From: Parasporobacterium sp.
Lineage (GTDB): Bacteria; Bacillota; Clostridia; Lachnospirales; Lachnospiraceae
Reading direction: 5' to 3'
DNA: 63,307 nucleotides
Assembly (NCBI GenBank): GCA_017510065.1
Contig: JAFWOB010000195.1
Coordinates: 1-63,307, forward strand
Position numbers and translations under genes: made by a program. The notes under the pieces were generated by a model. It ran no database searches. It was not told where the DNA came from and worked only from the letters and a program-made list of their open reading frames with translations. Shown in pieces: positions 1 through 63,307 of this stretch (its first letter is position 1; each line of letters opens with the position of its first letter).

Positions 1-106
1 AGGCCAGGGACAGGTCTTCCTTTCCGTTTACCGGTACCCGGGAGATCACTTCGATCTTCCCTCTTTTTTCCTCGTGCAGCTTTAAGCTCTCTTCCGCGAT
101 CGTCAT
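1..106 (-). CDS. malic enzyme, N-terminal fragment (cut by window edge)
   Basis: The 35 visible codons begin MTIAEESLKLHEEKRGKIE and continue into ISRVPVNGKEDLSLA, the conserved N-terminus of bacterial NAD(P)-dependent malic enzymes just before their YTPGVA motif. The family decarboxylates malate oxidatively to pyruvate in the cytosol. The ATG at 106 is preceded by AGGAGA at 112-117. The gene is last in the visible minus-strand liv/preA series, 78 nt after the PreA-like gene. That suggests it takes up C4 acid from the island, although malic enzymes are also common housekeeping genes. The catalytic and nucleotide-binding parts lie outside the window. Confidence 0.8.
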   Translation of the reverse strand, partial: MTIAEESLKLHEEKRGKIEVISRVPVNGKEDLSLA

Positions 107-184
107 AACTTTTCTCCTGATATGTATTTCCCCGGACCTGGTCGGTGCGGGTCTTCAAATTAACAGATTCTGTCTTCTTGCGCT

Positions 185-1360
185 TCAGCCAAAAGAAATC
201 GCTTTCCTCGGACAGACGGAGGCGCAAAGTCCGCAGCATTCACACAATTCTTCCTCCACTTGGGCTTTTCCGCCGGAAAGATGAATGGAACGGCAAAAAG
301 CGATCTTTTCACAGATCCCGCAGCCGACACATTTTTCCGGGTCCACTTTTGCCGGCGGACCTATGGTATAGTCAAGCTCATTGACCGGTATCTCATATTT
401 GAGCGCCAGCCCCTTCATATCCGCGATCGAATCATATCCCTGTTCTTCCATAAACCGAAGAATCGAATCGTTAAACGCTTTTATGATCTCAAATCCTTCC
501 AGCATGATCTGGGTATGCATGAACACCAGATCAGCTCCGAACATGATGGTTTCGATGGCATGCTCCGGTTTGCTGATGCCTCCGCCGCCGATGATCGGCA
601 AAGCCGGAACCGCCTTATGAGCATCTGCTACAACCCGCTTGGAGGCTTCTTTGATGGCAGGACCATTGATCCCGCCGAAACTGCAGGAATCCATGGCAGC
701 CATACGCGGCTTTCCACCCTGATAGATATCGATCGGGTAGACTCCTTTCAGACTGCAGAAAGCTGTGATGCCTGCTGCTCCCGATTCCCAGGCAATCCTT
801 GCCAGGGAAGCTATATCCGTACCATACCCGGAGTATTTTACCCATACAGGGATCCGTACTTCCTGGGTAAGCCCGGAAATGATCTGCCGGGCAAGTTCGG
901 GATGATGGCTGATCGAAGCGCCGTACTGATAACCTTCCGCACCGGCTCCCAGTTTATCCGGCGGATTCGGACAGGCAAAGTTCAGTTCCACCCCGTCAGC
1001 TCCTGCCCGTTCAAACAGATCAGCCAGGAAAACCCAGCTCTCCACATTCAGACCGTCTCCCAGGATATTGACCAGGATCGGCATGTCCGTGGTGTCCTTG
1101 ATCTGTTCTATCATATCCACAGTTTTACGATAGTCCAGTCTGGTATCGCTCGGATTAAAGAAGTAGCCTCCTCTTTCCGCATACATTTTCCGGACCCCCG
1201 GACGCGGCTGTGAATAGGGCGTCTGTTTGATGCTGACTGCGCCTGCCCCGCATTCGGCTGCTTTTTTCAGAAGATCCGGCCGTCCTGTTAACGGCCCGGC
1301 TCCGACTGTAACGGGGCTTTTAAATACAACATTTCCGATCCTCTGTTCCAGTGTGCTCAT
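185..1360 (-). CDS. PreA-like dihydropyrimidine/dihydroorotate dehydrogenase-family flavoprotein with 4Fe-4S tail
   Basis: This 391-aa protein has an FMN-binding TIM barrel of the dihydroorotate dehydrogenase superfamily (about 1-300). Its catalytic-loop cysteine sits in ELNFACPNPP. A two-cluster ferredoxin domain follows (Cys344, 347, 350, 356 and Cys373, 376, 379, 383). The layout matches PreA, the catalytic subunit of NAD-dependent dihydropyrimidine dehydrogenase. The first cluster motif has five residues before its fourth cysteine instead of the usual three. No preT partner is seen nearby, so the electron partner is unknown. It follows livF by 22 nt with a good ribosome binding site (GGAGGA) and should be co-transcribed with the importer. 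The family reduces or oxidises C=C bonds in cyclic or unsaturated substrates; its substrate here is not known. Confidence 0.75.
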   Translation of the reverse strand: MSTLEQRIGNVVFKSPVTVGAGPLTGRPDLLKKAAECGAGAVSIKQTPYSQPRPGVRKMYAERGGYFFNPSDTRLDYRKTVDMIEQIKDTTDMPILVNILGDGLNVESWVFLADLFERAGADGVELNFACPNPPDKLGAGAEGYQYGASISHHPELARQIISGLTQEVRIPVWVKYSGYGTDIASLARIAWESGAAGITAFCSLKGVYPIDIYQGGKPRMAAMDSCSFGGINGPAIKEASKRVVADAHKAVPALPIIGGGGISKPEHAIETIMFGADLVFMHTQIMLEGFEIIKAFNDSILRFMEEQGYDSIADMKGLALKYEIPVNELDYTIGPPAKVDPEKCVGCGICEKIAFCRSIHLSGGKAQVEEELCECCGLCASVCPRKAISFG

Positions 1361-1382
1361 AGTCAGTCCTCCGATCGATCCA

Positions 1383-2096
1383 TTAACCGCCCAGATAGAT
1401 CTCTCTTACTTTATCGTCATTTGCCAGCACTTTTGCGTCGCCGCTCAATGCCACTTCGCCGGTTTCTATGACATAAGCCCTTGAAGCAAACTGCAGGGCA
1501 AGATTGGCATCCTGTTCCACCAGGAGGATCGTTGTTCCGCTCTTATTAATGCCCGCAATCGCTTCAAACAGCGATTCCACCAGCACGGGAGCAAGTCCCA
1601 TGGAAAGTTCGTCGATCAAAAGAAGCTTCGGCCTTGACATCAATGCCCTTCCCACGGCCAGCATCTGCTGCTCGCCTCCGGAAAGGCTTCCGCCCTTCTG
1701 GCTGAGCCGTTCCTTGAGCCTTGGGAAAATGCTGAAGATCAGATCATAATCTGCGCTCATATCGTCCTTCTTGGAGCGGGTATAGGCGCCCATCTTAAGG
1801 TTTTCCGCAACACTCAGCTCACTGAAGATCTGCCTGCCTTCCGGTACCAGAGCGATCCCCATTTTTACGATCTTATCGGATCCCATTTTGGTAATATCCG
1901 TTCCGTTATAGGAAATGGTACCTGAGGATTTCGGCATTACGCCTGCGATACATTTCATCAGGGTTGATTTTCCCGCGCCGTTGGCACCGATGACTGTTAC
2001 GATCTCGCCTTCCTCAACTTCCAGGGAAACCCCCTTTAACGCCTCGATACTGCCGTAATGCGCCTTGACATTATCCACTTTCAGAATGGTGCTCAT
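1383..2096 (-). CDS. livF: branched-chain amino acid-type ABC transporter ATP-binding protein LivF
   Basis: This 237-aa ABC ATPase has Walker A GANGAGKST, signature LSGGEQQ and Walker B LLLIDELSMGL, the pattern of LivF. It energises import together with LivG, through the LivH/LivM membrane channel. Its ATG overlaps the end of livG by 4 nt, so translation is coupled, and AGGAGG precedes the start. Liv-type systems carry branched-chain amino acids but also urea, aromatic acids and other small amides and acids. Next to a catabolic gene set, leucine is not the obvious cargo. Confidence 0.93.
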   Translation of the reverse strand: MSTILKVDNVKAHYGSIEALKGVSLEVEEGEIVTVIGANGAGKSTLMKCIAGVMPKSSGTISYNGTDITKMGSDKIVKMGIALVPEGRQIFSELSVAENLKMGAYTRSKKDDMSADYDLIFSIFPRLKERLSQKGGSLSGGEQQMLAVGRALMSRPKLLLIDELSMGLAPVLVESLFEAIAGINKSGTTILLVEQDANLALQFASRAYVIETGEVALSGDAKVLANDDKVREIYLGG

Positions 2097-2866
2097 TGTC
2101 TCACACCTCCTTTGCCGAGATAGGCTTCGATCACGACGGGATCGTGCTGTACATCCTGAGGAACGCCTTCCGCAATCTTCTGCCCGTGATCAAGTACGGT
2201 TACCATATCGGAAATACCCATGGCAACTCTCATATTATGTTCCACGATCAGGATCGTGATCCCATCGGACTTGATTTTGTTAATGATATCCACAAGTTCT
2301 TCGCTTTCCGAGGGATTCATGCCTGCTGCCGGTTCGTCCAGTAACAAAAGGGCAGGATCCAGTGCCAGTGCACGCGCAATCTCCAGTAAGCGCTTTTTTC
2401 CGTAGGGGAGACTGCCTGCTTTCATGTTCACGGTATCCCCGAGGCCGACGTATTCCAGGAGTTCCCTGGCCTTCTGCTCGGATCCTCTTTCTTCCCGGAA
2501 TGCCTTCGGAGTACACAGAATGGTTTCCACAAGGGACTGTTTCGTTTTCAGATGTCTTCCGATCATGACGTTTTCCTTGGTGGACAGATCGTCGAACAGC
2601 AGGATATTCTGAAATGTCCTTCCGATCCCCAGAGCTGCCACATCATGGGATTTCATCTTGCCGACCGGTTTTTCCTTATAGTAGATCTCACCCGTTGTCG
2701 GGGTGTAGATTCCGGAGATCATGTTAAACAGAGTTGTCTTACCTGCTCCGTTCGGTCCCAGCAGAGCATGGACCGTACCTTCCTCTACCGTCATGTTGAC
2801 GCTGTCAACTGCCACAAGACCTCCGAACTGCATCGTGGCATTTTCGGTTTTCAATATCGTACCCAT
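2093..2866 (-). CDS. livG: branched-chain amino acid-type ABC transporter ATP-binding protein LivG
   Basis: This 257-aa ATPase has Walker A GPNGAGKTT, a LivG-type signature region (YGKKRLLEIARAL), Walker B LLLLDEPAAGM, and the long C-terminal segment typical of LivG rather than LivF. It pairs with LivF as the motor of the importer. It starts 3 nt after the end of livM with a perfect AAAGGAGG ribosome binding site, in the order livH-livM-livG-livF. Confidence 0.93.
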   Translation of the reverse strand: MGTILKTENATMQFGGLVAVDSVNMTVEEGTVHALLGPNGAGKTTLFNMISGIYTPTTGEIYYKEKPVGKMKSHDVAALGIGRTFQNILLFDDLSTKENVMIGRHLKTKQSLVETILCTPKAFREERGSEQKARELLEYVGLGDTVNMKAGSLPYGKKRLLEIARALALDPALLLLDEPAAGMNPSESEELVDIINKIKSDGITILIVEHNMRVAMGISDMVTVLDHGQKIAEGVPQDVQHDPVVIEAYLGKGGVRQ

Positions 2867-2869
2867 GCG

Positions 2870-3877
2870 CTAGACCTCCTTTCCCGTTCCTGCCGGTTCC
2901 TTCTGTTTCTTACGGAACAGAAGTTCCAGCTTATCCAGTCCGAGCTGGATCGGATAAACGATGCCTCTAGGCATGAACCGCAGGATGATCACGATCAAAG
3001 CCCCGTAGATCGTCAGCTCATAACGGCTGAAGTTTCTCAAAAGTTCCGGAAGAAGTCCTGCGATCAGGGAACCGATCACGCCGCCTCCGAGATCTCCCAT
3101 ACCGCCTATGATACCCATGGTCAGGATCTTGAAGGACATATTGTTGACCGTAAAGGCTTCTGCCTGGATATAACGGATATTGAAGGCATACAGAACGCCT
3201 GCCAGTCCGCACATGGCAGATGTGATGGCAAAGATCAGGAGTTTGTAGCGGTTTACATTGATGCCCATGGCAGCTGCCGCGATCTGATTGCCCTTGATGG
3301 CTTTCAGCGCCCGTCCGGTCTTGGAATTCACCAGCCGGAAGCAGATGAACAGGACAACCAGCACAAAGGCCAGCGTCATCAGGTAATACTGCAGTTTATT
3401 CATATTTTCCCCGAACCACTGGACCTGGCGGATGCCGGTAATACCGGATGCGCCTCCGGTGAACTGGGAATTATTGATGATCAGGTAAATGATCGTATTG
3501 ATACCTGCTGTTGACAGTCCCAGGAAAATGAAATTCAGTTTTGTTGCAGGGAAGCCCAGGACAAAACCTACCAGGAAGCACAGCACAACTGCCGCGATCA
3601 GGGCGATTGGGAACGGAACGCCGCAGTTCATCACCAGAAGAACGGAAGTATAAGCGCCGATCCCGTAAAATCCTGCAGTTCCCAGAGAAATCTGCCCGGA
3701 ATAACCGATCAGAAGGTTCATGGAAGAGCCGAGGATCACATAGATCGCCAGATTAATGAAGATATTCATATAATACCTGTTATCCCGCATAATGACAGGA
3801 ACCAGGATTGCTGCCAGGATGGCGATCACGATAATGATCTTTGTTCTGAGTTTAACGGATCTAAACATATCACGCAT
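2870..3877 (-). CDS. livM: branched-chain amino acid-type ABC transporter permease LivM
   Basis: This is a polytopic permease of about 335 aa with the LivM signature (GYSGQISLGTAGFYGIGAYT near residue 60) and the conserved EAA-like loop around SFKILTMGIIGGMGDLGG. I place the start at the ATG at 3877, because AAGGGGG lies 8 nt upstream; an in-frame GTG at 3886 would sit on top of that ribosome binding site. It forms the channel heterodimer with LivH in the cytoplasmic membrane. Confidence 0.92.
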   Translation of the reverse strand: MRDMFRSVKLRTKIIIVIAILAAILVPVIMRDNRYYMNIFINLAIYVILGSSMNLLIGYSGQISLGTAGFYGIGAYTSVLLVMNCGVPFPIALIAAVVLCFLVGFVLGFPATKLNFIFLGLSTAGINTIIYLIINNSQFTGGASGITGIRQVQWFGENMNKLQYYLMTLAFVLVVLFICFRLVNSKTGRALKAIKGNQIAAAAMGINVNRYKLLIFAITSAMCGLAGVLYAFNIRYIQAEAFTVNNMSFKILTMGIIGGMGDLGGGVIGSLIAGLLPELLRNFSRYELTIYGALIVIILRFMPRGIVYPIQLGLDKLELLFRKKQKEPAGTGKEV

Positions 3878-3890
3878 CGCATTCACCCCC

Positions 3891-4769
3891 TTATACCTTA
3901 AAGATGCTCTTCCGTCCCAGGATACCCTGCGGCCGTACGAAGAGGATGATGATCAGGAAGATAAATGCAAAGGCGTCCTTATAAGCCGATGAAATATAGG
4001 TGGCGCCTAAGGTCTCTATCAGACCCAGGAGAACACCGCCCAGGATTGCACCGGCAGAATTGCCGAATCCGCCCATAACCGCTGCGATCAGGGCTTTCAG
4101 ACCAATGCTGGCGCCGACGGTGGTCGTAACCGTATAGATCGGTGCGGTAAAGACGCCGGCGATGGAAGCAAGTGCCGCCGCGATTGCATAGGTGATCACT
4201 GTGATTCTGCTGTAATTCACGCCCATAAGGGAAGCCGCAAAGGCATTCATGGAAACAGAAGACATGGCAAGTCCTGTTTTGGTCTTTTTCATAAAGATAA
4301 ACAGAGCAATGACAAGGATCACCGCAACTCCGATAATGATCAGATTCTGGGGCATGATGCTGATATTATCCGTGATCTGGATCGGCGTGCTTCCGAAAAG
4401 AGCCGGGAAGGTATGCGCTTCCGTTCCGAATACCAGCTGTGCGGCGTTCCGAAGGAAGGTTGCCATACCGATCGTGGTAATAAACAGATATAGGGACGAT
4501 ACCTTCAGGATCGGCCGGAAGATCGCCCGTTCCAGCAAAAGCAGCACGATCACTGTAATAATAATGGACAGGATCAGGGCAACAATAAACGGCAGCGCGG
4601 CTGTAACATAAAAGGTAAAGCCCAGAAACATACCGATCATATAAATGTCGCCCATGGCGAAGTTCGCAGTTTTTAAGGTTCCGAACAGAATGGTATAGGC
4701 CAGTGCGATAATGGCATAGATCGCTCCGACGGATATACCGCTGATCAGGCATTGAATCAAGATACTCAT
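3891..4769 (-). CDS. livH: branched-chain amino acid-type ABC transporter permease LivH
   Basis: This 292-aa permease has about eight hydrophobic segments and typical LivH sequence (ISGISVGAIYAIIALAYTI at the N-terminus, IAAVMGGFGNSAGAILGG in the coupling region). It dimerises with LivM. It begins 77 nt after the end of the binding-protein gene, with a 12-bp hairpin in the gap that could set the ratio of binding protein to permease mRNA. Confidence 0.92.
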   Translation of the reverse strand: MSILIQCLISGISVGAIYAIIALAYTILFGTLKTANFAMGDIYMIGMFLGFTFYVTAALPFIVALILSIIITVIVLLLLERAIFRPILKVSSLYLFITTIGMATFLRNAAQLVFGTEAHTFPALFGSTPIQITDNISIMPQNLIIIGVAVILVIALFIFMKKTKTGLAMSSVSMNAFAASLMGVNYSRITVITYAIAAALASIAGVFTAPIYTVTTTVGASIGLKALIAAVMGGFGNSAGAILGGVLLGLIETLGATYISSAYKDAFAFIFLIIILFVRPQGILGRKSIFKV

Positions 4770-4791
4770 TTCAAATCCCTCTCCCTTTGAT

Positions 4792-4819
4792 TATGCCTGC
4801 AGGTTTCCCTGCAGGCATA
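4792..4819 (-). promoter_or_regulatory. intercistronic hairpin between livK and livH
   Basis: There is a perfect 12-bp inverted repeat, TATGCCTGCAGG with CCTGCAGGCATA, and a 4-nt loop. No T-run follows on the minus strand, so it is better read as an mRNA-stabilising or processing hairpin after livK than as a full terminator. Such hairpins often let the binding protein be made in excess over the permease genes. Confidence 0.6.
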
Positions 4820-4846
4820 TCATTGACAAGCTGTTTTGTTAGCAGA

Positions 4847-6016
4847 TTATTTGATCAGTTCTTCTACGCCTTCAGCGTTGTAGCAGACGATATAGGACTT
4901 GTCCAGGCACTCGCCGTTTTCAGCCGGAGTCAGGGTTCCCTGAAGGCCTTCTACGGAAGATGCCTTGATGGCTTCATTTAACTTCACTGTGAAATCAGAT
5001 GCATTGACATCATACGGTCCCATGTTGTTCAGAGCAGTTGCCAGCAGATACATACCATCGTACTGACGAACGGTAACTGCGCCGGGTGCCATATGCTGGT
5101 CATCGATCTCTTTGAACTCTTCGATATATTTTACAGATCTTTCATCTGTGAATGCGGAAGACCATGCAACCGGATAGATAACGCCTGCGCGCTGTTCCGG
5201 TGTGGTAGCTTCGATGAAGGAAGCATTGGAGAAGTTTCCGTCACCGCAGATCACGGTTTCTGTTCCGATGAGCTGCTTGATCTGATCCATCATGGTTGCA
5301 CGCTGTGTTACTTCACCGCCCCAGATGATCACACAGTCAACTTCTTTGCTCTTCATGCTGAGGAACTGTCCTGTATAATCGCTGTCGCCGACCACATAAG
5401 TCTGTGCATCCGCAAATTCCATTCCAAGGGCATCGAGTGCTCTCTTGCAGAATTCATAACCGGACTGGCCCTGGTCATTGTTGCAGTACATCATGCCGAG
5501 TTTGGTCTTTCCAAGATCATTTACCAGGTAATTCACCAGGGAAGCTGCCATGATCCTGTCCTGCGGAACGCAGAGGTATACATATTCATATCCGCTGTCA
5601 ACAACCTTTTCGGAAGATCCGGAAGGAGTAAAGCAGGGAACCTGTGCTTCTTCATAAACACTGATGCCGGCAAGGGTAACTACGGCATTCAGATGTCCGA
5701 ACACAGCCTTGACACCATCCTGGTAAACCAGCTTGTTTGCGACGGAAACCGCTTCCGTAGCATCATACTTATCATCGCCGGTGATCAATTCAAAATCATA
5801 ATACTGGCTGTAGCCGCTTTCATTGATCTCATTTAACGCTACCTGGAGACCATACAGCTGGGTATTGGCTCCGCGGGCACCGTCACCGGTAAAACAGGTT
5901 GCAAGACCGATCTTAATGGTCTGCTTTTCCTGGGCTTCTCCTGCAAATGCAGTCATAACGCCGAGGATCATGGTAAGTGCCAGACAGATCGCTACGATCT
6001 TTTTCAAATTCTTCAT
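4847..6016 (-). CDS. livK: ABC transporter substrate-binding protein, LivK-type
   Basis: This is a type I periplasmic-binding-fold protein of 389 aa. The mature part opens with KIGLATCFTGDGARG and has the two-lobe Liv/Leu-binding pattern. The start at 6016 has AAGGAAG about 8 nt upstream; a longer reading frame to 6058 lacks a comparable site. The N-terminus MKNLKKIVAICLALTMILG with an AFA cleavage region is a signal peptide, but there is no lipobox cysteine at the cleavage point, unlike most Gram-positive binding proteins. It is the first gene of the transporter operon and faces the plus-strand racemase genes across a shared regulatory region. Confidence 0.88.
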   Translation of the reverse strand: MKNLKKIVAICLALTMILGVMTAFAGEAQEKQTIKIGLATCFTGDGARGANTQLYGLQVALNEINESGYSQYYDFELITGDDKYDATEAVSVANKLVYQDGVKAVFGHLNAVVTLAGISVYEEAQVPCFTPSGSSEKVVDSGYEYVYLCVPQDRIMAASLVNYLVNDLGKTKLGMMYCNNDQGQSGYEFCKRALDALGMEFADAQTYVVGDSDYTGQFLSMKSKEVDCVIIWGGEVTQRATMMDQIKQLIGTETVICGDGNFSNASFIEATTPEQRAGVIYPVAWSSAFTDERSVKYIEEFKEIDDQHMAPGAVTVRQYDGMYLLATALNNMGPYDVNASDFTVKLNEAIKASSVEGLQGTLTPAENGECLDKSYIVCYNAEGVEELIK

Positions 6017-6115
6017 ACTTTTTCTTCCTTTCCAATATAGTTTTTTTACAGTTGTCAAACTCTTTTTTACGTACTGTACACTTTGATACTACCCGCCGTA
6101 ATGTCAAAAAGCAAA

Positions 6116-6131
6116 GTATACATATGCATAC
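6116..6131. promoter_or_regulatory. GTATAC palindrome between livK and the racemase genes (candidate operator)
   Basis: GTATACATATGCATAC is a near-perfect 16-bp palindrome (one transition per arm) midway between the divergent starts at 6016 and 6236. GntR-family regulators often bind operators with a GTATAC core; the Bacillus gnt operator is an example. The 11-mer CATATGTATAC on the minus strand recurs at 13515-13525, upstream of the amidohydrolase gene. That it binds the GntR protein encoded at 9514-10212 is inference. Confidence 0.5.
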
Positions 6132-6162
6132 AAAAGTCCACCTGATTATTAGCATGTATAAC

Positions 6163-6192
6163 TTGCGCTGCCCGATTTCACCTGCCTATAAT
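6163..6192 (+). promoter_or_regulatory. sigma-A promoter of the racemase/pyrKD operon
   Basis: The -35 is TTGCGC (6163-6168) and the -10 is a perfect TATAAT (6187-6192), with an 18-bp spacer. Transcription should begin near 6199. An in-frame ATG at 6191 overlaps the -10 box, so it cannot be the translation start. This supports the ATG at 6236. Confidence 0.65.
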
Positions 6193-6235
6193 GACTGTAT
6201 CTATAGAAGAAAAACTGCAGAAGGAGAATGGGAAA

Positions 6236-6976
6236 ATGCTTGATACAAGCGGGTTCGATTATGTAGACGGAAAAAGAGGCCGCATCGGTCTGATCACGCC
6301 TGCTCCCGGCAGTTCCACCGAATGGGAGTTCAATCATTATAAACCGGAAGATGTGGCCGTTCTGACCACCCGGGTACCCCTGTTCGGTATTTCCTATGAG
6401 GGGATCGCCAAAATGCTGACCTATGTGGATCAGGCTGCCATGATGCTGGCAGAAAGTTCTGTGGTGGATATGATCCTGTTCAGCTGCACGGCGGGCAGTT
6501 TTCTGGGGGGCGGCAGTTTTGACGAAGAGCTGACGGCACACCTGGAAGAGATCACCGGCGTTCGGTGTACGACCACCAGCTCCTGCATCAAACAGGCAGT
6601 CCGGGCGCTGAATGTCAAAAAGCTCCATGTGGTAACTCCCTATTCTGCTGAGATCAATCTGCTGGAAAAGAAGTTTCTGGAAGAGATCGGGATAGAAGTG
6701 CTGAGTATCTCCGGTGCTCTCCTTACGATATCCCAGAACACTCCGAAAGTCCCGGCCCGGGTCATGGCACAGTACGCCAGAGAAGCAGATACCAAAGAGG
6801 CAGATGCCATGTTCATCAGCTGCACGGGACTCCATGTGGACGGTATCATTTGTTCTTTGGAAGAAGAACTGGGAAAACCTGTGATCACCAGCAATCAGTG
6901 CGGATTGTGGGGATCATTGAGACTGCTCGGGATAAAAGACGACATCCCGGAACTGGGAAGCCTGTTCCGGTACTGA
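6236..6976 (+). CDS. Asp/Glu racemase-superfamily protein (maleate isomerase-like), two-cysteine form
   Basis: This 246-aa protein has the Asp/Glu/hydantoin racemase fold, closest in pattern to maleate cis-trans isomerase and arylmalonate decarboxylase. Both catalytic cysteines are present: Cys84 in LFSCTAGSF and Cys196 in FISCTGLH. Two-cysteine members racemise or isomerise small dicarboxylates or hydantoins by moving protons. The start at 6236 has AAGGAG 9 nt upstream. It is first in a four-gene plus-strand operon (two racemase-family genes, pyrK-like, pyrD-like). Maleate isomerisation to fumarate would suit the lyase and malic enzyme nearby, but a hydantoin- or carbamoyl-acid racemase is equally possible. 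Confidence 0.72.
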   Translation: MLDTSGFDYVDGKRGRIGLITPAPGSSTEWEFNHYKPEDVAVLTTRVPLFGISYEGIAKMLTYVDQAAMMLAESSVVDMILFSCTAGSFLGGGSFDEELTAHLEEITGVRCTTTSSCIKQAVRALNVKKLHVVTPYSAEINLLEKKFLEEIGIEVLSISGALLTISQNTPKVPARVMAQYAREADTKEADAMFISCTGLHVDGIICSLEEELGKPVITSNQCGLWGSLRLLGIKDDIPELGSLFRY

Positions 6977-7004
6977 ATGTCCCGGATACAAAAAGGAGAA
7001 CGAT

Positions 7005-7733
7005 ATGGGAGACAGATTCACTGACGGATACAGAGGAAGGATCGGGCTGGTAGCGACTGCCCCCGGAAACGCCACGGAAGCGGACTTTAACCGGTACCGG
7101 CCGGAAGGAGTGGCAGTTATGACGACCCGCACGCCTCTTTCCAGTTCCACTCCCGAAGGGATCGCGCAGATGAATCAATACACGGATGCAGCCGTTCATA
7201 TGCTGGCAGAAAATGCGTACTGTGATATCATTCTTCTGAGCAGCACTGCCGGCAGTTTTCTGGACGGTGAAGAAGCAGATCGGGCAAAAGCCGAATTACT
7301 CAGCCGTGAAACGGGCACAAAAGTGATCACCTCGGCAGGCTGCATGCTGAAAGCGCTTCATGCCGTCAGTGCAGAAAAGATCACCCTGATCACTCCCTCT
7401 TCTCCTGCCCTGAACAAAGTGGAACTGGCTTTTCTGGAAACAGCAGGGTTTACGATCGCAGCAGTGGGAGGGTTTTCTTTTTCCAGCCCCAGACAGATCC
7501 TGTGCGTCTCCCCTGAGGAGGTAGTACAGATGGTCCTGGATACCGATGTTTCGGAATCGGATGCAGTGCTTCTGAGCTGTTCCGGCCTTCATGTCATGGA
7601 AGTGATCGAACCGTTGGAACAGACACTTGGCAAATGCGTTTTGGCCAGCAACCAGTTCGGATTATGGGGATCTGTGCGTGAACTCGGGATCACAGACCGG
7701 ATCCGCGGCTGCGGCAGATTATTTACCTATTAG
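7005..7733 (+). CDS. Asp/Glu racemase-superfamily protein, single-cysteine paralogue
   Basis: This 242-aa protein is clearly paralogous to the preceding one (GRIGL near the N-terminus, TAGSF, SGLHVMEV, NQFGLWGSVRELGI at the C-terminus). The first catalytic cysteine is replaced by serine (Ser80 in LLSSTAGSF), while the second is kept (Cys192 in LLSCSGLH). A single cysteine at this position is the arrangement of arylmalonate decarboxylases, which also lack the first cysteine. It may therefore decarboxylate, or act one-sidedly, rather than racemise. AAGGAG lies about 8 nt before the start, 28 nt after the first paralogue. Confidence 0.7.
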   Translation: MGDRFTDGYRGRIGLVATAPGNATEADFNRYRPEGVAVMTTRTPLSSSTPEGIAQMNQYTDAAVHMLAENAYCDIILLSSTAGSFLDGEEADRAKAELLSRETGTKVITSAGCMLKALHAVSAEKITLITPSSPALNKVELAFLETAGFTIAAVGGFSFSSPRQILCVSPEEVVQMVLDTDVSESDAVLLSCSGLHVMEVIEPLEQTLGKCVLASNQFGLWGSVRELGITDRIRGCGRLFTY

Positions 7734-7764
7734 TATGCGGCTTGTATAAAACGAAAGGAGAGCC

Positions 7765-8511
7765 ATGAAAGCAGAACTGATCAAAAAACAGACGATCACC
7801 GGCAAGGATACTTTATATGTTTTCCGATGCCCGGAGATTGCTGAAAAAGCCTTGCCCGGGCAATTTGTGGAAGTAAAACTGTCCGCTGAATTCTTCCTTC
7901 GAAGACCTGTCAGCATCTTCGACTGCGACGGGAGCGAAACCATTTCTTTGCTGGTAAGATCCGTCGGAAAAGGCACCGAGTATATGCTCTCTCTGGAAGA
8001 AGGGACTGCCCTGGATATCCTGGGGCCTCTGGGAAAGGGCTTTTCTCTTCCGACTGATCCCGGCAAATGTCTTCTTGTCGGCGGAGGAATCGGGCTGGCA
8101 CCTTTGTATTATCTGGCGAAATGCCTGAAAAAGCAGGGAAATGAAGTACAGCTGTTCTTCTCTCCCCGCCGGGATGCACAGCTTCTGGACGCGGTTGAAA
8201 GTGATCTTCTTCCGACTGTCATTGCCGAAAACAGGAAGGATATTGCAGACAGACTGCCGCATTCTATAGATGGAATGCAGTATGTCTTTTCCTGCGGACC
8301 GGAAGGGCTTTTGGAGCAGACAGCCAGGGAGTGTATAAAAAAGGATATCTCCTGCCAGGTCTCCATGGAACGCAGAATGGGCTGCGGGATCGATCTGTGT
8401 AAGGGATGTGTCGTGGCAGTTTATACAGAAAACGGACTGGAATACAAAAAAGCCTGCTGTGACGGTCCTGTATTTGACGCAAAGGAGGTGGCTTTCCATG
8501 AAAAACCTTGA
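7765..8511 (+). CDS. PyrK-like FAD/2Fe-2S electron-transfer subunit
   Basis: This 248-aa protein of the ferredoxin-NADP reductase superfamily has an FAD-binding RRPVSI motif at 47-52 and the NAD-binding glycine loop GGGIGLAPL near 106. Its C-terminal 2Fe-2S site is Cys207, Cys212, Cys215 and Cys231 or Cys232 (MGCGIDLCKGC, ACCDGPVF), the pattern of the electron-transfer subunit of type 1B dihydroorotate dehydrogenase. It passes electrons between NAD(H) and the FMN subunit encoded next. It overlaps that gene by 14 nt. With no other de novo pyrimidine genes near, a catabolic, orotate-reducing type of use is plausible. Confidence 0.82.
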   Translation: MKAELIKKQTITGKDTLYVFRCPEIAEKALPGQFVEVKLSAEFFLRRPVSIFDCDGSETISLLVRSVGKGTEYMLSLEEGTALDILGPLGKGFSLPTDPGKCLLVGGGIGLAPLYYLAKCLKKQGNEVQLFFSPRRDAQLLDAVESDLLPTVIAENRKDIADRLPHSIDGMQYVFSCGPEGLLEQTARECIKKDISCQVSMERRMGCGIDLCKGCVVAVYTENGLEYKKACCDGPVFDAKEVAFHEKP

Positions 8512-9421
8512 GACAAAACTGGGACGGGCAGTGTTCCGCAATCCCCTGTTTGGATGTTCGGGATGCGTAGGGCACGCCTATGAACTGGCACCTTATACCG
8601 ATCTTTCCCAATACGGAGGCCTGAGTCTGAAAACGGTTACCTATCTTCCCAGGGTCGGCAATCCTGCAGACCGGATCTGCGAAGTGACCGCCGGATGCAT
8701 CAGCTCTGTCGGCCTTCCCAACAAAGGGCCTGACGACTACTTTGCCAATGTGGTTCCCAAAGCGTTGAACGTGCTGGATCCGGATCAGGCGATCGTCAGC
8801 GTAGCCGGCGACTGTGTGGAAGAGTATGTGGAATTATGCGAGAGGGTCCAGGACCTGTTCGGTGACAGGATCGCAGCTGTTGAGCTGAATGCCGCCTGCC
8901 CCAATGCAAGCCATGGGATCGGTTACTTCAGCCGCAACGCAAAGGCAGCAGCGGAACTGATACATGCTGCCAAAAGCTCCGTGGATCTTCCGATCCTGTA
9001 CAAATTCAATACCAATTTCGAAAACTACCTGGAAGTCGGAAAAGCCGTCAGCGATGCAGGCGTGGATGCGATCTTTACTACCAGTACCCCTATGGGGATC
9101 AAAATCGATATCAAGACCAGGAAACCGGTGCTGGGCAATACCATCGGTCCGGTATGCGGCCCTGCCGTGCTGCCTTTCGGTATGCTCAGGATCTGGAACC
9201 TGTACAAAGAAGTGGAAGTGCCCCTGATCGCCAGCGGCGGAGCCGCATCCTGGCGGGATGTGATCGAATACATGCTGGCCGGTGCCAGTGCCGTAGGCAT
9301 CGGAAGCGCACACTTTGCCACGCCGGATATCGTCCCCGGCATTCTGGCAGACCTTCAGGCGTATATGGAAAGAGAAAAACTGGACAGCCTTTCCGAACTC
9401 ATCGGAGCCGCGCATCGGTAA
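8498..9421 (+). CDS. PyrD-like dihydroorotate dehydrogenase 1B catalytic subunit, divergent
   Basis: The product is 307 aa, starting at 8498 with AAAGGAGG at 8481-8488; an upstream in-frame start at 8408 would lie deep inside pyrK. FMN barrel landmarks are Lys45, the catalytic cysteine Cys134 in ELNAACPNA, Lys169 and the phosphate-binding glycines in LIASGGAASW. Parts that bind orotate in type 1B enzymes differ: the usual Asn-Thr loop after the beta strand near 195 reads TTSTPMG, and the loop around 70 reads SSVGLPNKG. It is therefore either an orotate reductase used in catabolism, as known in orotate-fermenting clostridia, or a related enzyme on another cyclic substrate. Confidence 0.72.
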   Translation: MKNLETKLGRAVFRNPLFGCSGCVGHAYELAPYTDLSQYGGLSLKTVTYLPRVGNPADRICEVTAGCISSVGLPNKGPDDYFANVVPKALNVLDPDQAIVSVAGDCVEEYVELCERVQDLFGDRIAAVELNAACPNASHGIGYFSRNAKAAAELIHAAKSSVDLPILYKFNTNFENYLEVGKAVSDAGVDAIFTTSTPMGIKIDIKTRKPVLGNTIGPVCGPAVLPFGMLRIWNLYKEVEVPLIASGGAASWRDVIEYMLAGASAVGIGSAHFATPDIVPGILADLQAYMEREKLDSLSELIGAAHR

Positions 9422-9457
9422 TCCATCTTTATCACATCTGAAAATACCTGCAGAAAA

Positions 9458-9492
9458 AAGGAATGGCCTCCGGTCCTCGGAAACCATTCCTT
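9458..9492. terminator. bidirectional terminator between pyrD-like gene and gntR
   Basis: A 9-bp stem, AAGGAATGG with CCATTCCTT, is flanked by an A-run on the left and CTTTTTAT on the right, so it has a U-tract in both directions. It separates the convergent plus-strand operon and the minus-strand regulator gene. Confidence 0.8.
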
Positions 9493-9513
9493 CTTTTTAT
9501 ATGATATTTCTGT

Positions 9514-10212
9514 TTATTCTGATATTTTTTTCAGCCGGTCAAACACTCTTTGAGAATGCTTCAGCGAGATCCTGAGAGCCTCTTCCGAATCATGCCGTAC
9601 AAGAGCATCGAACATATCCTTGCGCTCCTGATCGGCTTCCCGGCTGTAAGCTCTCATCATTTCCTGCAGATTGACGGTTTTGAAGATCACATTCATCAGT
9701 TTATCCAGCCGGTCATAACATTCGATCAGATAGTGATTGTCTGCCGCAACACAGATATATTGATGAAACTTCTCATCCAGTTTGAACCGTTCCGCCGCGC
9801 ATTCATCCGGATCCGGATATTTCCCGGGCAGCGAATCGATCTCTTCAATGATCTTCTTGAGCCGGCTGAGGTCAATCCGGCTGATCCGCTCTGCTGCCTC
9901 CTTCGTGGTGATATTGCGCAGCAGTTCCATGGCCTGGATATAGTCATAGATCTCTTTCAGGGTGAATTCCCTGACACAGATGCTTCCGTGGGAAGAATAG
10001 ACTGCAAGCCCTTCTGCTACCAGCTGACGGGTCGCCTCCCGGACAGGAGTGCGGCTCACCTCCAGGGTATTAGCCACTTCCACCTCCAGGATTCTGTCAC
10101 CCGGTTTCAGGATACCCTTTTCGATTGCTTCATAAAGGACATGAAAGACGGCATCTGTAACAGTTTCCATGAAAAAATATTTCTGTTTCAGTTCGACAAT
10201 CGAGTCAGCCAT
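9514..10212 (-). CDS. GntR-family (FCD/FadR type) transcriptional regulator
   Basis: The product is 232 aa when started at 10212, where AAGGAA lies about 7 nt upstream; an ATG at 10236 lacks such a site. The N-terminal winged helix carries the GntR hallmark (GDRILEVEVANTLEVSRTPVREAT). The C-terminal FCD helical domain has acid- or metal-binding residues in the pattern D...H...H (FHQYICVAADNH, KHSQRVFD region). FCD regulators usually sense carboxylic acids and control adjacent catabolic genes. It sits in the middle of the island and is the obvious candidate to act at the GTATAC elements at 6116, 13515 and 14868; that link is inference. Confidence 0.85.
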   Translation of the reverse strand: MADSIVELKQKYFFMETVTDAVFHVLYEAIEKGILKPGDRILEVEVANTLEVSRTPVREATRQLVAEGLAVYSSHGSICVREFTLKEIYDYIQAMELLRNITTKEAAERISRIDLSRLKKIIEEIDSLPGKYPDPDECAAERFKLDEKFHQYICVAADNHYLIECYDRLDKLMNVIFKTVNLQEMMRAYSREADQERKDMFDALVRHDSEEALRISLKHSQRVFDRLKKISE

Positions 10213-10256
10213 AACATTTCCTTTCCCACAGATCATCGGATCTTTTACAGATTTCC

Positions 10257-10287
10257 AAAATCTACTTACTATTTATATATAGATTTT
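10257..10287. promoter_or_regulatory. dyad upstream of gntR
   Basis: There is an 8-bp inverted repeat, AAAATCTA and TAGATTTT, separated by 15 nt in the A/T-rich region 45-75 nt upstream of the gntR start. It could be an autoregulatory site or part of the promoter. It does not contain the GTATAC core. Confidence 0.35.
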
Positions 10288-10320
10288 TTCTTTCTGTCAA
10301 TCCGTATGGTTTGAGAAAGA

Positions 10321-11637
10321 TCAGTACCCCTTACGGCTCATCTGCACATAGTCTCTCGCAAGATCCGCTGCCGACCCGGCATAGGCCACCGGATCCAGAA
10401 GACTGTCGATTTCTTCATCCGTAAACTGGCAGTTTACCCTCTCATCCGCCTTCAAAAGCTGCGCCAGAGGGATATCCTCCCGTACTGCTTTTGTGGCCAG
10501 CTCTGTAATAATATCCTTTGCAGACATTTTTCCGATCTTCTTGCCCAGTTCCAGCATAACGTGCTCAGACTGCATTGCTCCCTGCAGGATATCCAGGTTT
10601 TTACGCATACGTTCTTTATCCACATACAGGGTGCTGACCATTTCCATGCTGCGATCCAGAAGGTCTGCCATGGTAAGTCCCATGTGTTCCAGAGTCGTCC
10701 GCTCATCATTGAAATGCACCAGATTGTGCTCGTGATCGATCGCCATACATTCGATGCAATGGGCTGCATCATAACGCAGGAATCTGGCATCGCCGATGAT
10801 ATGCTGACAATTGATGGGGTTGATCTTGTGCGGCATTGTGGAAGACCCGACGATCCCTTCCCGGAATCCTTCTGCCAGTTCCCGGATCTCCGTTCCCATC
10901 AGAAGATACACTTCCTGTGCGATCCTTCCCATCGTCCCGCCGATGATTGCCAATGTGCAGGCTGCCTCCGCGATCCGGTCTCTTGCCGCATGCCAGGAGA
11001 AAGCAGGTGCCTTAAGACCCAGTTCTTCCGAGATCTTTGCTTCCAGTTCTTTGCCTCTTCCCTCAAAGGAAGCCATAGTACCGGCCGCTCCGCTGAAAGT
11101 TCCAACAAAGATCCGGTCTTTGGAGGTCTCCAGCCGTTCGATATCCCGATGGATCTCATCAGCCCATACAGCTGCTTTCCAGCCGAACGTGATAGGAAGC
11201 GCCTGAATGTTATGGGTTCGTCCCGCCATAACGGTATCCGCATGATCTTCTGCCATTTTTACGATACGGCATTCCAGATCCTTCAGTACCTCAGTCGTGA
11301 TCTCCCACAGCTCCTTCAGAGAAACCATTTTTGCCATATCCACGATATCATGGGTAGTCGCCCCCACATGCAGGTATTCTCCGGAAGCTCCGATCGCCTT
11401 GCGGAAAAGTCCCAGAAGCGGCACCAGCGGCTGTTTTGCCTCAATGTATTTCCTGCGATATTCTTCCATATCGATATTGGCAACATCTGCTTTTGCAGCA
11501 ATATCCTTAGCAGCCTGCTCTGGGATGATCCCCATTTCCGCCTGGCACTTCGCCAGGGCGGCTTCCACATCCATCCACAGCTGCAGCCTGTGCTCATCCG
11601 TAAAGATCCGGCTGATTCTCTCTTCGATCGTACTCAT
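10321..11637 (-). CDS. fumarase/adenylosuccinate-lyase superfamily lyase
   Basis: This 438-aa protein has the three superfamily signatures: HVGATTHDIVD near residue 80, GRTHNIQALPITFG near 150 and the mobile-loop motif GSSTMPHKINP near 265. Members eliminate fumarate from N- or C-substituted succinates such as adenylosuccinate, argininosuccinate or aspartate, or cyclise muconates. The HKINP form and overall pattern resemble adenylosuccinate lyase and carboxymuconate cycloisomerase relatives, but no purine genes are near. In this island a C-N lyase acting on an N-substituted aspartate to give fumarate would fit. The start at 11637 has AAGGAG 7 nt upstream; a longer reading frame to 11658 overlaps that site. 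Confidence 0.75.
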   Translation of the reverse strand: MSTIEERISRIFTDEHRLQLWMDVEAALAKCQAEMGIIPEQAAKDIAAKADVANIDMEEYRRKYIEAKQPLVPLLGLFRKAIGASGEYLHVGATTHDIVDMAKMVSLKELWEITTEVLKDLECRIVKMAEDHADTVMAGRTHNIQALPITFGWKAAVWADEIHRDIERLETSKDRIFVGTFSGAAGTMASFEGRGKELEAKISEELGLKAPAFSWHAARDRIAEAACTLAIIGGTMGRIAQEVYLLMGTEIRELAEGFREGIVGSSTMPHKINPINCQHIIGDARFLRYDAAHCIECMAIDHEHNLVHFNDERTTLEHMGLTMADLLDRSMEMVSTLYVDKERMRKNLDILQGAMQSEHVMLELGKKIGKMSAKDIITELATKAVREDIPLAQLLKADERVNCQFTDEEIDSLLDPVAYAGSAADLARDYVQMSRKGY

Positions 11638-11705
11638 ACACATCTCCTTTTCCTGCATTTTATTATCTATTGACTTCCATTATTTTTCCTTCTTTATCCA
11701 GCCCA

Positions 11706-11920
11706 TTTTCTAAAATTAAGCCATAAAAAACGCATAGTTTTTAGAAATATTGTATTTTTCTAAAACATGCTCCTTTTTTACATGATTATTTAAGAAAATA
11801 TAGAGAACCAACTGTCTTTTTATGTTTTTTTCTAAAACATGTCATAGAATAAAAGCATTATTTTAGAAATCATGTTTTTTTCTAAAACAAGCCTTCTGTG
11901 GGACACCATTTTTTAGAAAA
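11706..11920. repeat. four-unit array of inverted TTTTCTAAAA words (array 1)
   Basis: Four units each pair TTTTCTAAAA with its inverse TTTTAGAAA(A) exactly 33 nt downstream (start to start): 11706/11739, 11756/11789 (inverse arm TTTAAGAAAA), 11828/11861 and 11878/11911. Units 1-2 and 3-4 are offset by exactly 50 bp, with 72 bp between units 2 and 3. Three left arms are followed by CATG or CAAG. The array fills the region upstream of the lyase gene. No gene is visible in 11640-12028. Confidence 0.8.
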
Positions 11921-11980
11921 TGCTATCGGACACAGTTATGTACGACAGCTGATTTACTGCTGATACTTCTATATACAGAA

Positions 11981-12009
11981 TCATCCGGCGGATTGTCTCC
12001 GCCGGATGA
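11981..12009 (-). terminator. hairpin after the amidohydrolase gene
   Basis: A perfect 11-bp stem, TCATCCGGCGG with CCGCCGGATGA, and a 7-nt loop begin 20 nt past the stop codon. Only a weak T-stretch follows (TTCTGT), so termination may be partial. Confidence 0.6.
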
Positions 12010-12028
12010 AGAATGGGCTTATCTTAAT

Positions 12029-13411
12029 TTACAGGCTGCAATCTTCCGGCCGGATAAATTTGCCATAGCCACGAGCATCTGCCACTTCGTCGTGATCCAT
12101 GATGACTTTGCCTCTGACCACAGTAAACATAGCCTTTCCGTGCATTTCCCTTCCGACGTAAGGCACGCACTGATTCTTGCAGTATACCTTGTCATCCTTG
12201 GAAACAGTCCAGTTATAATTGGTGTCCACGATCGTGAAGTCTGCATCGGAACCTACGACATTGCATCCCTTGCGCGGATAGAAGCCAAATGCCTTCGCCG
12301 CATTGACAGATGTGATCTCTGCCAGTTTCTCCAGGGAGAAATCTCCTTCCACTGCATGAGAGATCAGCATATTGCCAAAGTAGTCCGCATTGCCGAATCC
12401 GGCAGAGAATTTCGGATTGTCATTAGCCTTCTGATACTCTTCCACGCTGTGAGGCGCATTGTCGGAACCAATCGCATCGATCGTGCCGTCCCTGACGCCT
12501 TCCCAGATCGCATCCATATCCGGCTGATTGTCATGGGCACACAGAAGCCATTCCTGGGTGGTCTGTGACCAGATATAATCGGAGGGTTCGATTGCCGGCA
12601 TGTATTCGAGGCTGGAGAACACTTTCATGTTTCCTCTTGCCTTGACACGTCTTACCAGTTCAATGAAATCCTTATGCCATGCATGCATTGCATACCATGG
12701 CATACCGGCATTTTCTGCCAGGAAGGAAAGCTGATAAGCCGCAGAAGTCATCTCTTCATTGGTATAGGTCCTGGGACGGACATGTTCCATCTTCATCGGA
12801 AGACCGTCATCCTCTACGCTCTGCACCGCATGCTCATAGAAATACTGGTCAAATGGATGAACTGAACAGAATTTTCCTTCTGCAGCACATTTCTTAAATG
12901 CTTCAAAGATCCGGTAGGTATCCAGTGTGCCGGCCGCTGTATTATACGGGTACGGAGCTTTCTTCTGGAACAGCTTGAACCAGGCGGAACCATATTCAGA
13001 CATTTCGTGAACCGCATTGGGATCTTCGCCCAGAGGACATCCTGGAGGATTGAAATCGATCACGGAATTGGCTTCTCCGGCTTCGATCTCCTGCTTATAT
13101 GCATCCAGTGTCAGCGGCACCGGATCCAGGTTCGGCTGCGGGCAGATCATGGTAATGCCGCTGTGCGCAAATGCACGGGAACCATGATAAAAATCTTCCT
13201 TATGGGTAAATCCGGGCTCTCTTAAGTGGCAGTGTACATCGATGAATCCGGGAAATACATGCATTCCTGTCGCATCGATCACCTTTTCTGCTTCAACTTC
13301 CTGGTTCGGACAGATCAATCCGGCGATTCTCTCACCCTTCACAACAATGTTCATCGGATAGAATCCCTGCTCGGTATAGACAAGTCCGCCTTTTATGAAA
13401 AGATCATACAT
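12029..13411 (-). CDS. cyclic amidohydrolase (dihydroorotase/allantoinase/dihydropyrimidinase type)
   Basis: This 460-aa member of the amidohydrolase superfamily has the dihydroorotase-like metal site His60-x-His62 in DVHCHLREPG. Other probable ligands are a lysine in the FKLFQK segment (146 or 150, for carboxylation), His185 (CSVHPFD), His243 (YAMHAW) and Asp317 in GSDNAPH. The family hydrolyses cyclic amides (dihydroorotate, allantoin, hydantoins, dihydropyrimidines) to N-carbamoyl or ureido acids. Its length is closer to allantoinase or hydantoinase than to short dihydroorotases. It has its own TATAAT promoter with the 24-bp element shared with the next gene. Together with the PyrKD-like reductase it could open a reduced ring. 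Confidence 0.82.
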   Translation of the reverse strand: MYDLFIKGGLVYTEQGFYPMNIVVKGERIAGLICPNQEVEAEKVIDATGMHVFPGFIDVHCHLREPGFTHKEDFYHGSRAFAHSGITMICPQPNLDPVPLTLDAYKQEIEAGEANSVIDFNPPGCPLGEDPNAVHEMSEYGSAWFKLFQKKAPYPYNTAAGTLDTYRIFEAFKKCAAEGKFCSVHPFDQYFYEHAVQSVEDDGLPMKMEHVRPRTYTNEEMTSAAYQLSFLAENAGMPWYAMHAWHKDFIELVRRVKARGNMKVFSSLEYMPAIEPSDYIWSQTTQEWLLCAHDNQPDMDAIWEGVRDGTIDAIGSDNAPHSVEEYQKANDNPKFSAGFGNADYFGNMLISHAVEGDFSLEKLAEITSVNAAKAFGFYPRKGCNVVGSDADFTIVDTNYNWTVSKDDKVYCKNQCVPYVGREMHGKAMFTVVRGKVIMDHDEVADARGYGKFIRPEDCSL

Positions 13412-13474
13412 AAATACCTTCCTCCTTCTGCTGTTTCCAGTGTGATAATTGACGTATCAGTTCCTGTTATTTTG

Positions 13475-13522
13475 ATTATAAATACGTGATTTTCCAAAGT
13501 CACGGTATTCCTGTGTATACAT
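13475..13522 (-). promoter_or_regulatory. promoter of the amidohydrolase gene with shared TGTATACA element (site A)
   Basis: On the minus strand the -10 is TATAAT (13475-13480) and the -35 is GTGACT (13498-13503), with a 17-bp spacer. Positions 13499-13522 carry a 24-bp element, with 23 of 24 bases identical to 14852-14875. It includes the perfect palindrome TGTATACA (13514-13521) and GGTATTCCT, and overlaps the weak -35. The position suits an activator that compensates for the poor -35, or a repressor blocking it. Confidence 0.7.
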
Positions 13523-13568
13523 ATGTGCTCTTCTTTATCCAGACACGGCTCGATGTCTCAGCAGTGTT

Positions 13569-14780
13569 TCATTCGCTCATATAACAGGATTCATCCACCT
13601 TTGTCTCATCAATATCCATGCCGATCCCCGGCACTTCAAGCGGTGTAAAGTATCCGTTTTCCGGGCGCACCGGATGTTTCAGGAAATACTGGGACGCTTC
13701 CCCCACCAGCATCAGATACTCTTCTATGGGAACTACGCTGGTAGGATAAATGCAGCTCATATGCGTTCCGACTCCCGGAAGGCTGTTATGGATGGATGCC
13801 AGTCGGTCATAAGCAGAGATCAGGTCGATAATCCTCCTGCACTCGGAGATCCCTCCGCTCCAGGCCGGATCCGGCTGATAAAGCGCGCAGGCATCTTTAT
13901 CCAGCAGGCTCTTGTATCCCCATCTTGTATATTCATGCTCGCCTCCGGAAATGGGAATACAGCAGTGTTCATTCAGGTAAGCATAGCTGTCCGTAAGATC
14001 CGGCATCACAGGCTCTTCGATCAGACAGACATTCAGCTCCTTCAGCCGCTGCGCGATCCGAAGAGTATATCGTACGTCCCAACTGCTCCAGGCATCCAGC
14101 ATAATGGAAACATCCTCACCTACAGCTTCCCGCAGCGTCCGGAATATTTCCACGGTTTTTTTCAAGCCTTCTTCGCCCTGCGCCGGACCGTAGGCAATCC
14201 CCCATTTGATCGCAGTGAATCCTTTTGCTGTCAGATCTTTTCCTGCTTCCCGGACACTTTCAAGGTCCTGCGGGTAACCGGCCGTATTGGCATATGCGCG
14301 GATCTGTTTCTGCACTTTCCCTCCCAGCATTTTATAAAGCGGAAGATTTGCTGCCTTGCACCTGATATCCCACAGCGCACAGTCCACATAGCTGATCGCC
14401 TGCATATTCTCGCCTTTTCGCCCATTGATGCAGCTGCGGTACATGATGTCCCATAACCGGTCTGCGTCCCAGGGATCCTGTCCCAGAAGGATCGGTTTCA
14501 GGTAGGTATCAATATACAAAGGAGGCATGGGATTGCTGATGGGCCCTACGACGCCTTCAATGTTGTCATCTGTTTCGATGATCAGGAAATAATGTGTGAT
14601 CTTAAATGTTCCGTCCGGCTGCGGCACATGGGTCACACTGATATGACCTTTTTTCTTATGATATTCGGGATGGATATCGGTCGGCGCAACACGCTGCACC
14701 TTTTTGTTGTCGTAGATCATTCCGCCGGGATGCTCGTCAATCCCGACAAGGACTCTTATCTTAACATCGGTGATTTTCAT
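13569..14780 (-). CDS. enolase-superfamily enzyme (mandelate racemase subgroup, rhamnonate-dehydratase-like)
   Basis: This 403-aa protein has the mandelate racemase/muconate-lactonizing layout. Metal ligands are Asp229 (MLDAW), Glu255 (IEEP) and Glu281 (GGEHE). The general acid/base is probably His331 in SIHNSL. The segment GGEHEYTRWGYK followed by QPDPAWSGG resembles L-rhamnonate dehydratase and other acid-sugar dehydratases, which remove water from a polyhydroxy acid to give a 2-keto-3-deoxy acid. Its presence suggests the natural substrate set includes a hydroxylated carboxylate. It has its own promoter, sharing the 24-bp element with the amidohydrolase gene. The start has AAAGGAG 7 nt upstream. 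Confidence 0.8.
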   Translation of the reverse strand: MKITDVKIRVLVGIDEHPGGMIYDNKKVQRVAPTDIHPEYHKKKGHISVTHVPQPDGTFKITHYFLIIETDDNIEGVVGPISNPMPPLYIDTYLKPILLGQDPWDADRLWDIMYRSCINGRKGENMQAISYVDCALWDIRCKAANLPLYKMLGGKVQKQIRAYANTAGYPQDLESVREAGKDLTAKGFTAIKWGIAYGPAQGEEGLKKTVEIFRTLREAVGEDVSIMLDAWSSWDVRYTLRIAQRLKELNVCLIEEPVMPDLTDSYAYLNEHCCIPISGGEHEYTRWGYKSLLDKDACALYQPDPAWSGGISECRRIIDLISAYDRLASIHNSLPGVGTHMSCIYPTSVVPIEEYLMLVGEASQYFLKHPVRPENGYFTPLEVPGIGMDIDETKVDESCYMSE

Positions 14781-14802
14781 AATGCTCTCCTTTATCCAGC
14801 AA

Positions 14803-14849
14803 AAAACGGGGTGTGGATCCTGTTTGGATTATATCTACATCCCCGTTTT
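14803..14849 (-). terminator. read-through terminator enclosing the enolase-family promoter
   Basis: AAAACGGGG (14803-14811) pairs with CCCCGTTTT (14841-14849), extended by TGT/ACA around a one-base bulge. On the minus strand the stem is followed by TTTTTTGC. The -10 box of the enolase-family gene (14828-14833) lies inside the loop. Transcripts from that promoter therefore lack the first arm and escape, while read-through from the MATE gene would be stopped. Confidence 0.55.
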
Positions 14850-14875
14850 ACGTCACGGTATTCCTATGTATACAT
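14828..14875 (-). promoter_or_regulatory. promoter of the enolase-family gene with shared TGTATACA element (site B)
   Basis: The -10 is TATAAT (14828-14833) and the -35 is GTGACG (14851-14856), with a 17-bp spacer. The 24-bp element at 14852-14875 matches site A with one mismatch, contains TGTATACA (14867-14874), and is placed identically relative to the -35. It directly abuts the stop codon of the MATE gene. Confidence 0.7.
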
Positions 14876-14877
14876 TT

Positions 14878-16248
14878 TCAAGCCATCCGGTCCCTGGTCA
14901 GATTCTTCATCCAGTTGAACCGGTTGATCTTGACGACAGCTACAAAACACTTCAGGATCTGATCGCATTTGAGGCAGGCGAACACGACCCAGGGCGGAGC
15001 GCCGAATAAAAAGGCAATCACCGCGGAAGGCAGCACCACAAGAAATACAAAGATGGCATCATTTTTGAAGACAAAACTGATATCCCCGCCGGACTTGACC
15101 AGGCCGAACAGACCGGCTGCCTGATAGCAGGTACCCACCGATGTTACAGACAGCACCAGGCAAAACTGTGCGGCGTACTCTGCCGTCTCAGGGGCAATTC
15201 CCTGATACAGGGAAATAAACGGCAGACGAAGAAGATAGACCAGCAGACCGGTCACCAGCCCAAGTCCCAGGAACAGGATCTGGGTCGTACGGGCGTATTC
15301 TTTCATCAGTTCGATCTTCCCCGCACCGACGGTTTTGCCCGTGATGATCCCAACGGCAGATGCGCTGCCGTTCATAGTAACATAAGCCAGTGAATTCATG
15401 GTATTGGCAATGCTGACTGCCGCGATGACATATTGGTCAAATCTGCCCATGATGGCGGAATTGCACATCAGATTGATGCTCCAGACGACCTGGCCTCCGA
15501 TCAGGGGAAGACCGTAACGGATAAAATCCCTTCGCAGCATCGGATCTGTTTTCAGCAGATCGGAAAGATCCATCTTAAGTTTCCGGTCCTTTTTAAATAC
15601 ATACAGGAACATTACGGTCGTTTCCACGATCCGGGAGATCAGTGTCGCAATCGCAGCGCCTCGGATCCCCATGGCGGGAAGTCCCAGTTTTCCAAAGATC
15701 AGGATATAATTAAGTCCGATGTTCACTACCAGGGAAATGCCGGAAACGATCATTCCGATATTGGCCACCTCCACGCTGCGCATGGCAGCGATCAGGGACT
15801 GGGTCATACAGAAAAACAGATAGGAAAAACAGACGATTCCGAGATAGACAGCACCGTCCCGGATCACGGACGCCTCATGAGTGAAGATCCCGATAATACT
15901 TCCCGGCATACAGACACAGAGAATGGTCAGGAGAGCCCCAAATCCAATGGAAAAATGGATCCCAATGGAAATAATCCTCCTGATGCTTTCCCTGTCCTGC
16001 CGTCCCCAGTACTGTGCAGCCAGGATCAGGATCGCGCCTTCGATCCCTGCCGAGAACATCTGCAGGAACGTCTGAATCTGGGTTCCCATATAGACTCCGG
16101 AAATAGCGGAATCTCCCAGGGTGCTTACCATCAGATTGTCAGCAAAGGTAACGGCAAAGGTGATCAGGTTCTGGAGCGCCACCGGTATTGCAAGGCGGAT
16201 TAGTGAACGGTAAAAACTTTTATCTCTTGTCAAAAGGGGTCTCTTCAT
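14878..16248 (-). CDS. MATE-family multidrug/toxin efflux transporter
   Basis: This 456-aa protein has about twelve hydrophobic segments in two similar halves and MATE landmarks (LAIPVALQNLITFAVTFADN at the N-terminus, LPLIGGQVVWSINLM at the start of the second half). Such proteins exchange Na+ or H+ for cationic drugs or metabolites across the cytoplasmic membrane. It starts 3 nt after truA with hardly any ribosome binding site, so translation is probably coupled to truA. It looks like an addition at the end of the conserved ecf-truA block rather than part of the catabolic island. Substrate unknown. Confidence 0.88.
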   Translation of the reverse strand: MKRPLLTRDKSFYRSLIRLAIPVALQNLITFAVTFADNLMVSTLGDSAISGVYMGTQIQTFLQMFSAGIEGAILILAAQYWGRQDRESIRRIISIGIHFSIGFGALLTILCVCMPGSIIGIFTHEASVIRDGAVYLGIVCFSYLFFCMTQSLIAAMRSVEVANIGMIVSGISLVVNIGLNYILIFGKLGLPAMGIRGAAIATLISRIVETTVMFLYVFKKDRKLKMDLSDLLKTDPMLRRDFIRYGLPLIGGQVVWSINLMCNSAIMGRFDQYVIAAVSIANTMNSLAYVTMNGSASAVGIITGKTVGAGKIELMKEYARTTQILFLGLGLVTGLLVYLLRLPFISLYQGIAPETAEYAAQFCLVLSVTSVGTCYQAAGLFGLVKSGGDISFVFKNDAIFVFLVVLPSAVIAFLFGAPPWVVFACLKCDQILKCFVAVVKINRFNWMKNLTRDRMA

Positions 16249-16251
16249 AGT

Positions 16252-17082
16252 TTAAAGATATCGGATTTCCATCAGCGTAAGTCCCCTTGCAGCCGCTTTC
16301 GGTGCGGAAAGACGCCGGTCACGGCTGTCCAGGATCTCTTTGACATATTCCGGCGGATAAACGCCCATACCGACTTTTTCCAGGGTACCAGCGATGATCC
16401 GGACCATATTATACAAAAAGCCATTGCCGGAAACGGTGATCCGGATCAACTTCGGAGGATAGTCCTTACCGGAAATGCTCTGCCCCTCAATTTCGGCAGC
16501 GGCTGTATCCGCACTGTTTCTGATCCAGTCTGCGTCCGGCTGCAGCCATTCACTTTCGAGATCGATCCGGTCGATCCTGCGCACCGTGGTTTTCTGCTGT
16601 CCTCCGGAGCTGGAAAAGGCAATAAAATCATGTTCTCCCACCAGATAGGACGCCGCCTGCCGCATTTTCTCCACATCCAGATAATAATACACATAGTCTG
16701 CATACAGCCTGAGGGTGGGTACATTGTAACGGCTGTTCAGGATATTGTACTGATAAGTCTTGATACAATTCGCATAGCGCGGATGAAAGTCCTCCGGCAC
16801 TTCTTCCGACCGGACGATCCTGATATCCTCCGGCAGCCCCTGGTTCAGGGCAAGGCTGATCTTTTCCGGTGCGATCCTTGTCTGTGTATAGAATGTTGCC
16901 ACATTTCCGCGGGCATGCACGCCGGAATCTGTCCTGCTGGCGCCGCATACCGCGATTTCTTCCTTCAGGAGCTTAGACAGATGCTCGTTGATCACCTGCT
17001 CTACTGCAAGACCGTTTTTCTGGATCTGCCAGCCAACATATGCGGTTCCGTCATAGGCGATGATAAGTTTGATCTTTTTCAT
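16252..17082 (-). CDS. truA: tRNA pseudouridine(38-40) synthase TruA
   Basis: This 276-aa protein has the catalytic aspartate Asp52 in the motif CGASRTDSGVHARGN, and the usual GWQIQKNG and RLYADYVYYY segments. It converts U38-U40 of the tRNA anticodon arm to pseudouridine. It is the fourth gene of the ecfA1-ecfA2-ecfT-truA block that follows the alpha operon in many Firmicutes. An insertion of about 20 residues near 185-200 (QPDADWIRNSADTAAAEIEG) separates the conserved blocks. GGAAGG precedes the start. Confidence 0.95.
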   Translation of the reverse strand: MKKIKLIIAYDGTAYVGWQIQKNGLAVEQVINEHLSKLLKEEIAVCGASRTDSGVHARGNVATFYTQTRIAPEKISLALNQGLPEDIRIVRSEEVPEDFHPRYANCIKTYQYNILNSRYNVPTLRLYADYVYYYLDVEKMRQAASYLVGEHDFIAFSSSGGQQKTTVRRIDRIDLESEWLQPDADWIRNSADTAAAEIEGQSISGKDYPPKLIRITVSGNGFLYNMVRIIAGTLEKVGMGVYPPEYVKEILDSRDRRLSAPKAAARGLTLMEIRYL

Positions 17083-17086
17083 ATGA

Positions 17087-17914
17087 TCAGATCCTTCCTG
17101 CCTGCAGATAACGTTCCATCACAAGCCGCAGGGCAATGACCGCCAACAGGAACAACAGGATCAGAAGATAGGCAATCTTATCCCGTTTCTGATAGGTCAG
17201 CGGATGAAGCCTGGTACGTCCCTGTCCGCCGTGATAGCAGCGTGCTTCCATGGCAGTGGCCAGGTCGGCCGCCCGCCGGAACGCCGATACAAACAAAGGG
17301 ATCAGGATTGGGATCATTCCTTTCGCCTTCTTAATAAAGCCGCCGGTTTCAAAATCCGCTCCCCTGGCCAGCTGTGCGTTGGTGATCTTGTTGACTTCCT
17401 CTGCCAGGATCGGGATAAACCGAAGCGCAATACTCATCATCATGGCGATCTCATGGGCAGGGAACCGGATAAACCGGAGATGGGAAAAGACTTTTTCCAG
17501 TCCGTTAGTCAGGGTCGTCGGGGTGGTAGTATAAGTCAGAAGACCCGTACCCAGTATGACGCAGATCAGCCGCAGCGCAAAAAATGCTGCCCTGAGAATG
17601 CTGCTGTATGTCAGTGTCAGGATCCACCATTTCCAGATAATGGTTCCTGTTCCGGAAAACAGATTGAAGATCACTGCCAGTATGATCAGGATCAGCGCAG
17701 GCCGTAAGCCTTTCAGCATATACCCAAGAGGGACATGTGACAGGCCGATCAGTACGGCCAGCACGCCTCCCAGGAGGACAAAGCCCCATATATTATTTAT
17801 GATAAACAGCGCGGCAATATACACAACAACCCCCAGGAGCTTTACTCTGGGGTCCAGTCTGTGGATCACGGAATCCACCGGATAATATTGTCCGAGCGTG
17901 ATATTTCGAAACAT
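17087..17914 (-). CDS. ecfT: ECF transporter transmembrane protein EcfT
   Basis: This 275-aa protein has about six membrane segments, with the coupling-helix motifs ARGADFETGG near 185 and AMEARCYHGG near 222 that dock on the two ATPases. In the cytoplasmic membrane it links EcfA1/A2 to exchangeable S-components for vitamins and cofactors. No S-component gene is in this window, as expected for a group II, shared energy module. It is 17 nt from ecfA2. Confidence 0.93.
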   Translation of the reverse strand: MFRNITLGQYYPVDSVIHRLDPRVKLLGVVVYIAALFIINNIWGFVLLGGVLAVLIGLSHVPLGYMLKGLRPALILIILAVIFNLFSGTGTIIWKWWILTLTYSSILRAAFFALRLICVILGTGLLTYTTTPTTLTNGLEKVFSHLRFIRFPAHEIAMMMSIALRFIPILAEEVNKITNAQLARGADFETGGFIKKAKGMIPILIPLFVSAFRRAADLATAMEARCYHGGQGRTRLHPLTYQKRDKIAYLLILLFLLAVIALRLVMERYLQAGRI

Positions 17915-17931
17915 CTTACTTCTCTACCGCA

Positions 17932-18771
17932 CTACTGCGAAACAGGTGCATATCGTTCGCAGATGACATGCACCGCTTCCTCTATGGTGATACTGCCTTC
18001 CAGTCCCAGGGAAAGACACAGATGTTCTGCCTGCGGGATATCCAGGCCCGCCTCCCTGAGTTTTTCCGGATGGGAAAAGACTTCATGGGATTCCCCATCC
18101 ATCAGAACGGCTCCGTTTTCCATGACAATGATCCTGGAGGCATATTCTGCAGCCTCATCCATGTTATGGGTCACCATGATCACTGTAGAATGATTTTTCT
18201 CCTGATATCTTCTGACCAGATCCAGGATTTCTTCCTTTCCGAGAGGATCCAGCCCGGCTGTCGGTTCATCCAGGATCAGGACCTCCGGTTCCATGGCCAG
18301 GATCCCGGCAATCGCCGCTCTTCTTTTTTCCCCGCCGGACAGATCGAATGGAGATTTTTCATAAGTCTCTTCCGGAAGCCCTACCTGCTGCAGCGCGATT
18401 TTTGCTTTCTCCAGGGCTTCTTGTTCTGACAGCCCTTTGTTTTTCGGCCCATAGGAGACATCTTTCAGGACGGTCTCATCAAAGAGCTGGTATTCAGGGT
18501 ACTGAAACACCACGCCGATCCGGCAGCGGATCTTCTGGAGTTCTTTCCGATCATTTGCGATGACACAGCCGTCATAGCTGACAGTCCCCGAAGTCGGAAC
18601 CTTAAGCCCGTTCAGGATCTGGACCAGTGTAGACTTACCGGACCCTGTACTTCCCGCAAGGGCGATGAACTCCCCTTCCCGGATAGTCAGGGTAACATCT
18701 CTTAATGCCTGTCTGGCATTGACCGTCCCCGGATTATATATATAATTAACATCTTCCAATGTAATGATCAT
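17932..18771 (-). CDS. ecfA2: ECF transporter ATP-binding protein EcfA2
   Basis: This 279-aa ATPase has Walker A GSTGSGKST, the Q-loop VFQYPEYQLF characteristic of ECF ATPases, signature LSGGEKRR and Walker B VLILDEPTAGLDP. As EcfA2 (second in order) it pairs with EcfA1. It begins one base after the ecfA1 stop codon and has no clear ribosome binding site of its own, so translation is probably coupled. Confidence 0.93.
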   Translation of the reverse strand: MIITLEDVNYIYNPGTVNARQALRDVTLTIREGEFIALAGSTGSGKSTLVQILNGLKVPTSGTVSYDGCVIANDRKELQKIRCRIGVVFQYPEYQLFDETVLKDVSYGPKNKGLSEQEALEKAKIALQQVGLPEETYEKSPFDLSGGEKRRAAIAGILAMEPEVLILDEPTAGLDPLGKEEILDLVRRYQEKNHSTVIMVTHNMDEAAEYASRIIVMENGAVLMDGESHEVFSHPEKLREAGLDIPQAEHLCLSLGLEGSITIEEAVHVICERYAPVSQ

Positions 18772-18772
18772 A

Positions 18773-19705
18773 TTATGAATCTGACGTATTCGGATATCCG
18801 TTTTCTGAAACTCCGGTAAGGCAGGCGATCAGCTGCTTTTCAGTGATCACAGATGCCGGGATCTTCATGCCTTTGCGCCTCAGTTCTTCGGCAATCTGAC
18901 AGATTACCGGGAGCTTCAGCCCTGCTTCACGGATCTCGGCGCTTTTGCAGAACACTTCTTCCGGCGTCCCGCTCAGCAGGAGTTTTCCTTTATGCATGAC
19001 AAACACACGATCTGCATGAACTGCCTCCTCCATAAAATGGGTAATACAGATTATGGTGATCCCGTGTTTCCGATTCAGTTCCAGGACTGTATTCATGATC
19101 TCCCTGCGTCCCTTCGGATCAAGCATCGCGGTACTTTCATCCAGGACAATACAGGCAGGCCTCATCGCCAGGATTCCGGCAACTGCAGTCCTTTGTTTTT
19201 GTCCGCCGGAAAGATTGGCAGGGTTTTCCTTTTCCAGCCCGCTCAGCCCGACAGATTCCAGGGCCTCTTTGACCCTTTGTTCCATATCCGCTGAAGGAAA
19301 TCCGATATTCTCCAGCCCAAAAGCAACTTCCTCTTCGATCTGGGAAGCAACCATCTGATTGTCCGGGTTCTGGAACACCATTCCCACCTGGGCGCGGATC
19401 TCCCACAGATACCGGTCATCCCGGGTATCCATATCTCCAATCCAGACGGATCCCTCATCCGGGACCAGAAGCGCATTCAAATGTCTGGCCAGGGTGGATT
19501 TTCCTGATCCGTTGCTTCCCAGGATACAGATAAACTGCCCTGCCTCCACATCCAGACTGACCTGATCCAAAGCCTTTAGATCTGCAGAGATGAGCTCTTC
19601 TTCCGCTTCTGTTTCTACGGGATAACTGTATGAAATTGTCTCGGTCCTGATACGCCGTCCTTCTTTGTTCATGCCGTCCGAATACGATTCTAAATAAGAA
19701 AACAT
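18773..19705 (-). CDS. ecfA1: ECF transporter ATP-binding protein EcfA1
   Basis: This 310-aa ATPase has Walker A GSNGSGKST, Q-loop VFQNPDNQMV, signature LSGGQKQR and Walker B CIVLDESTAMLDP. The N-terminus is about 25 residues longer than usual; an internal ATG at 19672 could be used instead, but has no better ribosome binding site. The site for the 19705 start lies inside the 12-bp hairpin at 19711-19738, so expression may depend on that structure opening. Confidence 0.9.
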   Translation of the reverse strand: MFSYLESYSDGMNKEGRRIRTETISYSYPVETEAEEELISADLKALDQVSLDVEAGQFICILGSNGSGKSTLARHLNALLVPDEGSVWIGDMDTRDDRYLWEIRAQVGMVFQNPDNQMVASQIEEEVAFGLENIGFPSADMEQRVKEALESVGLSGLEKENPANLSGGQKQRTAVAGILAMRPACIVLDESTAMLDPKGRREIMNTVLELNRKHGITIICITHFMEEAVHADRVFVMHKGKLLLSGTPEEVFCKSAEIREAGLKLPVICQIAEELRRKGMKIPASVITEKQLIACLTGVSENGYPNTSDS

Positions 19706-19710
19706 TCAAA

Positions 19711-19738
19711 GATGTCTTCCGGTTCCCCGGAAGACATC
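19711..19738 (-). terminator. hairpin between rplQ and ecfA1
   Basis: A perfect 12-bp stem, GATGTCTTCCGG with CCGGAAGACATC, and a 4-nt loop are followed on the minus strand by only TTT before the ecfA1 ATG. It may attenuate the end of the ribosomal operon and also mask the ecfA1 ribosome binding site. Confidence 0.55.
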
Positions 19739-19767
19739 CTGCGTTTTTCTGATGAAAAATGATACTG

Positions 19768-20304
19768 TTAGACTAATTCGATCATAACTTCCATCGCGCC
19801 GTCGCCCTTGCGCTGTCCGATCTTAATGATACGGGTGTAGCCGCCGTTGCGGTTTGCATACTTCGGTGCGATCTCATCAAATAACTTAGCCACAAGATCA
19901 ACCTGCTCTGTGCCGCGCTTCTTGCCTGCAGCCTGCTCCGGTACTTTCTTTACGGGATAAAGCACCTTCAGCATTTCTCTTCTTGCATGAAGACGAGAAG
20001 GAGCGTCTTTTTTGATCTTCTTGTCTACTTCGTCAAATACAGCTACTTTCTTACCGTCCTTAACTTCCGTTACTCTCTTGCCGTCCTTATCCTTGCGGAC
20101 AACTTTGGCTTTTACCGTTACTTCTTCGAAATTATCTTTTTCTTTGACTGCCAGAGTGATCAGGTGCTCCGCCTGTCTGCGGATCTCTTTTGCCTTGGCT
20201 TCTGTTGTAACGATCTTTCCATTATATAAAAGAGCGGTAACCTGGTTGCGGATCAAAGCCTTTCTCTGTGACGCTGTTCTTGACAGTTTTCTATATCCGG
20301 CCAT
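19768..20304 (-). CDS. rplQ: 50S ribosomal protein L17 with internal insertion
   Basis: The N-terminus ([22 protein letters not shown]) and C-terminus ([20 protein letters not shown]) are canonical L17. At 178 aa it is about 50-60 residues longer than usual. A lysine- and aspartate-rich insertion spans about 53-95, and a second charged segment spans 120-135. The frame is intact across both, so this is a lineage insertion and not a frameshift. It binds 23S rRNA near the exit tunnel side and closes the alpha operon. Confidence 0.95.
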
Positions 20305-20356
20305 AACCTTTGCCTCCTTGTGTTATAAATACTACTTACTACTGATTCTACTGACG

Positions 20357-21322
20357 TTATTCTCCATCAGTATTTGAGTTCTTTAACTCAAGACCTAATT
20401 CCTTCAGTTTTGCAAAAACTTCTTCTAAGGATTTGCGGCCAAGGTTACGAACCTTCATCATCTCTTCCGGTGTCTTGCTGATCAACTCTTCCACTGTGTT
20501 AATGGATGCTCTCTTAAGACAATTATAAGAACGAACCGAGAGTTCAAGCTCATCAATGTTCAGTTCAAGCACTTTCTCTTTGTTATCATCTTCTTTTTCC
20601 ACCATGACTTCTGCTGTCTTGGCGTTTTCAGAAAGATTGATAAACAGGCTTAAATGTTCTGAGAGTACTTTTGCCGCAAGGCTGATCGCTTCATCAGGAG
20701 CGATCGCACCGTTTGTAAATACTTCTACGGTCAGCTTGTCGTAGTCAGTGATCTGTCCTACACGGGTGTTCTCGATCTGGATATTGACTCTTTCCACCGG
20801 TGTATAGATGGAGTCTACCGGGATCACGCCGACAGCGGAGTTCTCCATAGCATTCTTTTCAGCACTTACATAGCCTCTTCCCTTTGTAATGGTCAGTTCC
20901 ATGTAAAACTTGCTGTCTGCATTGTCCAGCGTTGCGATGACCAGATCCGGATTGATGATCTCAATATCCTGGTCCACCTGGATATCTGCTGCCGTTACAA
21001 TGCCTTCGCCTGAAAAATCGATATAAGCGATCTTAGCTTCATCGGTCTTGCTGTTGTTTCTGATCGCAAGGTCTTTGACGTTCATGACGATCTCAGTCAC
21101 ATCTTCCTTGAAGCCGGGGATCGTTGTAAACTCATGCAGCACACCCGCAATCTTGATCTGGCTTACTGCACAGCCAGGCAAAGAAGAAAGCATAATCCTT
21201 CTTAAAGAATTTCCAAGAGTTGTCCCGTAGCCTCTTTCCAAAGGCTCTAAAGTGAATCTGCCATATTTCTTATCTTCTGATATTTCACAAACCTCAATAT
21301 TTGGCTTTTCAAATTCGAACAT
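20357..21322 (-). CDS. rpoA: DNA-directed RNA polymerase subunit alpha
   Basis: This 321-aa protein has the N-terminal assembly domain ([21 protein letters not shown]) and the C-terminal DNA/activator-binding domain ([32 protein letters not shown]). It is the scaffold for beta and beta-prime assembly. It sits between rpsD and rplQ, the standard alpha operon position. Confidence 0.98.
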
Positions 21323-21343
21323 GGGCCCTCCTTGTGTTTTTCT

Positions 21344-21943
21344 TTACTTAGAGTACAACTCGACGATGAGCATCTCATCAACAGGAACATCGATTTCTTC
21401 TCTTCTCGGTAAAGAATTAATGGTAACTTTGAGATTTTCCTGATCGGAAGTCATCCATGCAGGCACTAATCTGCCGCCTGTTACTTCAAGGATATCTTTA
21501 TATCTTACGGATTCCTTGCATTTTTCCTTTACTTCGATCACATCTCCTGCCTTGATCCTGTAGGACGGGATATTGACGCCTTTGCCGTTGACAAGCAGCT
21601 GCTTGTGATCGACGATCTGACGTGCTTCCTGTCTGGTTCTTGCAAAGCCTGCACGGAACAGAACATTGTCAAGTCTTGTTTCAAGGATCATCATCAGGTT
21701 TTCACCTGTCTGGCCTTTCATCTGTTTTGCCTTAAGGTAATAGTTCTTGAACGGTTTCTCTAATACACCGTAGATGAATTTAGCTTTCTGCTTTTCTCTT
21801 AACTGAAGGCCGTATTCACTCTTTTTGCCGGGGCGTCTGCCGTTTGCTGCGCCTCTCGTTGATTTTTTATCGATTCCTAAATAAATTGGATCCAATCCAA
21901 GTGATCTGCATCTTTTAAGAACAGGAACTCTGTTAACTGCCAT
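21344..21943 (-). CDS. rpsD: 30S ribosomal protein S4
   Basis: This 199-aa S4 has the S4 RNA-binding domain (RLDNVLFRAGFARTRQEARQ). The N-terminal zinc cysteine motif is absent, so it is the zinc-free form. S4 nucleates 16S rRNA assembly and, in many bacteria, represses its own operon. Confidence 0.98.
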   Translation of the reverse strand: MAVNRVPVLKRCRSLGLDPIYLGIDKKSTRGAANGRRPGKKSEYGLQLREKQKAKFIYGVLEKPFKNYYLKAKQMKGQTGENLMMILETRLDNVLFRAGFARTRQEARQIVDHKQLLVNGKGVNIPSYRIKAGDVIEVKEKCKESVRYKDILEVTGGRLVPAWMTSDQENLKVTINSLPRREEIDVPVDEMLIVELYSK

Positions 21944-21960
21944 TTTCTACGCACCTCCAA

Positions 21961-22359
21961 TCAGACTCTTCTACGTTTCGGCGGACGGCATCCGTTATGC
22001 GGAACCGGCGTCACATCACTAATACTTGTTACATGAAGCCCATTAGCCTCCAGTGCGCGGATCGCTGCTTCTCTTCCTGAGCCAGGGCCTTTTACGAATA
22101 CTTCAACGTATTTGAGTCCGTGTACTAAAGCTGCTTTAGTAGCAGTTTCAGCTGCCATCTGAGCTGCATAAGGTGTAGATTTCCTTGAACCTCTAAATCC
22201 AAGACCGCCCGCACTAGCCCATGAAAGGGCATTACCTTCAGTATCGGTTAACGTAACGATCGTGTTGTTAAAGGATGACTGAATGTGGGCCTGTCCCCGT
22301 TCAACGTTCTTCTTAACGCGCTTTTTGGTCACTTTTTTCGTAACTTTTTTTGCTGCCAT
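21961..22359 (-). CDS. rpsK: 30S ribosomal protein S11
   Basis: This 132-aa protein has the S11 signature [20 protein letters not shown] and C-terminal [12 protein letters not shown]. It has a lysine-rich N-terminal extension of about 15 residues. It is part of the platform of the 30S subunit. Confidence 0.98.
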
Positions 22360-22438
22360 TTTCTAAACTAACCTCCCTTATGATGGGTCCCCGTTCCGGT
22401 TTATATTCATCTCGAATTCCGGATAGGGTTACTATGAA

Positions 22439-22807
22439 TTATTTCTTCTTGTTTGCAACAGTTCTCTTCGGTCCCTTGCGTGTTCTGGCATTGTTCTTTG
22501 TGTTCTGCCCGCGAACAGGAAGGCCCTTACGATGACGGATGCCTCTGTAGCATCCAATCTCCTGAAGTCGCTTGATATTCAAAGCAACATCTCTTCTTAA
22601 TTCACCTTCAACTTCGTAACCTTCTTCGATGACTGCGGAAAGCTTTCTTACTTCTTCATCAGTAAGGTCTTTCACACGAGTGTCGGGATTAACGCCTGCA
22701 GCGGTAACGATCCTGGTCGCGGATGTTCTGCCGATACCGTAAATGTAAGTTAATCCGATCTCGATACGTTTGTCTTTTGGTAAATCAACTCCGGAAATAC
22801 GAGCCAT
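22439..22807 (-). CDS. rpsM: 30S ribosomal protein S13
   Basis: This 122-aa protein has canonical S13 sequence ([34 protein letters not shown]). It contacts tRNA and helps form the bridge to the 50S subunit. It is placed between rpmJ and rpsK. Confidence 0.98.
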
Positions 22808-22838
22808 TTATTCTACCTCCATTAATCTTTTCAGGTAA

Positions 22839-22952
22839 TTAACCCTGAACCTGTTTATGCTTTGGGTTCTCACAGATGATTCTGATCTTACCTTTTCTCT
22901 TGATAACTTTGCACTTTTCACAAATTGGTTTAACTGATGCTCTTACCTTCAC
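22839..22952 (-). CDS. rpmJ: 50S ribosomal protein L36
   Basis: This 37-codon gene lies between infA and rpsM. It starts with GTG at 22952, preceded by AAAGGAG. The product has the zinc-ribbon pattern CEKC...C...H of the zinc-binding L36 form (residues [13 protein letters not shown], then ICENPKHKQ). It is too short for most ORF screens but unambiguous. Confidence 0.95.
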
Positions 22953-22981
22953 GTCAAACTCTCCTTTCTTAAAAAGTATTC

Positions 22982-23200
22982 CTATTTGTCTCTCCAGATG
23001 ATCCTGCCCTTGGTCAGATCATAGGGTGACATCTCTAACGTAACTTTATCACCGGGTAATATTCTGATATAGTTCATACGCAGTTTGCCGGAAATGTGTG
23101 CCAGCACGACATGCCCGTTTTCCAGTTCCACCTGGAACATGGCATTAGGTAATTTTTCGATTACTTTTCCTTCAAGTTCAATTACATCTGCCTTTGACAT
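22982..23200 (-). CDS. infA: translation initiation factor IF-1
   Basis: This 72-aa OB-fold protein has the typical sequence [20 protein letters not shown] and ends in GRIIWRDK. It binds the ribosomal A site during initiation. It follows map with a 9-nt gap; the KOW-domain gene that often sits between map and infA in related bacteria is absent. Confidence 0.97.
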
Positions 23201-23209
23201 ACTACCTCC

Positions 23210-23962
23210 TTATAGTGATAAAATCTCGGGTTCACCGTCTGTGATCAATATGGTGTTCTCGTAATGGGCTGACAGACTGCCGTCTTCCGTTGTACAGGTC
23301 CAGCCGTCATCGCTGAACTGCACATCCCCCCGTCCGATATTGATCATGGGCTCGATGGCGAGTGTCATCCCTGCCATGAGCAGAATACCTTTTCTCTTTT
23401 GAGGATAATTAGGAATCTGTGGTGATTCATGCATTTCCTGGCCAATCCCGTGGCCAACCAGATCTCTTACGACTCCGTAGCCTCTTTCGATACAATAGTA
23501 TCCGATGGCATTGGAGATATCATGCAAATGATTGCCTGCTTTCGCGAATTTGATCCCTTCAAAGAAACTCTGTCGTGTTACTTCGATCAGATCAAGCGCT
23601 TCTTTGGATACATTGCCTACGGCATGGGTCCTTGCCGCATCGCTCTGGTATCCATTGTGGATCAGTCCTATATCAAGACTGACGATGTCTCCGTCCTTGA
23701 TGAACCTGTCTTTTTTCGGGATACCGTGCACTACCTCATCATTGATAGATACACACACCGATGCAGGATATCCCTCATAGTTCAGGAAGGAAGGAACGGA
23801 GCCTGACTTCCTGATCAGTTCCTCTCCGATCTTATCCAGGTCCCAGGTAGAGATTCCGGGAGAGACCTCTTCTGCCAGTCTGTTGTGGACTTCTGCCAGA
23901 AGTTTTCCGGCCTCCCTCATAAGCTCTATTTCCCTGTGACTTTTTATGGTAACTCCAGGCAT
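23210..23962 (-). CDS. map: methionine aminopeptidase, type I
   Basis: The 250-aa pita-bread fold has metal ligands in DIVSLDIGLIHNGYQSDAAR (two Asp), VGHGIGQEMHE (His), LAIEPM (Glu) and the C-terminal YENTILI (Glu). It removes the initiator methionine from nascent proteins. It starts 5 nt after adk. Confidence 0.97.
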   Translation of the reverse strand: MPGVTIKSHREIELMREAGKLLAEVHNRLAEEVSPGISTWDLDKIGEELIRKSGSVPSFLNYEGYPASVCVSINDEVVHGIPKKDRFIKDGDIVSLDIGLIHNGYQSDAARTHAVGNVSKEALDLIEVTRQSFFEGIKFAKAGNHLHDISNAIGYYCIERGYGVVRDLVGHGIGQEMHESPQIPNYPQKRKGILLMAGMTLAIEPMINIGRGDVQFSDDGWTCTTEDGSLSAHYENTILITDGEPEILSL

Positions 23963-23967
23963 ATCAA

Positions 23968-24612
23968 TTACGCTCCTAAAATTGCTGCGATCGCGTCAAA
24001 TACTTCATTCATCTGGACCGTTCCGTCGACTTCCCTGAGGAGCCCGAGCTCCTGGTAGTATTCGATCAGCGGCTGGGTCTGCTCATGGTAGACATCCAGT
24101 CTTTTCTTTACAGTCTCCGGCTTGTCGTCGTCCCGTAAGATCAGGTCGCTTCCGCATTTGTCGCATTTGCCTTCTGTTTTCGGCGGGATATTGACCAGGT
24201 GATAAGTCGCACCGCAGGATACACAGGCTCTTCTTCCGCCCATTCTTTCAATGATGTTCTGATCCGGAACTTCAATGTCAATGGCATAGTCAAGTTCCGT
24301 TCCCATCTCTTTCAGGGCGTTTGTCAGGGCTTCGGCCTGAGGAATGGTCCTCGGAAATCCGTCCAGGACGAATCCTTCCTTTGCATCCTCCCAGGTCAGC
24401 CTGTCTGCTACCAGGTCAACAACCAGCTCATCCGGTACCAGAGCTCCCTGATCCATATAGGTCTTTGCTTTTTTACCAAGCTCAGTCCCTTCTTTGATAT
24501 TGGCTCTGAAAATATCACCGGTGGAGATATGCGGGATGCTGTACCTCTCTGCAATGATCTTGGCCTGGGTGCCTTTACCGGCACCCGGACCTCCTAACAT
24601 AACGATCTTCAT
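23968..24612 (-). CDS. adk: adenylate kinase, zinc-containing LID form
   Basis: The product is 214 aa from ATG 24612 (GAGGTG upstream). An in-frame GTG at 24624 would overlap secY and has no site. It has P-loop [10 protein letters not shown] and a LID domain with a four-cysteine zinc finger (CVSC and CDKC, 16 residues apart), typical of Gram-positive enzymes. It balances AMP, ADP and ATP. The secY-adk-map order is canonical. Confidence 0.97.
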
Positions 24613-24620
24613 GCCGCACC

Positions 24621-25943
24621 TCACTCTTTCGCCAGGAATCCTGAATAGTTACGAACGATCATCATGGATTCGATCTTCTTGGCTGTTTCAAGGATAACAC
24701 CTACAACGATGATCAGTGACGTTCCGGCGAAGGACAGCGATGCATTGAAAATGCCGGATACCAGCATTGGAACCAATGCAACGATGATCAGTCCTACTGC
24801 GCCGATAAAGATGAGGTATTTCAGGATCTTGGCGAAATACTCTTCTGTCGGCTTTCCGGGTCTGATACCCGGTACAAATCCGCCCTGCTTCTTGATGTTG
24901 TTTGCTACTTCCATCGGATTAAAGGTGATCTGTGTATAGAAGTATGCAAAGAAGATGATCAGGGCAACATACAGGATGAATCCCAGTGTATATCTCATCG
25001 CCTGCGGCCGGAACCAGTAGCTGGATGAGAAGTAATGGGTCCATTCCGGTGACTGTCCGCCTGTCGCGAAGTTAGCGATCAGTACGGGGAACTGGAACAG
25101 GGATGCTGCAAAGATGATCGGGATAACACCTGCGGTGTTAACTTTCAGCGGAATATGAGAAGACTGTCCGCCGTATCTTCTTCTGCCCTGCATTTTCTGG
25201 GAATACTGGACCGCGATCCTTCTTTCGCCATCCTGCAGGTATACGATAAATGCAACAACTGCTATTACCAGTGCAATGATCACGATCACTGCCACGACCG
25301 CCATACCGACTGAGCTTGCACCTTTCACAAACTGCTGATACAGAGAAGCAAAGTCATTGGGCATGGTGGATACGATATTGATCAAAAGGATAATGGAAAT
25401 ACCATTTCCGATACCACGTTCGGTGATCTGCTCGCCCATCCACATGATGAGCACTGCACCTGCGGTAAGGATCAGAATATTGCTGATGACCGTCCAGGTA
25501 TAAGTGGGAGCTGTCCTGCTTCCGAACACGCCCTGGCGTCCGAATCCGATCGCCATCGCCGTACTTTCAAGCAGCGCGAGACCTACTGTCAGATAACGGG
25601 TGATGTTTGCAATTTTCTGTCTTCCGTCTTCTCCTTCTTTCTGCAGTTCCTCAAGTTTCGGAAATGCGATCGTCAGGAGCTGAATGATAATGGATGCAGT
25701 AATATATACTGTAATGTTAAGTGCGAATATGGACATGGAACTGAATGATGAGCCTGTAAGGGCATCAAAGAATCCAAATCCGCCTGCTGCTAAACTTCCC
25801 AGCACATCTTTGATCACGCCGGCATCCGTTCCCGGAAGGGGAAGCTGGCAGCCTATTCTTACAATTATCAGCATTATGATTGTATAGATCAGCCTGTCAC
25901 GGATATCTTTAATCTTAAATGCCTGTCCGATTGTTTTGAACAT
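24621..25943 (-). CDS. secY: protein translocase subunit SecY
   Basis: This 440-aa protein has ten membrane segments and the canonical [14 protein letters not shown] region and C-terminal cytosolic loops ([16 protein letters not shown]). It forms the channel for export of the signal-peptide proteins seen elsewhere in the window. Its start overlaps the end of rplO by one base. Confidence 0.98.
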
Positions 25944-26380
25944 TATTCTACCTCACATGTACCGCCTGCTGCTTCAATCTTCGCTTTGGCGCCTTCGCTG
26001 GTCACAACCTTTACTGTAAGTTTCTTTGTCAGCTCTGCATTGCCGATGATTTTCACACCGTCCTTCGGGTTCTTAACGATCCCGAGATCCATCAGGCTTT
26101 CAACGGTAACTTCTGCGCCGTCTTCAAATCTATTAAGTGCAGCAATATCTACTGCAACAACATCTTTGGTATTTCTGTTCGTGAAGCCTCTCTTGGGGAG
26201 TCTTCTGTATAATGGCATCTGACCGCCTTCGAAACCGATACGCGGGCGTCCAGAACGTGCCTTCTGTCCTTTATGTCCTTTTCCTGCAGTCTTGCCGTTT
26301 CCTGAACCATGACCTCTTCCTCTGCGGAAATTGTCATTGTGTACGGATCCTTCTGCAGGTCTTAATGTAGATAAATTCAT
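25943..26380 (-). CDS. rplO: 50S ribosomal protein L15
   Basis: This 145-aa protein has a Gly/Arg-rich N-terminus ([20 protein letters not shown]) and C-terminal globular domain as in L15. It is a late-assembly 50S protein. It lies between rpmD and secY in the spc operon. Confidence 0.98.
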
Positions 26381-26403
26381 TGTATGGACCTCCTTTTGGT
26401 TCC

Positions 26404-26595
26404 TTAGGCCTCTTCAACCTTTACTAAGTGTCTCACGTGCCAGATCATTCCTCTTACAGCTTCGTTGTCCGGAAGCTCTTTGGTCTGGTGAAGTTTATGC
26501 AGTCCCAGTGCTTCAACAGTCTTTTTGTGCTTCGGGATGGAACTGATAGGAGATTTTACTAATGTAACTTTAATCATTTTATCTGCCATTTTCAT
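26404..26595 (-). CDS. rpmD: 50S ribosomal protein L30
   Basis: This 63-aa protein has the L30 pattern ([22 protein letters not shown]) and a normal length. It sits between rpsE and rplO. Confidence 0.97.
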
Positions 26596-26603
26596 ACCTC
26601 CTG

Positions 26604-27122
26604 TTAAGCTGTGATCTCTTCGATGGTTTTATCTCTGAGTCTTGCAACTTCAGCAGGGCTCTTCAGGGCCTTCAGGCCTTCCAGAGTTGCCAGAACGACA
26701 TTCTGCTTGTTGTTGGAACCCAGGGATTTGGTACGGATATTCTTGATGCCTGCAAGCTCAAGGATATTACGTGCCGGACCGCCCGCGATAACACCGGTAC
26801 CTTCGGGAGCTCTCTTCAGAAGAACGGAAGCGCCGCCGTAGTTGCCGAGAATATCATGCGGAATGCTGTTGGACTCGTCAACCGGGACATCAACCATGTT
26901 CTTCATGGCGTCCTCTTTTCCTTTACGGATTGCCTCGGGAATTTCAATTGCTTTTCCGAGACCTACTCCAACACGGCCTTTTCCATTGCCTACTACTACC
27001 AGTGCCGTGAATTTGAAGTTACGTCCGCCCTTTACAACCTTGGTTACACGCTTGATGGTTACAACCTTTTCCTGAAACTCGGGAGCTTCGGCAGGTGCGT
27101 GCATCTCGTCTTTGTTTCTCAT
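26604..27122 (-). CDS. rpsE: 30S ribosomal protein S5
   Basis: This 172-aa protein has the double-stranded-RNA-binding-like N-domain and [20 protein letters not shown], the S5 signature. It acts in decoding accuracy and helicase activity at the mRNA entry. A second ATG seven codons in (MHAPAE) is a possible alternative start. Confidence 0.98.
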
Positions 27123-27137
27123 GTGCGTTTCCTCCTT

Positions 27138-27506
27138 CTAAAATTCTAATCCGGCTTCTCTGGCCGCATCTGCTAATGCTTTAATCTTGCCGTGATATAC
27201 ATAACCGCCTCTGTCGAAGACCACTTCATTGATCCCTGCGGCTTTTGCTCTTTCAGCGATTACTTTTCCCAGATATGCTGCTGCAGCAACATCATTGGTT
27301 TTCTCCAGTTCCGCCTTCACATCCTTCTGAACGGTAGATGCGGATACAAGAGTCTTCTGCGCTACATCATCAATGATCTGGGCATAAATGTGCATGTTGC
27401 TTCTGTACACGCTCAGACGCGGTCTTTCGGCTGTGCCCTGGAAGCGATTGCGCAATTTCATGTGTTTTTTAACACGAACTTCTGCTCTGGATTTCTTGCT
27501 AATCAT
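27138..27506 (-). CDS. rplR: 50S ribosomal protein L18
   Basis: This 122-aa protein has the L18 5S-rRNA-binding pattern ([40 protein letters not shown]). It sits between rplF and rpsE. Confidence 0.98.
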
Positions 27507-27520
27507 AGTTTCACGCTCCT

Positions 27521-28060
27521 TTATTTACCGGTCTTGCCGACTTTACGTCTGATGGTCTCTGTATCGTACTTGATACCTTTGCCCTTATACGGTTCAGGTA
27601 ATCTGTACTCACGGATCTCAGCTGCAACCTGTCCGACCACTTCCTTGTTGATACCCTTCACGATGATCTTTGTCTGCTCCGGAACCTCGATCGTAATCCC
27701 TTCCGGTGCCTTGTAAACGATCGGATGAGAATATCCGAGTGACAGATTCAGGTCAGATCCGGCCATTGATGCTCTGTAACCTACACCAACGATCAGAAGC
27801 GTTTTCTGGAATCCATTGGTCACACCGATCACCATGTTGTTCAGAAGCGCTCTTGTCAGACCGTGAAGAGCTTTGTTTCTCTTAAGATCGTTCGGTCTTT
27901 CTACAACCAGCTCGTTTCCTTCCAGTTTGATGGTCATCTCCGGTGCGAACTGCCTCTGCAGTTCTCCCTTTGGTCCCTTTACTGTCACTAAATTATTTTC
28001 TGCTATATCAACAGTAACACCTGCCGGTACAGCGATAGGCATTTTTCCAACTCGTGACAT
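27521..28060 (-). CDS. rplF: 50S ribosomal protein L6
   Basis: This 179-aa protein has two L6 repeats, starting [15 protein letters not shown] and ending in the [12 protein letters not shown] motif. It lies near the factor-binding site. The 95-nt gap to rpsH is the longest inside the spc block and holds no gene. Confidence 0.98.
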
Positions 28061-28155
28061 GCCCGTTCCTCCTTTTCTTTATGAGTGTTTTCCCGCATCT
28101 GCACTGGTGGTGGTTTTCACCGGCATTAACAGCGGAATATATAACTGATTACTGA

Positions 28156-28560
28156 TTACCAGATGTAGCAGAGAACTTCTCCGCCGACACCGGCTGCTCT
28201 TGCTTCCTTGTCGGTGATCACGCCCTTATCGGTTGAGATAACAGCCACACCCAGTCCGCCGAGAACTCTCGGAAGCTCATCCTTCGATGCGTAAATACGA
28301 AGACCCGGTTTGGAGATTCTCTTTAATCCGGTAATGATCTTTTCATTTTTGTCTTTTCCGTATTTCAGTTCAATGTGGATCACATCAAAACCGTTTTCAT
28401 CTTTGATGATATCGTATTTTGCGATATATCCCTCATCCAGTAAGATCTTTGCAATAGCAAGTTTCATTTTAGATGATGGAACGTCTACGCTGTCATGTTT
28501 CGCTGTATTTGCGTTACGGATTCTCGTAAGCATATCAGCAATAGGATCGCTCATTGTCAT
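28156..28560 (-). CDS. rpsH: 30S ribosomal protein S8
   Basis: This 134-aa protein has the S8 N-terminus ([16 protein letters not shown]) and the signature for helix 21 binding near the C-terminus ([20 protein letters not shown]). AGGAGG lies 8 nt before the ATG at 28560. S8 is a known translational regulator of spc operons. Confidence 0.98.
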
Positions 28561-28587
28561 AATTATTTCCTCCTTCTAAAATTCAAC

Positions 28588-28773
28588 TTACCAAGATGCT
28601 TTCTTTACACCCGGGATCTCGCCCTTATATGCTAATTCACGGAAGCAAATTCTGCAGATACCATATTTTCTCAAATAAGCATGTGGACGTCCGCAGATCC
28701 TACATCTGTTGTATTCCTGTGTAGAAAATCTAGCCTTACGCTGCTGTTTCACCTTCATAGCTGTTTTAGCCAT
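28588..28773 (-). CDS. rpsN: 30S ribosomal protein S14, zinc-binding type Z
   Basis: This 61-aa protein has CRICGRPH and GICRICFRE, the two CxxC pairs of the short zinc-dependent S14. Bacteria with this form often also carry a zinc-independent copy elsewhere. Confidence 0.98.
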
Positions 28774-28784
28774 AGTATCCTCCT

Positions 28785-29324
28785 TTACTTCTCAAACGGC
28801 ATGTTGAACATGGTCAGTAATGCCCTTGCTTCTTCATCCGTATTGGCAGTTGTAACGATGATAACGTCCATACCTCTGACCTTATCGATCTTGTCGTACT
28901 CGATTTCCGGGAAAATAAGCTGTTCCTTGATGCCGAGCGCGTAATTGCCTCTTCCGTCGAAAGCATTCGGGTTAACACCTCTGAAGTCACGTACACGTGG
29001 AAGTGCCAGATTAATCAATCTGTCGAGGAAGTTATACATTTTGTCGCCTCTCAGAGTTGTCTTGCAGCCGATCTGCATGCCTTCCCTGATCTTGAAGTTA
29101 GCGACTGACTTTTTCGCTTTTGTGGTGACTACATGCTGTCCTGTGATGATCTCCATGTCATGTGCGGCAGCTTCGAGTGCTTTCGCATTCTCTTTTGCTT
29201 CGCCGACACCCATGTTCACCACGATCTTTGCGATCTTCGGGACCTGCATGATATTCTTGTATCCAAACTTCTTCATCATAGCATCTACGATTTCAGAATT
29301 GTACATATCTTTAAGTCTGCTCAT
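28785..29324 (-). CDS. rplE: 50S ribosomal protein L5
   Basis: This 179-aa protein has the 5S-rRNA-binding L5 pattern ([37 protein letters not shown]). It contacts P-site tRNA and forms a bridge with S13. Confidence 0.98.
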
Positions 29325-29347
29325 GAGCTTATGACCTCCTTCCTCTA

Positions 29348-29662
29348 TTAATCGATCGCTTCATTTGCTGATTTAGCATAACGTACCTTCTTGCCATTCT
29401 CATCAACATGGAAGCCGATCCTGGTAGGCTGTCCCTTATGAACGTACATTACGTTTGATACATTGATAGGACCTTCCTGATTGATAATGCCGCCTTCCTG
29501 GGACTGACGGCCCGGTTTCAGATGCTTCTTGATCATGTTGACACCTTCTACCAGCACTGTGCCCGCTTTCGCATTAACAGCAAGGACCTTGCCTTCTTTG
29601 CCTTTTTCACTGCCTGCGATAACCTTAACGGTATCGCCTTTTTTAATCTTTAATGTTGCCAT
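29348..29662 (-). CDS. rplX: 50S ribosomal protein L24
   Basis: The product is 104 aa from ATG 29662, with AGGAGG 11 nt upstream. A GTG four codons earlier would sit on the ribosome binding site. The KOW motif [19 protein letters not shown] is at the N-terminus. It initiates 50S assembly on 23S rRNA. Confidence 0.97.
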
Positions 29663-29677
29663 TCTCTCGCGCACCTC

Positions 29678-30046
29678 CTATAACACTTCAGGAGCGAGGG
29701 AAACGATCTTCATGAACTGTTTCTCTCTAAGCTCTCTGGCTACCGGTCCAAAGATACGGGTACCTGTAGGGGTCTTGTCGTCTTTAATGATGACTGCAGC
29801 ATTCTCGTCAAATTTAATATATGATCCGTCTTTCCGACGTGCGCCTTTGGTCGAACGAACGACAACTGCCTTCACAACGTCACCTTTTTTTACAGTGCCG
29901 CCGGGGGTAGCGTCCTTAACCGTGGCAACAATGATATCTCCGATGTTGGCATATCTTCTAGTAGAACCGCCAAGAACTCTTATGCACAGAATTTCTTTAG
30001 CACCGGTGTTATCAGCAACTTTCAATCTGCTTTCCTGTTGTATCAT
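29678..30046 (-). CDS. rplN: 50S ribosomal protein L14
   Basis: The product is 122 aa from ATG 30046 (AAAGGAG upstream), the standard length. The open frame extends further to 30103 without a site and into rpsQ. It has the L14 signature region ALVVRSTKG-like ([15 protein letters not shown]). Confidence 0.97.
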
Positions 30047-30066
30047 AACAATTCTCCTTTCTACTA

Positions 30067-30321
30067 TTATTTTGCCTTCTCGATGATCTCGACCAGTCTC
30101 CATCTCTTATCTTTGGATAACGGTCTTGTTTCCATTACTCTGACAGTATCGCCGATGCCGCATTCGTTGTTCTCGTCATGAGCCTTTAACTTGTAAGTTC
30201 TCTTAACGATTTTTTTGTATAAAGGATGTTCAACGTTGTCAACGACTGCGACAACGATGGTCTTGTCCATCTTATCGCTGATAACTTTGCCCACACGGGT
30301 TTTTCTAAGATTTCTTTCCAC
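30067..30321 (-). CDS. rpsQ: 30S ribosomal protein S17
   Basis: This 84-aa OB-fold protein has the S17 pattern ([38 protein letters not shown]). Confidence 0.98.
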
Positions 30322-30339
30322 GTTTGATTCCCTCCTTTA

Positions 30340-30549
30340 TTACTCGGCAGCCTTAGACTTTGCGGAGATCACTGTCTGGATCCTGGCAATATTGCGTCTG
30401 ACTTCTTTAATCCTGCCTGTGTTTTCCAGCTGGTTTGTAGCATTCTGGAATCTTAAGTTGAAAAGCTCTTTCTTGGCAGAAACCAGTTCCTGATTGAGTT
30501 CAGCTAATGATTTTGCGTTTAAGTTATCTAAATATTTCTTAGTTTTCAT
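30340..30549 (-). CDS. rpmC: 50S ribosomal protein L29
   Basis: The product is 69 aa from ATG 30549 ([18 protein letters not shown]), the usual length. The ATG overlaps the end of rplP by 11 nt, so translation is coupled. A longer frame to 30618 lies inside rplP and has no support. Confidence 0.96.
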
Positions 30550-30976
30550 TTGCTTCACCGCCTTCCAGATCTGCCTTAGAAGCGATCTTGCACTTAACAG
30601 GTAATTTGTGAGTGGCAAGTCTTAATGCTTCTTTTGCAAGATTCTCCGGGATACCGCCGATCTCGAACATGACTCTTCCCGGCTTTACAACTGCTACCCA
30701 GTATTCCAGTGTTCCTTTACCGGAACCCATACGGGTTTCAGCAGGCTTGGATGTTACCGGTTTGTCAGGGAAAATCTTGATCCATACTTTACCGTTACGT
30801 TTCACATATCTTGTCATGGCAACACGGGCTGCTTCGATCTGGTTTGATGTGATCCAGCCGGGTTCCTGTGCAACGATTCCGAAATCACCGTAACTGATCA
30901 CATTGCCTCTCATTGCCTTGCCGGCCATGGATCCACGGAACTGCTTACGATGTTTTGTTCTTTTTGGCATTAACAT
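30539..30976 (-). CDS. rplP: 50S ribosomal protein L16
   Basis: This 145-aa protein has canonical L16 sequence ([52 protein letters not shown]). It shapes the A-site tRNA elbow region of the 50S. MLMPKR gives two possible ATGs two codons apart. Confidence 0.97.
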
Positions 30977-30978
30977 AG

Positions 30979-31638
30979 TTATCTATCGCTCCCTTCCTTG
31001 TTTCCTTTTGTCGGAAGGACTTCACCTTTGTAAATCCAAACCTTCACTCCGACTTTACCATAGGTTGTGTCAGCTTCTGCGAAACCGTAGTCAATATCAG
31101 CTCTTAATGTCTGAAGCGGGATCGTTCCTTCGGAATAGAACTCTGTACGAGCCATATCAGCTCCGCCGAGACGGCCGGAACAGGAAGATTTGATTCCCAG
31201 TGCACCTGCCTTCATGGCACGGCTCATGCAGCTCTTCATTGCACGACGGAAGGAAACACGGTTCTCCAGCTGCTGTGCGATGTTTTCCGCAACCAGCTGA
31301 GCTTCCTTGTCGGATCTCTTGATCTCAACGATATCAAGCGCTACATCCTTGCCAATGAGCTTTTTAACTTCAGCCCTGACTTTTTCGATCTCTGCACCGC
31401 CCTTACCGATGATCACACCGGGCTTTGCAGCATTGACTTTTACCTTAATGGATTTGTTTGAAGCTCTTTCGATCTCAATCTTTGAGATGCCGGCATTATA
31501 AAGTTTATTTTTCAGAAATTTTCTGATCTTATAATCTTCTACCAGGTTATCTGCAAAATCGCCTTCTGCATACCACATTGAATCCCAGTTCTTTATAACA
31601 CCAACTCTCAAACCATGAGGATTAACTTTCTGTCCCAT
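30979..31638 (-). CDS. rpsC: 30S ribosomal protein S3
   Basis: This 219-aa protein has the KH domain with [20 protein letters not shown], the S3 signature. It forms the mRNA entry tunnel with S4 and S5. Confidence 0.98.
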
Positions 31639-31647
31639 ATTTTCCTC

Positions 31648-32034
31648 CTATCTTTCTTCGAGCACGATTGTGATGTGGCTGAGTCTCTTTTCGATCCTAT
31701 AAGCTCTTCCCTGTGCTCTTGGTCTAACACGTTTCATCGTTGGTCCCTTGTTTGCGTAGCACTCTGCTACCACAAGGTTTTCGGGATTCATTCCATTGTT
31801 GTTCTGCGCATTTGCAATGGCTGATTCCAGTAATTTCTTAATGATTGATGCGCCGTATCTCGGGTTATAGGTAAGGATTCCTAATGCCTCTCCTACTTTC
31901 CTGCCTCTGATCGCGTCCAGTACGTAACAAGCTTTCTGAACGGAAATTCTGGCAAAGGAAAGCTTTGCGGAAGGACGGGTATCCTTATTAGCATTTCTTT
32001 CTCTTTTTATCTGTGATCTATGACCTTTTGCCAT
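31648..32034 (-). CDS. rplV: 50S ribosomal protein L22
   Basis: This 128-aa protein has the tunnel-lining beta hairpin carrying MKRVRPRAQGRAYRI. It has normal order between rpsS and rpsC. Confidence 0.98.
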   Translation of the reverse strand: MAKGHRSQIKRERNANKDTRPSAKLSFARISVQKACYVLDAIRGRKVGEALGILTYNPRYGASIIKKLLESAIANAQNNNGMNPENLVVAECYANKGPTMKRVRPRAQGRAYRIEKRLSHITIVLEER

Positions 32035-32058
32035 GGTTTACCTCCTTTCAAAAACCTG

Positions 32059-32334
32059 TTATCTGGATTTCTTCTCATCCTTGCCATGTCCTCTGTACGT
32101 TCTGGTCGCTACGAACTCGCCGAGTTTATGTCCGACCATATCTTCGGTCACGTATACGGGAACATGTCTTCTTCCGTCATGAACTGCAATCGTGTGTCCT
32201 ACGAAGCTCGGGAAGATTGTGGATCTTCTGGACCAGGTCTTGACGACCTGCTTGTCATCGGCCTTATTCAGTGCATCGATTTTTTTCATCAGGCTTGCAT
32301 CTGCAAAAGGTCCTTTTTTTAATGATCTTGCCAT
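32059..32334 (-). CDS. rpsS: 30S ribosomal protein S19
   Basis: This 91-aa protein has [19 protein letters not shown] at the N-terminus and the [15 protein letters not shown] motif. It complexes with S13 in the 30S head. Confidence 0.98.
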
Positions 32335-32347
32335 TTTCTCTCCTCCC

Positions 32348-33190
32348 TTACTTCATATTGCGTCCATCGCGGCGACGGATGATCAACTTGTTAGACTGTT
32401 TGTGTTTGTTCCTGGTCTTAAGACCCAGTGCAGGTTTGCCCCATGGTGTTGACGGGCCCGGACGTCCGATTCCGGTCTTGCCTTCACCACCGCCGTGCGG
32501 ATGGTCGTTCGGGTTCATGACGGAACCTCTTACGGTAGGTCTGATACCCATGTTTCTCTTACGTCCCGCTTTACCGACATTTACCAGACCGTGTTCTACA
32601 TTTCCGACCTGGCCGACGGTTGCTCTGCAGCTGATCGGGACCATTCTCATTTCGCCGGAAGGAAGTCTTAAAGTCGCGTACTTGCCTTCTTTAGCCATCA
32701 GCTGTGCAGCATTTCCTGCGCTTCTGACCAGCTGTCCGCCTTTGCCCGGATACAGTTCGATGTTGTGAACTTCTGTACCGATGGGGATGAATTCCAGCGG
32801 GAGGCAATTGCCGACTCTGACTTCTGCCTGCGGGCCGGACATAACGGTCATGCCGTCAGTCAGTCCCAGAGGAGCCAGGATGTATGCCTTTTCTCCGTCT
32901 GCATAGTTCAGCAGTGCGATGTTGGCTGTTCTGTTCGGATCGTATTCGATTCCGGCTACCTTAGCAGGAATGCCGTCCTTATTTCTCTTAAAATCAATGA
33001 TTCTGTACTGTCTTCTGGTGCCACCGCCCTGATGTCTGACAGTGATCTTGCCCTGGTTGTTACGTCCTGAATTCTTTTTATTAACAGTTAAGAGACTCTT
33101 CTCAGGGGTGTTCTTGGTAATATCTTTCTTATCAAGAGCAGTCATCTGCCTTCTGGAAGGTGTATATGGGTTAAATGTCTTGATTCCCAT
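32348..33190 (-). CDS. rplB: 50S ribosomal protein L2
   Basis: This 280-aa protein has the SH3-like and OB domains and the near-invariant C-terminal [18 protein letters not shown] that approaches the peptidyl transferase centre. Confidence 0.98.
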
Positions 33191-33251
33191 TTCTCAGTTA
33201 CTCCTTTCGTAGTGTTTGATATCACGCTTTTCTGCGTATAGTATTTGTTGC

Positions 33252-33551
33252 TTACAGACCTGCGAAGATCTCGATATCCTTGCTGTCCGCTGTAAGCTGC
33301 ACGATCGCTTTCTTGGACTGTGCGGTCTTCCCGGTAATACGTCCGCGGGTACGTGTCTTCGGATGACGGTTCATTGTGTTAACGCTTTCAACCTTCGTTC
33401 CCTCGAACATCTTTTCAACGGCTTCTTTGATCTGTGACTTGGTGGCATCCGTGTGAACTAGGAATGTGTATTTCTTGTCAGCCATCATGTTCATGCTCTT
33501 CTCAGAAATAACCGGTTTAAGGATAACATCATAATATTTGATATCTGCCAT
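33252..33551 (-). CDS. rplW: 50S ribosomal protein L23
   Basis: This 99-aa protein has the L23 pattern ([18 protein letters not shown]). It lies at the tunnel exit and docks trigger factor and the signal recognition particle. Its start overlaps the rplD stop by one base. Confidence 0.97.
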
Positions 33552-34171
33552 TATGCGTACACCTCCTCGATTGTTGCCAGCGCCGCTTTGTCGATCACCA
33601 GTGCGTCATATTTGAGAATATCAAATGTGTTGATCGTGTTGGTGAGAGCAGTCTTGACGCCTTCGATATTTCTTGCTGAGCAGATCACGTTCTGGTCGTT
33701 CTCGTTTAATACGATGAGAGCCTTGTTCAGATTCAGGCCTTTAAGCAGCTCAGCCATTGTCTTGGTCTTGATCTCTTCGCATTTGATCTCGTCGATCACG
33801 AAGAGTTTTTCTTCCTGAACTCTGGAAGTAAGTGCGCCCTTCAGAGCGGCTCTCTTTTCTTTCTTGTTCAGTCTGATCTCATAGTCGCGCGGCTTCGGTG
33901 CGAAGATGATGCCGCCGCCTTTCCACTGTGCGGCACGGATGGAACCCTGACGGGCATGTCCGGTGCCCTTCTGTCTCCAGGGCTTTCTTCCGCCGCCGGA
34001 AACCTCTGAACGAGTCTTTGCACTCTGTGTGCCCTGGCGTTTGTTTGCCAGCTGGGCAACTACTGCCTGATGAACCAGATGTTCATTGACTTCTACGCCG
34101 AACACTGCATCATTCAGTTCGATGTCGCCGATGGCAACGCCTTTCATATTGTATACAGATACTTTTGACAT
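33551..34171 (-). CDS. rplD: 50S ribosomal protein L4
   Basis: This 206-aa protein has the tunnel loop carrying the Arg/Gly-rich segment [21 protein letters not shown]4 is the classical autoregulator of S10 operons, which is relevant to the leader upstream of rpsJ. Confidence 0.98.
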
Positions 34172-34197
34172 CTGAATTTCCTCCTTTCCCCGGTCTG

Positions 34198-34830
34198 TCA
34201 GTTCGCCTTAACTGCATCGCGAACTACTACTAAAGATTTCTTCGGTCCGGGAACTGCGCCCTTTACCAGGATCAGATTATCTTCAGCGTCAACTCTAACT
34301 ACTTCCAGATTCTGAACGGTGACTCTCTTGGCACCCATCTGTCCGGGCATGTGTTTTCCTTTGAATACACGGCTCGGATCGGATGCTGATCCGTTGGAAC
34401 CTGCATGTCTGTGATATTTGGAACCATGGGCCATGGGACCTCTGTGCTGTCCGAATCTTCTGATCGCGCCCTGGAATCCCTTTCCTTTGGAGATGCCGCT
34501 GACATCGATCTTGTCGCCTGCCGCGAAGACATCTGCCTTGATCTCGTCTTTCACCTGAAAATCAGCTGCATTTTCCAGTCTGAATTCTCTGACGAATCTC
34601 TTGTACGGGATCTGCTCTTTGTCGAATTTGCCTCTGTCCGGAGAGTTGACCAGAGTCTCTCTCTTGTCCATGAATCCGACCTGTACGGCATTGTAGCCGT
34701 CTTTTTCTTCTGTCTTGACCTGTGTTACAACGCACGGTCCTGCAAGAAGAACTGTTACCGGTGTCAACACGCCATCTTCATTGAAAATCTGTGTCATACC
34801 GATCTTCTGTGCTAAAATCGCTTTCTTCAT
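34198..34830 (-). CDS. rplC: 50S ribosomal protein L3
   Basis: The product is 210 aa from ATG 34830 (AGGAGG 11 nt upstream; [16 protein letters not shown]). It has the conserved loop [19 protein letters not shown] near the peptidyl transferase centre. A longer frame to 34866 has no ribosome binding site. Confidence 0.97.
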
Positions 34831-34913
34831 TATTAAAATAACCTCCTGTTTCTTACAGCGGAACATTGATCGCAGGTTTTCACCCCGTCGTCCCTGTTCA
34901 TTCTAGAACAGTG

Positions 34914-35231
34914 TTACTGCTCCTTCATCTTAAGATTGACATAAACGCCTGCCGGAACATCCAGCTTCTGAAGAGCTTCCATCGTCTTCTGTGTCGGTGC
35001 GATCACGTCGATGAGTCTCTTATGAGTCCTCTGCTCGAACTGCTCACGGGAATCTTTATACTTGTGGACTGCCCTTAAGATCGTGACGACTTCCTTCTTT
35101 GTCGGAAGGGGGACAGGACCGGATACCTGAGACCCGTTTTTCTTAACAGTTTCGATGATTTTCTGAGCGCTCTGATCGATCAGTTTGTGATCATATGCCT
35201 TCAGAGTGATTCTCATTACCTGATTTGCCAT
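34914..35231 (-). CDS. rpsJ: 30S ribosomal protein S10
   Basis: The product is 105 aa from ATG 35231 (AAGGAGG 6 nt upstream). It contains the NusE/S10 fold ([33 protein letters not shown]). It is the first gene of the S10 operon. The longer frame to 35273 lacks a site. Confidence 0.97.
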
Positions 35232-35569
35232 TGATTGCCTCCTTAAAATAATCTGATTTTTTGTTTTGTACACGCACCCGTGTGTATCGCACCTTTCTCA
35301 TAAAGAAAATTGGCATACGATGCCAATTTTTCCCCTATGATCCATCATCCCTTCCCGCTCGTAAGTCATGCTCCGTCGTCGGGGTCCTGTCCGATCCGTC
35401 GATAGAATAGAACCGGATGATTCTTGTTCATGCTGTCACACGTTGTTACCGCCTCACTCGACGGTCCTTCTGGTGTACGGATGTGTACCGGATTCCTACC
35501 GGAACTCGCTCCAGGGAATTACCTGCTTATCTGCAGCAACTTCCCGTTTCATAGCTATCACATCACAGC
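35232..35569 (-). ncRNA. structured leader of the S10 operon
   Basis: About 340 nt lie between the predicted start of transcription and rpsJ, with no reading frame. The most stable element is an 11-bp hairpin, AAAATTGGCAT with ATGCCAATTTT (35306-35330), followed on the minus strand by the U-rich CTTTATG, which looks like an attenuator. Other complementary stretches exist (TAGCT/AGCTA near 35550). L4-type autoregulation is known for S10 leaders. Whether this RNA is related to a described leader class is untested. Confidence 0.5.
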
Positions 35570-35575
35570 TATCCT

Positions 35576-35604
35576 AGATTACACTAGAAATGCGGCAATT
35601 GCAA
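35576..35604 (-). promoter_or_regulatory. promoter of the S10-spc-alpha operon
   Basis: On the minus strand the -35 is TTGCAA (35599-35604) and the -10 is TAATCT (35576-35581), with a 17-bp spacer. A very A/T-rich stretch lies just upstream and may act as an UP element. It is the only convincing promoter before rpsJ. Confidence 0.55.
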
Positions 35605-35633
35605 GTGTTTTTTATTGTTTTTTTATAAAAAAA

Positions 35634-35663
35634 CTGCCGCATTGATTTATTCTAATGCGGCAG
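35634..35663 (-). terminator. terminator after the exported trigger-factor-like gene
   Basis: A 10-bp stem, CTGCCGCATT with AATGCGGCAG, is followed on the minus strand by TTTTTTTAT. It insulates the S10 promoter, which starts 30 nt further on. Confidence 0.85.
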
Positions 35664-35684
35664 CTTTTAAAAAGCAAGTAAATC

Positions 35685-36470
35685 TTATTCTGCAATCCGG
35701 ATACGGTCTTTCAGCGCTTCATAAACCAGATCGCTCTTGTAGTGAAATTCCGTGAACAGCCACAGCCATGTTTCTCCGGCCGTCTCTTTAAATTCCTCCG
35801 GCGTGGTGTAGGCATCGTATCCCAGATCCTGCATGTAGCTCTCCAGCGCTTTGTCCCGTTCCTCTTCCTGATACACGATTCCTTCCTTCTCCAGGATCCG
35901 GTCAATGAGCATGGCAGTTTTGACATATTCATCTGTCTGGATCATTTTATAATCCTCTGCCGATCCATAGCCGGAAAGAATCGCCAGCTCATCCGGGCCC
36001 AGTTCTTCCTGCAAAGCATAGAATGCAATCTCATCAGCGGCATACTGTGAGGCCATCTGATAAACATCTTCCGGATAAGACAGGACTGTTGCTTTGTCCC
36101 TAAGGGCAGCTATCAGGGCATTTTTTTTGTTGCTTTCCTCAAGGGTGCCTCGGATATACTCCCTTGCCGCCTGCACCGAATCCAGCGGAAAACCGAAATA
36201 CATTTCCGAATACTCACTGATAAAGGAATCGGAAAGCTCCGGCAATGTACCGCCGCTTATTTCCGCCAGATCCTGTTTCATCAGTTCCAGATAGGAATCG
36301 ATCGTCTCTTCCGTCACAAGAACTTCATCTGGCTGCAGCAGGATCTCAGAATAATCCTCCAGCTGCAGTTCTCCTTCTTCCGAAAACGGGATATCAGCAG
36401 CAAAAACACACTGTACCGTCAGTAATATGATAAGCAGAATAGAAGCTGCTGCCATACAAGTTTTTTTCAT
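35685..36470 (-). CDS. exported trigger-factor C-domain-like protein (no FKBP domain)
   Basis: The product is 261 aa from ATG 36470 (GGAG 6-7 nt upstream). An ATG at 36482 overlaps the stop codon of the surface-protein gene (TAATG), so translation is coupled either way. The signal peptide is MKKTCMAAASILLIILLTV; Cys5 and Cys21 do not form a lipobox. The mature part is helical and acidic. Its C-terminus (FHYKSDLVYEALKDRIRI) matches the end of the trigger-factor-like protein at 51016-52422 (MVFKYDLATQALEDRVTI), and the EEERDKALESYMQDLGY segment resembles the trigger-factor chaperone domain. It is probably an extracytoplasmic chaperone, perhaps dedicated to the surface protein encoded upstream. 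Inference from one paralogue. Confidence 0.6.
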   Translation of the reverse strand: MKKTCMAAASILLIILLTVQCVFAADIPFSEEGELQLEDYSEILLQPDEVLVTEETIDSYLELMKQDLAEISGGTLPELSDSFISEYSEMYFGFPLDSVQAAREYIRGTLEESNKKNALIAALRDKATVLSYPEDVYQMASQYAADEIAFYALQEELGPDELAILSGYGSAEDYKMIQTDEYVKTAMLIDRILEKEGIVYQEEERDKALESYMQDLGYDAYTTPEEFKETAGETWLWLFTEFHYKSDLVYEALKDRIRIAE

Positions 36471-36481
36471 GTTGCTCTCCA

Positions 36482-39400
36482 TTATCTGTTCCTGATCATA
36501 CGGCGGATTCCCTCAGCTGTTACTGTAAGAGATACTGCCAGGAGAATGATCCACAGGATTGTGTGATTGGTATCACCGGTCTTCGGGACATTCTGGGATG
36601 CCGGTGCGGCAGGTTTTGCCGCAGTGGTTGTTTCTTCTTCGGCATTCGCTACAGTAAACTTCCATTCTTCCGTTTCGCCATCGACAAAACAGATCACGAT
36701 CTTATGCTCGCCGTTTTTCAATGTCTTCAGATATGACGGCCGTAAAGTAACAATCGTGCTTCCTTCCTTGGCATCATAGTCTTTTCCTTCAACGATCGGA
36801 TTTCCGTCAACCTTCACGCCTTTGAATTTTGCAAATGCGCCATCCGAAGTGATCGTGAGTCCATCCGATTCTCCATTCCATGCTGTTTCGCTGGATGACT
36901 TAATGATCTCATATCCGTTCGTTTCTTCGGTCGGCTCCTCTTTGGTCGGCTCCTCTTCGGTCGGCTTTTCTTCCGTCGGTTCCTCTTCCGTCGGCTTTTC
37001 TTCCGTCGGTTCCTCTTCCGTCGGCTTTTCTTCCGTTGGTTTCTCTTCCGCCTGCTTTACCTCAAATTCCGTTTCTTCGGTTTCTCCGTTGGCAAACCGG
37101 ATCACTGCCGTATGGGTGCCGTTGGATAATGTCTTCAGGTATTCCGGTTTTAATGTTACGATGGTGCTTCCCTTTGCAGTCTCATAATTTTCTGCGTCGA
37201 TTTCTTCTCCATCGATCAGAACCGCGTCAAATACATTCAAAGAACCGTTTGCCCTCAGGGAAAGACCTGTTTGTGTATCTCCCTCCCATTTGTCGTCTGC
37301 TTCCAGGAGCTGGTAATCCGCAGTCTGAGAGAAGGATCCTTTCAGGCTTTCTTCCTCTGTAGCGGCACCTGTTTTGTCCATCGTGCTCATGGTATGCGTA
37401 ATCTCCGCATCCGGTTTCGAAAGATCGGTCCATTCTACTTCCGTATACCGTCTCTTTCCTCCGATATTGCTGGTAATGTATCCGGCGTGTCTGTAGGTAA
37501 AGAGGATTTCCTGTTCCGAAGTGGTCTTGTCGTCAAAGCTGACAGTACTTGTCAGTTTTTCACCCGGATTGACTACCATCTCGCTTTCCCCTTTGGAATG
37601 GTCATGGCCGAAGAAGAACATGATATTCATTCCGGTCGCCGCATAGCGGTTCAGAAGCGCTACCATCTGGTCGGACTGGTCTACATTATAATCGCCTTCA
37701 CCGCCCCAGTTATCCAGCTGGTGCAGTCCTGCATGGGCAGAGATCACGATCAGCTGACCTGCATAATCATTCCTGAGGTTTTCCAGGAAAGTTTCCAGTT
37801 CAGTGATAACATTCGCATAGGAAAAACCTGAATCTACCTTGATGTCTTCATAATTAATACCGTATACGATCAGATTCTCCAGGTTGGCGCTGCTGCCGCC
37901 GTTTTCCTTGGCGATCTCACTGTCAAAGATCACCCCTCCGAGCTCATAATCCTGAGTGGATCCGAGATTGGCTTCAATATTGGCATCTTTGGCTGCAGTG
38001 CTGTTTTCATGATTACCTGCGACAAATACTGTGTCGATGCCGGCGGACTGTGCCAGCAGACGTGTAATGTAAGTATTTTTCGTGGTCTGATAATTATCGG
38101 AGGTAGCGTCTCCACCCAAATAACGGCCGTTTGCCCAGTCACCGGTACAGATGATCAGTGCGGGGATCAGTCCGTCTCCGTCTGCCGCCATAATATTATT
38201 GATCGCGTATCCAATGTGGGAGAACGTCTCATGCACATCGGAGAATGTCAGGAAGGAGTTATTGTTGACACCCTTGCAAACGATAAAGTTTACGGTCAGT
38301 GACGTGTTGGAATAAGTCTTTTCGGATGTTGTGTTATCGTCTGCCGTTTCCGTAACCGTGCAGGATACGACACAGTATACCGGATACACGCCGAATTCTC
38401 TTCCTAACAGAGTGTCTGCCCGCAGGGTATTGGTCACTGCTGTTCCGGCAGTTGCCGCAACGGTATTTACAGGCTGTGCGGTTCCTTCCACATACCAGGT
38501 GAAATCAATACTGGTAGCCGTGGAATCTTCCGGAAGGGCTGCGGTGATCGAATAGACCGGTGCCGCATAGCCGCTTCCTTCGATCATGTATTTCGTAGGA
38601 ACAGGCTCTTCCGTAATCTGCGGTCCGTTTGCCATGGTGGCAATGATCTCAGATGAACTCTTGCCTCCGCCTCCGCCTCCGCTGCTGGCGGTATCGCCTC
38701 CGAACAAAACTGAAACGCTGTCATAGGAAGCCGTAACACTTCCGTCTGCTCCGAGATAATAGTATGTTCCGTTATCATCATAGTACAGATGGCCGGCTGC
38801 ATCGAGATGCCAGTGATTGAAACTGGTCGCTTCCCCGGGATTGTCCTTATCATCCGCTGTAAGAACTCCGTTTACAACATAGATGTAGTTCCAGTTTCCT
38901 GGAGGATCCTGCATCCGTAAAGTCATGCCGTCTCCGACAACTTTTACTTCAATACTGGTTGACTTTCCTGTTGTTGCGGTACGGGATCCGTCTTCCCCGG
39001 AAACAGTGGAAGTACTGGTTCCGAATGATCCCCTGTCCAGATTCAGCGTTGTACCGGTTTCCGGATTAACGATCTCAATATAAGCCGTGGTAATTCCCTG
39101 TGTTCCGTCGATTTCACTATAGGTGGAAGAACTGCTGCTTCCGCCGCCGGTCTCACCGCCTGTTTCACCGCCGGTCTCGCCACCTGTTTCACCGCCGGTT
39201 TCGCCGCCGCCTGAAGCTGCTGCGAGCTGGTAACCAACTGCTCCGGATTCGTCATTTTTACTTAAGGCAAAAGCGCCTCCTTCCGAACCCGCACCGACAT
39301 AGTAAGTGTCTTTACCGGCTGTATAATAGAACATTGCTGTAGCCGAATCATAATTCCAGTTGCCGGCTTCTGACGCCTGCGCGATCAGTGTAGGGCTGGA

Positions 39401-40369
39401 AGATCCCTTGGGATAATACAGATAGTATCCGTTATTGGAAAGTTCTGTACCTTTACTACCTGTTGCAGCGGTCCACTTCATAGCGTCCGTTGCAGCATCC
39501 GTCGAAGCGATCAGAGTTCCTACAATAGAACCATCGTTATTTGTTACAGCAAGAAAACCGCTTCCTGTTTCATATCCGATCACATAAACTCCGGCAGCGA
39601 TCGGATTGGAATCAGCCGCCATTAATGCATCGGTATCTTCTTCAAGCTCTTCCTCTTCATCGTCAGCTGCAGTAGTTTCTTCTTCGTTCTCTTCCTCTGT
39701 GAATTCCTCTTCCAGATCTTCCCCTGCTTCCTCATCCGGCTCTGAGACCTCTTCTTCAGCAGGTGTTTCTTCTTCCGGTTCTTCTGCCGCGGGCTCTTCT
39801 ACTGCTGGCTCTTCGGTCACGGGTTCTTCGAGCATCGGTTCATCTGTCGGATCTTCTACTATCTCTTCATCACCGTCCTGCAGGATTTCCTGTGGTTCAG
39901 TTTCCGCTTCCGGATCAAGGATTTCTCCCTCTGAACCGGTCACCGGATCTTCAGTAAGGGATTCCGAGCCTTCTTCCGGATCTGAAGGTTCCTCTGCGGA
40001 GTCCGCAGGATCATTTTCTTCACCTTCTCCGGCAGCTTCCGGCTCCTGGGCGGGATCCGAAGGTACCACCACAGGTTCTTGTTCTCCTGTATCGGTTGTT
40101 CCTTCGGGAAGAAGTTCTTCTCCATCCTCCTCGTCCCCCGGTGCTAAAGATTCCTGTTCCTCTTCAGAAAGGTTTTCTTCCGCATCCGCAGCGGTACTCT
40201 CCGGAAGGAGTTCTTCCGGTGCTGCCTCATTTGCACCAGACTTTGCCTCTTCCAACAATAAAACAGCCTGCTGCTCTTGAGTATTTTCATCCGCAAGTAA
40301 CACCAGACTATTAAAGGTCAATGACAATGCCGTTAGTATAACGACAGCCAAAGCAAATCGCCTTTTCAT
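36482..40369 (-). CDS. giant acidic wall-anchored metallophosphoesterase
   Basis: The product is 1295 aa. In order it has: a signal peptide (1-26); an extremely Glu/Asp/Pro-rich region (about 30-250); a domain with repeated YY motifs (about 255-385); a GGET repeat linker (about 388-412); and two beta-rich regions. A calcineurin-like phosphoesterase follows (about 700-960) with DVHE, GDWANGR, GNHE, SAHAGLH and GHDHS metal-site motifs. Next come two similar CBM_X2/Ig-like repeats separated by a PTEEKPTEEE repeat (about 1100-1150). The sorting signal is VPKTG (about 1259), then a hydrophobic span and an Arg tail. It is predicted to be sortase-linked to the wall and to hydrolyse a phosphoester or nucleotide outside the cell. 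It is transcribed ahead of, and coupled to, the small exported chaperone-like gene. Confidence 0.8.
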   Translation of the reverse strand: MKRRFALAVVILTALSLTFNSLVLLADENTQEQQAVLLLEEAKSGANEAAPEELLPESTAADAEENLSEEEQESLAPGDEEDGEELLPEGTTDTGEQEPVVVPSDPAQEPEAAGEGEENDPADSAEEPSDPEEGSESLTEDPVTGSEGEILDPEAETEPQEILQDGDEEIVEDPTDEPMLEEPVTEEPAVEEPAAEEPEEETPAEEEVSEPDEEAGEDLEEEFTEEENEEETTAADDEEEELEEDTDALMAADSNPIAAGVYVIGYETGSGFLAVTNNDGSIVGTLIASTDAATDAMKWTAATGSKGTELSNNGYYLYYPKGSSSPTLIAQASEAGNWNYDSATAMFYYTAGKDTYYVGAGSEGGAFALSKNDESGAVGYQLAAASGGGETGGETGGETGGETGGETGGGSSSSSTYSEIDGTQGITTAYIEIVNPETGTTLNLDRGSFGTSTSTVSGEDGSRTATTGKSTSIEVKVVGDGMTLRMQDPPGNWNYIYVVNGVLTADDKDNPGEATSFNHWHLDAAGHLYYDDNGTYYYLGADGSVTASYDSVSVLFGGDTASSGGGGGGKSSSEIIATMANGPQITEEPVPTKYMIEGSGYAAPVYSITAALPEDSTATSIDFTWYVEGTAQPVNTVAATAGTAVTNTLRADTLLGREFGVYPVYCVVSCTVTETADDNTTSEKTYSNTSLTVNFIVCKGVNNNSFLTFSDVHETFSHIGYAINNIMAADGDGLIPALIICTGDWANGRYLGGDATSDNYQTTKNTYITRLLAQSAGIDTVFVAGNHENSTAAKDANIEANLGSTQDYELGGVIFDSEIAKENGGSSANLENLIVYGINYEDIKVDSGFSYANVITELETFLENLRNDYAGQLIVISAHAGLHQLDNWGGEGDYNVDQSDQMVALLNRYAATGMNIMFFFGHDHSKGESEMVVNPGEKLTSTVSFDDKTTSEQEILFTYRHAGYITSNIGGKRRYTEVEWTDLSKPDAEITHTMSTMDKTGAATEEESLKGSFSQTADYQLLEADDKWEGDTQTGLSLRANGSLNVFDAVLIDGEEIDAENYETAKGSTIVTLKPEYLKTLSNGTHTAVIRFANGETEETEFEVKQAEEKPTEEKPTEEEPTEEKPTEEEPTEEKPTEEEPTKEEPTEETNGYEIIKSSSETAWNGESDGLTITSDGAFAKFKGVKVDGNPIVEGKDYDAKEGSTIVTLRPSYLKTLKNGEHKIVICFVDGETEEWKFTVANAEEETTTAAKPAAPASQNVPKTGDTNHTILWIILLAVSLTVTAEGIRRMIRNR

Positions 40370-40417
40370 ATTCAGTTCCCTCTCCTTTTTGTTTATTTTT
40401 ATATAATATGTAGGTGA

Positions 40418-40446
40418 AGAATAGCATATAGTTTGTGCACATTCAA
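40418..40446 (-). promoter_or_regulatory. promoter of the surface-protein gene
   Basis: The -35 is TTGAAT (40441-40446) and the -10 is TATTCT (40418-40423), with a 17-bp spacer. TTTGTGCA occurs twice as a direct repeat (40432 and 40471), one copy lying in the spacer, which may be a regulator site. Confidence 0.5.
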
Positions 40447-40510
40447 CAAATGTAACAGTAAGTTATTGATTTGTGCAACATGCTATAAACAGTGCATCTA
40501 TTTTATACAA

Positions 40511-40539
40511 AAAGAGCGCCTGAAGGGCAGGCACTCTTT
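40511..40539 (-). terminator. terminator after the M18 aminopeptidase gene
   Basis: AAAGAGCGCCTG pairs with CAGGCACTCTTT with a single C/A mismatch and a 5-nt loop. On the minus strand a T-stretch (TTTTTGT) follows. Confidence 0.75.
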
Positions 40540-40565
40540 TGCAGATCATGTTTTCTGAAGCTGTT

Positions 40566-41966
40566 TTATGCTTTTTCAAATACAGTCTTCATGCATTTAT
40601 AGGTCATATAGCAGTCAAACTTGGCAACGGTCTCATAAGGCGCATGCATACTGAGGACCGGCACACCCGCATCGATGGTTTCGATGTTCCGGTTTGCCAT
40701 ATCCAGGGCTACCGTTCCGCCGCCGCCGTTGTCATTTTTACCCATCTGGGTCATCTGCCATACGACGCCATTATCATTCATCAGCTTACGAAGCTTGCCG
40801 ACTGTTTCCGCAGAGGCATCGGACGCTCCGGATTTTCCGCCGTGTCCGGTATATTTACAGAAGGCCACGCCATGGTTGATCTTGGAATCATTGCGGATCT
40901 CGAAAGCTTCCGCGTAATTCGGATCATAAGCTGCCGTCACATCCGCGCTGACACAGAAGGAATGAGCGAAGCAGTCGCGGATATCCACGCCCTGGGCTTT
41001 ACAGAGATCTCCGATAAACCATTCAAATGCTTCACTGATCATGCCGGTTACGCCCATGGAACCGATCTCTTCCTTATCCGCGAAGATGCAGACACCGGTC
41101 TTCTTAACTTTCTTAGCATCAAACAGCCCGGCCATCTCCGCATAAGCACAGACCCGGTCATCATGGCCATAGGCAGCAATAAGGCTTCTGTCGAAGCCGA
41201 TGTCTTTTGCCTTTCCCGCCGGAACGACTTCCAGTTCGGCAGAGATAAAGTCCTCTTCTTCCATGCCGTACTTCTCGTTCAGAAGTTTCATGATCCCCAT
41301 CTTGACCCGTTCGGATTCCTCATCCCCTCCGACGGGACGGGATCCCACCAGCACATTCAGGATCTCAGAAGGAACAGCCTGATCCAACGGCTTCTGATCC
41401 GTCGCTTTTTTCAGATGCGGAAGCAGATCTTCAATAATGAACTGGGGATCTCCTTCATCAGCACCGATATTGACCTTCACTTCATCCCCGCTGCGAAGGA
41501 TGACCACGCCGTGAAGTTCCAGCGGTCTTGCTACCCACTGATATTTACGGATCCCACCGTAATGATGGGTCTTCAGATATGCCATTTCTGCTTCTTCATA
41601 AAGTGGGTTTGGTTTCAGGTCCAGTCTCGGGGCATCCGTATGAGCAGCCGTCAGATTAATGCCCTGGTCCAGTTTATCTGTTCCGATCACAGCAAACATG
41701 ATGGATTTGCCGCGGTTGTTATAATAGACCTTGTCACCGGCTTTGATTTCCTGCCCAAACTTGTAGGCTTTGAATCCGTTTTTCTCCGCCAGTTCGATGC
41801 AGTAATCCACGCACAGCCGCTCCGTTTTGCAGTGGTCCAGAAAATCCTTATACCCCTCGCAGTATTTGTTCATTTTCTTTTCTTCCGCAGCGGTCAGTTT
41901 GTCATATCCGTTTCCCTGCTTATAAAACAGTTTGTCCTTGATCTCATTTTTCTTTTTCTCTGCCAT
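40566..41966 (-). CDS. M18-family aminopeptidase
   Basis: This 466-aa protein has the M18 (aspartyl aminopeptidase type) zinc-site motifs: AAHTDAPRLDLK near 125, AYGHDDRVCA near 270, ADKEEIGSMG near 295 and the C-terminal SMHAPYE. The lid-type segment YGGIRKYQW is typical of the family. It removes N-terminal amino acids, often acidic ones, from peptides in the cytosol. It is monocistronic, with a clean AAAGGAG site. It lies next to the oppABCDF operon, whose imported peptides it could digest. Its upstream region is occupied by the seven-unit repeat array. Confidence 0.9.
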   Translation of the reverse strand: MAEKKKNEIKDKLFYKQGNGYDKLTAAEEKKMNKYCEGYKDFLDHCKTERLCVDYCIELAEKNGFKAYKFGQEIKAGDKVYYNNRGKSIMFAVIGTDKLDQGINLTAAHTDAPRLDLKPNPLYEEAEMAYLKTHHYGGIRKYQWVARPLELHGVVILRSGDEVKVNIGADEGDPQFIIEDLLPHLKKATDQKPLDQAVPSEILNVLVGSRPVGGDEESERVKMGIMKLLNEKYGMEEEDFISAELEVVPAGKAKDIGFDRSLIAAYGHDDRVCAYAEMAGLFDAKKVKKTGVCIFADKEEIGSMGVTGMISEAFEWFIGDLCKAQGVDIRDCFAHSFCVSADVTAAYDPNYAEAFEIRNDSKINHGVAFCKYTGHGGKSGASDASAETVGKLRKLMNDNGVVWQMTQMGKNDNGGGGTVALDMANRNIETIDAGVPVLSMHAPYETVAKFDCYMTYKCMKTVFEKA

Positions 41967-42034
41967 GATCGTCTCCTTTATTCTGCTCTTTCTTTCATAT
42001 GCGTTCTGCTCTCATCTACCTGGTTTTTTGTATT

Positions 42035-42317
42035 GATACGAATATGTGCCTTTTTTATATTTCGTATCATGATCTGATACGAATATAATCTTTTTTGTTT
42101 TTTCGTATCATATTATGCTACGAAATCAATGTTTTTCCTCTTTTCGTAGCAAATGCCTGATACGAAATCAAGATTTTTCCTCTCTTCGTAGCAAATGCCT
42201 GATACGAAATCAAGATTTTTCCTCTCTTCGTAGCAAATGCCTGATACGAAATCAAGATTTTTCTTCCCTTCGTAGCAACGCATGATACGAAATCAAAATT
42301 TTTCCTCTCTTCGTAGC
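42035..42317. repeat. seven-unit palindromic tandem array, GATACGAA/TTCGTATC (array 2)
   Basis: GATACGAA (or GCTACGAA) occurs at 42035, 42076, 42117, 42159, 42201, 42243 and 42284. Its inverse TTCGTATC/TTCGTAGC occurs exactly 26 nt after each one (42061 to 42310). The period is 41, 41, 42, 42, 42, 41. Units 3-7 are nearly identical in the spacer as well (AAATCAAGATTTTTCCTCT), while units 1-2 share only the arms. Seven potential hairpins therefore stand in a row upstream of the M18 gene. No gene is seen in 41967-42479. Confidence 0.9.
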
Positions 42318-42425
42318 ATTGTCATGTCACTCAACAGGTTCCTTGAGAACAGGCAGACCGCATGCATTTTATCACGGCGGAATTGTAATGGCAATCCCAC
42401 TGCCGCACTTACGTTTCCGCAAAAA

Positions 42426-42447
42426 ACAGCTGCCCGAAGGCAGCTGT
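42426..42447 (-). terminator. terminator of the opp operon
   Basis: A 9-bp stem, ACAGCTGCC with GGCAGCTGT, and a CGAA loop are followed on the minus strand by TTTTTTGC. Confidence 0.85.
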
Positions 42448-42479
42448 CTTTCATTAAAAGCTATAACGGTCGTTCCGGA

Positions 42480-44189
42480 TTATTTTGCTCTACCAAACTG
42501 GCAGTCATTGTTGCCGGAAGCAGTGATCCACATTTCAAGCATGTTGATCGGGTCGTTGAAGTCTGCGATCCAGCCTTCACGAGCGAAGTCGAAGTTACCG
42601 TTCTTACGTTCCTCAAGGAATACGTTCCAGTCCTGAGTCTGGATGGACATATCGATACCAACAGCGGAGAAATCCTGCTGCATGGACTCAGCGATAGCAA
42701 CGTGACCGGAGGTATTGTTGGTCAGGTATTCGATGGTGATCGGAGTATCAGCGGAAAGCATTCCGTCATCACCAAACTGGAAGCCTGCGAACTCAAGAAG
42801 TTCTCTTGCTCTTGCAACAGTGCCTTCATAATCGTTGTTGATAGCGTACGGATCATAGTAGCCCTGCTCGATTGCTTCGGTCTTGAAGATGCCGCCATTG
42901 CCGTCTGCCATACCTAACGGAAGGAATGCGTTAGCAGCAACCTGACCTGTCTGGCCGATGTTCTCACAGATGTAGTCACGGTCGATCAGCAGTGAGAAAG
43001 CTTCTCTCATAGCTGCTGCCTGCTCAACTGTCTTGTCAGCGAACAGTTCGCTGTTGGCGTTGAATGCGCAGTAGTAGGTTCCTAATTCGTCAACAATGTG
43101 GAATTCCGGATTTTCGGTCTCTAACAGAGTAGCGATCTCATCGGTCGGAACTGTGTCAGCGAAATCAAGAGAGCCGTCATTGTATGCTGCATAGATAGCG
43201 GTATCATCTGCAGAGAGCATGAACTCTAACTTCTCAACGGTGACCTGATCAGCGTTGAACCAGTTCGGGTTCTTCTCATAAGTCATGGAGGTGTCATGGT
43301 TCCATCCTGTGCAGACATAAGCACCATTGGACGGGAAACCGGCTTCCTGGCACCATGCGCCCGGAGCTTCAGCTGTTGCATGCTCTTCTACCCATGCTTT
43401 CTGTACCGGATAGAATGTCGGGAAGGACATAAGGTCTTCCATGTATGCACACGGAGCTGTCAGAACGAACTGCAGTGTGGTGTCATCAAGGGCCTTTACA
43501 TTAAGGTCTGTTGTTTCACCTTCTACATATCCGTCAAAGCCAGAGAACATGTAAGCATAGTCAGCTGCAGTTGCAGGATCGGTAGCTCTCTTCCAGGAGT
43601 ATTCGAAATCAGCTGCAGTCAGAGGAGTGCCATCGCTCCACATAAGGCCTTCCTTCAGGGTAACGGTGTAGGTCAGGCCGTCTTCAGACAGTTCATAACC
43701 TTCTGCACATGCAGGAACGGTATTGCCGTCTGCATCATAGGTGTACAGACCGGAGAATGAGTTGGCAGCAAGGCAGGCACCGTCAACAGAGCTGTTCAGA
43801 GCAGGATCAAGATAATCCGGTTCAGAAGACAGGTTGATCTTAAGTGTGGTCTCGCCATTTGCCATGGTGGTGTACATAAAGAACTTTGTTGCGAAAGCAT
43901 TTGCATAGATGCCGTCAACATAGTCTTTCTGCATGTAAATGTCATTGTAGTAATAGATCGGGATAACGCAGTAGGTAGCCATAAGGATATCTTCAGCCTG
44001 ATGCATCATCTCAGTACGTTTCGCCATATCAGTCTCAGCTTTGATCTGAGCAACCAGTTCATCATACTGTGCCCACTCGTTGATCGGGTCGATCAGTGCG
44101 TCGCTGACCATAGCTTCTGCTGCGAATACAGAGGTAGCCATTCCAAGGACCATCATTGCAGCAACTACTAAAGCAATTACTTTTTTCAT
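42480..44189 (-). CDS. oppA: peptide ABC transporter substrate-binding protein OppA, apparently circularly permuted
   Basis: This 569-aa family 5 (OppA/DppA) binding protein has a signal peptide (1-23, VFA cleavage) and no lipobox. Residues about 38-108 (QYDELVAQIKAETD, AEDILM, VIPIYYYNDIYM, DGIYANAF) are what normally forms the C-terminus of OppA. The normal N-terminal sequence (INLSSEPDYLDPALNSS, then GLMWSDGTPLTAADFEYSW) begins only at about 117. The chain ends at GNNDCQFGRAK, just where the missing C-terminal part should begin. The whole fold is therefore present in permuted order, with no frameshift. It is the last gene of oppBCDFA, with its own strong ribosome binding site and a terminator after it. 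It captures extracellular oligopeptides. Confidence 0.85.
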   Translation of the reverse strand: MKKVIALVVAAMMVLGMATSVFAAEAMVSDALIDPINEWAQYDELVAQIKAETDMAKRTEMMHQAEDILMATYCVIPIYYYNDIYMQKDYVDGIYANAFATKFFMYTTMANGETTLKINLSSEPDYLDPALNSSVDGACLAANSFSGLYTYDADGNTVPACAEGYELSEDGLTYTVTLKEGLMWSDGTPLTAADFEYSWKRATDPATAADYAYMFSGFDGYVEGETTDLNVKALDDTTLQFVLTAPCAYMEDLMSFPTFYPVQKAWVEEHATAEAPGAWCQEAGFPSNGAYVCTGWNHDTSMTYEKNPNWFNADQVTVEKLEFMLSADDTAIYAAYNDGSLDFADTVPTDEIATLLETENPEFHIVDELGTYYCAFNANSELFADKTVEQAAAMREAFSLLIDRDYICENIGQTGQVAANAFLPLGMADGNGGIFKTEAIEQGYYDPYAINNDYEGTVARARELLEFAGFQFGDDGMLSADTPITIEYLTNNTSGHVAIAESMQQDFSAVGIDMSIQTQDWNVFLEERKNGNFDFAREGWIADFNDPINMLEMWITASGNNDCQFGRAK

Positions 44190-44247
44190 GTTTGTCTCCT
44201 TCTTTTTATAATATTTTATTTCATCCCGCGTTCAGACGGGGAATGAA

Positions 44248-45210
44248 CTATTTATTCCAGCATGCTGAAAAATGCTCTCCGCCTCTGTCAGTCAGAGGAG
44301 GCATCTCCTGGGCACACTTTTCGGTCGCATAGCGGCACCTGGTACGGAACGGACAGCCGGAAGGCATATGCAATGGGCTGGGAACGTCTCCTTCCAGGAT
44401 GATCCTGTGCCTTTCCCTGGCGATCTTCGGATCCGGGATCGGTACCGCGGACATCAGGGATTCCGTGTACGGGTGCAGCGGATGATCGGATACTTCATCC
44501 GCATCGGCAACCTCTACCATCTTACCCAGATACATGACCGCGATCTTTTTCGAAATGTGACGCACAACCAGAAGGTCATGGGCGATGAACAGATATGCCA
44601 CGCCGAGCTTGTCCTGAAGCTCTTCAAACATATTGATCACCTGTGCCTGAATGGAAACATCCAGTGCAGAGACCGGCTCGTCACAGACAATGAACTCCGG
44701 ATTGACAGCCAGTGCCCTGGCGATTCCGATACGCTGTCTCTGCCCCCCGGAGAACTCATGGGCATATCTTCTGGCATGTTCTGCATTGAGGCCAACCAGT
44801 TCCATCAGATGCAGGATCTTTTCACGACGGTCTTTACGGTTGTCATAGAGCTTATGTACATCCAGAGGTTCACCGATGATATCCTCTACCGTCATACGGG
44901 GATCCAGGGAAGAATACGGATCCTGGAACACCATCTGCATCTTCTTGCGCATATGCACGATGTTCTTTGCGGTTACTTCTTCTCCGTCAAATCTCACGGT
45001 TCCGGCTGTGGGTGTATAAAGACGCAGGATTGTTCGTCCTACGGTTGTTTTGCCGCATCCGGACTCTCCTACCAGCCCCAGTGTTTCACCGGCGTTAATG
45101 GAGAATGAAACATCATCTACTGCTTTCAGGGTAAGTTTGTGGAAACCGTCTGTGACTTTAAAGTATTCTTTCAGATGTTCCACTTCCACCAATGGTCTGT
45201 TTTTATCCAT
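44248..45210 (-). CDS. oppF: oligopeptide ABC transporter ATP-binding protein OppF
   Basis: This 320-aa ATPase has Walker [10 protein letters not shown], signature FSGGQRQR and the C-terminal oligopeptide-transporter extension with a cysteine motif ([14 protein letters not shown]) seen in Opp/Dpp ATPases, which may hold an iron-sulfur cluster. It pairs with OppD. Its ATG overlaps the oppD stop by one base. Confidence 0.95.
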
Positions 45211-46274
45211 CAGTCATTACCCCCTTTCCCCGTCTCTTCCGGCAGACGCAGACATTTCGGCAGCTCTCCTTTGAATTCCTCCGGGAGCTTTCCTGCTTCC
45301 GTCATCTCCTTAATATTCATCCAGCAGGCAGCCAGATGATCCTGGTTGATCCGGATCTCCTGAGGGATCTCTTCCAGACAGATCTTCATACACTCATCAC
45401 ACCGGGCGGAAAAGGCGCAGCCCTTTGGCATGTTCAGCATGTTGATGGGAGAGCCCGCAATGGGGATCAGCTTTTTCTTCATATTATTGATGCTGGGGAT
45501 GGAACGAAGAAGACCTTTTGTATATTCATGCTTCGGATTATAAAAGATCTCATCCGCAGTCCCGCGCTCGCAGATACGTCCGCCATACATGACGATGATG
45601 GTATCGCACATATCCGCGATCACGCCCAAGTCATGGGTCACGATGATGATCGCCATACCCAGCTTCTTCTGCAGATCCAGCATCAGTTCCAGGATCTGGG
45701 CCTGGATCGTAACGTCCAGTGCCGTTGTCGGCTCATCAGCGATCAGGATATCCGGTTCACAGGCAAGCGCCATGGCGATCATGACACGCTGCCGCATACC
45801 GCCGGAATGTTCAAACGGATACTGTTTCAGACGTTTGCTCGGGTCATTGATGCCGACCAGCTCCAGAAGTTCTTTTGCTCTCGCCTTGACTTCATCACCT
45901 TTTTTGCCTGTATGCAGCCGGATCGCTTCTTCGATCTGGTTGCCGATGGTGAAGACCGGGTTCAGGGAAGTCATCGGGTCCTGGAAAATAATAGAGCAGC
46001 ATTTTCCGCGGAACTCTGACATCTGTTTTTCAGACCACTTTGTAATATCTTCTCCTTTGAACAGGATCTCACCGCTTTTGATATAGCCGTTGTTGGCCAG
46101 GATCTGCATGATGGAATACGCAGATACGCTCTTTCCGGATCCGGATTCGCCGACGATACCGAGCACCTCTCCTCTGTCTACATTGAACGAGATGCCGTTT
46201 ACTGCCTGGACTTCACCGGAGTCTGTATGAAATGACGTATGCAGATCCTTTACACTTAATAATACTTCACTCAT
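45210..46274 (-). CDS. oppD: oligopeptide ABC transporter ATP-binding protein OppD
   Basis: This 354-aa ATPase has Walker [10 protein letters not shown], signature HSGGMRQR and the C-terminal segment [15 protein letters not shown] typical of OppD. It sits 4 nt after oppC. Confidence 0.95.
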
Positions 46275-46278
46275 ATCG

Positions 46279-47355
46279 TCACCTCTTCAGCTTCGGGTCA
46301 AAGGCATCACGAAGGCCATCACCCAGAAGATTTAAACTTAACACGATCAGACAGATGATAATCGCCGGGAATACCAGTTTATACGGATAACTCTGCAGAC
46401 CTTCCCTGGCTGCGTTGGCCAGAGAGCCCAAAGAGGGCATCGGCGCCTGTACACCAAGACCTACGAAACTCAGATAGCTTTCTGTAAAGATAGCGGAAGG
46501 AATCTGGAGAGCTGTGGAAATGATGATAACAGACAGGCAGTTCGGAAGGATGTGCTTGCGGATGATGCGTCCTTTCTTGGCACCGATGGAACGGGCTGCC
46601 AGGATATATTCATTTTCCTTAATGGAAAGGATCTCCGCACGGATCAGTCTTGCCATTCCGACCCAGTATAAACAGCCAAACACAATAAACAAAGAGATCA
46701 TATTTGCTCCCAGATTGGCCAGCAAAGAGCCGCTCTGGAAAACCAGAACCGTATTGAGGACCACGGACAGCAATATGATGACCAGCATATCCGGCAATGA
46801 GTATATGATGTCTACGATCCTCATCATGATCATATCCGTTCGTCCGCCGGTATAACCTGCAATACTGCCGTAGATCATTCCGATGATCAGAACGATGATA
46901 CTGGCAAAGAAGCCGACTACCAGGGAAACTCGTGTCCCGTAGACGCACCGGATGAAATAATCGCGGCACTGCTCATCCGTTCCGAAGATATGGGGGAATC
47001 TGGTGCCTCCCTTATCGATAAATGCCTGTTCATTCTTGCTGTACGTAAATGGCGCCAGATTCTTGGCAGTCTTGTCACGCTTGCCTTCCACGGACATGAT
47101 CTCAGCATATCCGTAAGGAACGATAGCCGGCGCCACGAGGATCACACAGATCACAAACGCAAGCACAATGATACTTGCTACCGCCAGTTTGTTTTTGAAG
47201 AGCCTTCTCATACCATCCCGGAAAAAGGTGGTACTTTCGCTCATGACGTCCTGTTGTCTCTTCTCTTCTTCGGTTGCTTTCCCGAATTTCTGCAGATTAA
47301 GCTGCAGGCTGAAAGGAGACTTCTTGGGCATTCCGTTTTCGTCATACTGCAACAT
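46279..47355 (-). CDS. oppC: oligopeptide ABC transporter permease OppC
   Basis: This 358-aa protein has a long cytosolic N-terminus (about 55 residues) before the first membrane helix, an extracytoplasmic loop (about 85-140), then five helices with the EAA motif around ILAARSIGAKKGRIIRKHIL. It forms the channel with OppB. Confidence 0.94.
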   Translation of the reverse strand: MLQYDENGMPKKSPFSLQLNLQKFGKATEEEKRQQDVMSESTTFFRDGMRRLFKNKLAVASIIVLAFVICVILVAPAIVPYGYAEIMSVEGKRDKTAKNLAPFTYSKNEQAFIDKGGTRFPHIFGTDEQCRDYFIRCVYGTRVSLVVGFFASIIVLIIGMIYGSIAGYTGGRTDMIMMRIVDIIYSLPDMLVIILLSVVLNTVLVFQSGSLLANLGANMISLFIVFGCLYWVGMARLIRAEILSIKENEYILAARSIGAKKGRIIRKHILPNCLSVIIISTALQIPSAIFTESYLSFVGLGVQAPMPSLGSLANAAREGLQSYPYKLVFPAIIICLIVLSLNLLGDGLRDAFDPKLKR

Positions 47356-47369
47356 ATCGGGTCTCCTTT

Positions 47370-48281
47370 CTATTCATATTTGATACGCGGATCTACAACT
47401 TTATACAGAAGGTCGCAGATCAGGTTCGCGATAACCATCAAAACGGCGAGGAAAATAGTAGTCGCCATGATCATGGTGTAGTCACGGTTGTTGATTGCGC
47501 TGACAAACTTGCTGCCGATACCGCCGACGGTAAATACGGTCTCTACTACCATAGATCCGGTGATAATATATGCGATCTGCGGTCCGGCATAAGTAATGAC
47601 AGGAAGCAGGGAATTCCGGAGGGCATGCTTAAAGATCACCTTCCACTTCGCCACACCTTTGGCTTTCGCCGTACGGATATAATCCTGGGACAGCGCATCC
47701 AGCATGCTGGTCTTGGCCAGACGGGTGGTATATGCCATCGGGTAAGCACAAAGGGCAATGACCGGCAGCACATAATTTGTGCTGTTTGCGCTCCAGACCG
47801 GCACCCATCCCAGTTTGATCGAGAATATCAGCAGCAGGAGGGTTGCCAGGATAAAACTGGGCACAGCCGTAAACAGCGTCGATAGGAAGATAATGATCCT
47901 GTCCGGTAGTTTATTTCGCATCAAGGCTGCTATACTGCCGAAAACAGTACCCAGGAACAGAGCGATCGCGACTGCGATCAGACCGATCTTACACGAGATC
48001 GGGAACGACTCCCCTATGATATCTTTGATCTCACGTCCGTTTTTCAGGCTGACGCCGAAATCTCCCTGCAAAAGCCTTTTCATGTACAGTCCGAACTGGA
48101 CCATGATCGGTTTATCCAGATTATACCTCTCGTTCAGAGCCTGGATCGTTGCTTCCGAAAGCGCTTTTTCTCTGTTGAACGGTCCTCCGGGCACTGCATT
48201 CATCAGGAAGAACGTGATGATACAAATCAGCAGTACCGTTACGATCGCGAGGATGATACGCTTGATGACATATTTTAACAC
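47370..48281 (-). CDS. oppB: oligopeptide ABC transporter permease OppB
   Basis: This 303-aa permease has six helices and the EAA motif DYIRTAKAKGVAKWKVIFKHALRN-type loop near 205-228. It begins with GTG at 48281, with AAAGGGG about 8 nt upstream. It is the first gene of the operon, downstream of the promoter at 48362-48390. Confidence 0.93.
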   Translation of the reverse strand: MLKYVIKRIILAIVTVLLICIITFFLMNAVPGGPFNREKALSEATIQALNERYNLDKPIMVQFGLYMKRLLQGDFGVSLKNGREIKDIIGESFPISCKIGLIAVAIALFLGTVFGSIAALMRNKLPDRIIIFLSTLFTAVPSFILATLLLLIFSIKLGWVPVWSANSTNYVLPVIALCAYPMAYTTRLAKTSMLDALSQDYIRTAKAKGVAKWKVIFKHALRNSLLPVITYAGPQIAYIITGSMVVETVFTVGGIGSKFVSAINNRDYTMIMATTIFLAVLMVIANLICDLLYKVVDPRIKYE

Positions 48282-48361
48282 AATTTTTCCCCTTTAGTTT
48301 TTTTACGGTACGGCCTGATCCTGCTCCGGGCCAGCGCCGTTCCTTAAAAGATACAGCTAAT

Positions 48362-48390
48362 ATAATAATCTATTTATGTTTATCATTCAA
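48362..48390 (-). promoter_or_regulatory. promoter of the oppBCDFA operon
   Basis: The -35 is TTGAAT (48385-48390) and the -10 is TATTAT (48362-48367), with a 17-bp spacer on the minus strand. It lies about 80 nt before the oppB GTG. Confidence 0.6.
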
Positions 48391-48415
48391 GAACTTTTAG
48401 TATTTTGCGTGCAAG

Positions 48416-48437
48416 AAGGCTGCCCTCAGGCAGCCTT
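48416..48437 (-). terminator. terminator-like hairpin after the MDR oxidoreductase gene
   Basis: A 9-bp stem, AAGGCTGCC with GGCAGCCTT, and a 4-nt loop begin 25 nt past the stop. The U-tract is weak (TTGCACG on the minus strand). Confidence 0.65.
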
Positions 48438-48461
48438 CCGTTCTATAAACAATACAGATGA

Positions 48462-49568
48462 TCAATAGTTTATGCTGGGGCTTTCGGTATGCTCGCTCTT
48501 CTCATCATCATCCTTTTCCCAGCAGATCAGTCCGCCGGTGATCTCTTTGCTCGGATGCGGGAATACATATTTATCATATGCTTCCGGAATCTGCTTATAG
48601 GTAAATCTGTGGCTGATCAGCGGAGTGACATCCAGTCTGCCGTATTTGATGAGATTCAGGAACACCTTGATATCCTCATCGCTGGTCCAGACATCACAGT
48701 TCTTATAAGCTGCAAGTTTGCTGGACATAACAGGCGGCCAGGTACCGGTGATCAGCAGATCTGCTCTTTTCAGCTTGTACGGTTTGGAATTGACATAGGT
48801 ACCGATCAGGCTTGCGCCTTTCTGCATGATCGGATCATCGATCGGCGGAAGGTCTTCCCCATGTGCCTGAGAGATCATGATCACACGACCTCTTTCGGCC
48901 ACCAGCTGGCAGGCCTGAAGAAGGGCTGCTCTGTTGCCGGTTGCTTCAAAGATCACGGGCACTCCGTTTTCCAGCAGACCAAGTTCCGCAAGGAGTTTTT
49001 CAAGGCCTTCCGGATCTGTCTTGGTATTGACTGTATAATCAACGCCCATCTGTTTGGATGCTTCCAGCTTTTCATCGTGATGACCGGTCAGGATCACCGG
49101 ACATGCGCCTGCGATGCGGGCAAGCTGTGCTGTAACGGCACCGACGAAGCCTTCGCCCATAACGATACAGGCTTCTCCCATCTGGATCTGGGAACGGCGG
49201 ATCGCGTACATTCCGGTATGTCCCAGGTTCCAGAACGCGGCCTGCTTAAGATCCACACCCTTCGGGCACAATGTGCAGTTCAGCTCGGATGTGATGATAT
49301 ACTGGGCATGCTCGATGGTGGAAACAACATGATCTCCGACTTTGAACTCTTCCACGCCTTCGCCTACTTCGATGACTTCGCCTGCCATTGCATAGCCAAT
49401 GTTGGTCGGCAGGGGAACGATTGCTTCATGTAAAAGCCCGCACTCTGTCCCCGGGCTCATGGTGCTGTATTTGGCTTTGATCAAAACTTCTCCCGGTCCC
49501 GGATGTCCCAGTTCTTTTTCTGCTAAAACAACTTTCCCAGGATGTGCTTCCGAATAAATGGTTTTCAT
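48462..49568 (-). CDS. MDR-superfamily oxidoreductase lacking the catalytic zinc ligands
   Basis: This 368-aa medium-chain dehydrogenase/reductase has a GroES-like N-domain (1-130) and a Rossmann domain with the variant nucleotide loop GEGFVGAVTAQLA. At the positions where zinc alcohol dehydrogenases have Cys and the GHE motif it reads MSPGTECGLL and NIGYAMAGEV, so the catalytic zinc site appears lost, as in some BchC-like or reductase members. The C-terminus ends in an unusual acidic tail (EKDDDEKSEHTESPS). The substrate cannot be told. It follows a UroD/MtaA-type gene but is separated from it by a terminator and a large hairpin. Confidence 0.75.
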   Translation of the reverse strand: MKTIYSEAHPGKVVLAEKELGHPGPGEVLIKAKYSTMSPGTECGLLHEAIVPLPTNIGYAMAGEVIEVGEGVEEFKVGDHVVSTIEHAQYIITSELNCTLCPKGVDLKQAAFWNLGHTGMYAIRRSQIQMGEACIVMGEGFVGAVTAQLARIAGACPVILTGHHDEKLEASKQMGVDYTVNTKTDPEGLEKLLAELGLLENGVPVIFEATGNRAALLQACQLVAERGRVIMISQAHGEDLPPIDDPIMQKGASLIGTYVNSKPYKLKRADLLITGTWPPVMSSKLAAYKNCDVWTSDEDIKVFLNLIKYGRLDVTPLISHRFTYKQIPEAYDKYVFPHPSKEITGGLICWEKDDDEKSEHTESPSINY

Positions 49569-49762
49569 TATGATCTCCTTTTACATAATCTTTTCTGCGG
49601 CCCGTGGCCGCCGTTTTATTCATTTGCGGATGCATAAAAATACATCAGTTTGATTTTATCATTATCAGATGCTTTAGAACAGTTACATATTATTAAATAA
49701 TCAGAGCACATTTGGTACTTTCTCACAATCCATCGTCCTTTTTTCATAACCCTGTTTATATA

Positions 49763-49829
49763 CGGACACGAGACACATACCTCAAAAAAGCATTCGCTGA
49801 TTGTTTTTGAGGTATGCGTCTCGTATCCG
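49763..49829. repeat. large imperfect inverted repeat (26-bp arms) upstream of the MDR gene
   Basis: The left arm is 49763-49788 and the right arm 49804-49829. Twenty-four of 26 positions are complementary, with a 15-nt loop. The inner arm is ACATACCTCAAAAA against TTTTTGAGGTATGC; the outer part reads GGACACGAGAC against GTCTCGTATCC. It lies about 195 nt upstream of the MDR start and after the previous operon's terminator, so it is not needed for termination. The rest of 49569-49900 holds no gene. Confidence 0.8.
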
Positions 49830-49850
49830 CATTTATACTCGGTCATAAAA

Positions 49851-49879
49851 AACAGGACTCCCTGTGAGAAAGTCCTGTT
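49851..49879 (-). terminator. terminator of the UroD/MtaA-like gene
   Basis: A 9-bp stem, AACAGGACT with AGTCCTGTT, and an 11-nt loop are followed on the minus strand by TTTTATG (GTTTTTTATG including the stem end). Confidence 0.85.
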
Positions 49880-49900
49880 CAAATATGCTCCGATTATTTC

Positions 49901-50908
49901 TTATCGTCCTGCGTAGTATTCCTCTACTGCGTCAAAGAAAGCTTTGATGTTTTCCGGTTTTGTCTGCGGCGGGATATCGCAGCCGGAACTGATCCAGAAA
50001 TTCCTGTTGGATCCGCATTCGTTCATCACTTTCAGGGTCTCTTCCCTGACGGTCTCCGGAGTTCCCGCAACAAAGGCAACGGCCGGGGATACATTGCCCA
50101 TAGCAAGAACATCTTCCGGTGTTTTGGCAAGGATCACTTTCATATCCACGCTGTCGCCGAAGTGATAAGCCTTGCAGCCAAGAGCAAAGATATCGTCCAG
50201 CATATGAACGGTCTCGTTGCCGCAATTATGATAGATCACTGCAAAGTTTTCATCCTGTACGGCATCCACAAGTTCCTTGACATAAGGATGAGAAAACTCT
50301 CTTGCCAGGTTCGGTGACAGAACACCTGTCAGCGGTTCGGCCATGATCACGCCGTCGCAGCCTGCCTTCTTGCATTCTCCCATCCATCCGATCAGGTACT
50401 TCGTCGTCTTCTGCATGATGGTTTCTACCATTTCCGGCTCATCATAGCAGTTGACCATGATCTCATTGACATCCATCAGTCTTCCTGCCAGCGAGAACGG
50501 TCCGATGCATTCTGCAAAGAACGGTTTGTCCGTGATCAGTGCTCTTGCTTTTTTAAGACCGTCCAGGATAGGACCTGTCTGTTTGGTACCGATTGCCGGA
50601 AGTTCCAGTGCATCCGCATCTTCCGGAGTCGCGACTAACTGTCCGATGATCGTCGGGACTTCCTCAGGGGAATGTACGCATTTTGCGCCGAATGCTTCCG
50701 CTTCTGCGGAAAGATTCATATAAGCCTGGGCAGCGGCTACCGGATAAGCATCCGTCATCAGCTTTACACCCTGTGCCTGCAGATCACCGCTGTTTACCAG
50801 TTCGTCTACTGTCACCCCAAGCATTTTGGCAGCCGGGAAAGACAGGATCGGAAGCGCAGCTTTCTTATCCGAGGCGATCAGTTCCTCGAACCATTTGTTC
50901 ATATTCAT
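49901..50908 (-). CDS. uroporphyrinogen decarboxylase-fold protein, MtaA/CmuA methyltransferase-like
   Basis: This 335-aa UroD-fold protein carries the zinc triad of methylcobamide:thiol methyltransferases: His-x-Cys in YHNCGNE near 228 and a C-terminal Cys in SSGCDIPP near 308. It lacks the arginine set of true UroD enzymes. Such proteins move methyl groups from corrinoid proteins to a thiol or tetrahydrofolate-type acceptor, often in O-demethylation by anaerobes. No corrinoid protein gene is in the window, so its partner is elsewhere. AGGAGG lies 10 nt upstream of the start. The promoter region has an 8-bp inverted repeat (TTGTTCCA 50925, TGGAACAA 50987). Confidence 0.78.
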   Translation of the reverse strand: MNMNKWFEELIASDKKAALPILSFPAAKMLGVTVDELVNSGDLQAQGVKLMTDAYPVAAAQAYMNLSAEAEAFGAKCVHSPEEVPTIIGQLVATPEDADALELPAIGTKQTGPILDGLKKARALITDKPFFAECIGPFSLAGRLMDVNEIMVNCYDEPEMVETIMQKTTKYLIGWMGECKKAGCDGVIMAEPLTGVLSPNLAREFSHPYVKELVDAVQDENFAVIYHNCGNETVHMLDDIFALGCKAYHFGDSVDMKVILAKTPEDVLAMGNVSPAVAFVAGTPETVREETLKVMNECGSNRNFWISSGCDIPPQTKPENIKAFFDAVEEYYAGR

Positions 50909-51015
50909 GATACAATACCCTCCTTTGTTCCACTTTGAATGTTGACTTACAGAGAATATTATATTCTGAATATTGAAATAAATCTTTGGAACAATTATTT
51001 AATTTTTGTAATATA

Positions 51016-52422
51016 TTATGAAATCGTAACGCGGTCTTCCAAAGCCTGTGTGGCAAGATCGTATTTGAATACCATATTGGTATAAGCCCAGATTCCCGTA
51101 TCGCCCACCTGCTGTTTGTATTCCTCCACGGTCATCTTGTCCCCGAAACCGCTGCGGACATATTCTGCCAGAGCATGTTCCAGTTCCTCCTGTGTATAAT
51201 GGATTCCCTGATCCACCAGGACCTTATTGACGATCATGGAACTTACGATATAGGAGGAAGCTTCTGCCTGCAGATAGGCATCTGTCGATTCATATCCCAT
51301 CTGCGAAACATAGGATGCAGCATCATATCCGTAATACCCTGCTGTACTGGAGAGATTGGCAGCCGCATAATTGAGCAGCATCTGCGCAATATCTCCGTTA
51401 TAACCGGTCACTTCCGTACGTTCTGTCAGGGCATTGAAAATGGCAGCATGGAGCACATTCTTTTCCTGAAATTTCCGGCAGTAATCCCGGAACTCTTCGA
51501 CTGTGGAAAGTTCTTCCGGCAGATATTCCCTCGTAAAGGTCTTCACCCATTCATCTGTCAGTTCCGGCGTCGTCACAACTGTTTTGGAAAGGATTGTCGT
51601 GGCAAATGTTGCCGTTTTTCCGATCAGATCAGCATTTCCGGAATAGTCCTCCGGAAAGGTGATCACCACATCCATCGTACTGCCGATCTCCTTGCCAGTC
51701 AGCTGTTCCTCATAATCTGCGATCAGCGCACCGGACCCCAGCTGAAGCGTAAGGCTGTCTGCAGAGCCTCCTTCAAAGGGTTCTGTTTCTCCCTCGAGGA
51801 TTCCCTCAAAAGCGATCGATATAATATCCCCCGTCTGCGTGATCCCTTCCGTTACCTCTTCCGAAACGGTCTGACCCCGCAGTATGGAATTGATATAGGA
51901 ATCTACGGTTTCATCACCCACCGTGACATATTCCGGATCCAGTGTGATCGTGGAATAATCATCGATGGTAATGTAGTTCAGATCCTCCAGTTTAAACCCA
52001 TATAATATGGAAGATTCTTCTCCGGACCGGATGATCAGCAGCCCGTCAATGAACTCGTACTCATAGGAAACTTCTTCATTATCAAGGGAGATCGTAAGGC
52101 TTCCTTCTCCATACTGATAGGTTCCGCTGCGTACCTCTCCTCCTTCATAAACGACAACGCTTCCATCTTCACAAAACTGATAGATCGTTGTCTCAGCCTG
52201 TTCGGAAACAGCAGCCAGATCGGATTCGGAAATGATACTGAGGTTCACCGGTTTCTCGTTCTGCGCATAATTCAGGATATAAAAGCCCAGGATCTCCTGT
52301 GCGGTCTCATCGGCTGGCATCTGTTCCTGGACGGCGGCTTCTTCCGCACCCATGACGTAGGTACTTCCCATTGTCAATACCAGGACGGCTGCTACCAGGA
52401 CAGCAAATAGTTTTTTCTTCAT
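51016..52422 (-). CDS. exported trigger-factor-like peptidyl-prolyl isomerase
   Basis: The product is 468 aa. A signal peptide (1-25, no lipobox) is followed by a beta-rich domain (about 40-155) of unknown type with alternating short strands. An FKBP domain of trigger-factor type comes next (about 180-285; GDIISIAFEGILEGE, PFEGG, LQLGSGALI). A helical trigger-factor C-domain follows (about 295-468). Cytosolic trigger factor has a ribosome-binding domain at its N-terminus; here that is replaced by export and a new domain. It probably folds proteins on the outer face of the membrane. Its C-terminus matches the protein at 35685-36470. Confidence 0.8.
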   Translation of the reverse strand: MKKKLFAVLVAAVLVLTMGSTYVMGAEEAAVQEQMPADETAQEILGFYILNYAQNEKPVNLSIISESDLAAVSEQAETTIYQFCEDGSVVVYEGGEVRSGTYQYGEGSLTISLDNEEVSYEYEFIDGLLIIRSGEESSILYGFKLEDLNYITIDDYSTITLDPEYVTVGDETVDSYINSILRGQTVSEEVTEGITQTGDIISIAFEGILEGETEPFEGGSADSLTLQLGSGALIADYEEQLTGKEIGSTMDVVITFPEDYSGNADLIGKTATFATTILSKTVVTTPELTDEWVKTFTREYLPEELSTVEEFRDYCRKFQEKNVLHAAIFNALTERTEVTGYNGDIAQMLLNYAAANLSSTAGYYGYDAASYVSQMGYESTDAYLQAEASSYIVSSMIVNKVLVDQGIHYTQEELEHALAEYVRSGFGDKMTVEEYKQQVGDTGIWAYTNMVFKYDLATQALEDRVTIS

Positions 52423-52462
52423 CTTTTTATCCTTCCTTCATAAATAATGTGTACCGCATTTT

Positions 52463-52490
52463 ATTGTATCGTTTCCACCGTGTATTGCAA
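52463..52490 (-). promoter_or_regulatory. promoter of the exported trigger-factor-like gene
   Basis: The -35 is TTGCAA (52485-52490) and the -10 is TACAAT (52463-52468), with a 16-bp spacer, 40 nt before the start codon. The -35 lies next to the end of the NUDIX gene. Confidence 0.6.
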
Positions 52491-52495
52491 TGTTT

Positions 52496-53056
52496 TTATG
52501 ACTGTACAGAAGAAAGCAGCAGATATGCTTTCAGAACCGCCGCGATGGTTTTCCCGTCGCTGATCTTCCCCTGCAGGATTTCTTCCACCAGATCATCCAG
52601 CGGCATCTCGAAGACTTCCAGGAACTCTTCGTCATCCAGATGCCTTTCCCCGCTGTGCAGTCCTGTTGCCAGATACATCGTAACTACTTCCTGGGTATAG
52701 GCGGGCGTCGGGATAAAGTTTCCCATGTTCTGCCAGTGGTCCGCTGTGATGCCGGTTTCTTCTCTCAGTTCTCTTTTTGCCGCCTCCAGCCGGTCCTCCT
52801 GCGCGCTGTCCAGTTTTCCCGCCGGGATTTCCATAATGACCTTCCCATGGGGATAGCGAAACTGTCTTTCCATGATGACGTTCCGGTCCTCCGTCACCGC
52901 CACCATGCAGACTGCCCCTACATGTTTGATATATTCTCTTGTTGCTTTCATCCCGTCCGGAAGCTGCACGGTATCACTAAATACATGCAGCAGCCTTCCG
53001 CGGTATTGTTCTTCAGACGTAAGCTGTTTTTCGGTTAAGTCGATTTGATTGTTCAT
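52496..53056 (-). CDS. NUDIX hydrolase, ADP-ribose pyrophosphatase type
   Basis: The product is 186 aa from ATG 53056 (GGAG 7 nt upstream); the frame stays open to 53137 without a site. The Nudix box reads GKLDSAQEDRLEAAKREL followed by REETGI, with one extra residue in the first loop. The preceding RQFRYPHGKVIMEIPAGK is the mark of ADP-ribose pyrophosphatases. It hydrolyses ADP-ribose to AMP and ribose 5-phosphate in the cytosol. Confidence 0.88.
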   Translation of the reverse strand: MNNQIDLTEKQLTSEEQYRGRLLHVFSDTVQLPDGMKATREYIKHVGAVCMVAVTEDRNVIMERQFRYPHGKVIMEIPAGKLDSAQEDRLEAAKRELREETGITADHWQNMGNFIPTPAYTQEVVTMYLATGLHSGERHLDDEEFLEVFEMPLDDLVEEILQGKISDGKTIAAVLKAYLLLSSVQS

Positions 53057-53210
53057 ATCATTTCTCCGTACTGTATAATATTGCCGCATTTCTCTGACCC
53101 TGCGGACCCGCCGATTATAGCATTCCATGGATCTCATAACAAGCCGGGATCGGTCTTATTTCTGGAGCCACTGCCCCGGGAAAGTATGACTGGATTACAA
53201 CATAAAATAT

Positions 53211-53449
53211 CCGATTGTGTACGCTGATTGCAAATAATTTCCGTTTGTGTACGCACTTCCATGTTTCTGCAAGTATCTTTGCAGGTATTTTCCGACAGAT
53301 CATCATAATATTGTACAAAATCATTTTTCTCATGTGAGAAATTGTATAATATTCATATGATCCAAGACTGAATGGATCCTGTATCGCAAACATTTACTGC
53401 TTTTTCCGTACACAATCGGACTTTTTATGTTATTCACGTACACAATCGA
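53211..53449. repeat. paired inverted GATTGTGTACG words between the NUDIX and DUF362 genes (array 3)
   Basis: GATTGTGTACG at 53213 and GTTTGTGTACG at 53243 (30 bp apart) face the inverse CGTACACAATC at 53407 and 53437 (again 30 bp apart). The right-hand pair sits in a 30-bp tandem repeat that also repeats CTTTTT. A TTCTCA-TG-TGAGAA palindrome lies between (53327-53340). The region separates divergent genes. No gene is seen in 53057-53544. Confidence 0.7.
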
Positions 53450-53544
53450 GCTTTTTGTGTCAACATGTAAAAGCCCAGATACTATCCAGCATGAAACATT
53501 CTGTTGTATCGGACTGTATTATGGTATTATGGAAAAAGTAATCT

Positions 53545-54750
53545 ATGCAAAGGGGAACCGGTTTGAAAAAGAACGAGATCATTAAGATCAATGGAACAGA
53601 CTATACTGCCATGACAGTCAGGCTGCTTGAGACTGCCGGCTTGGCGGATCATATCCGGCAGACGGCCGGTTCGGCAAAGGACCCTCTGATTGGGATCAAG
53701 CCCAATCTGGTCAGTCCTGTTCCTGCCATGTACGGCGCGACCACACACCCGGAGATCGTGGAAGGGATCATCTTGTACCTGAAAGAACATGGTTATCAAA
53801 AGATCATGATCTGTGAAGGATCCTGGGTGGGCGACAAAACTGAAGATGCTTTCGAATACTGCGGTTTTCGCTTACTTGCCGACAGATACGGCATTACGCT
53901 GCTGGACACGCAGAAAGATTCCTCTTTCCCGGCCAGTGGGGGCGGTCTGTCGCTTAAGATCTGCAGCTGTGTAAAACAGATCGATTTTCTGATCAATGTT
54001 CCTGTTCTGAAAGGCCATTGTCAGACCCATGTGACCTGTGCCCTGAAAAATATGAAAGGCCTGATCCCCAACTCTGAAAAACGCCGGTTTCACGCCCTGG
54101 GACTTCACGACCCGATTGCTGCGCTCAACAGCTGTATCCACCAGGATTTTATCGTTGTGGACAATATCTGCGGAGATCCGGATTTTGAAGACGGCGGAAA
54201 TCCCCTGGTACAGAACAATATCCTGGCGGCGCTGGATCCTGTCCTAACAGACGCCTACGCCTGCCGGGTTCTTGACAGAGCGCAGGAAAAAGTTCGTTAT
54301 ATAGGACTTTCCGAATCTCTCGGCATCGGTAGCGCAGACCTTTCCAAACTGGTCCTGACAAACCTGGAATCAGCCGGCAGTCCGCTCATTTCCGAAACAG
54401 CTGGGCCATCATCTGCAGCGGACTCCTTAGCTTCCCTGACTCATAAAGCAATGGCACTTAATTATGCTACCGAAGAGATCCAATCCTGCAGTGCCTGTTA
54501 CAGTGCCCTGACCGACGCCCTGTACAGGCTGGATCAGGAAGGTCTTCTGAAGATCCTGACAGAACGGCTGCATGTCCGGTTCTGTATCGGACAGGGATAT
54601 CAGGGTCTTTCTTCCCCGGAGCCTTCCCGGATGTCGAGTGAGGATCTGCCGGTGGGGATCGGTAACTGTACCCACGCTTTTACGCAGAACATCCCCGGAT
54701 GTCCGCCATCCGAGGATGCCATATACGAATATCTGAAAGCTCTTATTTGA
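53545..54750 (+). CDS. DUF362 family protein
   Basis: This protein of about 401 aa has the DUF362 pattern: IGIKPNLVSP, ATTHPEIVEGIILYLKEHG, MICEGSW, LINVPVLKGH and ALKNMKGLIP, then LDPVLTDAYACRVL. The C-terminal part has scattered cysteines (SCSACYSAL, GIGNCTH, IPGCPP) where relatives carry ferredoxin clusters, but no complete CxxCxxC motif. The function of the family is unknown; several members are proposed metalloproteins. The ATG at 53545 has only a weak site. A TTG at 53563 has AAAGGGG 7 nt upstream and may be the true start. Confidence 0.78.
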   Translation: MQRGTGLKKNEIIKINGTDYTAMTVRLLETAGLADHIRQTAGSAKDPLIGIKPNLVSPVPAMYGATTHPEIVEGIILYLKEHGYQKIMICEGSWVGDKTEDAFEYCGFRLLADRYGITLLDTQKDSSFPASGGGLSLKICSCVKQIDFLINVPVLKGHCQTHVTCALKNMKGLIPNSEKRRFHALGLHDPIAALNSCIHQDFIVVDNICGDPDFEDGGNPLVQNNILAALDPVLTDAYACRVLDRAQEKVRYIGLSESLGIGSADLSKLVLTNLESAGSPLISETAGPSSAADSLASLTHKAMALNYATEEIQSCSACYSALTDALYRLDQEGLLKILTERLHVRFCIGQGYQGLSSPEPSRMSSEDLPVGIGNCTHAFTQNIPGCPPSEDAIYEYLKALI

Positions 54751-55102
54751 GTTTTCTGTTGATCGAGATCGTGTTCTGTACCTGGATCACGAACAGCATG
54801 ACCAGTTCAAAGATAACTCTGCACACCAGCGGTCCTCCGATCAGGACCAGGATCCCGATCAGGAAATTTTTCCCAAATAAGAGGAACAGACCGACTCCAA
54901 TACATCCGAAGCTGCAGAATACATAAAGCAGTTTGATCACACTTTCGATGATCATGGTCCTGAAGTTGATCAGGTCATGAAGGAATCGGAAAAAACCGGG
55001 AAGGCTGTCGCGAACCTTGTCCGGAATCAAAAATACATAAGCCAGGACAGTCGCAATAAGCGCCAGGATCAGGCCTATGATCAACGCGATGGAAAACGGC
55101 AT
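54743..55102 (-). CDS. small membrane protein, unknown function
   Basis: The product is 119 aa from ATG 55102 (AAGGAGG 9 nt upstream); the frame reaches 55132 without a site and would overlap lgt. Three or four hydrophobic segments are visible (about 4-25, 50-78 and 83-103), the last ending in a basic tail. I do not recognise a family. It follows lgt by 26 nt and may be co-transcribed. Its end overlaps the DUF362 gene end by 8 nt (tail to tail). Confidence 0.65.
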   Translation of the reverse strand: MPFSIALIIGLILALIATVLAYVFLIPDKVRDSLPGFFRFLHDLINFRTMIIESVIKLLYVFCSFGCIGVGLFLLFGKNFLIGILVLIGGPLVCRVIFELVMLFVIQVQNTISINRKLK

Positions 55103-55128
55103 AATCAGATACCTCCTTATTCGTACAA

Positions 55129-55923
55129 TCACCTGACTTCTGAAGAAGTCTTATTTCTATTAACAGCCAGTCGATAAATGGCTGCCGCAATCAATGCTCC
55201 CGCGATCAGCCCAAGACTGACCCACTGGGATGTGGACAGACCTCCTGCAATCCCCCGGATACTGTCATACCGGAAAAACTCAAGAACGAACCGGAAACTC
55301 CCATACAGAATGCAGTATAAAAAGGTGGTCAGATACCGTGATGACGTCCTTTTCGATACCGCCATAAGAACTCCGAATAAAAGCAGATTGTAGGCGGATT
55401 CAATGAGCTGCGTAGGAAGCAGCCGGATCCCGGTCGGTGCTCCGCCGGCAGGATCTGTATAGATCACACCGATCGCACTGTCAGTCGGCCTTCCATAGCA
55501 GCACCCGGCGAAGAAGCACCCGATCCTTCCGATCGCATGTCCCAGCGGGATCACCGGCACGATAATATCCATATAATCCCGCAGGTCGTCTTTCGCGATC
55601 CGGCTCCCGATAAACGCTCCTATGATCCCCCCGATCAGGGCACCATAGAAGACGATCCCGCCTCCAAGCAGGGATTCCCAGTCTCCTTCCCTGATAAAAT
55701 CCGCGATCTGTTCAGGACTGTATGTTACCAGCGCATAGAACACAAAACCGCCGATCAGGGCAAACAAAAGAATCATTGCCGCTATGATGATCAGATTTTC
55801 TCCCTGAAGTCCTCTCTTCCGGGTGCGCAGAAAACAGATCACGCTGCACAGGAGAAACCCGATTGCCATCATCAGGCCATACATGGGAATACGGATGGAA
55901 AAAACAGTCAAATACGGATGCAT
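55129..55923 (-). CDS. lgt: prolipoprotein diacylglyceryl transferase
   Basis: This 264-aa membrane protein has the Lgt signature GHAIGRIGCFFAGCCYG, plus PTQLIES and the C-terminal RFVLEFFR...STSQWVS. It adds diacylglycerol to the lipobox cysteine of prolipoproteins. The start at MHPYLTVFSIRIP matches the usual N-terminus but has no ribosome binding site. The gene's presence shows the cell makes lipoproteins, which makes the absence of lipoboxes in the three binding proteins here more notable. Confidence 0.95.
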   Translation of the reverse strand: MHPYLTVFSIRIPMYGLMMAIGFLLCSVICFLRTRKRGLQGENLIIIAAMILLFALIGGFVFYALVTYSPEQIADFIREGDWESLLGGGIVFYGALIGGIIGAFIGSRIAKDDLRDYMDIIVPVIPLGHAIGRIGCFFAGCCYGRPTDSAIGVIYTDPAGGAPTGIRLLPTQLIESAYNLLLFGVLMAVSKRTSSRYLTTFLYCILYGSFRFVLEFFRYDSIRGIAGGLSTSQWVSLGLIAGALIAAAIYRLAVNRNKTSSEVR

Positions 55924-55939
55924 AGGATAAATAACAGCA

Positions 55940-55970
55940 AAGCTCCTGCATAACAGATATACAGGAGCTT
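55940..55970 (-). terminator. terminator-like hairpin after the small TM protein gene
   Basis: A 9-bp stem, AAGCTCCTG with CAGGAGCTT, and a 13-nt loop end 28 nt past the stop codon. Only TGCTGTT follows on the minus strand, so it is moderate in strength. Confidence 0.6.
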
Positions 55971-55998
55971 AACCAATCAATTTGTCTGTTAAGTCAGC

Positions 55999-56397
55999 TT
56001 AGTTTGCAGCTGCTTCAGATACTTCTTCCGCAACGGATTCGATTTCTGCGCCTGCTTCACCCAGAGCGCTTTCAAGCTGTGCTCCAAGATCTTCCAGGGC
56101 ACCCTGGACCTGCTCTTCTGATGCAGTAGCCAGTTCATCCTTAACAGTGTTGATAGCCTTATCAACAGTAGCACATGCTACGGTCATAACGATCGCAATG
56201 ATAACACCGATGATGGAAAGAACAAGACCGGCAATGCTTAAGCCTTTGCTGCCTTTCTTGATGCCGATAGCGGAAAGAACGATACCGAGTACAGCAACAA
56301 CGATCCAGATGATGCACATCACTGTGGTCGGATGCCATAACAGAGCGCCTAACAGGCCGACAATACCGAAAATGAAACCAATAATACTCATTACCAT
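55999..56397 (-). CDS. small membrane protein, DUF4190-like, with acidic helical tail
   Basis: The product is 132 aa from ATG 56397 (GGAGG 9 nt upstream). Three glycine-rich hydrophobic segments at 5-85 (GFIFGIVGLLGALLW, IIWIVVAVLGIVLSAIGIKKG, GLVLSIIGVIIAIVM) resemble DUF4190-type proteins. They are followed by an amphipathic acidic coiled region (ASEEQVQGALEDLG). Function unknown. It has its own promoter. Confidence 0.7.
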   Translation of the reverse strand: MVMSIIGFIFGIVGLLGALLWHPTTVMCIIWIVVAVLGIVLSAIGIKKGSKGLSIAGLVLSIIGVIIAIVMTVACATVDKAINTVKDELATASEEQVQGALEDLGAQLESALGEAGAEIESVAEEVSEAAAN

Positions 56398-56486
56398 AGT
56401 AATTAACCTCCATATGAATGCCTTAGGGCATTTTATTCTAATACGCTGCACTTTAGTTCACTAAAGCATTATTGCATACGTGACGC

Positions 56487-56515
56487 ATTATATATGAAAC
56501 CTATTACAAAGTCAA
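56487..56515 (-). promoter_or_regulatory. promoter of the DUF4190-like gene
   Basis: The -35 is TTGACT (56510-56515) and the -10 is a perfect TATAAT (56487-56492), with a 17-bp spacer. The leader of about 85 nt carries a short hairpin (CTTTAG-TTCA-CTAAAG). Confidence 0.75.
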
Positions 56516-56557
56516 GGATTATTGATATTTCCTGCCCGGCCTTGTCTTAAGTATCCT

Positions 56558-57346
56558 TCAGTCAGAAAGAAGCATCCGGTCGTTGTCCAGCTCTTCTCCG
56601 ACTTTTGACTTGAACCGCTCCAGCAGGTCACGGACCGTCAGACCTTTTCTCTCTTCTCCTTCCACATCATAGATAATCTTTCCCTGGTTCATCATAAGTG
56701 TCCGGTTCCCCAGGTCCAGGGCATTTTGCATGTTATGGGTGATCATCAGGCAGGTAAGATGGTTGTCTGCGACCACCTGCCGGGTGATTTCCAGCACTTT
56801 TTCCGCAGTGGCAGGATCCAGGGCTGCGGTATGTTCATCCAAAAGAAGGAGTTTTGGCGCATGATACGTTGCCATCAACAATGTCAGTGCCTGCCTCTGA
56901 CCTCCGGACAACAGCTTGACCGGCTGGCTCATCCGGTTTTCCAGCCCCATTTCCAAAAGCGCCACCCGATCCCTGAAATCCGCTTTCTCTTTATTGGACA
57001 GGATGGAGAGCCATCCTCCTTTTCCTGCCGCCAGGGCCATATTCTCCATGATGCTGATGTCCGGAGCGGTTCCCAGCATGGGATCCTGGAACAGCCTTCC
57101 AATAATCCTGGCCCGCTTATGTTCCGGCATCAGTGTAATGTCTTTTCCATCCAGGGAGATCGTACCTTCATCCGTGTAAAATGTTCCGCTGATGGCATTG
57201 AACAGTGTAGATTTCCCGGCTCCGTTGGCCCCGATGATCGAAATAAAATCTCCCGGTTTCACATGAAGAGACAGTGTGTCCAACGCCTTTTTCTCATTTA
57301 CGGTTCCGGGATTGAAGGTGATGGATATGCCGTTAACCTTCAGCAT
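56558..57346 (-). CDS. trpZ: tryptophan-type ABC transporter ATP-binding protein
   Basis: The product is 262 aa from ATG 57346 (GGGAGG 8 nt upstream); a GTG at 57355 sits too close to that site. It has Walker A GANGAGKST, signature LSGGQRQA and Walker B LLLLDEHTAALDP. It is the motor of the TrpXYZ-type importer. Its start overlaps the permease gene by 14 nt. The symbol follows the T-box-regulated TrpXYZ systems and is assigned from context. Confidence 0.82.
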   Translation of the reverse strand: MLKVNGISITFNPGTVNEKKALDTLSLHVKPGDFISIIGANGAGKSTLFNAISGTFYTDEGTISLDGKDITLMPEHKRARIIGRLFQDPMLGTAPDISIMENMALAAGKGGWLSILSNKEKADFRDRVALLEMGLENRMSQPVKLLSGGQRQALTLLMATYHAPKLLLLDEHTAALDPATAEKVLEITRQVVADNHLTCLMITHNMQNALDLGNRTLMMNQGKIIYDVEGEERKGLTVRDLLERFKSKVGEELDNDRMLLSD

Positions 57347-58280
57347 GGCTGCCACCTCCCTTCTTCCTGCCTGAAAGGATCCCGAGCCTTCGTCTGAGCA
57401 TCGGATATCTGGTCTTTAAATATGGAAGGAAAATCGCCAGGATCACGATCACGGAAGATACCAGTTTCAGCATATAAGCCGGCATATTCAGTCTGAGAGC
57501 GATGGTATACACAAGTCGGAAAATAAAGGCGCCGATGACCGCTCCTACAATCTGGACAGGAATCTTTCGTTTCCCAAAAAAGGTCCTTCCGATCAAGAGG
57601 GAAGCCAGAGCGATCGTGACCATACCGGTTCCGATATTGATATCCACGGATTTCTGTGCCTGCGCCATCAGGCAGCCGGAAAGGCCCGTGAAAGCATTGG
57701 CCACACAAAGGCCGATAATGGTGGTAAAGACCGGATTGATCGAAGAAGACTTAACCATTGCCGGATTATTGCCGGTAGCCCGGATTGCCAGTCCCAGGCG
57801 GGTCTTAAGAAACAGCGCCAGGAACACACAGACCAGAACTACCGCAATCAGGATCACGATCAGTTTATACTGATCATTCAGAAACGTCCCTTTCAGAAGA
57901 TCTTTCATCTTTGTGAAAACCGTTTCTGTCTTGTTCATATTCAGGATTGAGGAACCGCTCATGATCGCGATGTTGATGGAATAGAGCCCGGTATTTACGA
58001 TAATACCTGCCAGAAGGCTGTCCACACCCATTTTCGTCTGGATAACTGCTGTGATCAGACCGGACAGGATCCCCGCTCCCATGGCTGCCAGAATCGACAG
58101 ATAAGGGTGCCCTGAGATTGCCACGACGGCTCCCACAGCAGCACCCAGCGTAAAGCATCCGTCTGTGGAAAGATCACAGACATTCAGCATGGAATAACTG
58201 AGAAACAAAGCCAGGACTGTCAGTCCTCCTGTCAGTCCCAGCTCAAGTGCAGTTTGCAATAACGGTAATATTACGCCCAT
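57333..58280 (-). CDS. trpY: tryptophan-type ABC transporter permease
   Basis: This 315-aa permease of the LivM/BPD-transporter 2 superfamily has about eight to nine membrane segments, with GLCVANAFTGLSGCLMAQAQ in the coupling region. It follows the binding-protein gene by 21 nt. It imports tryptophan (inferred from the Trp T-box). Confidence 0.82.
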   Translation of the reverse strand: MGVILPLLQTALELGLTGGLTVLALFLSYSMLNVCDLSTDGCFTLGAAVGAVVAISGHPYLSILAAMGAGILSGLITAVIQTKMGVDSLLAGIIVNTGLYSINIAIMSGSSILNMNKTETVFTKMKDLLKGTFLNDQYKLIVILIAVVLVCVFLALFLKTRLGLAIRATGNNPAMVKSSSINPVFTTIIGLCVANAFTGLSGCLMAQAQKSVDINIGTGMVTIALASLLIGRTFFGKRKIPVQIVGAVIGAFIFRLVYTIALRLNMPAYMLKLVSSVIVILAIFLPYLKTRYPMLRRRLGILSGRKKGGGSHAEG

Positions 58281-58301
58281 AACTGTGCCTTATCAAATCC
58301 T

Positions 58302-59342
58302 TTACTGTATCTCGTCAAAGCTTTCCGCTGTAACGATCGACTGGATCCGGAGGCAGTATGGTTCAAAAGCTTTTTCAATCTGCGCATAATCGAATCCGAT
58401 CATTTCACAGGTTTCTGTATTAACGGTAGCGGTTCCGTTGTCGAATGTCAGGACAGGTGTTTCGGAAGGATCCTTGCCGTCTACCAGGATTTCCTTCACC
58501 ATATCTGCCGTTCTAGCTCCCAGTTCGGCATAATCCACGCCGTATCCGACAAAGGCTCCGTTCAGGGCGAAGGAATCTGCTCCTGTATAATGCGGGATAC
58601 CCGCCTCGGCAAGTTCTTCATAGATGGAAAGTTCTGCTGTCATGATCGTGTTGTCTGTCGGAGTAAACACTGCATCCATTCCGTCTGCGATCAGGGATTG
58701 TACTGCAAGTTCCACTTCTGCTACCGTGGTACCGGTATAATCTTTGTATTCGATCCCTTTTTCATCCAGATATTCCTTAGCTGCCGCGATCGGGGTAGTG
58801 CTGGCATCCTGTCCGATATCATAAAGAAGGCCTATTTTCTGTGCTTCCGGATCTGCTGCAAAGATCAGATTCATGACTGCTGTGGTATCCAGATAATCGG
58901 AAGATCCGGTGATATTGGCACCGGGAGCCTCCAGGGAATCCACCAGTTCCGTCGAGATCGGATCGGAAACCGCCGCAAAGACCACAGGGATCTGATTATC
59001 TTCTGTCGCCGCCTGCATAGCCATAGCCACCGGTGTCGCCACACCTACCATCAGGTCCACATTGTCGGCAATAAAGTCCGCGATGATCTGATTCATGATA
59101 CTGGAGTCTGCCTGGCTATTCTGATAGGAGATCTCAAATGTAACGCTGTTTTCTGCTCCCAATTCTTCCAGTCTGGACTGGATATTGTCAACGATCTGAT
59201 TCAGGGAAGCGTCATCTACATAATTGCAGATACCAACTTTAAAAACCGTGGTTCCCTCTTCCGGAGCGCCGTATACGAAGATGGTGCCTGTCATAATGAC
59301 TGCTGCTGCGATTGCGAATATTTTAAGGATTGTCTTTTTCAT
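58302..59342 (-). CDS. trpX: tryptophan-type ABC transporter substrate-binding protein
   Basis: The product is 346 aa from ATG 59342 (AAGGAAAC upstream); the frame extends to 59453 into trpB2 without support. It belongs to the ABC-substrate-binding/DUF534-type family (VGICNYVDDASLNQIVDNIQ, GVATPVAMAMQAAT, VFAAVSDP, GLLYD, DAVFTPTDNTIM). The signal peptide ends near VYGA, with no lipobox cysteine. Confidence 0.85.
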   Translation of the reverse strand: MKKTILKIFAIAAAVIMTGTIFVYGAPEEGTTVFKVGICNYVDDASLNQIVDNIQSRLEELGAENSVTFEISYQNSQADSSIMNQIIADFIADNVDLMVGVATPVAMAMQAATEDNQIPVVFAAVSDPISTELVDSLEAPGANITGSSDYLDTTAVMNLIFAADPEAQKIGLLYDIGQDASTTPIAAAKEYLDEKGIEYKDYTGTTVAEVELAVQSLIADGMDAVFTPTDNTIMTAELSIYEELAEAGIPHYTGADSFALNGAFVGYGVDYAELGARTADMVKEILVDGKDPSETPVLTFDNGTATVNTETCEMIGFDYAQIEKAFEPYCLRIQSIVTAESFDEIQ

Positions 59343-59406
59343 GTTGTTTCCTTCTTTCTTCTTAATGTTTTTTATATCTTCGTGATGCTGTTGCCTGTTG
59401 AGGGAC

Positions 59407-60780
59407 TCATCCGATCTTCGGCAGTTTTGCGATGGATTCCGCAATCTGCTCATCGGTCGGGATCACGTCAGTCATTTCTCCGTTATGGTATTTTTCATAT
59501 GCGACAAGGTCGAAATAGCCGGTGCCGGTAAGGCCGAAGAGGATCGTCTTTTCTTCGCCGGTCTCCTTGCATTCCAGTGCTTTATCGATCGCCACCCGAA
59601 TGGCATGAGAGCTTTCCGGTGCCGGAAGGATGCCTTCTACTCTTGCAAATTCTTCTGCTGCCTGGAAGACGCTGGTCTGCTCAACGCTGGTTGCTTCCAT
59701 ATACCCATCATGATACAGCTGTGACAGGATCGTGCTCATACCATGGAATCTCAGGCCGCCGGCGTGATTGGCGGATGGGATAAATCCGCTTCCCAGAGTG
59801 TACATTTTTGCCAGCGGGCAGATCATTCCCGTGTCGCAGAAGTCATATGCAAAGGTGCCTCTTGTGAAACTCGGACAGGAAGCCGGCTCTACAGCTATGA
59901 TCTGATAATCTGCCTCGCCTCTTAACTTCTCTCCCATAAACGGTGCGATCAGGCCGCCCAGGTTGGATCCGCCGCCTGCGCATCCGATAATGATATCCGG
60001 CTTGATCCCGTATTTATCCATAGCCAGTTTGCTTTCCAGACCGATCACCGACTGATGCAGCAGCACCTGATTCAGCACGCTGCCCAGTACGTAACGGTAA
60101 CCCGGATTGGAAACAGCAACTTCCACGGCTTCAGAGATCGCGCAGCCAAGACTTCCGGTCGTGCCCGGGAACTCCTCCAGGATCTTTCTTCCGATCGCGG
60201 TGGTATCGGACGGTGACGGAACGACGGATGCTCCGTAGGTTCTCATGACTTCTCTTCGGAACGGCTTCTGCTCATAGGATACTTTGACCATATAGACCTT
60301 GCAGTCCAGTCCCAGGTAAGAGCAGGCCATGGAAAGCGCTGTGCCCCACTGTCCGGCTCCGGTCTCGGTGGTAACACCCTTGAGGCCCTGTTTCTTTGCA
60401 TAATAGGCCTGAGCAATGGCAGAATTCAGTTTATGGCTGCCGCTGGTATTGTTTCCTTCGAATTTGTAATAGATCTTGGCCGGCGTCTGGAGTTTTTCTT
60501 CCAGGCAATAAGCCCTTACCAACGGTGACGGCCGGTACATTTTATAAAAGCTGTGGATCTCCTCCGGGATATCGATGTAAGGAGTGTCATTATCCAGTTC
60601 CTGCTCGACCAGTTCCTTGCAGAACACTGCTTCCAGTTCTTCTGCTTTCATCGGCTCTCCTGTACCCGGATTTACGAGAGGGGCGGGTTTGTTCTTCATA
60701 TCAGCCCGCAGATTGTACCATCTCTTCGGCATCTCGTCCTCATTCAGGTAGATTTTGTAAGGGATTTTGTTTTCTGTCAT
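59407..60780 (-). CDS. trpB2: TrpB2-type tryptophan synthase beta subunit
   Basis: The product is 457 aa from ATG 60780 (AAAGGAGG upstream); the frame runs into the T-box leader but that part is not translated. The PLP lysine is in GSHKLNSA near 110 and the phosphate loop is GCAGGGSNLGG. The N-terminal extension and DEMPKRWYNLRADM mark the TrpB2 form, which works without TrpA. It makes tryptophan from indole and serine, so it can salvage free indole. It is first in an operon with a tryptophan importer. Confidence 0.93.
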   Translation of the reverse strand: MTENKIPYKIYLNEDEMPKRWYNLRADMKNKPAPLVNPGTGEPMKAEELEAVFCKELVEQELDNDTPYIDIPEEIHSFYKMYRPSPLVRAYCLEEKLQTPAKIYYKFEGNNTSGSHKLNSAIAQAYYAKKQGLKGVTTETGAGQWGTALSMACSYLGLDCKVYMVKVSYEQKPFRREVMRTYGASVVPSPSDTTAIGRKILEEFPGTTGSLGCAISEAVEVAVSNPGYRYVLGSVLNQVLLHQSVIGLESKLAMDKYGIKPDIIIGCAGGGSNLGGLIAPFMGEKLRGEADYQIIAVEPASCPSFTRGTFAYDFCDTGMICPLAKMYTLGSGFIPSANHAGGLRFHGMSTILSQLYHDGYMEATSVEQTSVFQAAEEFARVEGILPAPESSHAIRVAIDKALECKETGEEKTILFGLTGTGYFDLVAYEKYHNGEMTDVIPTDEQIAESIAKLPKIG

Positions 60781-60831
60781 GTCTTTTTCCTCCTTTGTGA
60801 AGATGATCTTGTCGGACAGGTCGATGGATAC

Positions 60832-61110
60832 AAAAAGACCTGTCCCTGCAAATTTCTGCTGGGACAGGTCTGTGATAAACCTGCGGTGCCACCCGGCTTG
60901 ATACAATTACTGTATCCACTCATGCATACCATCATATGCTGACCCTTGGTTACGGGAGGCCAAATCCCGTCTCTCATACTCTGTCCTGACAGACATTTCT
61001 GTTCGCCCTCGAAAGTCCATTCGCCCTTGTATTGTCTGCTGCAATCTCACCGTCTGCAGCTCTCTCAGAGACAAGAGGCAGGGGTTACTACTCTTTCTCA
61101 TCGGTTTTAT
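60832..61110 (-). ncRNA. tryptophan T-box riboswitch
   Basis: The T-box sequence GGGTGGCACCGCAGG is at 60880-60894 (minus strand). Stem I has GAAAGAGTAGTA on its 5' side, the apical GGTGAGA, and a specifier loop reading GAA-TGG-A. The codon TGG is at 61017-61019 and is followed by CTTTC, which pairs with GAAAG. TGG is the Trp codon. Uncharged tRNA-Trp would stabilise the antiterminator and turn on trpB2-trpXYZ. Confidence 0.95.
60836..60871 (-). terminator. T-box intrinsic terminator
   Basis: AGACCTGTCCC pairs perfectly with GGGACAGGTCT (11 bp), followed on the minus strand by TTTTTG. It competes with the T-box antiterminator. Confidence 0.92.
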
Positions 61111-61116
61111 TGCGTT

Positions 61117-61145
61117 ACTATAGCAAAGTATATATCAGGTGTCAA
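61117..61145 (-). promoter_or_regulatory. promoter of the trpB2-trpXYZ operon
   Basis: A consensus -35 TTGACA (61140-61145) and -10 TATAGT (61117-61122) have a 17-bp spacer. The -35 lies inside the last codons of the upstream flippase-like gene. Confidence 0.85.
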
Positions 61146-62175
61146 CTGTTTTTTTCTGTTTGATCCGGTCCCGGATCTGGATCACTGCTCCCAGGAAGAT
61201 CCAGCTGTAATAACAAAGCGCCCTCCAGACCAGCATTCCCCAGAATACCGCGCCTCCTGACAGAGTATTGAAAACCATATAAAAAGATGCTTCCGCGGCG
61301 CCGGAATTACCAGGCGTGAAGATGATGGTAATGGCGGCATAGATATAGACAACTTTGCAGAAACATTCGATCAGTCCCATGCTGGCGCCGAAAAACTTCA
61401 GCACAAAGAAGGGCATGCACATAAAAGCCAGCTGATAGACCACCGACAGCGCAAAGACCACGATCACCTGGCTCCGGTTGCGGCTGAAGGAATGCAGGGT
61501 ATTGGTATAGGACTGAAGGTGCTGGATCGCTTTCTGATTGGTCTGCTCCGGATGTTTCAGGATGCGGAGCTTTCCCAACATCCTGGTGCCCCATGCCACG
61601 ATCGCCTCCAGAAGTTTCGGCGCAATGGCAAACAGGATAATACACCCCGGTACAAATGCATAAAAGACCAGTCCCACAATTGCCGTGACCTTGATCGCTA
61701 CTATATCATCCAGAAATTCTCTCCCCAGGATGATCGTTACGATCCCGATCAGTACAAATGCGAACTGGAGGCCCAGAAATCCGATGATCGGCAGTCCCCC
61801 CGATGTTCCGGGATCACATCCGTGGGAACTCAGATAATACATCTGAAAGCCCTGTCCTCCTGCTCCGGCAGGGGTCAGGTTATCATAGTATTTTCCTATT
61901 ACGGCAGTGGAAAAAGCGATCGATCTTCTGTTCTTTTGAATCTTGCCCCGCAGAAGATAGGAATACTTGGCGGTTTCACATAGAAGTGCTACCAGGAAGC
62001 AGCCAATGGCGCCAAAAAGATAAAGGACATTAAAAGAATCCTTTTCCAGATATCTGTCCTTTTCTCCCCCAAATTCCATAAATGCGATGACCGCTACGAC
62101 CACAAGGCTGAAAGCGAACAATGCGGCGGTAACGATCCCGCTCTTTTTTGATTTCCCTGTCCCTTCTTTCTCCAT
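61135..62175 (-). CDS. lysylphosphatidylglycerol synthase-TM/UPF0104 family flippase-like membrane protein
   Basis: This 346-aa protein has about eight membrane segments and the family pattern (SIAFSTAVIGKYYDNLTPAG, GGQGFQMYYL, TPGNSGAAEASFY). It matches the transmembrane flippase half of MprF proteins without the synthase domain. It may move a lipid or glycolipid across the membrane; the substrate is unknown. GGAG lies 5 nt before the ATG. Confidence 0.85.
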   Translation of the reverse strand: MEKEGTGKSKKSGIVTAALFAFSLVVVAVIAFMEFGGEKDRYLEKDSFNVLYLFGAIGCFLVALLCETAKYSYLLRGKIQKNRRSIAFSTAVIGKYYDNLTPAGAGGQGFQMYYLSSHGCDPGTSGGLPIIGFLGLQFAFVLIGIVTIILGREFLDDIVAIKVTAIVGLVFYAFVPGCIILFAIAPKLLEAIVAWGTRMLGKLRILKHPEQTNQKAIQHLQSYTNTLHSFSRNRSQVIVVFALSVVYQLAFMCMPFFVLKFFGASMGLIECFCKVVYIYAAITIIFTPGNSGAAEASFYMVFNTLSGGAVFWGMLVWRALCYYSWIFLGAVIQIRDRIKQKKTVDT

Positions 62176-62263
62176 TCCTTCTCCGATAGCACGAATTCCC
62201 TGCTAAAACAAACACATTATAGCATAGTTTTATTTTCAGTAAACATGATTATGGAACATTTTC

Positions 62264-62749
62264 CTATGCCCGTTTTTTCAGCAGTTTATCCAGAAGATCT
62301 GAGAGGGTCTGTTTTTCTTTTTCAGAAAGAGCATCAAAAATACCCCCATACAGACTTTTTCTTTCTTCCTGTACCTGTACTGCTCTTTCCTGTCCCTTTT
62401 CCGTCAGAAAAAGCAGGGTTGCGCGCTTGTCATCCGGATCCGGTTCCCGTCTGATATATCCTGCTTCGGCCAGCTTACCGATCAGTTCAGAAGCGGAAGA
62501 CTGATTGACGCCGGCCTTTTCCGCGACGACCTTCTGTCTGATCCCCTGAGGAAACTCCTTAATGATCACCAACAGGTGTTCTCTGGAAAGGAGCGGTTCA
62601 GAAAGCGCTGCCTGCTGCAGGTTCCGTCCCAGTTCATGAGCTTTCTCACAGGGATCCCCCGCTGCGGCAGGGCCGCCTCCTGCAATACCGGCTCTTGCTT
62701 TTCTGGTAAACAGCAGCATTTTCCTGATTAGTTCTGTTTCATTTATCAT
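62264..62749 (-). CDS. MarR-family transcriptional regulator
   Basis: This 161-aa protein has the winged helix of MarR regulators (HLLVIIKEFPQGIRQKVVAEKAGVNQ, then SSASELIGKLAEAGYIRREP and the DDKRATLLFLTEKG wing). A Gly/Ala-rich segment near 20-30 is unusual. It is divergent from the gene at 63239, across the array 4 region, and may control either. Confidence 0.88.
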   Translation of the reverse strand: MINETELIRKMLLFTRKARAGIAGGGPAAAGDPCEKAHELGRNLQQAALSEPLLSREHLLVIIKEFPQGIRQKVVAEKAGVNQSSASELIGKLAEAGYIRREPDPDDKRATLLFLTEKGQERAVQVQEERKSLYGGIFDALSEKEKQTLSDLLDKLLKKRA

Positions 62750-62890
62750 TTGACAGAGTCCTTTCGTATATCGTGTTTATCTATTATTGTTCGATTTGCT
62801 TCGGTGCCGATGTATTTTTATCACCTTTTTTCTTTCCTGTCAATACAATGCTTTCTCCTGCGTTTCCTTTTTTATAAAACTTCCGCTGAG

Positions 62891-63146
62891 TTCTCAATTT
62901 TGCCATTTTACCGGTTTAAGGACACCAGGTGTTCTCATATCACGCGTTTTCATTATATGAGAATACGAAGTGTTCTTTTTTAGCCATTTCTCATTATTTA
63001 AGAACTGGCAGACTATTCTCAAATCTCCTGCTCGCTTAAAAAAAGAATAAAAAGTGTACTCATATTGGCACATCCCAGGATTAAAGAATACATAGGCAGT
63101 TCTTTATTTTTTATATTTGCTGAAAAAAGAACACTTTGTATTCTCA
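62891..63146. repeat. degenerate palindromic array, TTCT/AGAA words at fixed spacing (array 4)
   Basis: TTCT(C/T)A words start at 62891, 62932, 62973, 63016, 63057 (TACTCA), 63100 and 63141, a 41/43-bp rhythm. The inverse AGAA(T/C) starts exactly 28 nt after each of the first six (62919 as AGGA, then 62960, 63001, 63044, 63085, 63128). The best local hairpin is TTCTCATAT/ATATGAGAA (62932-62963). A 20-bp inverted repeat with one mismatch links 62958-62977 and 63127-63146. No gene is seen in 62750-63238. Confidence 0.8.
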
Positions 63147-63238
63147 AAATATTAAATTTGCCAAAATGATCTGAACCCCAAAAAGGTAACACTTTTTCTT
63201 CCACTGATTCCCTTTAGGGTAACAGATAGGAGGAAAAA

Positions 63239-63307
63239 ATGAGTCATAACCAAAACGCCAAACTCATGGTCCTTGATGAAATCCGTAAAGGGACCTGCAT
63301 CCGTACC
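63239..63307 (+). CDS. unknown protein, N-terminal fragment (cut by window edge)
   Basis: A perfect AGGAGG (63228-63233) lies 5 nt before the ATG at 63239, and 23 codons are open to the window end (MSHNQNAKLMVLDEIRKGT...). The fragment is too short to identify. It lies divergent from the marR gene, downstream of array 4. Confidence 0.6.
   Translation, partial: MSHNQNAKLMVLDEIRKGTCIRT

Follow-up and report, generated by a model that had tools for sequence, protein, structure and literature searches.

A natural circular permutation of the peptide-binding protein OppA in Parasporobacterium and repeated changes of chain order among its relatives

Introduction

Natural circular permutations have mostly been seen between distant proteins and have mostly been regarded as single old events. 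In substrate-binding-protein folds, the accessible part of the CPSARST study describes natural permutation for glycine-betaine-binding and molybdate-binding proteins and for CysB (PMC2395249). A standard model is permutation by duplication, as in the saposin/swaposin case, for which the available part of PMC3320104 proposes a tandem duplication followed by the acquisition of a new start and a new stop.

The protein described here resembles OppA and DppE (family 5, SBP_bac_5, cluster C) in its family by sequence, its OppA-like predicted fold, its oppBCDF partners and the residues of the pocket for the peptide N-terminus. It differs from them in being cyclically shifted, with the last ~73 residues placed first, and in having ends that by position appear to lie in lobe 2 rather than in domain I. 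It shares with the CPSARST cases natural circular permutation in a substrate-binding-protein fold; however, those cases, so far as the accessible part of that study (PMC2395249) goes, are structure-based and less than 24% identical, whereas here the two orders are 54-55% identical, occupy one orthologous operon slot, belong to family 5 and appear to have arisen repeatedly. The route that we propose is the same as that given for saposin/swaposin in the available part of PMC3320104, with the differences that no intermediate is seen here and that one loop appears to have been used repeatedly and possibly in reverse. Permutation of binding proteins is already known, but among the matches listed for open-licence PMC full text we found no report on permuted family 5 binding proteins, and this case is apparently new to that literature: the accessible part of PMC2861598 has no permutation term, that of PMC12667903 has none of the terms sought, and that of PMC2588589 has the permutation content sought only as a reference entry.

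Results

Chain order of the protein

The window analysed is the whole 63,307-nucleotide stretch of contig JAFWOB010000195.1 of the gut bacterium Parasporobacterium sp., and the gene of interest (Table 1) is a continuous open frame of 569 codons with a single stop. In a phmmer comparison with PDB chains, residues 110-561 of the query match residues 18-444 of Bacillus subtilis DppE (8ay0), and query residues 41-96 match 8ay0 residues 452-507; the stretches are likewise swapped against B. subtilis OppA (8are), and the same pattern is seen with the periplasmic OppA 9rd1, where the second stretch is weak (i-Evalue 0.15). BLASTP against P0002, a normal-order protein of the same family, aligns the core (query 116-567 with 46-494, 55% identity, E 3e-175) and the moved segment (query 38-108 with 502-572, 54% identity, E 2e-24) in swapped order, and segments of this similarity in that arrangement exclude chance. 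By tblastn, each part has one copy in the window, the next best match to the moved segment having an E-value of 2.8.

Both segments are thus present once, swapped and in one frame, and the usual linear order of OppA is not followed in either the phmmer or the BLASTP comparison. These results bear out the first-pass annotation, which had described a C-terminal OppA segment following the signal peptide, then the mature N-terminus, and a chain that stops where the C-terminal segment should begin (on which phmmer, BLASTP and tblastn agree), with all parts present once in a clean frame and the whole read as a natural circular permutation; the match to ordinary OppA is indeed non-colinear, and the second downstream C-terminal segment that would have contradicted this reading was not found in the window by tblastn. 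Judged by its sequence matches, the protein is a natural circular permutant in which the C-terminal part of OppA now leads. The permuted form is easily overlooked because the PF00496 (SBP_bac_5) match (E 1.4e-79, 268 bits against a cut-off of 32.4) covers nearly the full profile length and spans only the middle of the protein (residues 157-561), which hides this change of order, hereafter type 1.

Table 1. Features of the oppA gene, its parts and its neighbours in the window, listed in the direction of the operon
Feature	Position	Strand	Remarks
oppB-like permease	47370..48281	-	
oppC-like permease	46279..47355	-	
oppD-like ATPase	45210..46274	-	
oppF-like ATPase	44248..45210	-	
oppA, circularly permuted (SBP_bac_5)	42480..44189	-	569 aa plus stop
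Signal peptide, residues 1-24	44118..44189	-	AFA/AE site resembling that of signal peptidase I, without lipobox (both by eye)
Short linker, residues 25-37	44079..44117	-	at the loop place of normal-order relatives (QFGK-loop-W-YD)
Moved segment, residues 38-110	43860..44078	-	corresponds to the last ~73 residues of ordinary OppA; includes IYYYNDIYM and DGIYANAF
Core, residues 111-567	42489..43859	-	usual mature N-terminus to the lobe-2 loop; contains W540 and D543
Stem-loop just past oppA	42426..42447		scan lists + strand only; T run on - strand by eye
M18 aminopeptidase	40566..41966	-	downstream of the A gene also in G007, G008, G009 and G011 of the genus

In the nearest normal-order relatives, the site of the cut is occupied by a loop, for example QFGK-DPSNTAAPDW-TKYDEL. 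Permuted chains have their C-terminus at QFGR, at QFGK or a few positions further on, and after signal peptide and linker they open with ...APDW-xxYDEL or a similar sequence; the window protein has its new ends between NNDCQFGR and W-x-x-YDEL. A stretch of 13-16 residues, from a KFFMY-like motif to SEP, connects the old ends, and its length depends on the clade (main-clade proteins, by eye). An APDW loop is already present in the normal-order outlier L257. Several normal-order proteins outside the main clade (L214, L205, L247 and L249-L252) carry a loop of ~20-35 residues where the permuted ends lie.

Predicted fold and peptide pocket

AlphaFold2 predicts a single confident fold (pLDDT 89, pTM 0.85), with block means of pLDDT of 89-95 across residues 31-110. 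The two-lobe OppA fold is accordingly predicted for the window protein: residues 106-569 of the model superpose on residues 1-443 of the 517 of Salmonella OppA, a comparison that covers those residues only, with the placement of the moved segment outside it. The alignment from which the model was built contained permuted proteins exclusively.

Residues W540 and D543 are invariant in 44 sequences. In AliD, W498 and D501 hold the N-terminus of the peptide according to the available part of PMC11192437, and from the matching W-x-x-D pattern W540 and D543 would be the corresponding pair. The N- and C-termini of oligopeptide-binding proteins are close in space (PMC10924461, part of the text), and by position from published structures the old chain ends would adjoin each other in domain I of lobe 1. 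With the lobe limits given in the accessible parts of PMC11192437 and PMC10924461, both the type 1 cut and the type 2 cut described below appear, again by position, to lie in lobe 2.

Operon context

The permuted oppA is the last gene of an oppB-oppC-oppD-oppF-oppA operon, that is, it is encoded together with an importer of the OppBCDF type, and the gene for the M18 aminopeptidase comes next; the stem-loop just past oppA is likely the operon terminator. Upstream oppF and oppD genes are found in 74 of 80 relatives (the best 80 of 105). We consider it highly probable that the gene product functions as the peptide-binding subunit of an OppABCDF-type system and has a naturally permuted chain; as such it would bind peptides and serve their transport.

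Several other features of these loci were observed. The region that separates oppA from the gene for the M18 aminopeptidase holds, at positions 42034-42319, an array of ~41-42-base repeats with TACGAAATCAAGATTTTTCCTCTCTTCGTAGCAAATGCCTGA units, some of which include TGATACGA/TCGTATCA parts. Positions 36482-40369 of the window encode a protein of 1295 aa that has long acidic stretches and matches to metallophosphoesterase and CBM_X2. In G198, the permuted gene (L159) has oppB and oppC downstream and is without oppF upstream in the stretch examined, so that the operon order seems changed. In G008, the permuted L016 stands behind a B-C-D-F set that shares only 34-48% identity with that of the window and resembles the type 2 transporter (L213, contig C84), and the normal-order copy L024 of the same genome is located with a type 1 transporter set on a different contig. 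The oppC open frames have ~600 codons in G009 and G007 (L206, 6492-8270, and L212, 1221-3050) versus ~350 elsewhere, and in G148 a single open frame (L226, 1176-3410) contains both a binding protein and an oppD-like part.

Distribution and rival readings of the gene

Normal and permuted forms both exist among the relatives, as the survey suggested in the first-pass annotation was meant to reveal. The permuted order is shared by 79 of 80 relatives (the best 80 of 105, from a search seeded with the permuted protein and therefore biased toward this form); the exception, L115, lies on a contig that lacks that end. Permuted and normal orthologues, whose core identity reaches 69%, occupy a common operon slot. 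Within the genus, the permuted form is present in 7 of 14 genomes and a normal-order relative in 6 of 14, G008 having both. Among 397 sampled genomes of the family to which the window belongs, 85 match P0002 at 1e-90, and 27 of these carry the permuted form (all 27 ORFs read). In the class-wide sample (391 genomes), 34 match P0001 at 1e-90; 4 of the 34 were not read as ORFs, and the 30 that were comprise 3 permuted and 27 normal proteins. Permuted relatives include that of Treponema bryantii XBD1002 (a strain record), that of a Sphaerochaeta metagenome-assembled genome and those of many rumen and gut Clostridia. Over the matched stretches, identity between the T. bryantii and window proteins is 85% for OppC, 76% for OppD and 79% for OppF. 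This spread suggests that the operon passed from one phylum to another. The permuted oppA of the one-contig genome G283 (L219, 716-2548) has one in-frame stop after codon 404 of its open stretch.

A chimeric contig that wrongly joins two pieces of oppA through an assembly or binning error would mimic the observed order, and the window does come from a fragmented draft genome of 242 contigs, with most relatives and most loci studied being metagenome-assembled. However, the order recurs in the 79 of 80 loci noted above, which come from many projects and include the strain record of T. bryantii XBD1002 and a contig of 1.6 Mb, and it is also seen in the one-contig genome G198. This explanation is refuted by the independent assemblies with the same order, and its probability is practically nil.

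The gene could also be a decaying, non-functional rearranged copy next to an intact oppA; the G283 copy is broken by its in-frame stop, and L101 seems to shift frame near its end. By contrast, the window gene is under purifying selection: its dN/dS (NG86) is 0.049, 0.078 and 0.098 against relatives at 99, 89 and 82% identity, respectively, that is, 0.05-0.10 overall, and 0.083 against T. bryantii, and the moved part alone has values of 0.02-0.08 in the three computable pairs. Furthermore, the 12 matches in the window genome include no close normal-order orthologue, the next best being a normal-order binding protein 31% identical to the query. On the strength of the low dN/dS, the lack of a close normal orthologue and the invariance of W540 and D543, the pseudogene reading is rejected as very improbable.

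Lipobox and membrane tether

Most permuted relatives have a lipobox; by eye, none is present in the window protein or in about a dozen of the other permuted forms. A raw pattern-based count finds the lipobox absent in 31 of 102 permuted proteins (in one more, no signal peptide was found) and in 1 of 32 normal ones, and it overstates the loss since the pattern missed boxes of the LCAC type. Loss of the lipoprotein-processing genes is unsupported as the cause of the missing lipobox: a search of the 14 genomes of the genus recovered lgt in all of them and lspA in 8, and lspA, which was not found in G000, is present in G004 and G010, whose proteins also lack the lipobox.

Where a lipobox exists, the permutation would place the membrane tether on lobe 2 instead of lobe 1, which might be adaptive by altering the docking of the binding protein on the permeases. 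Two distinct cuts that by position both fall in lobe 2 (with the limits from the available parts of PMC11192437 and PMC10924461) and the retention of the signal peptide and linker at the gene start fit this idea, but several permuted lineages, including that of the window, have no lipobox, so that tether relocation cannot be the general reason, and we regard an adaptive tether shift as unlikely.

A second permutation in the genus

A second peptide-binding protein shows a permutation, with the cut at a different site, in 5 of the 14 genomes of the genus (G007, G008, G009, G011 and G012; L029-L032 and L036). In this type 2 permutant, residues 40-380 of 6npo correspond to query residues 215-567 and 6npo residues 392-541 to query residues 55-204, and in all five proteins Pfam profile positions 288-367 come first, followed by about 3-285. 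A normal-order form that is 67-75% identical is encoded in G000, G002, G004, G005 and G010 (L002 and L025-L028). The slot is the first in an A-B-C-D-F operon, being filled by the normal form in G000, G005 and G010 and by the permuted one in G007, G009 and G011. The five permuted proteins form one clade (100/100) nested among the normal ones, which indicates that the change went from normal to permuted. By eye, the signal peptide and linker of the permutant resemble those of the normal L028. In the family sample, 23 genomes match the type 2 protein; its ORF could be classified in 21 of them, in each case as normal-order.

Repeated changes of order on trees

Trees were built with the segments rearranged to canonical order. 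The 52-row tree drew on 121 rows with both segments, and the 44-, 51- and 59-row trees on 134 distinct segment pairs (102 permuted) plus later loci, with thinning by identity cut-offs. The tree sets exclude L034 and cores shorter than 400 aa. The distant normal-order proteins were reduced to 9 of 19 in the 44-row tree, L219, L221 and L222 do not appear in the 51- and 59-row trees, and the latter is also without L225 and L018. With rows that are a selection enriched for permuted forms, the 52-row tree has four order changes, all forced by well-supported branches, the 44-row tree five (four forced), the 51-row tree six (four forced) and the 59-row tree, with a wider outgroup, six (five forced). 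The fifth forced change in the 59-row tree is unsure, as it may rest on L217 and L257, the placement of which is itself unsure because these are long branches that meet. Across 200 bootstrap trees of the 59 rows, the 5-95% range is 5-7 changes, and none has only one.

In the 59-row tree, the normal-order L128 and L148 cluster with the permuted L116, L122, L125, L157 and L159 (100/100), and the permuted L124 is nested among seven normal-order proteins (100/99). A single clade for the main permuted set was rejected both when 25 main permuted rows were constrained to it (a cost of 153 log units, p 3.7e-55) and in an earlier 27-row test (104 log units, p 0.0008); joining the permuted L014-L016 group to the main clade was not rejected (p 0.30). 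In the second test of the later AU round, L014, L016 and L217 were omitted from the permuted set after the tree had been seen. The OppF tree of the same operons (42 rows, with L117 dropped as too short) contains mixed clades of like composition and has six changes, of which four are forced. Recombination inside oppA was considered as a source of the mixed clades; when the core was split in two, mixed clades A and B were obtained from either half (SH-aLRT 97-99). With the C half, the permuted members of clade A form no clade of their own, and the short moved segment alone recovers B (75) and not A.

A reversible model of order change (AIC 43.9) fits better than a gains-only model (AIC 51.2) and places a permuted protein at the ancestor of 41 rows (P 1.00), which would imply a return to normal order in some lineages. 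The ancestor of the main clade would then have been permuted, with reversion in some lineages and perhaps a renewed permutation in L124; tandem duplication of a permuted gene would restore the normal order. Against this stand the simplicity of the model, the choice of rows in favour of permuted sequences, and the finding of neither a scar nor an intermediate. Given the row sampling, we hold reversal to be evenly balanced between true and false. It is also conceivable, with somewhat less confidence, that many lineages independently acquired a cut in a single tolerant loop and that none regained the normal order: the APDW loop of the basal normal-order L257 suggests that the site may predate the cuts, and joint lengths vary between clades (by eye), but such a history requires seven gains on the best tree and has the poorer AIC.

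The composite proposal that the order in this slot switched at least four or five times, returns included, and that a second binding protein was permuted independently at another loop, has in our judgement an equal chance of being right or wrong.

Discussion

The permuted protein would be an ordinary peptide-catching subunit of the usual fold with relocated ends, in which the old C- and N-terminal parts are joined via a short link and the OppA-like fold is kept. Its origin may lie in a tandem duplication, after which the copies fused in frame and the outer portions were lost, and tandem duplication is plausibly the likeliest route. Tandem normal-order copies are present in G101 and G333; half-way duplicated forms were not found among ORFs of at least 150 aa in loci L001-L204 and L226-L230. 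The recurrence could reflect a tolerance of these loops for chain ends, and simple tolerance of this kind may be enough to explain it.

Permuted and normal orthologues in one operon slot offer a natural series in which to follow how permutations arise and whether they revert, and also allow one to ask what shifted chain ends and a shifted membrane tether do to the binding protein of an ABC importer. The type 2 case adds a recent and clearly directed change within one genus, between proteins that are still 67-75% identical. If the reading given here is true, natural permutation in these proteins would be a repeated path rather than a rare accident, made possible by tolerant lobe-2 loops and genes that can be duplicated in tandem.
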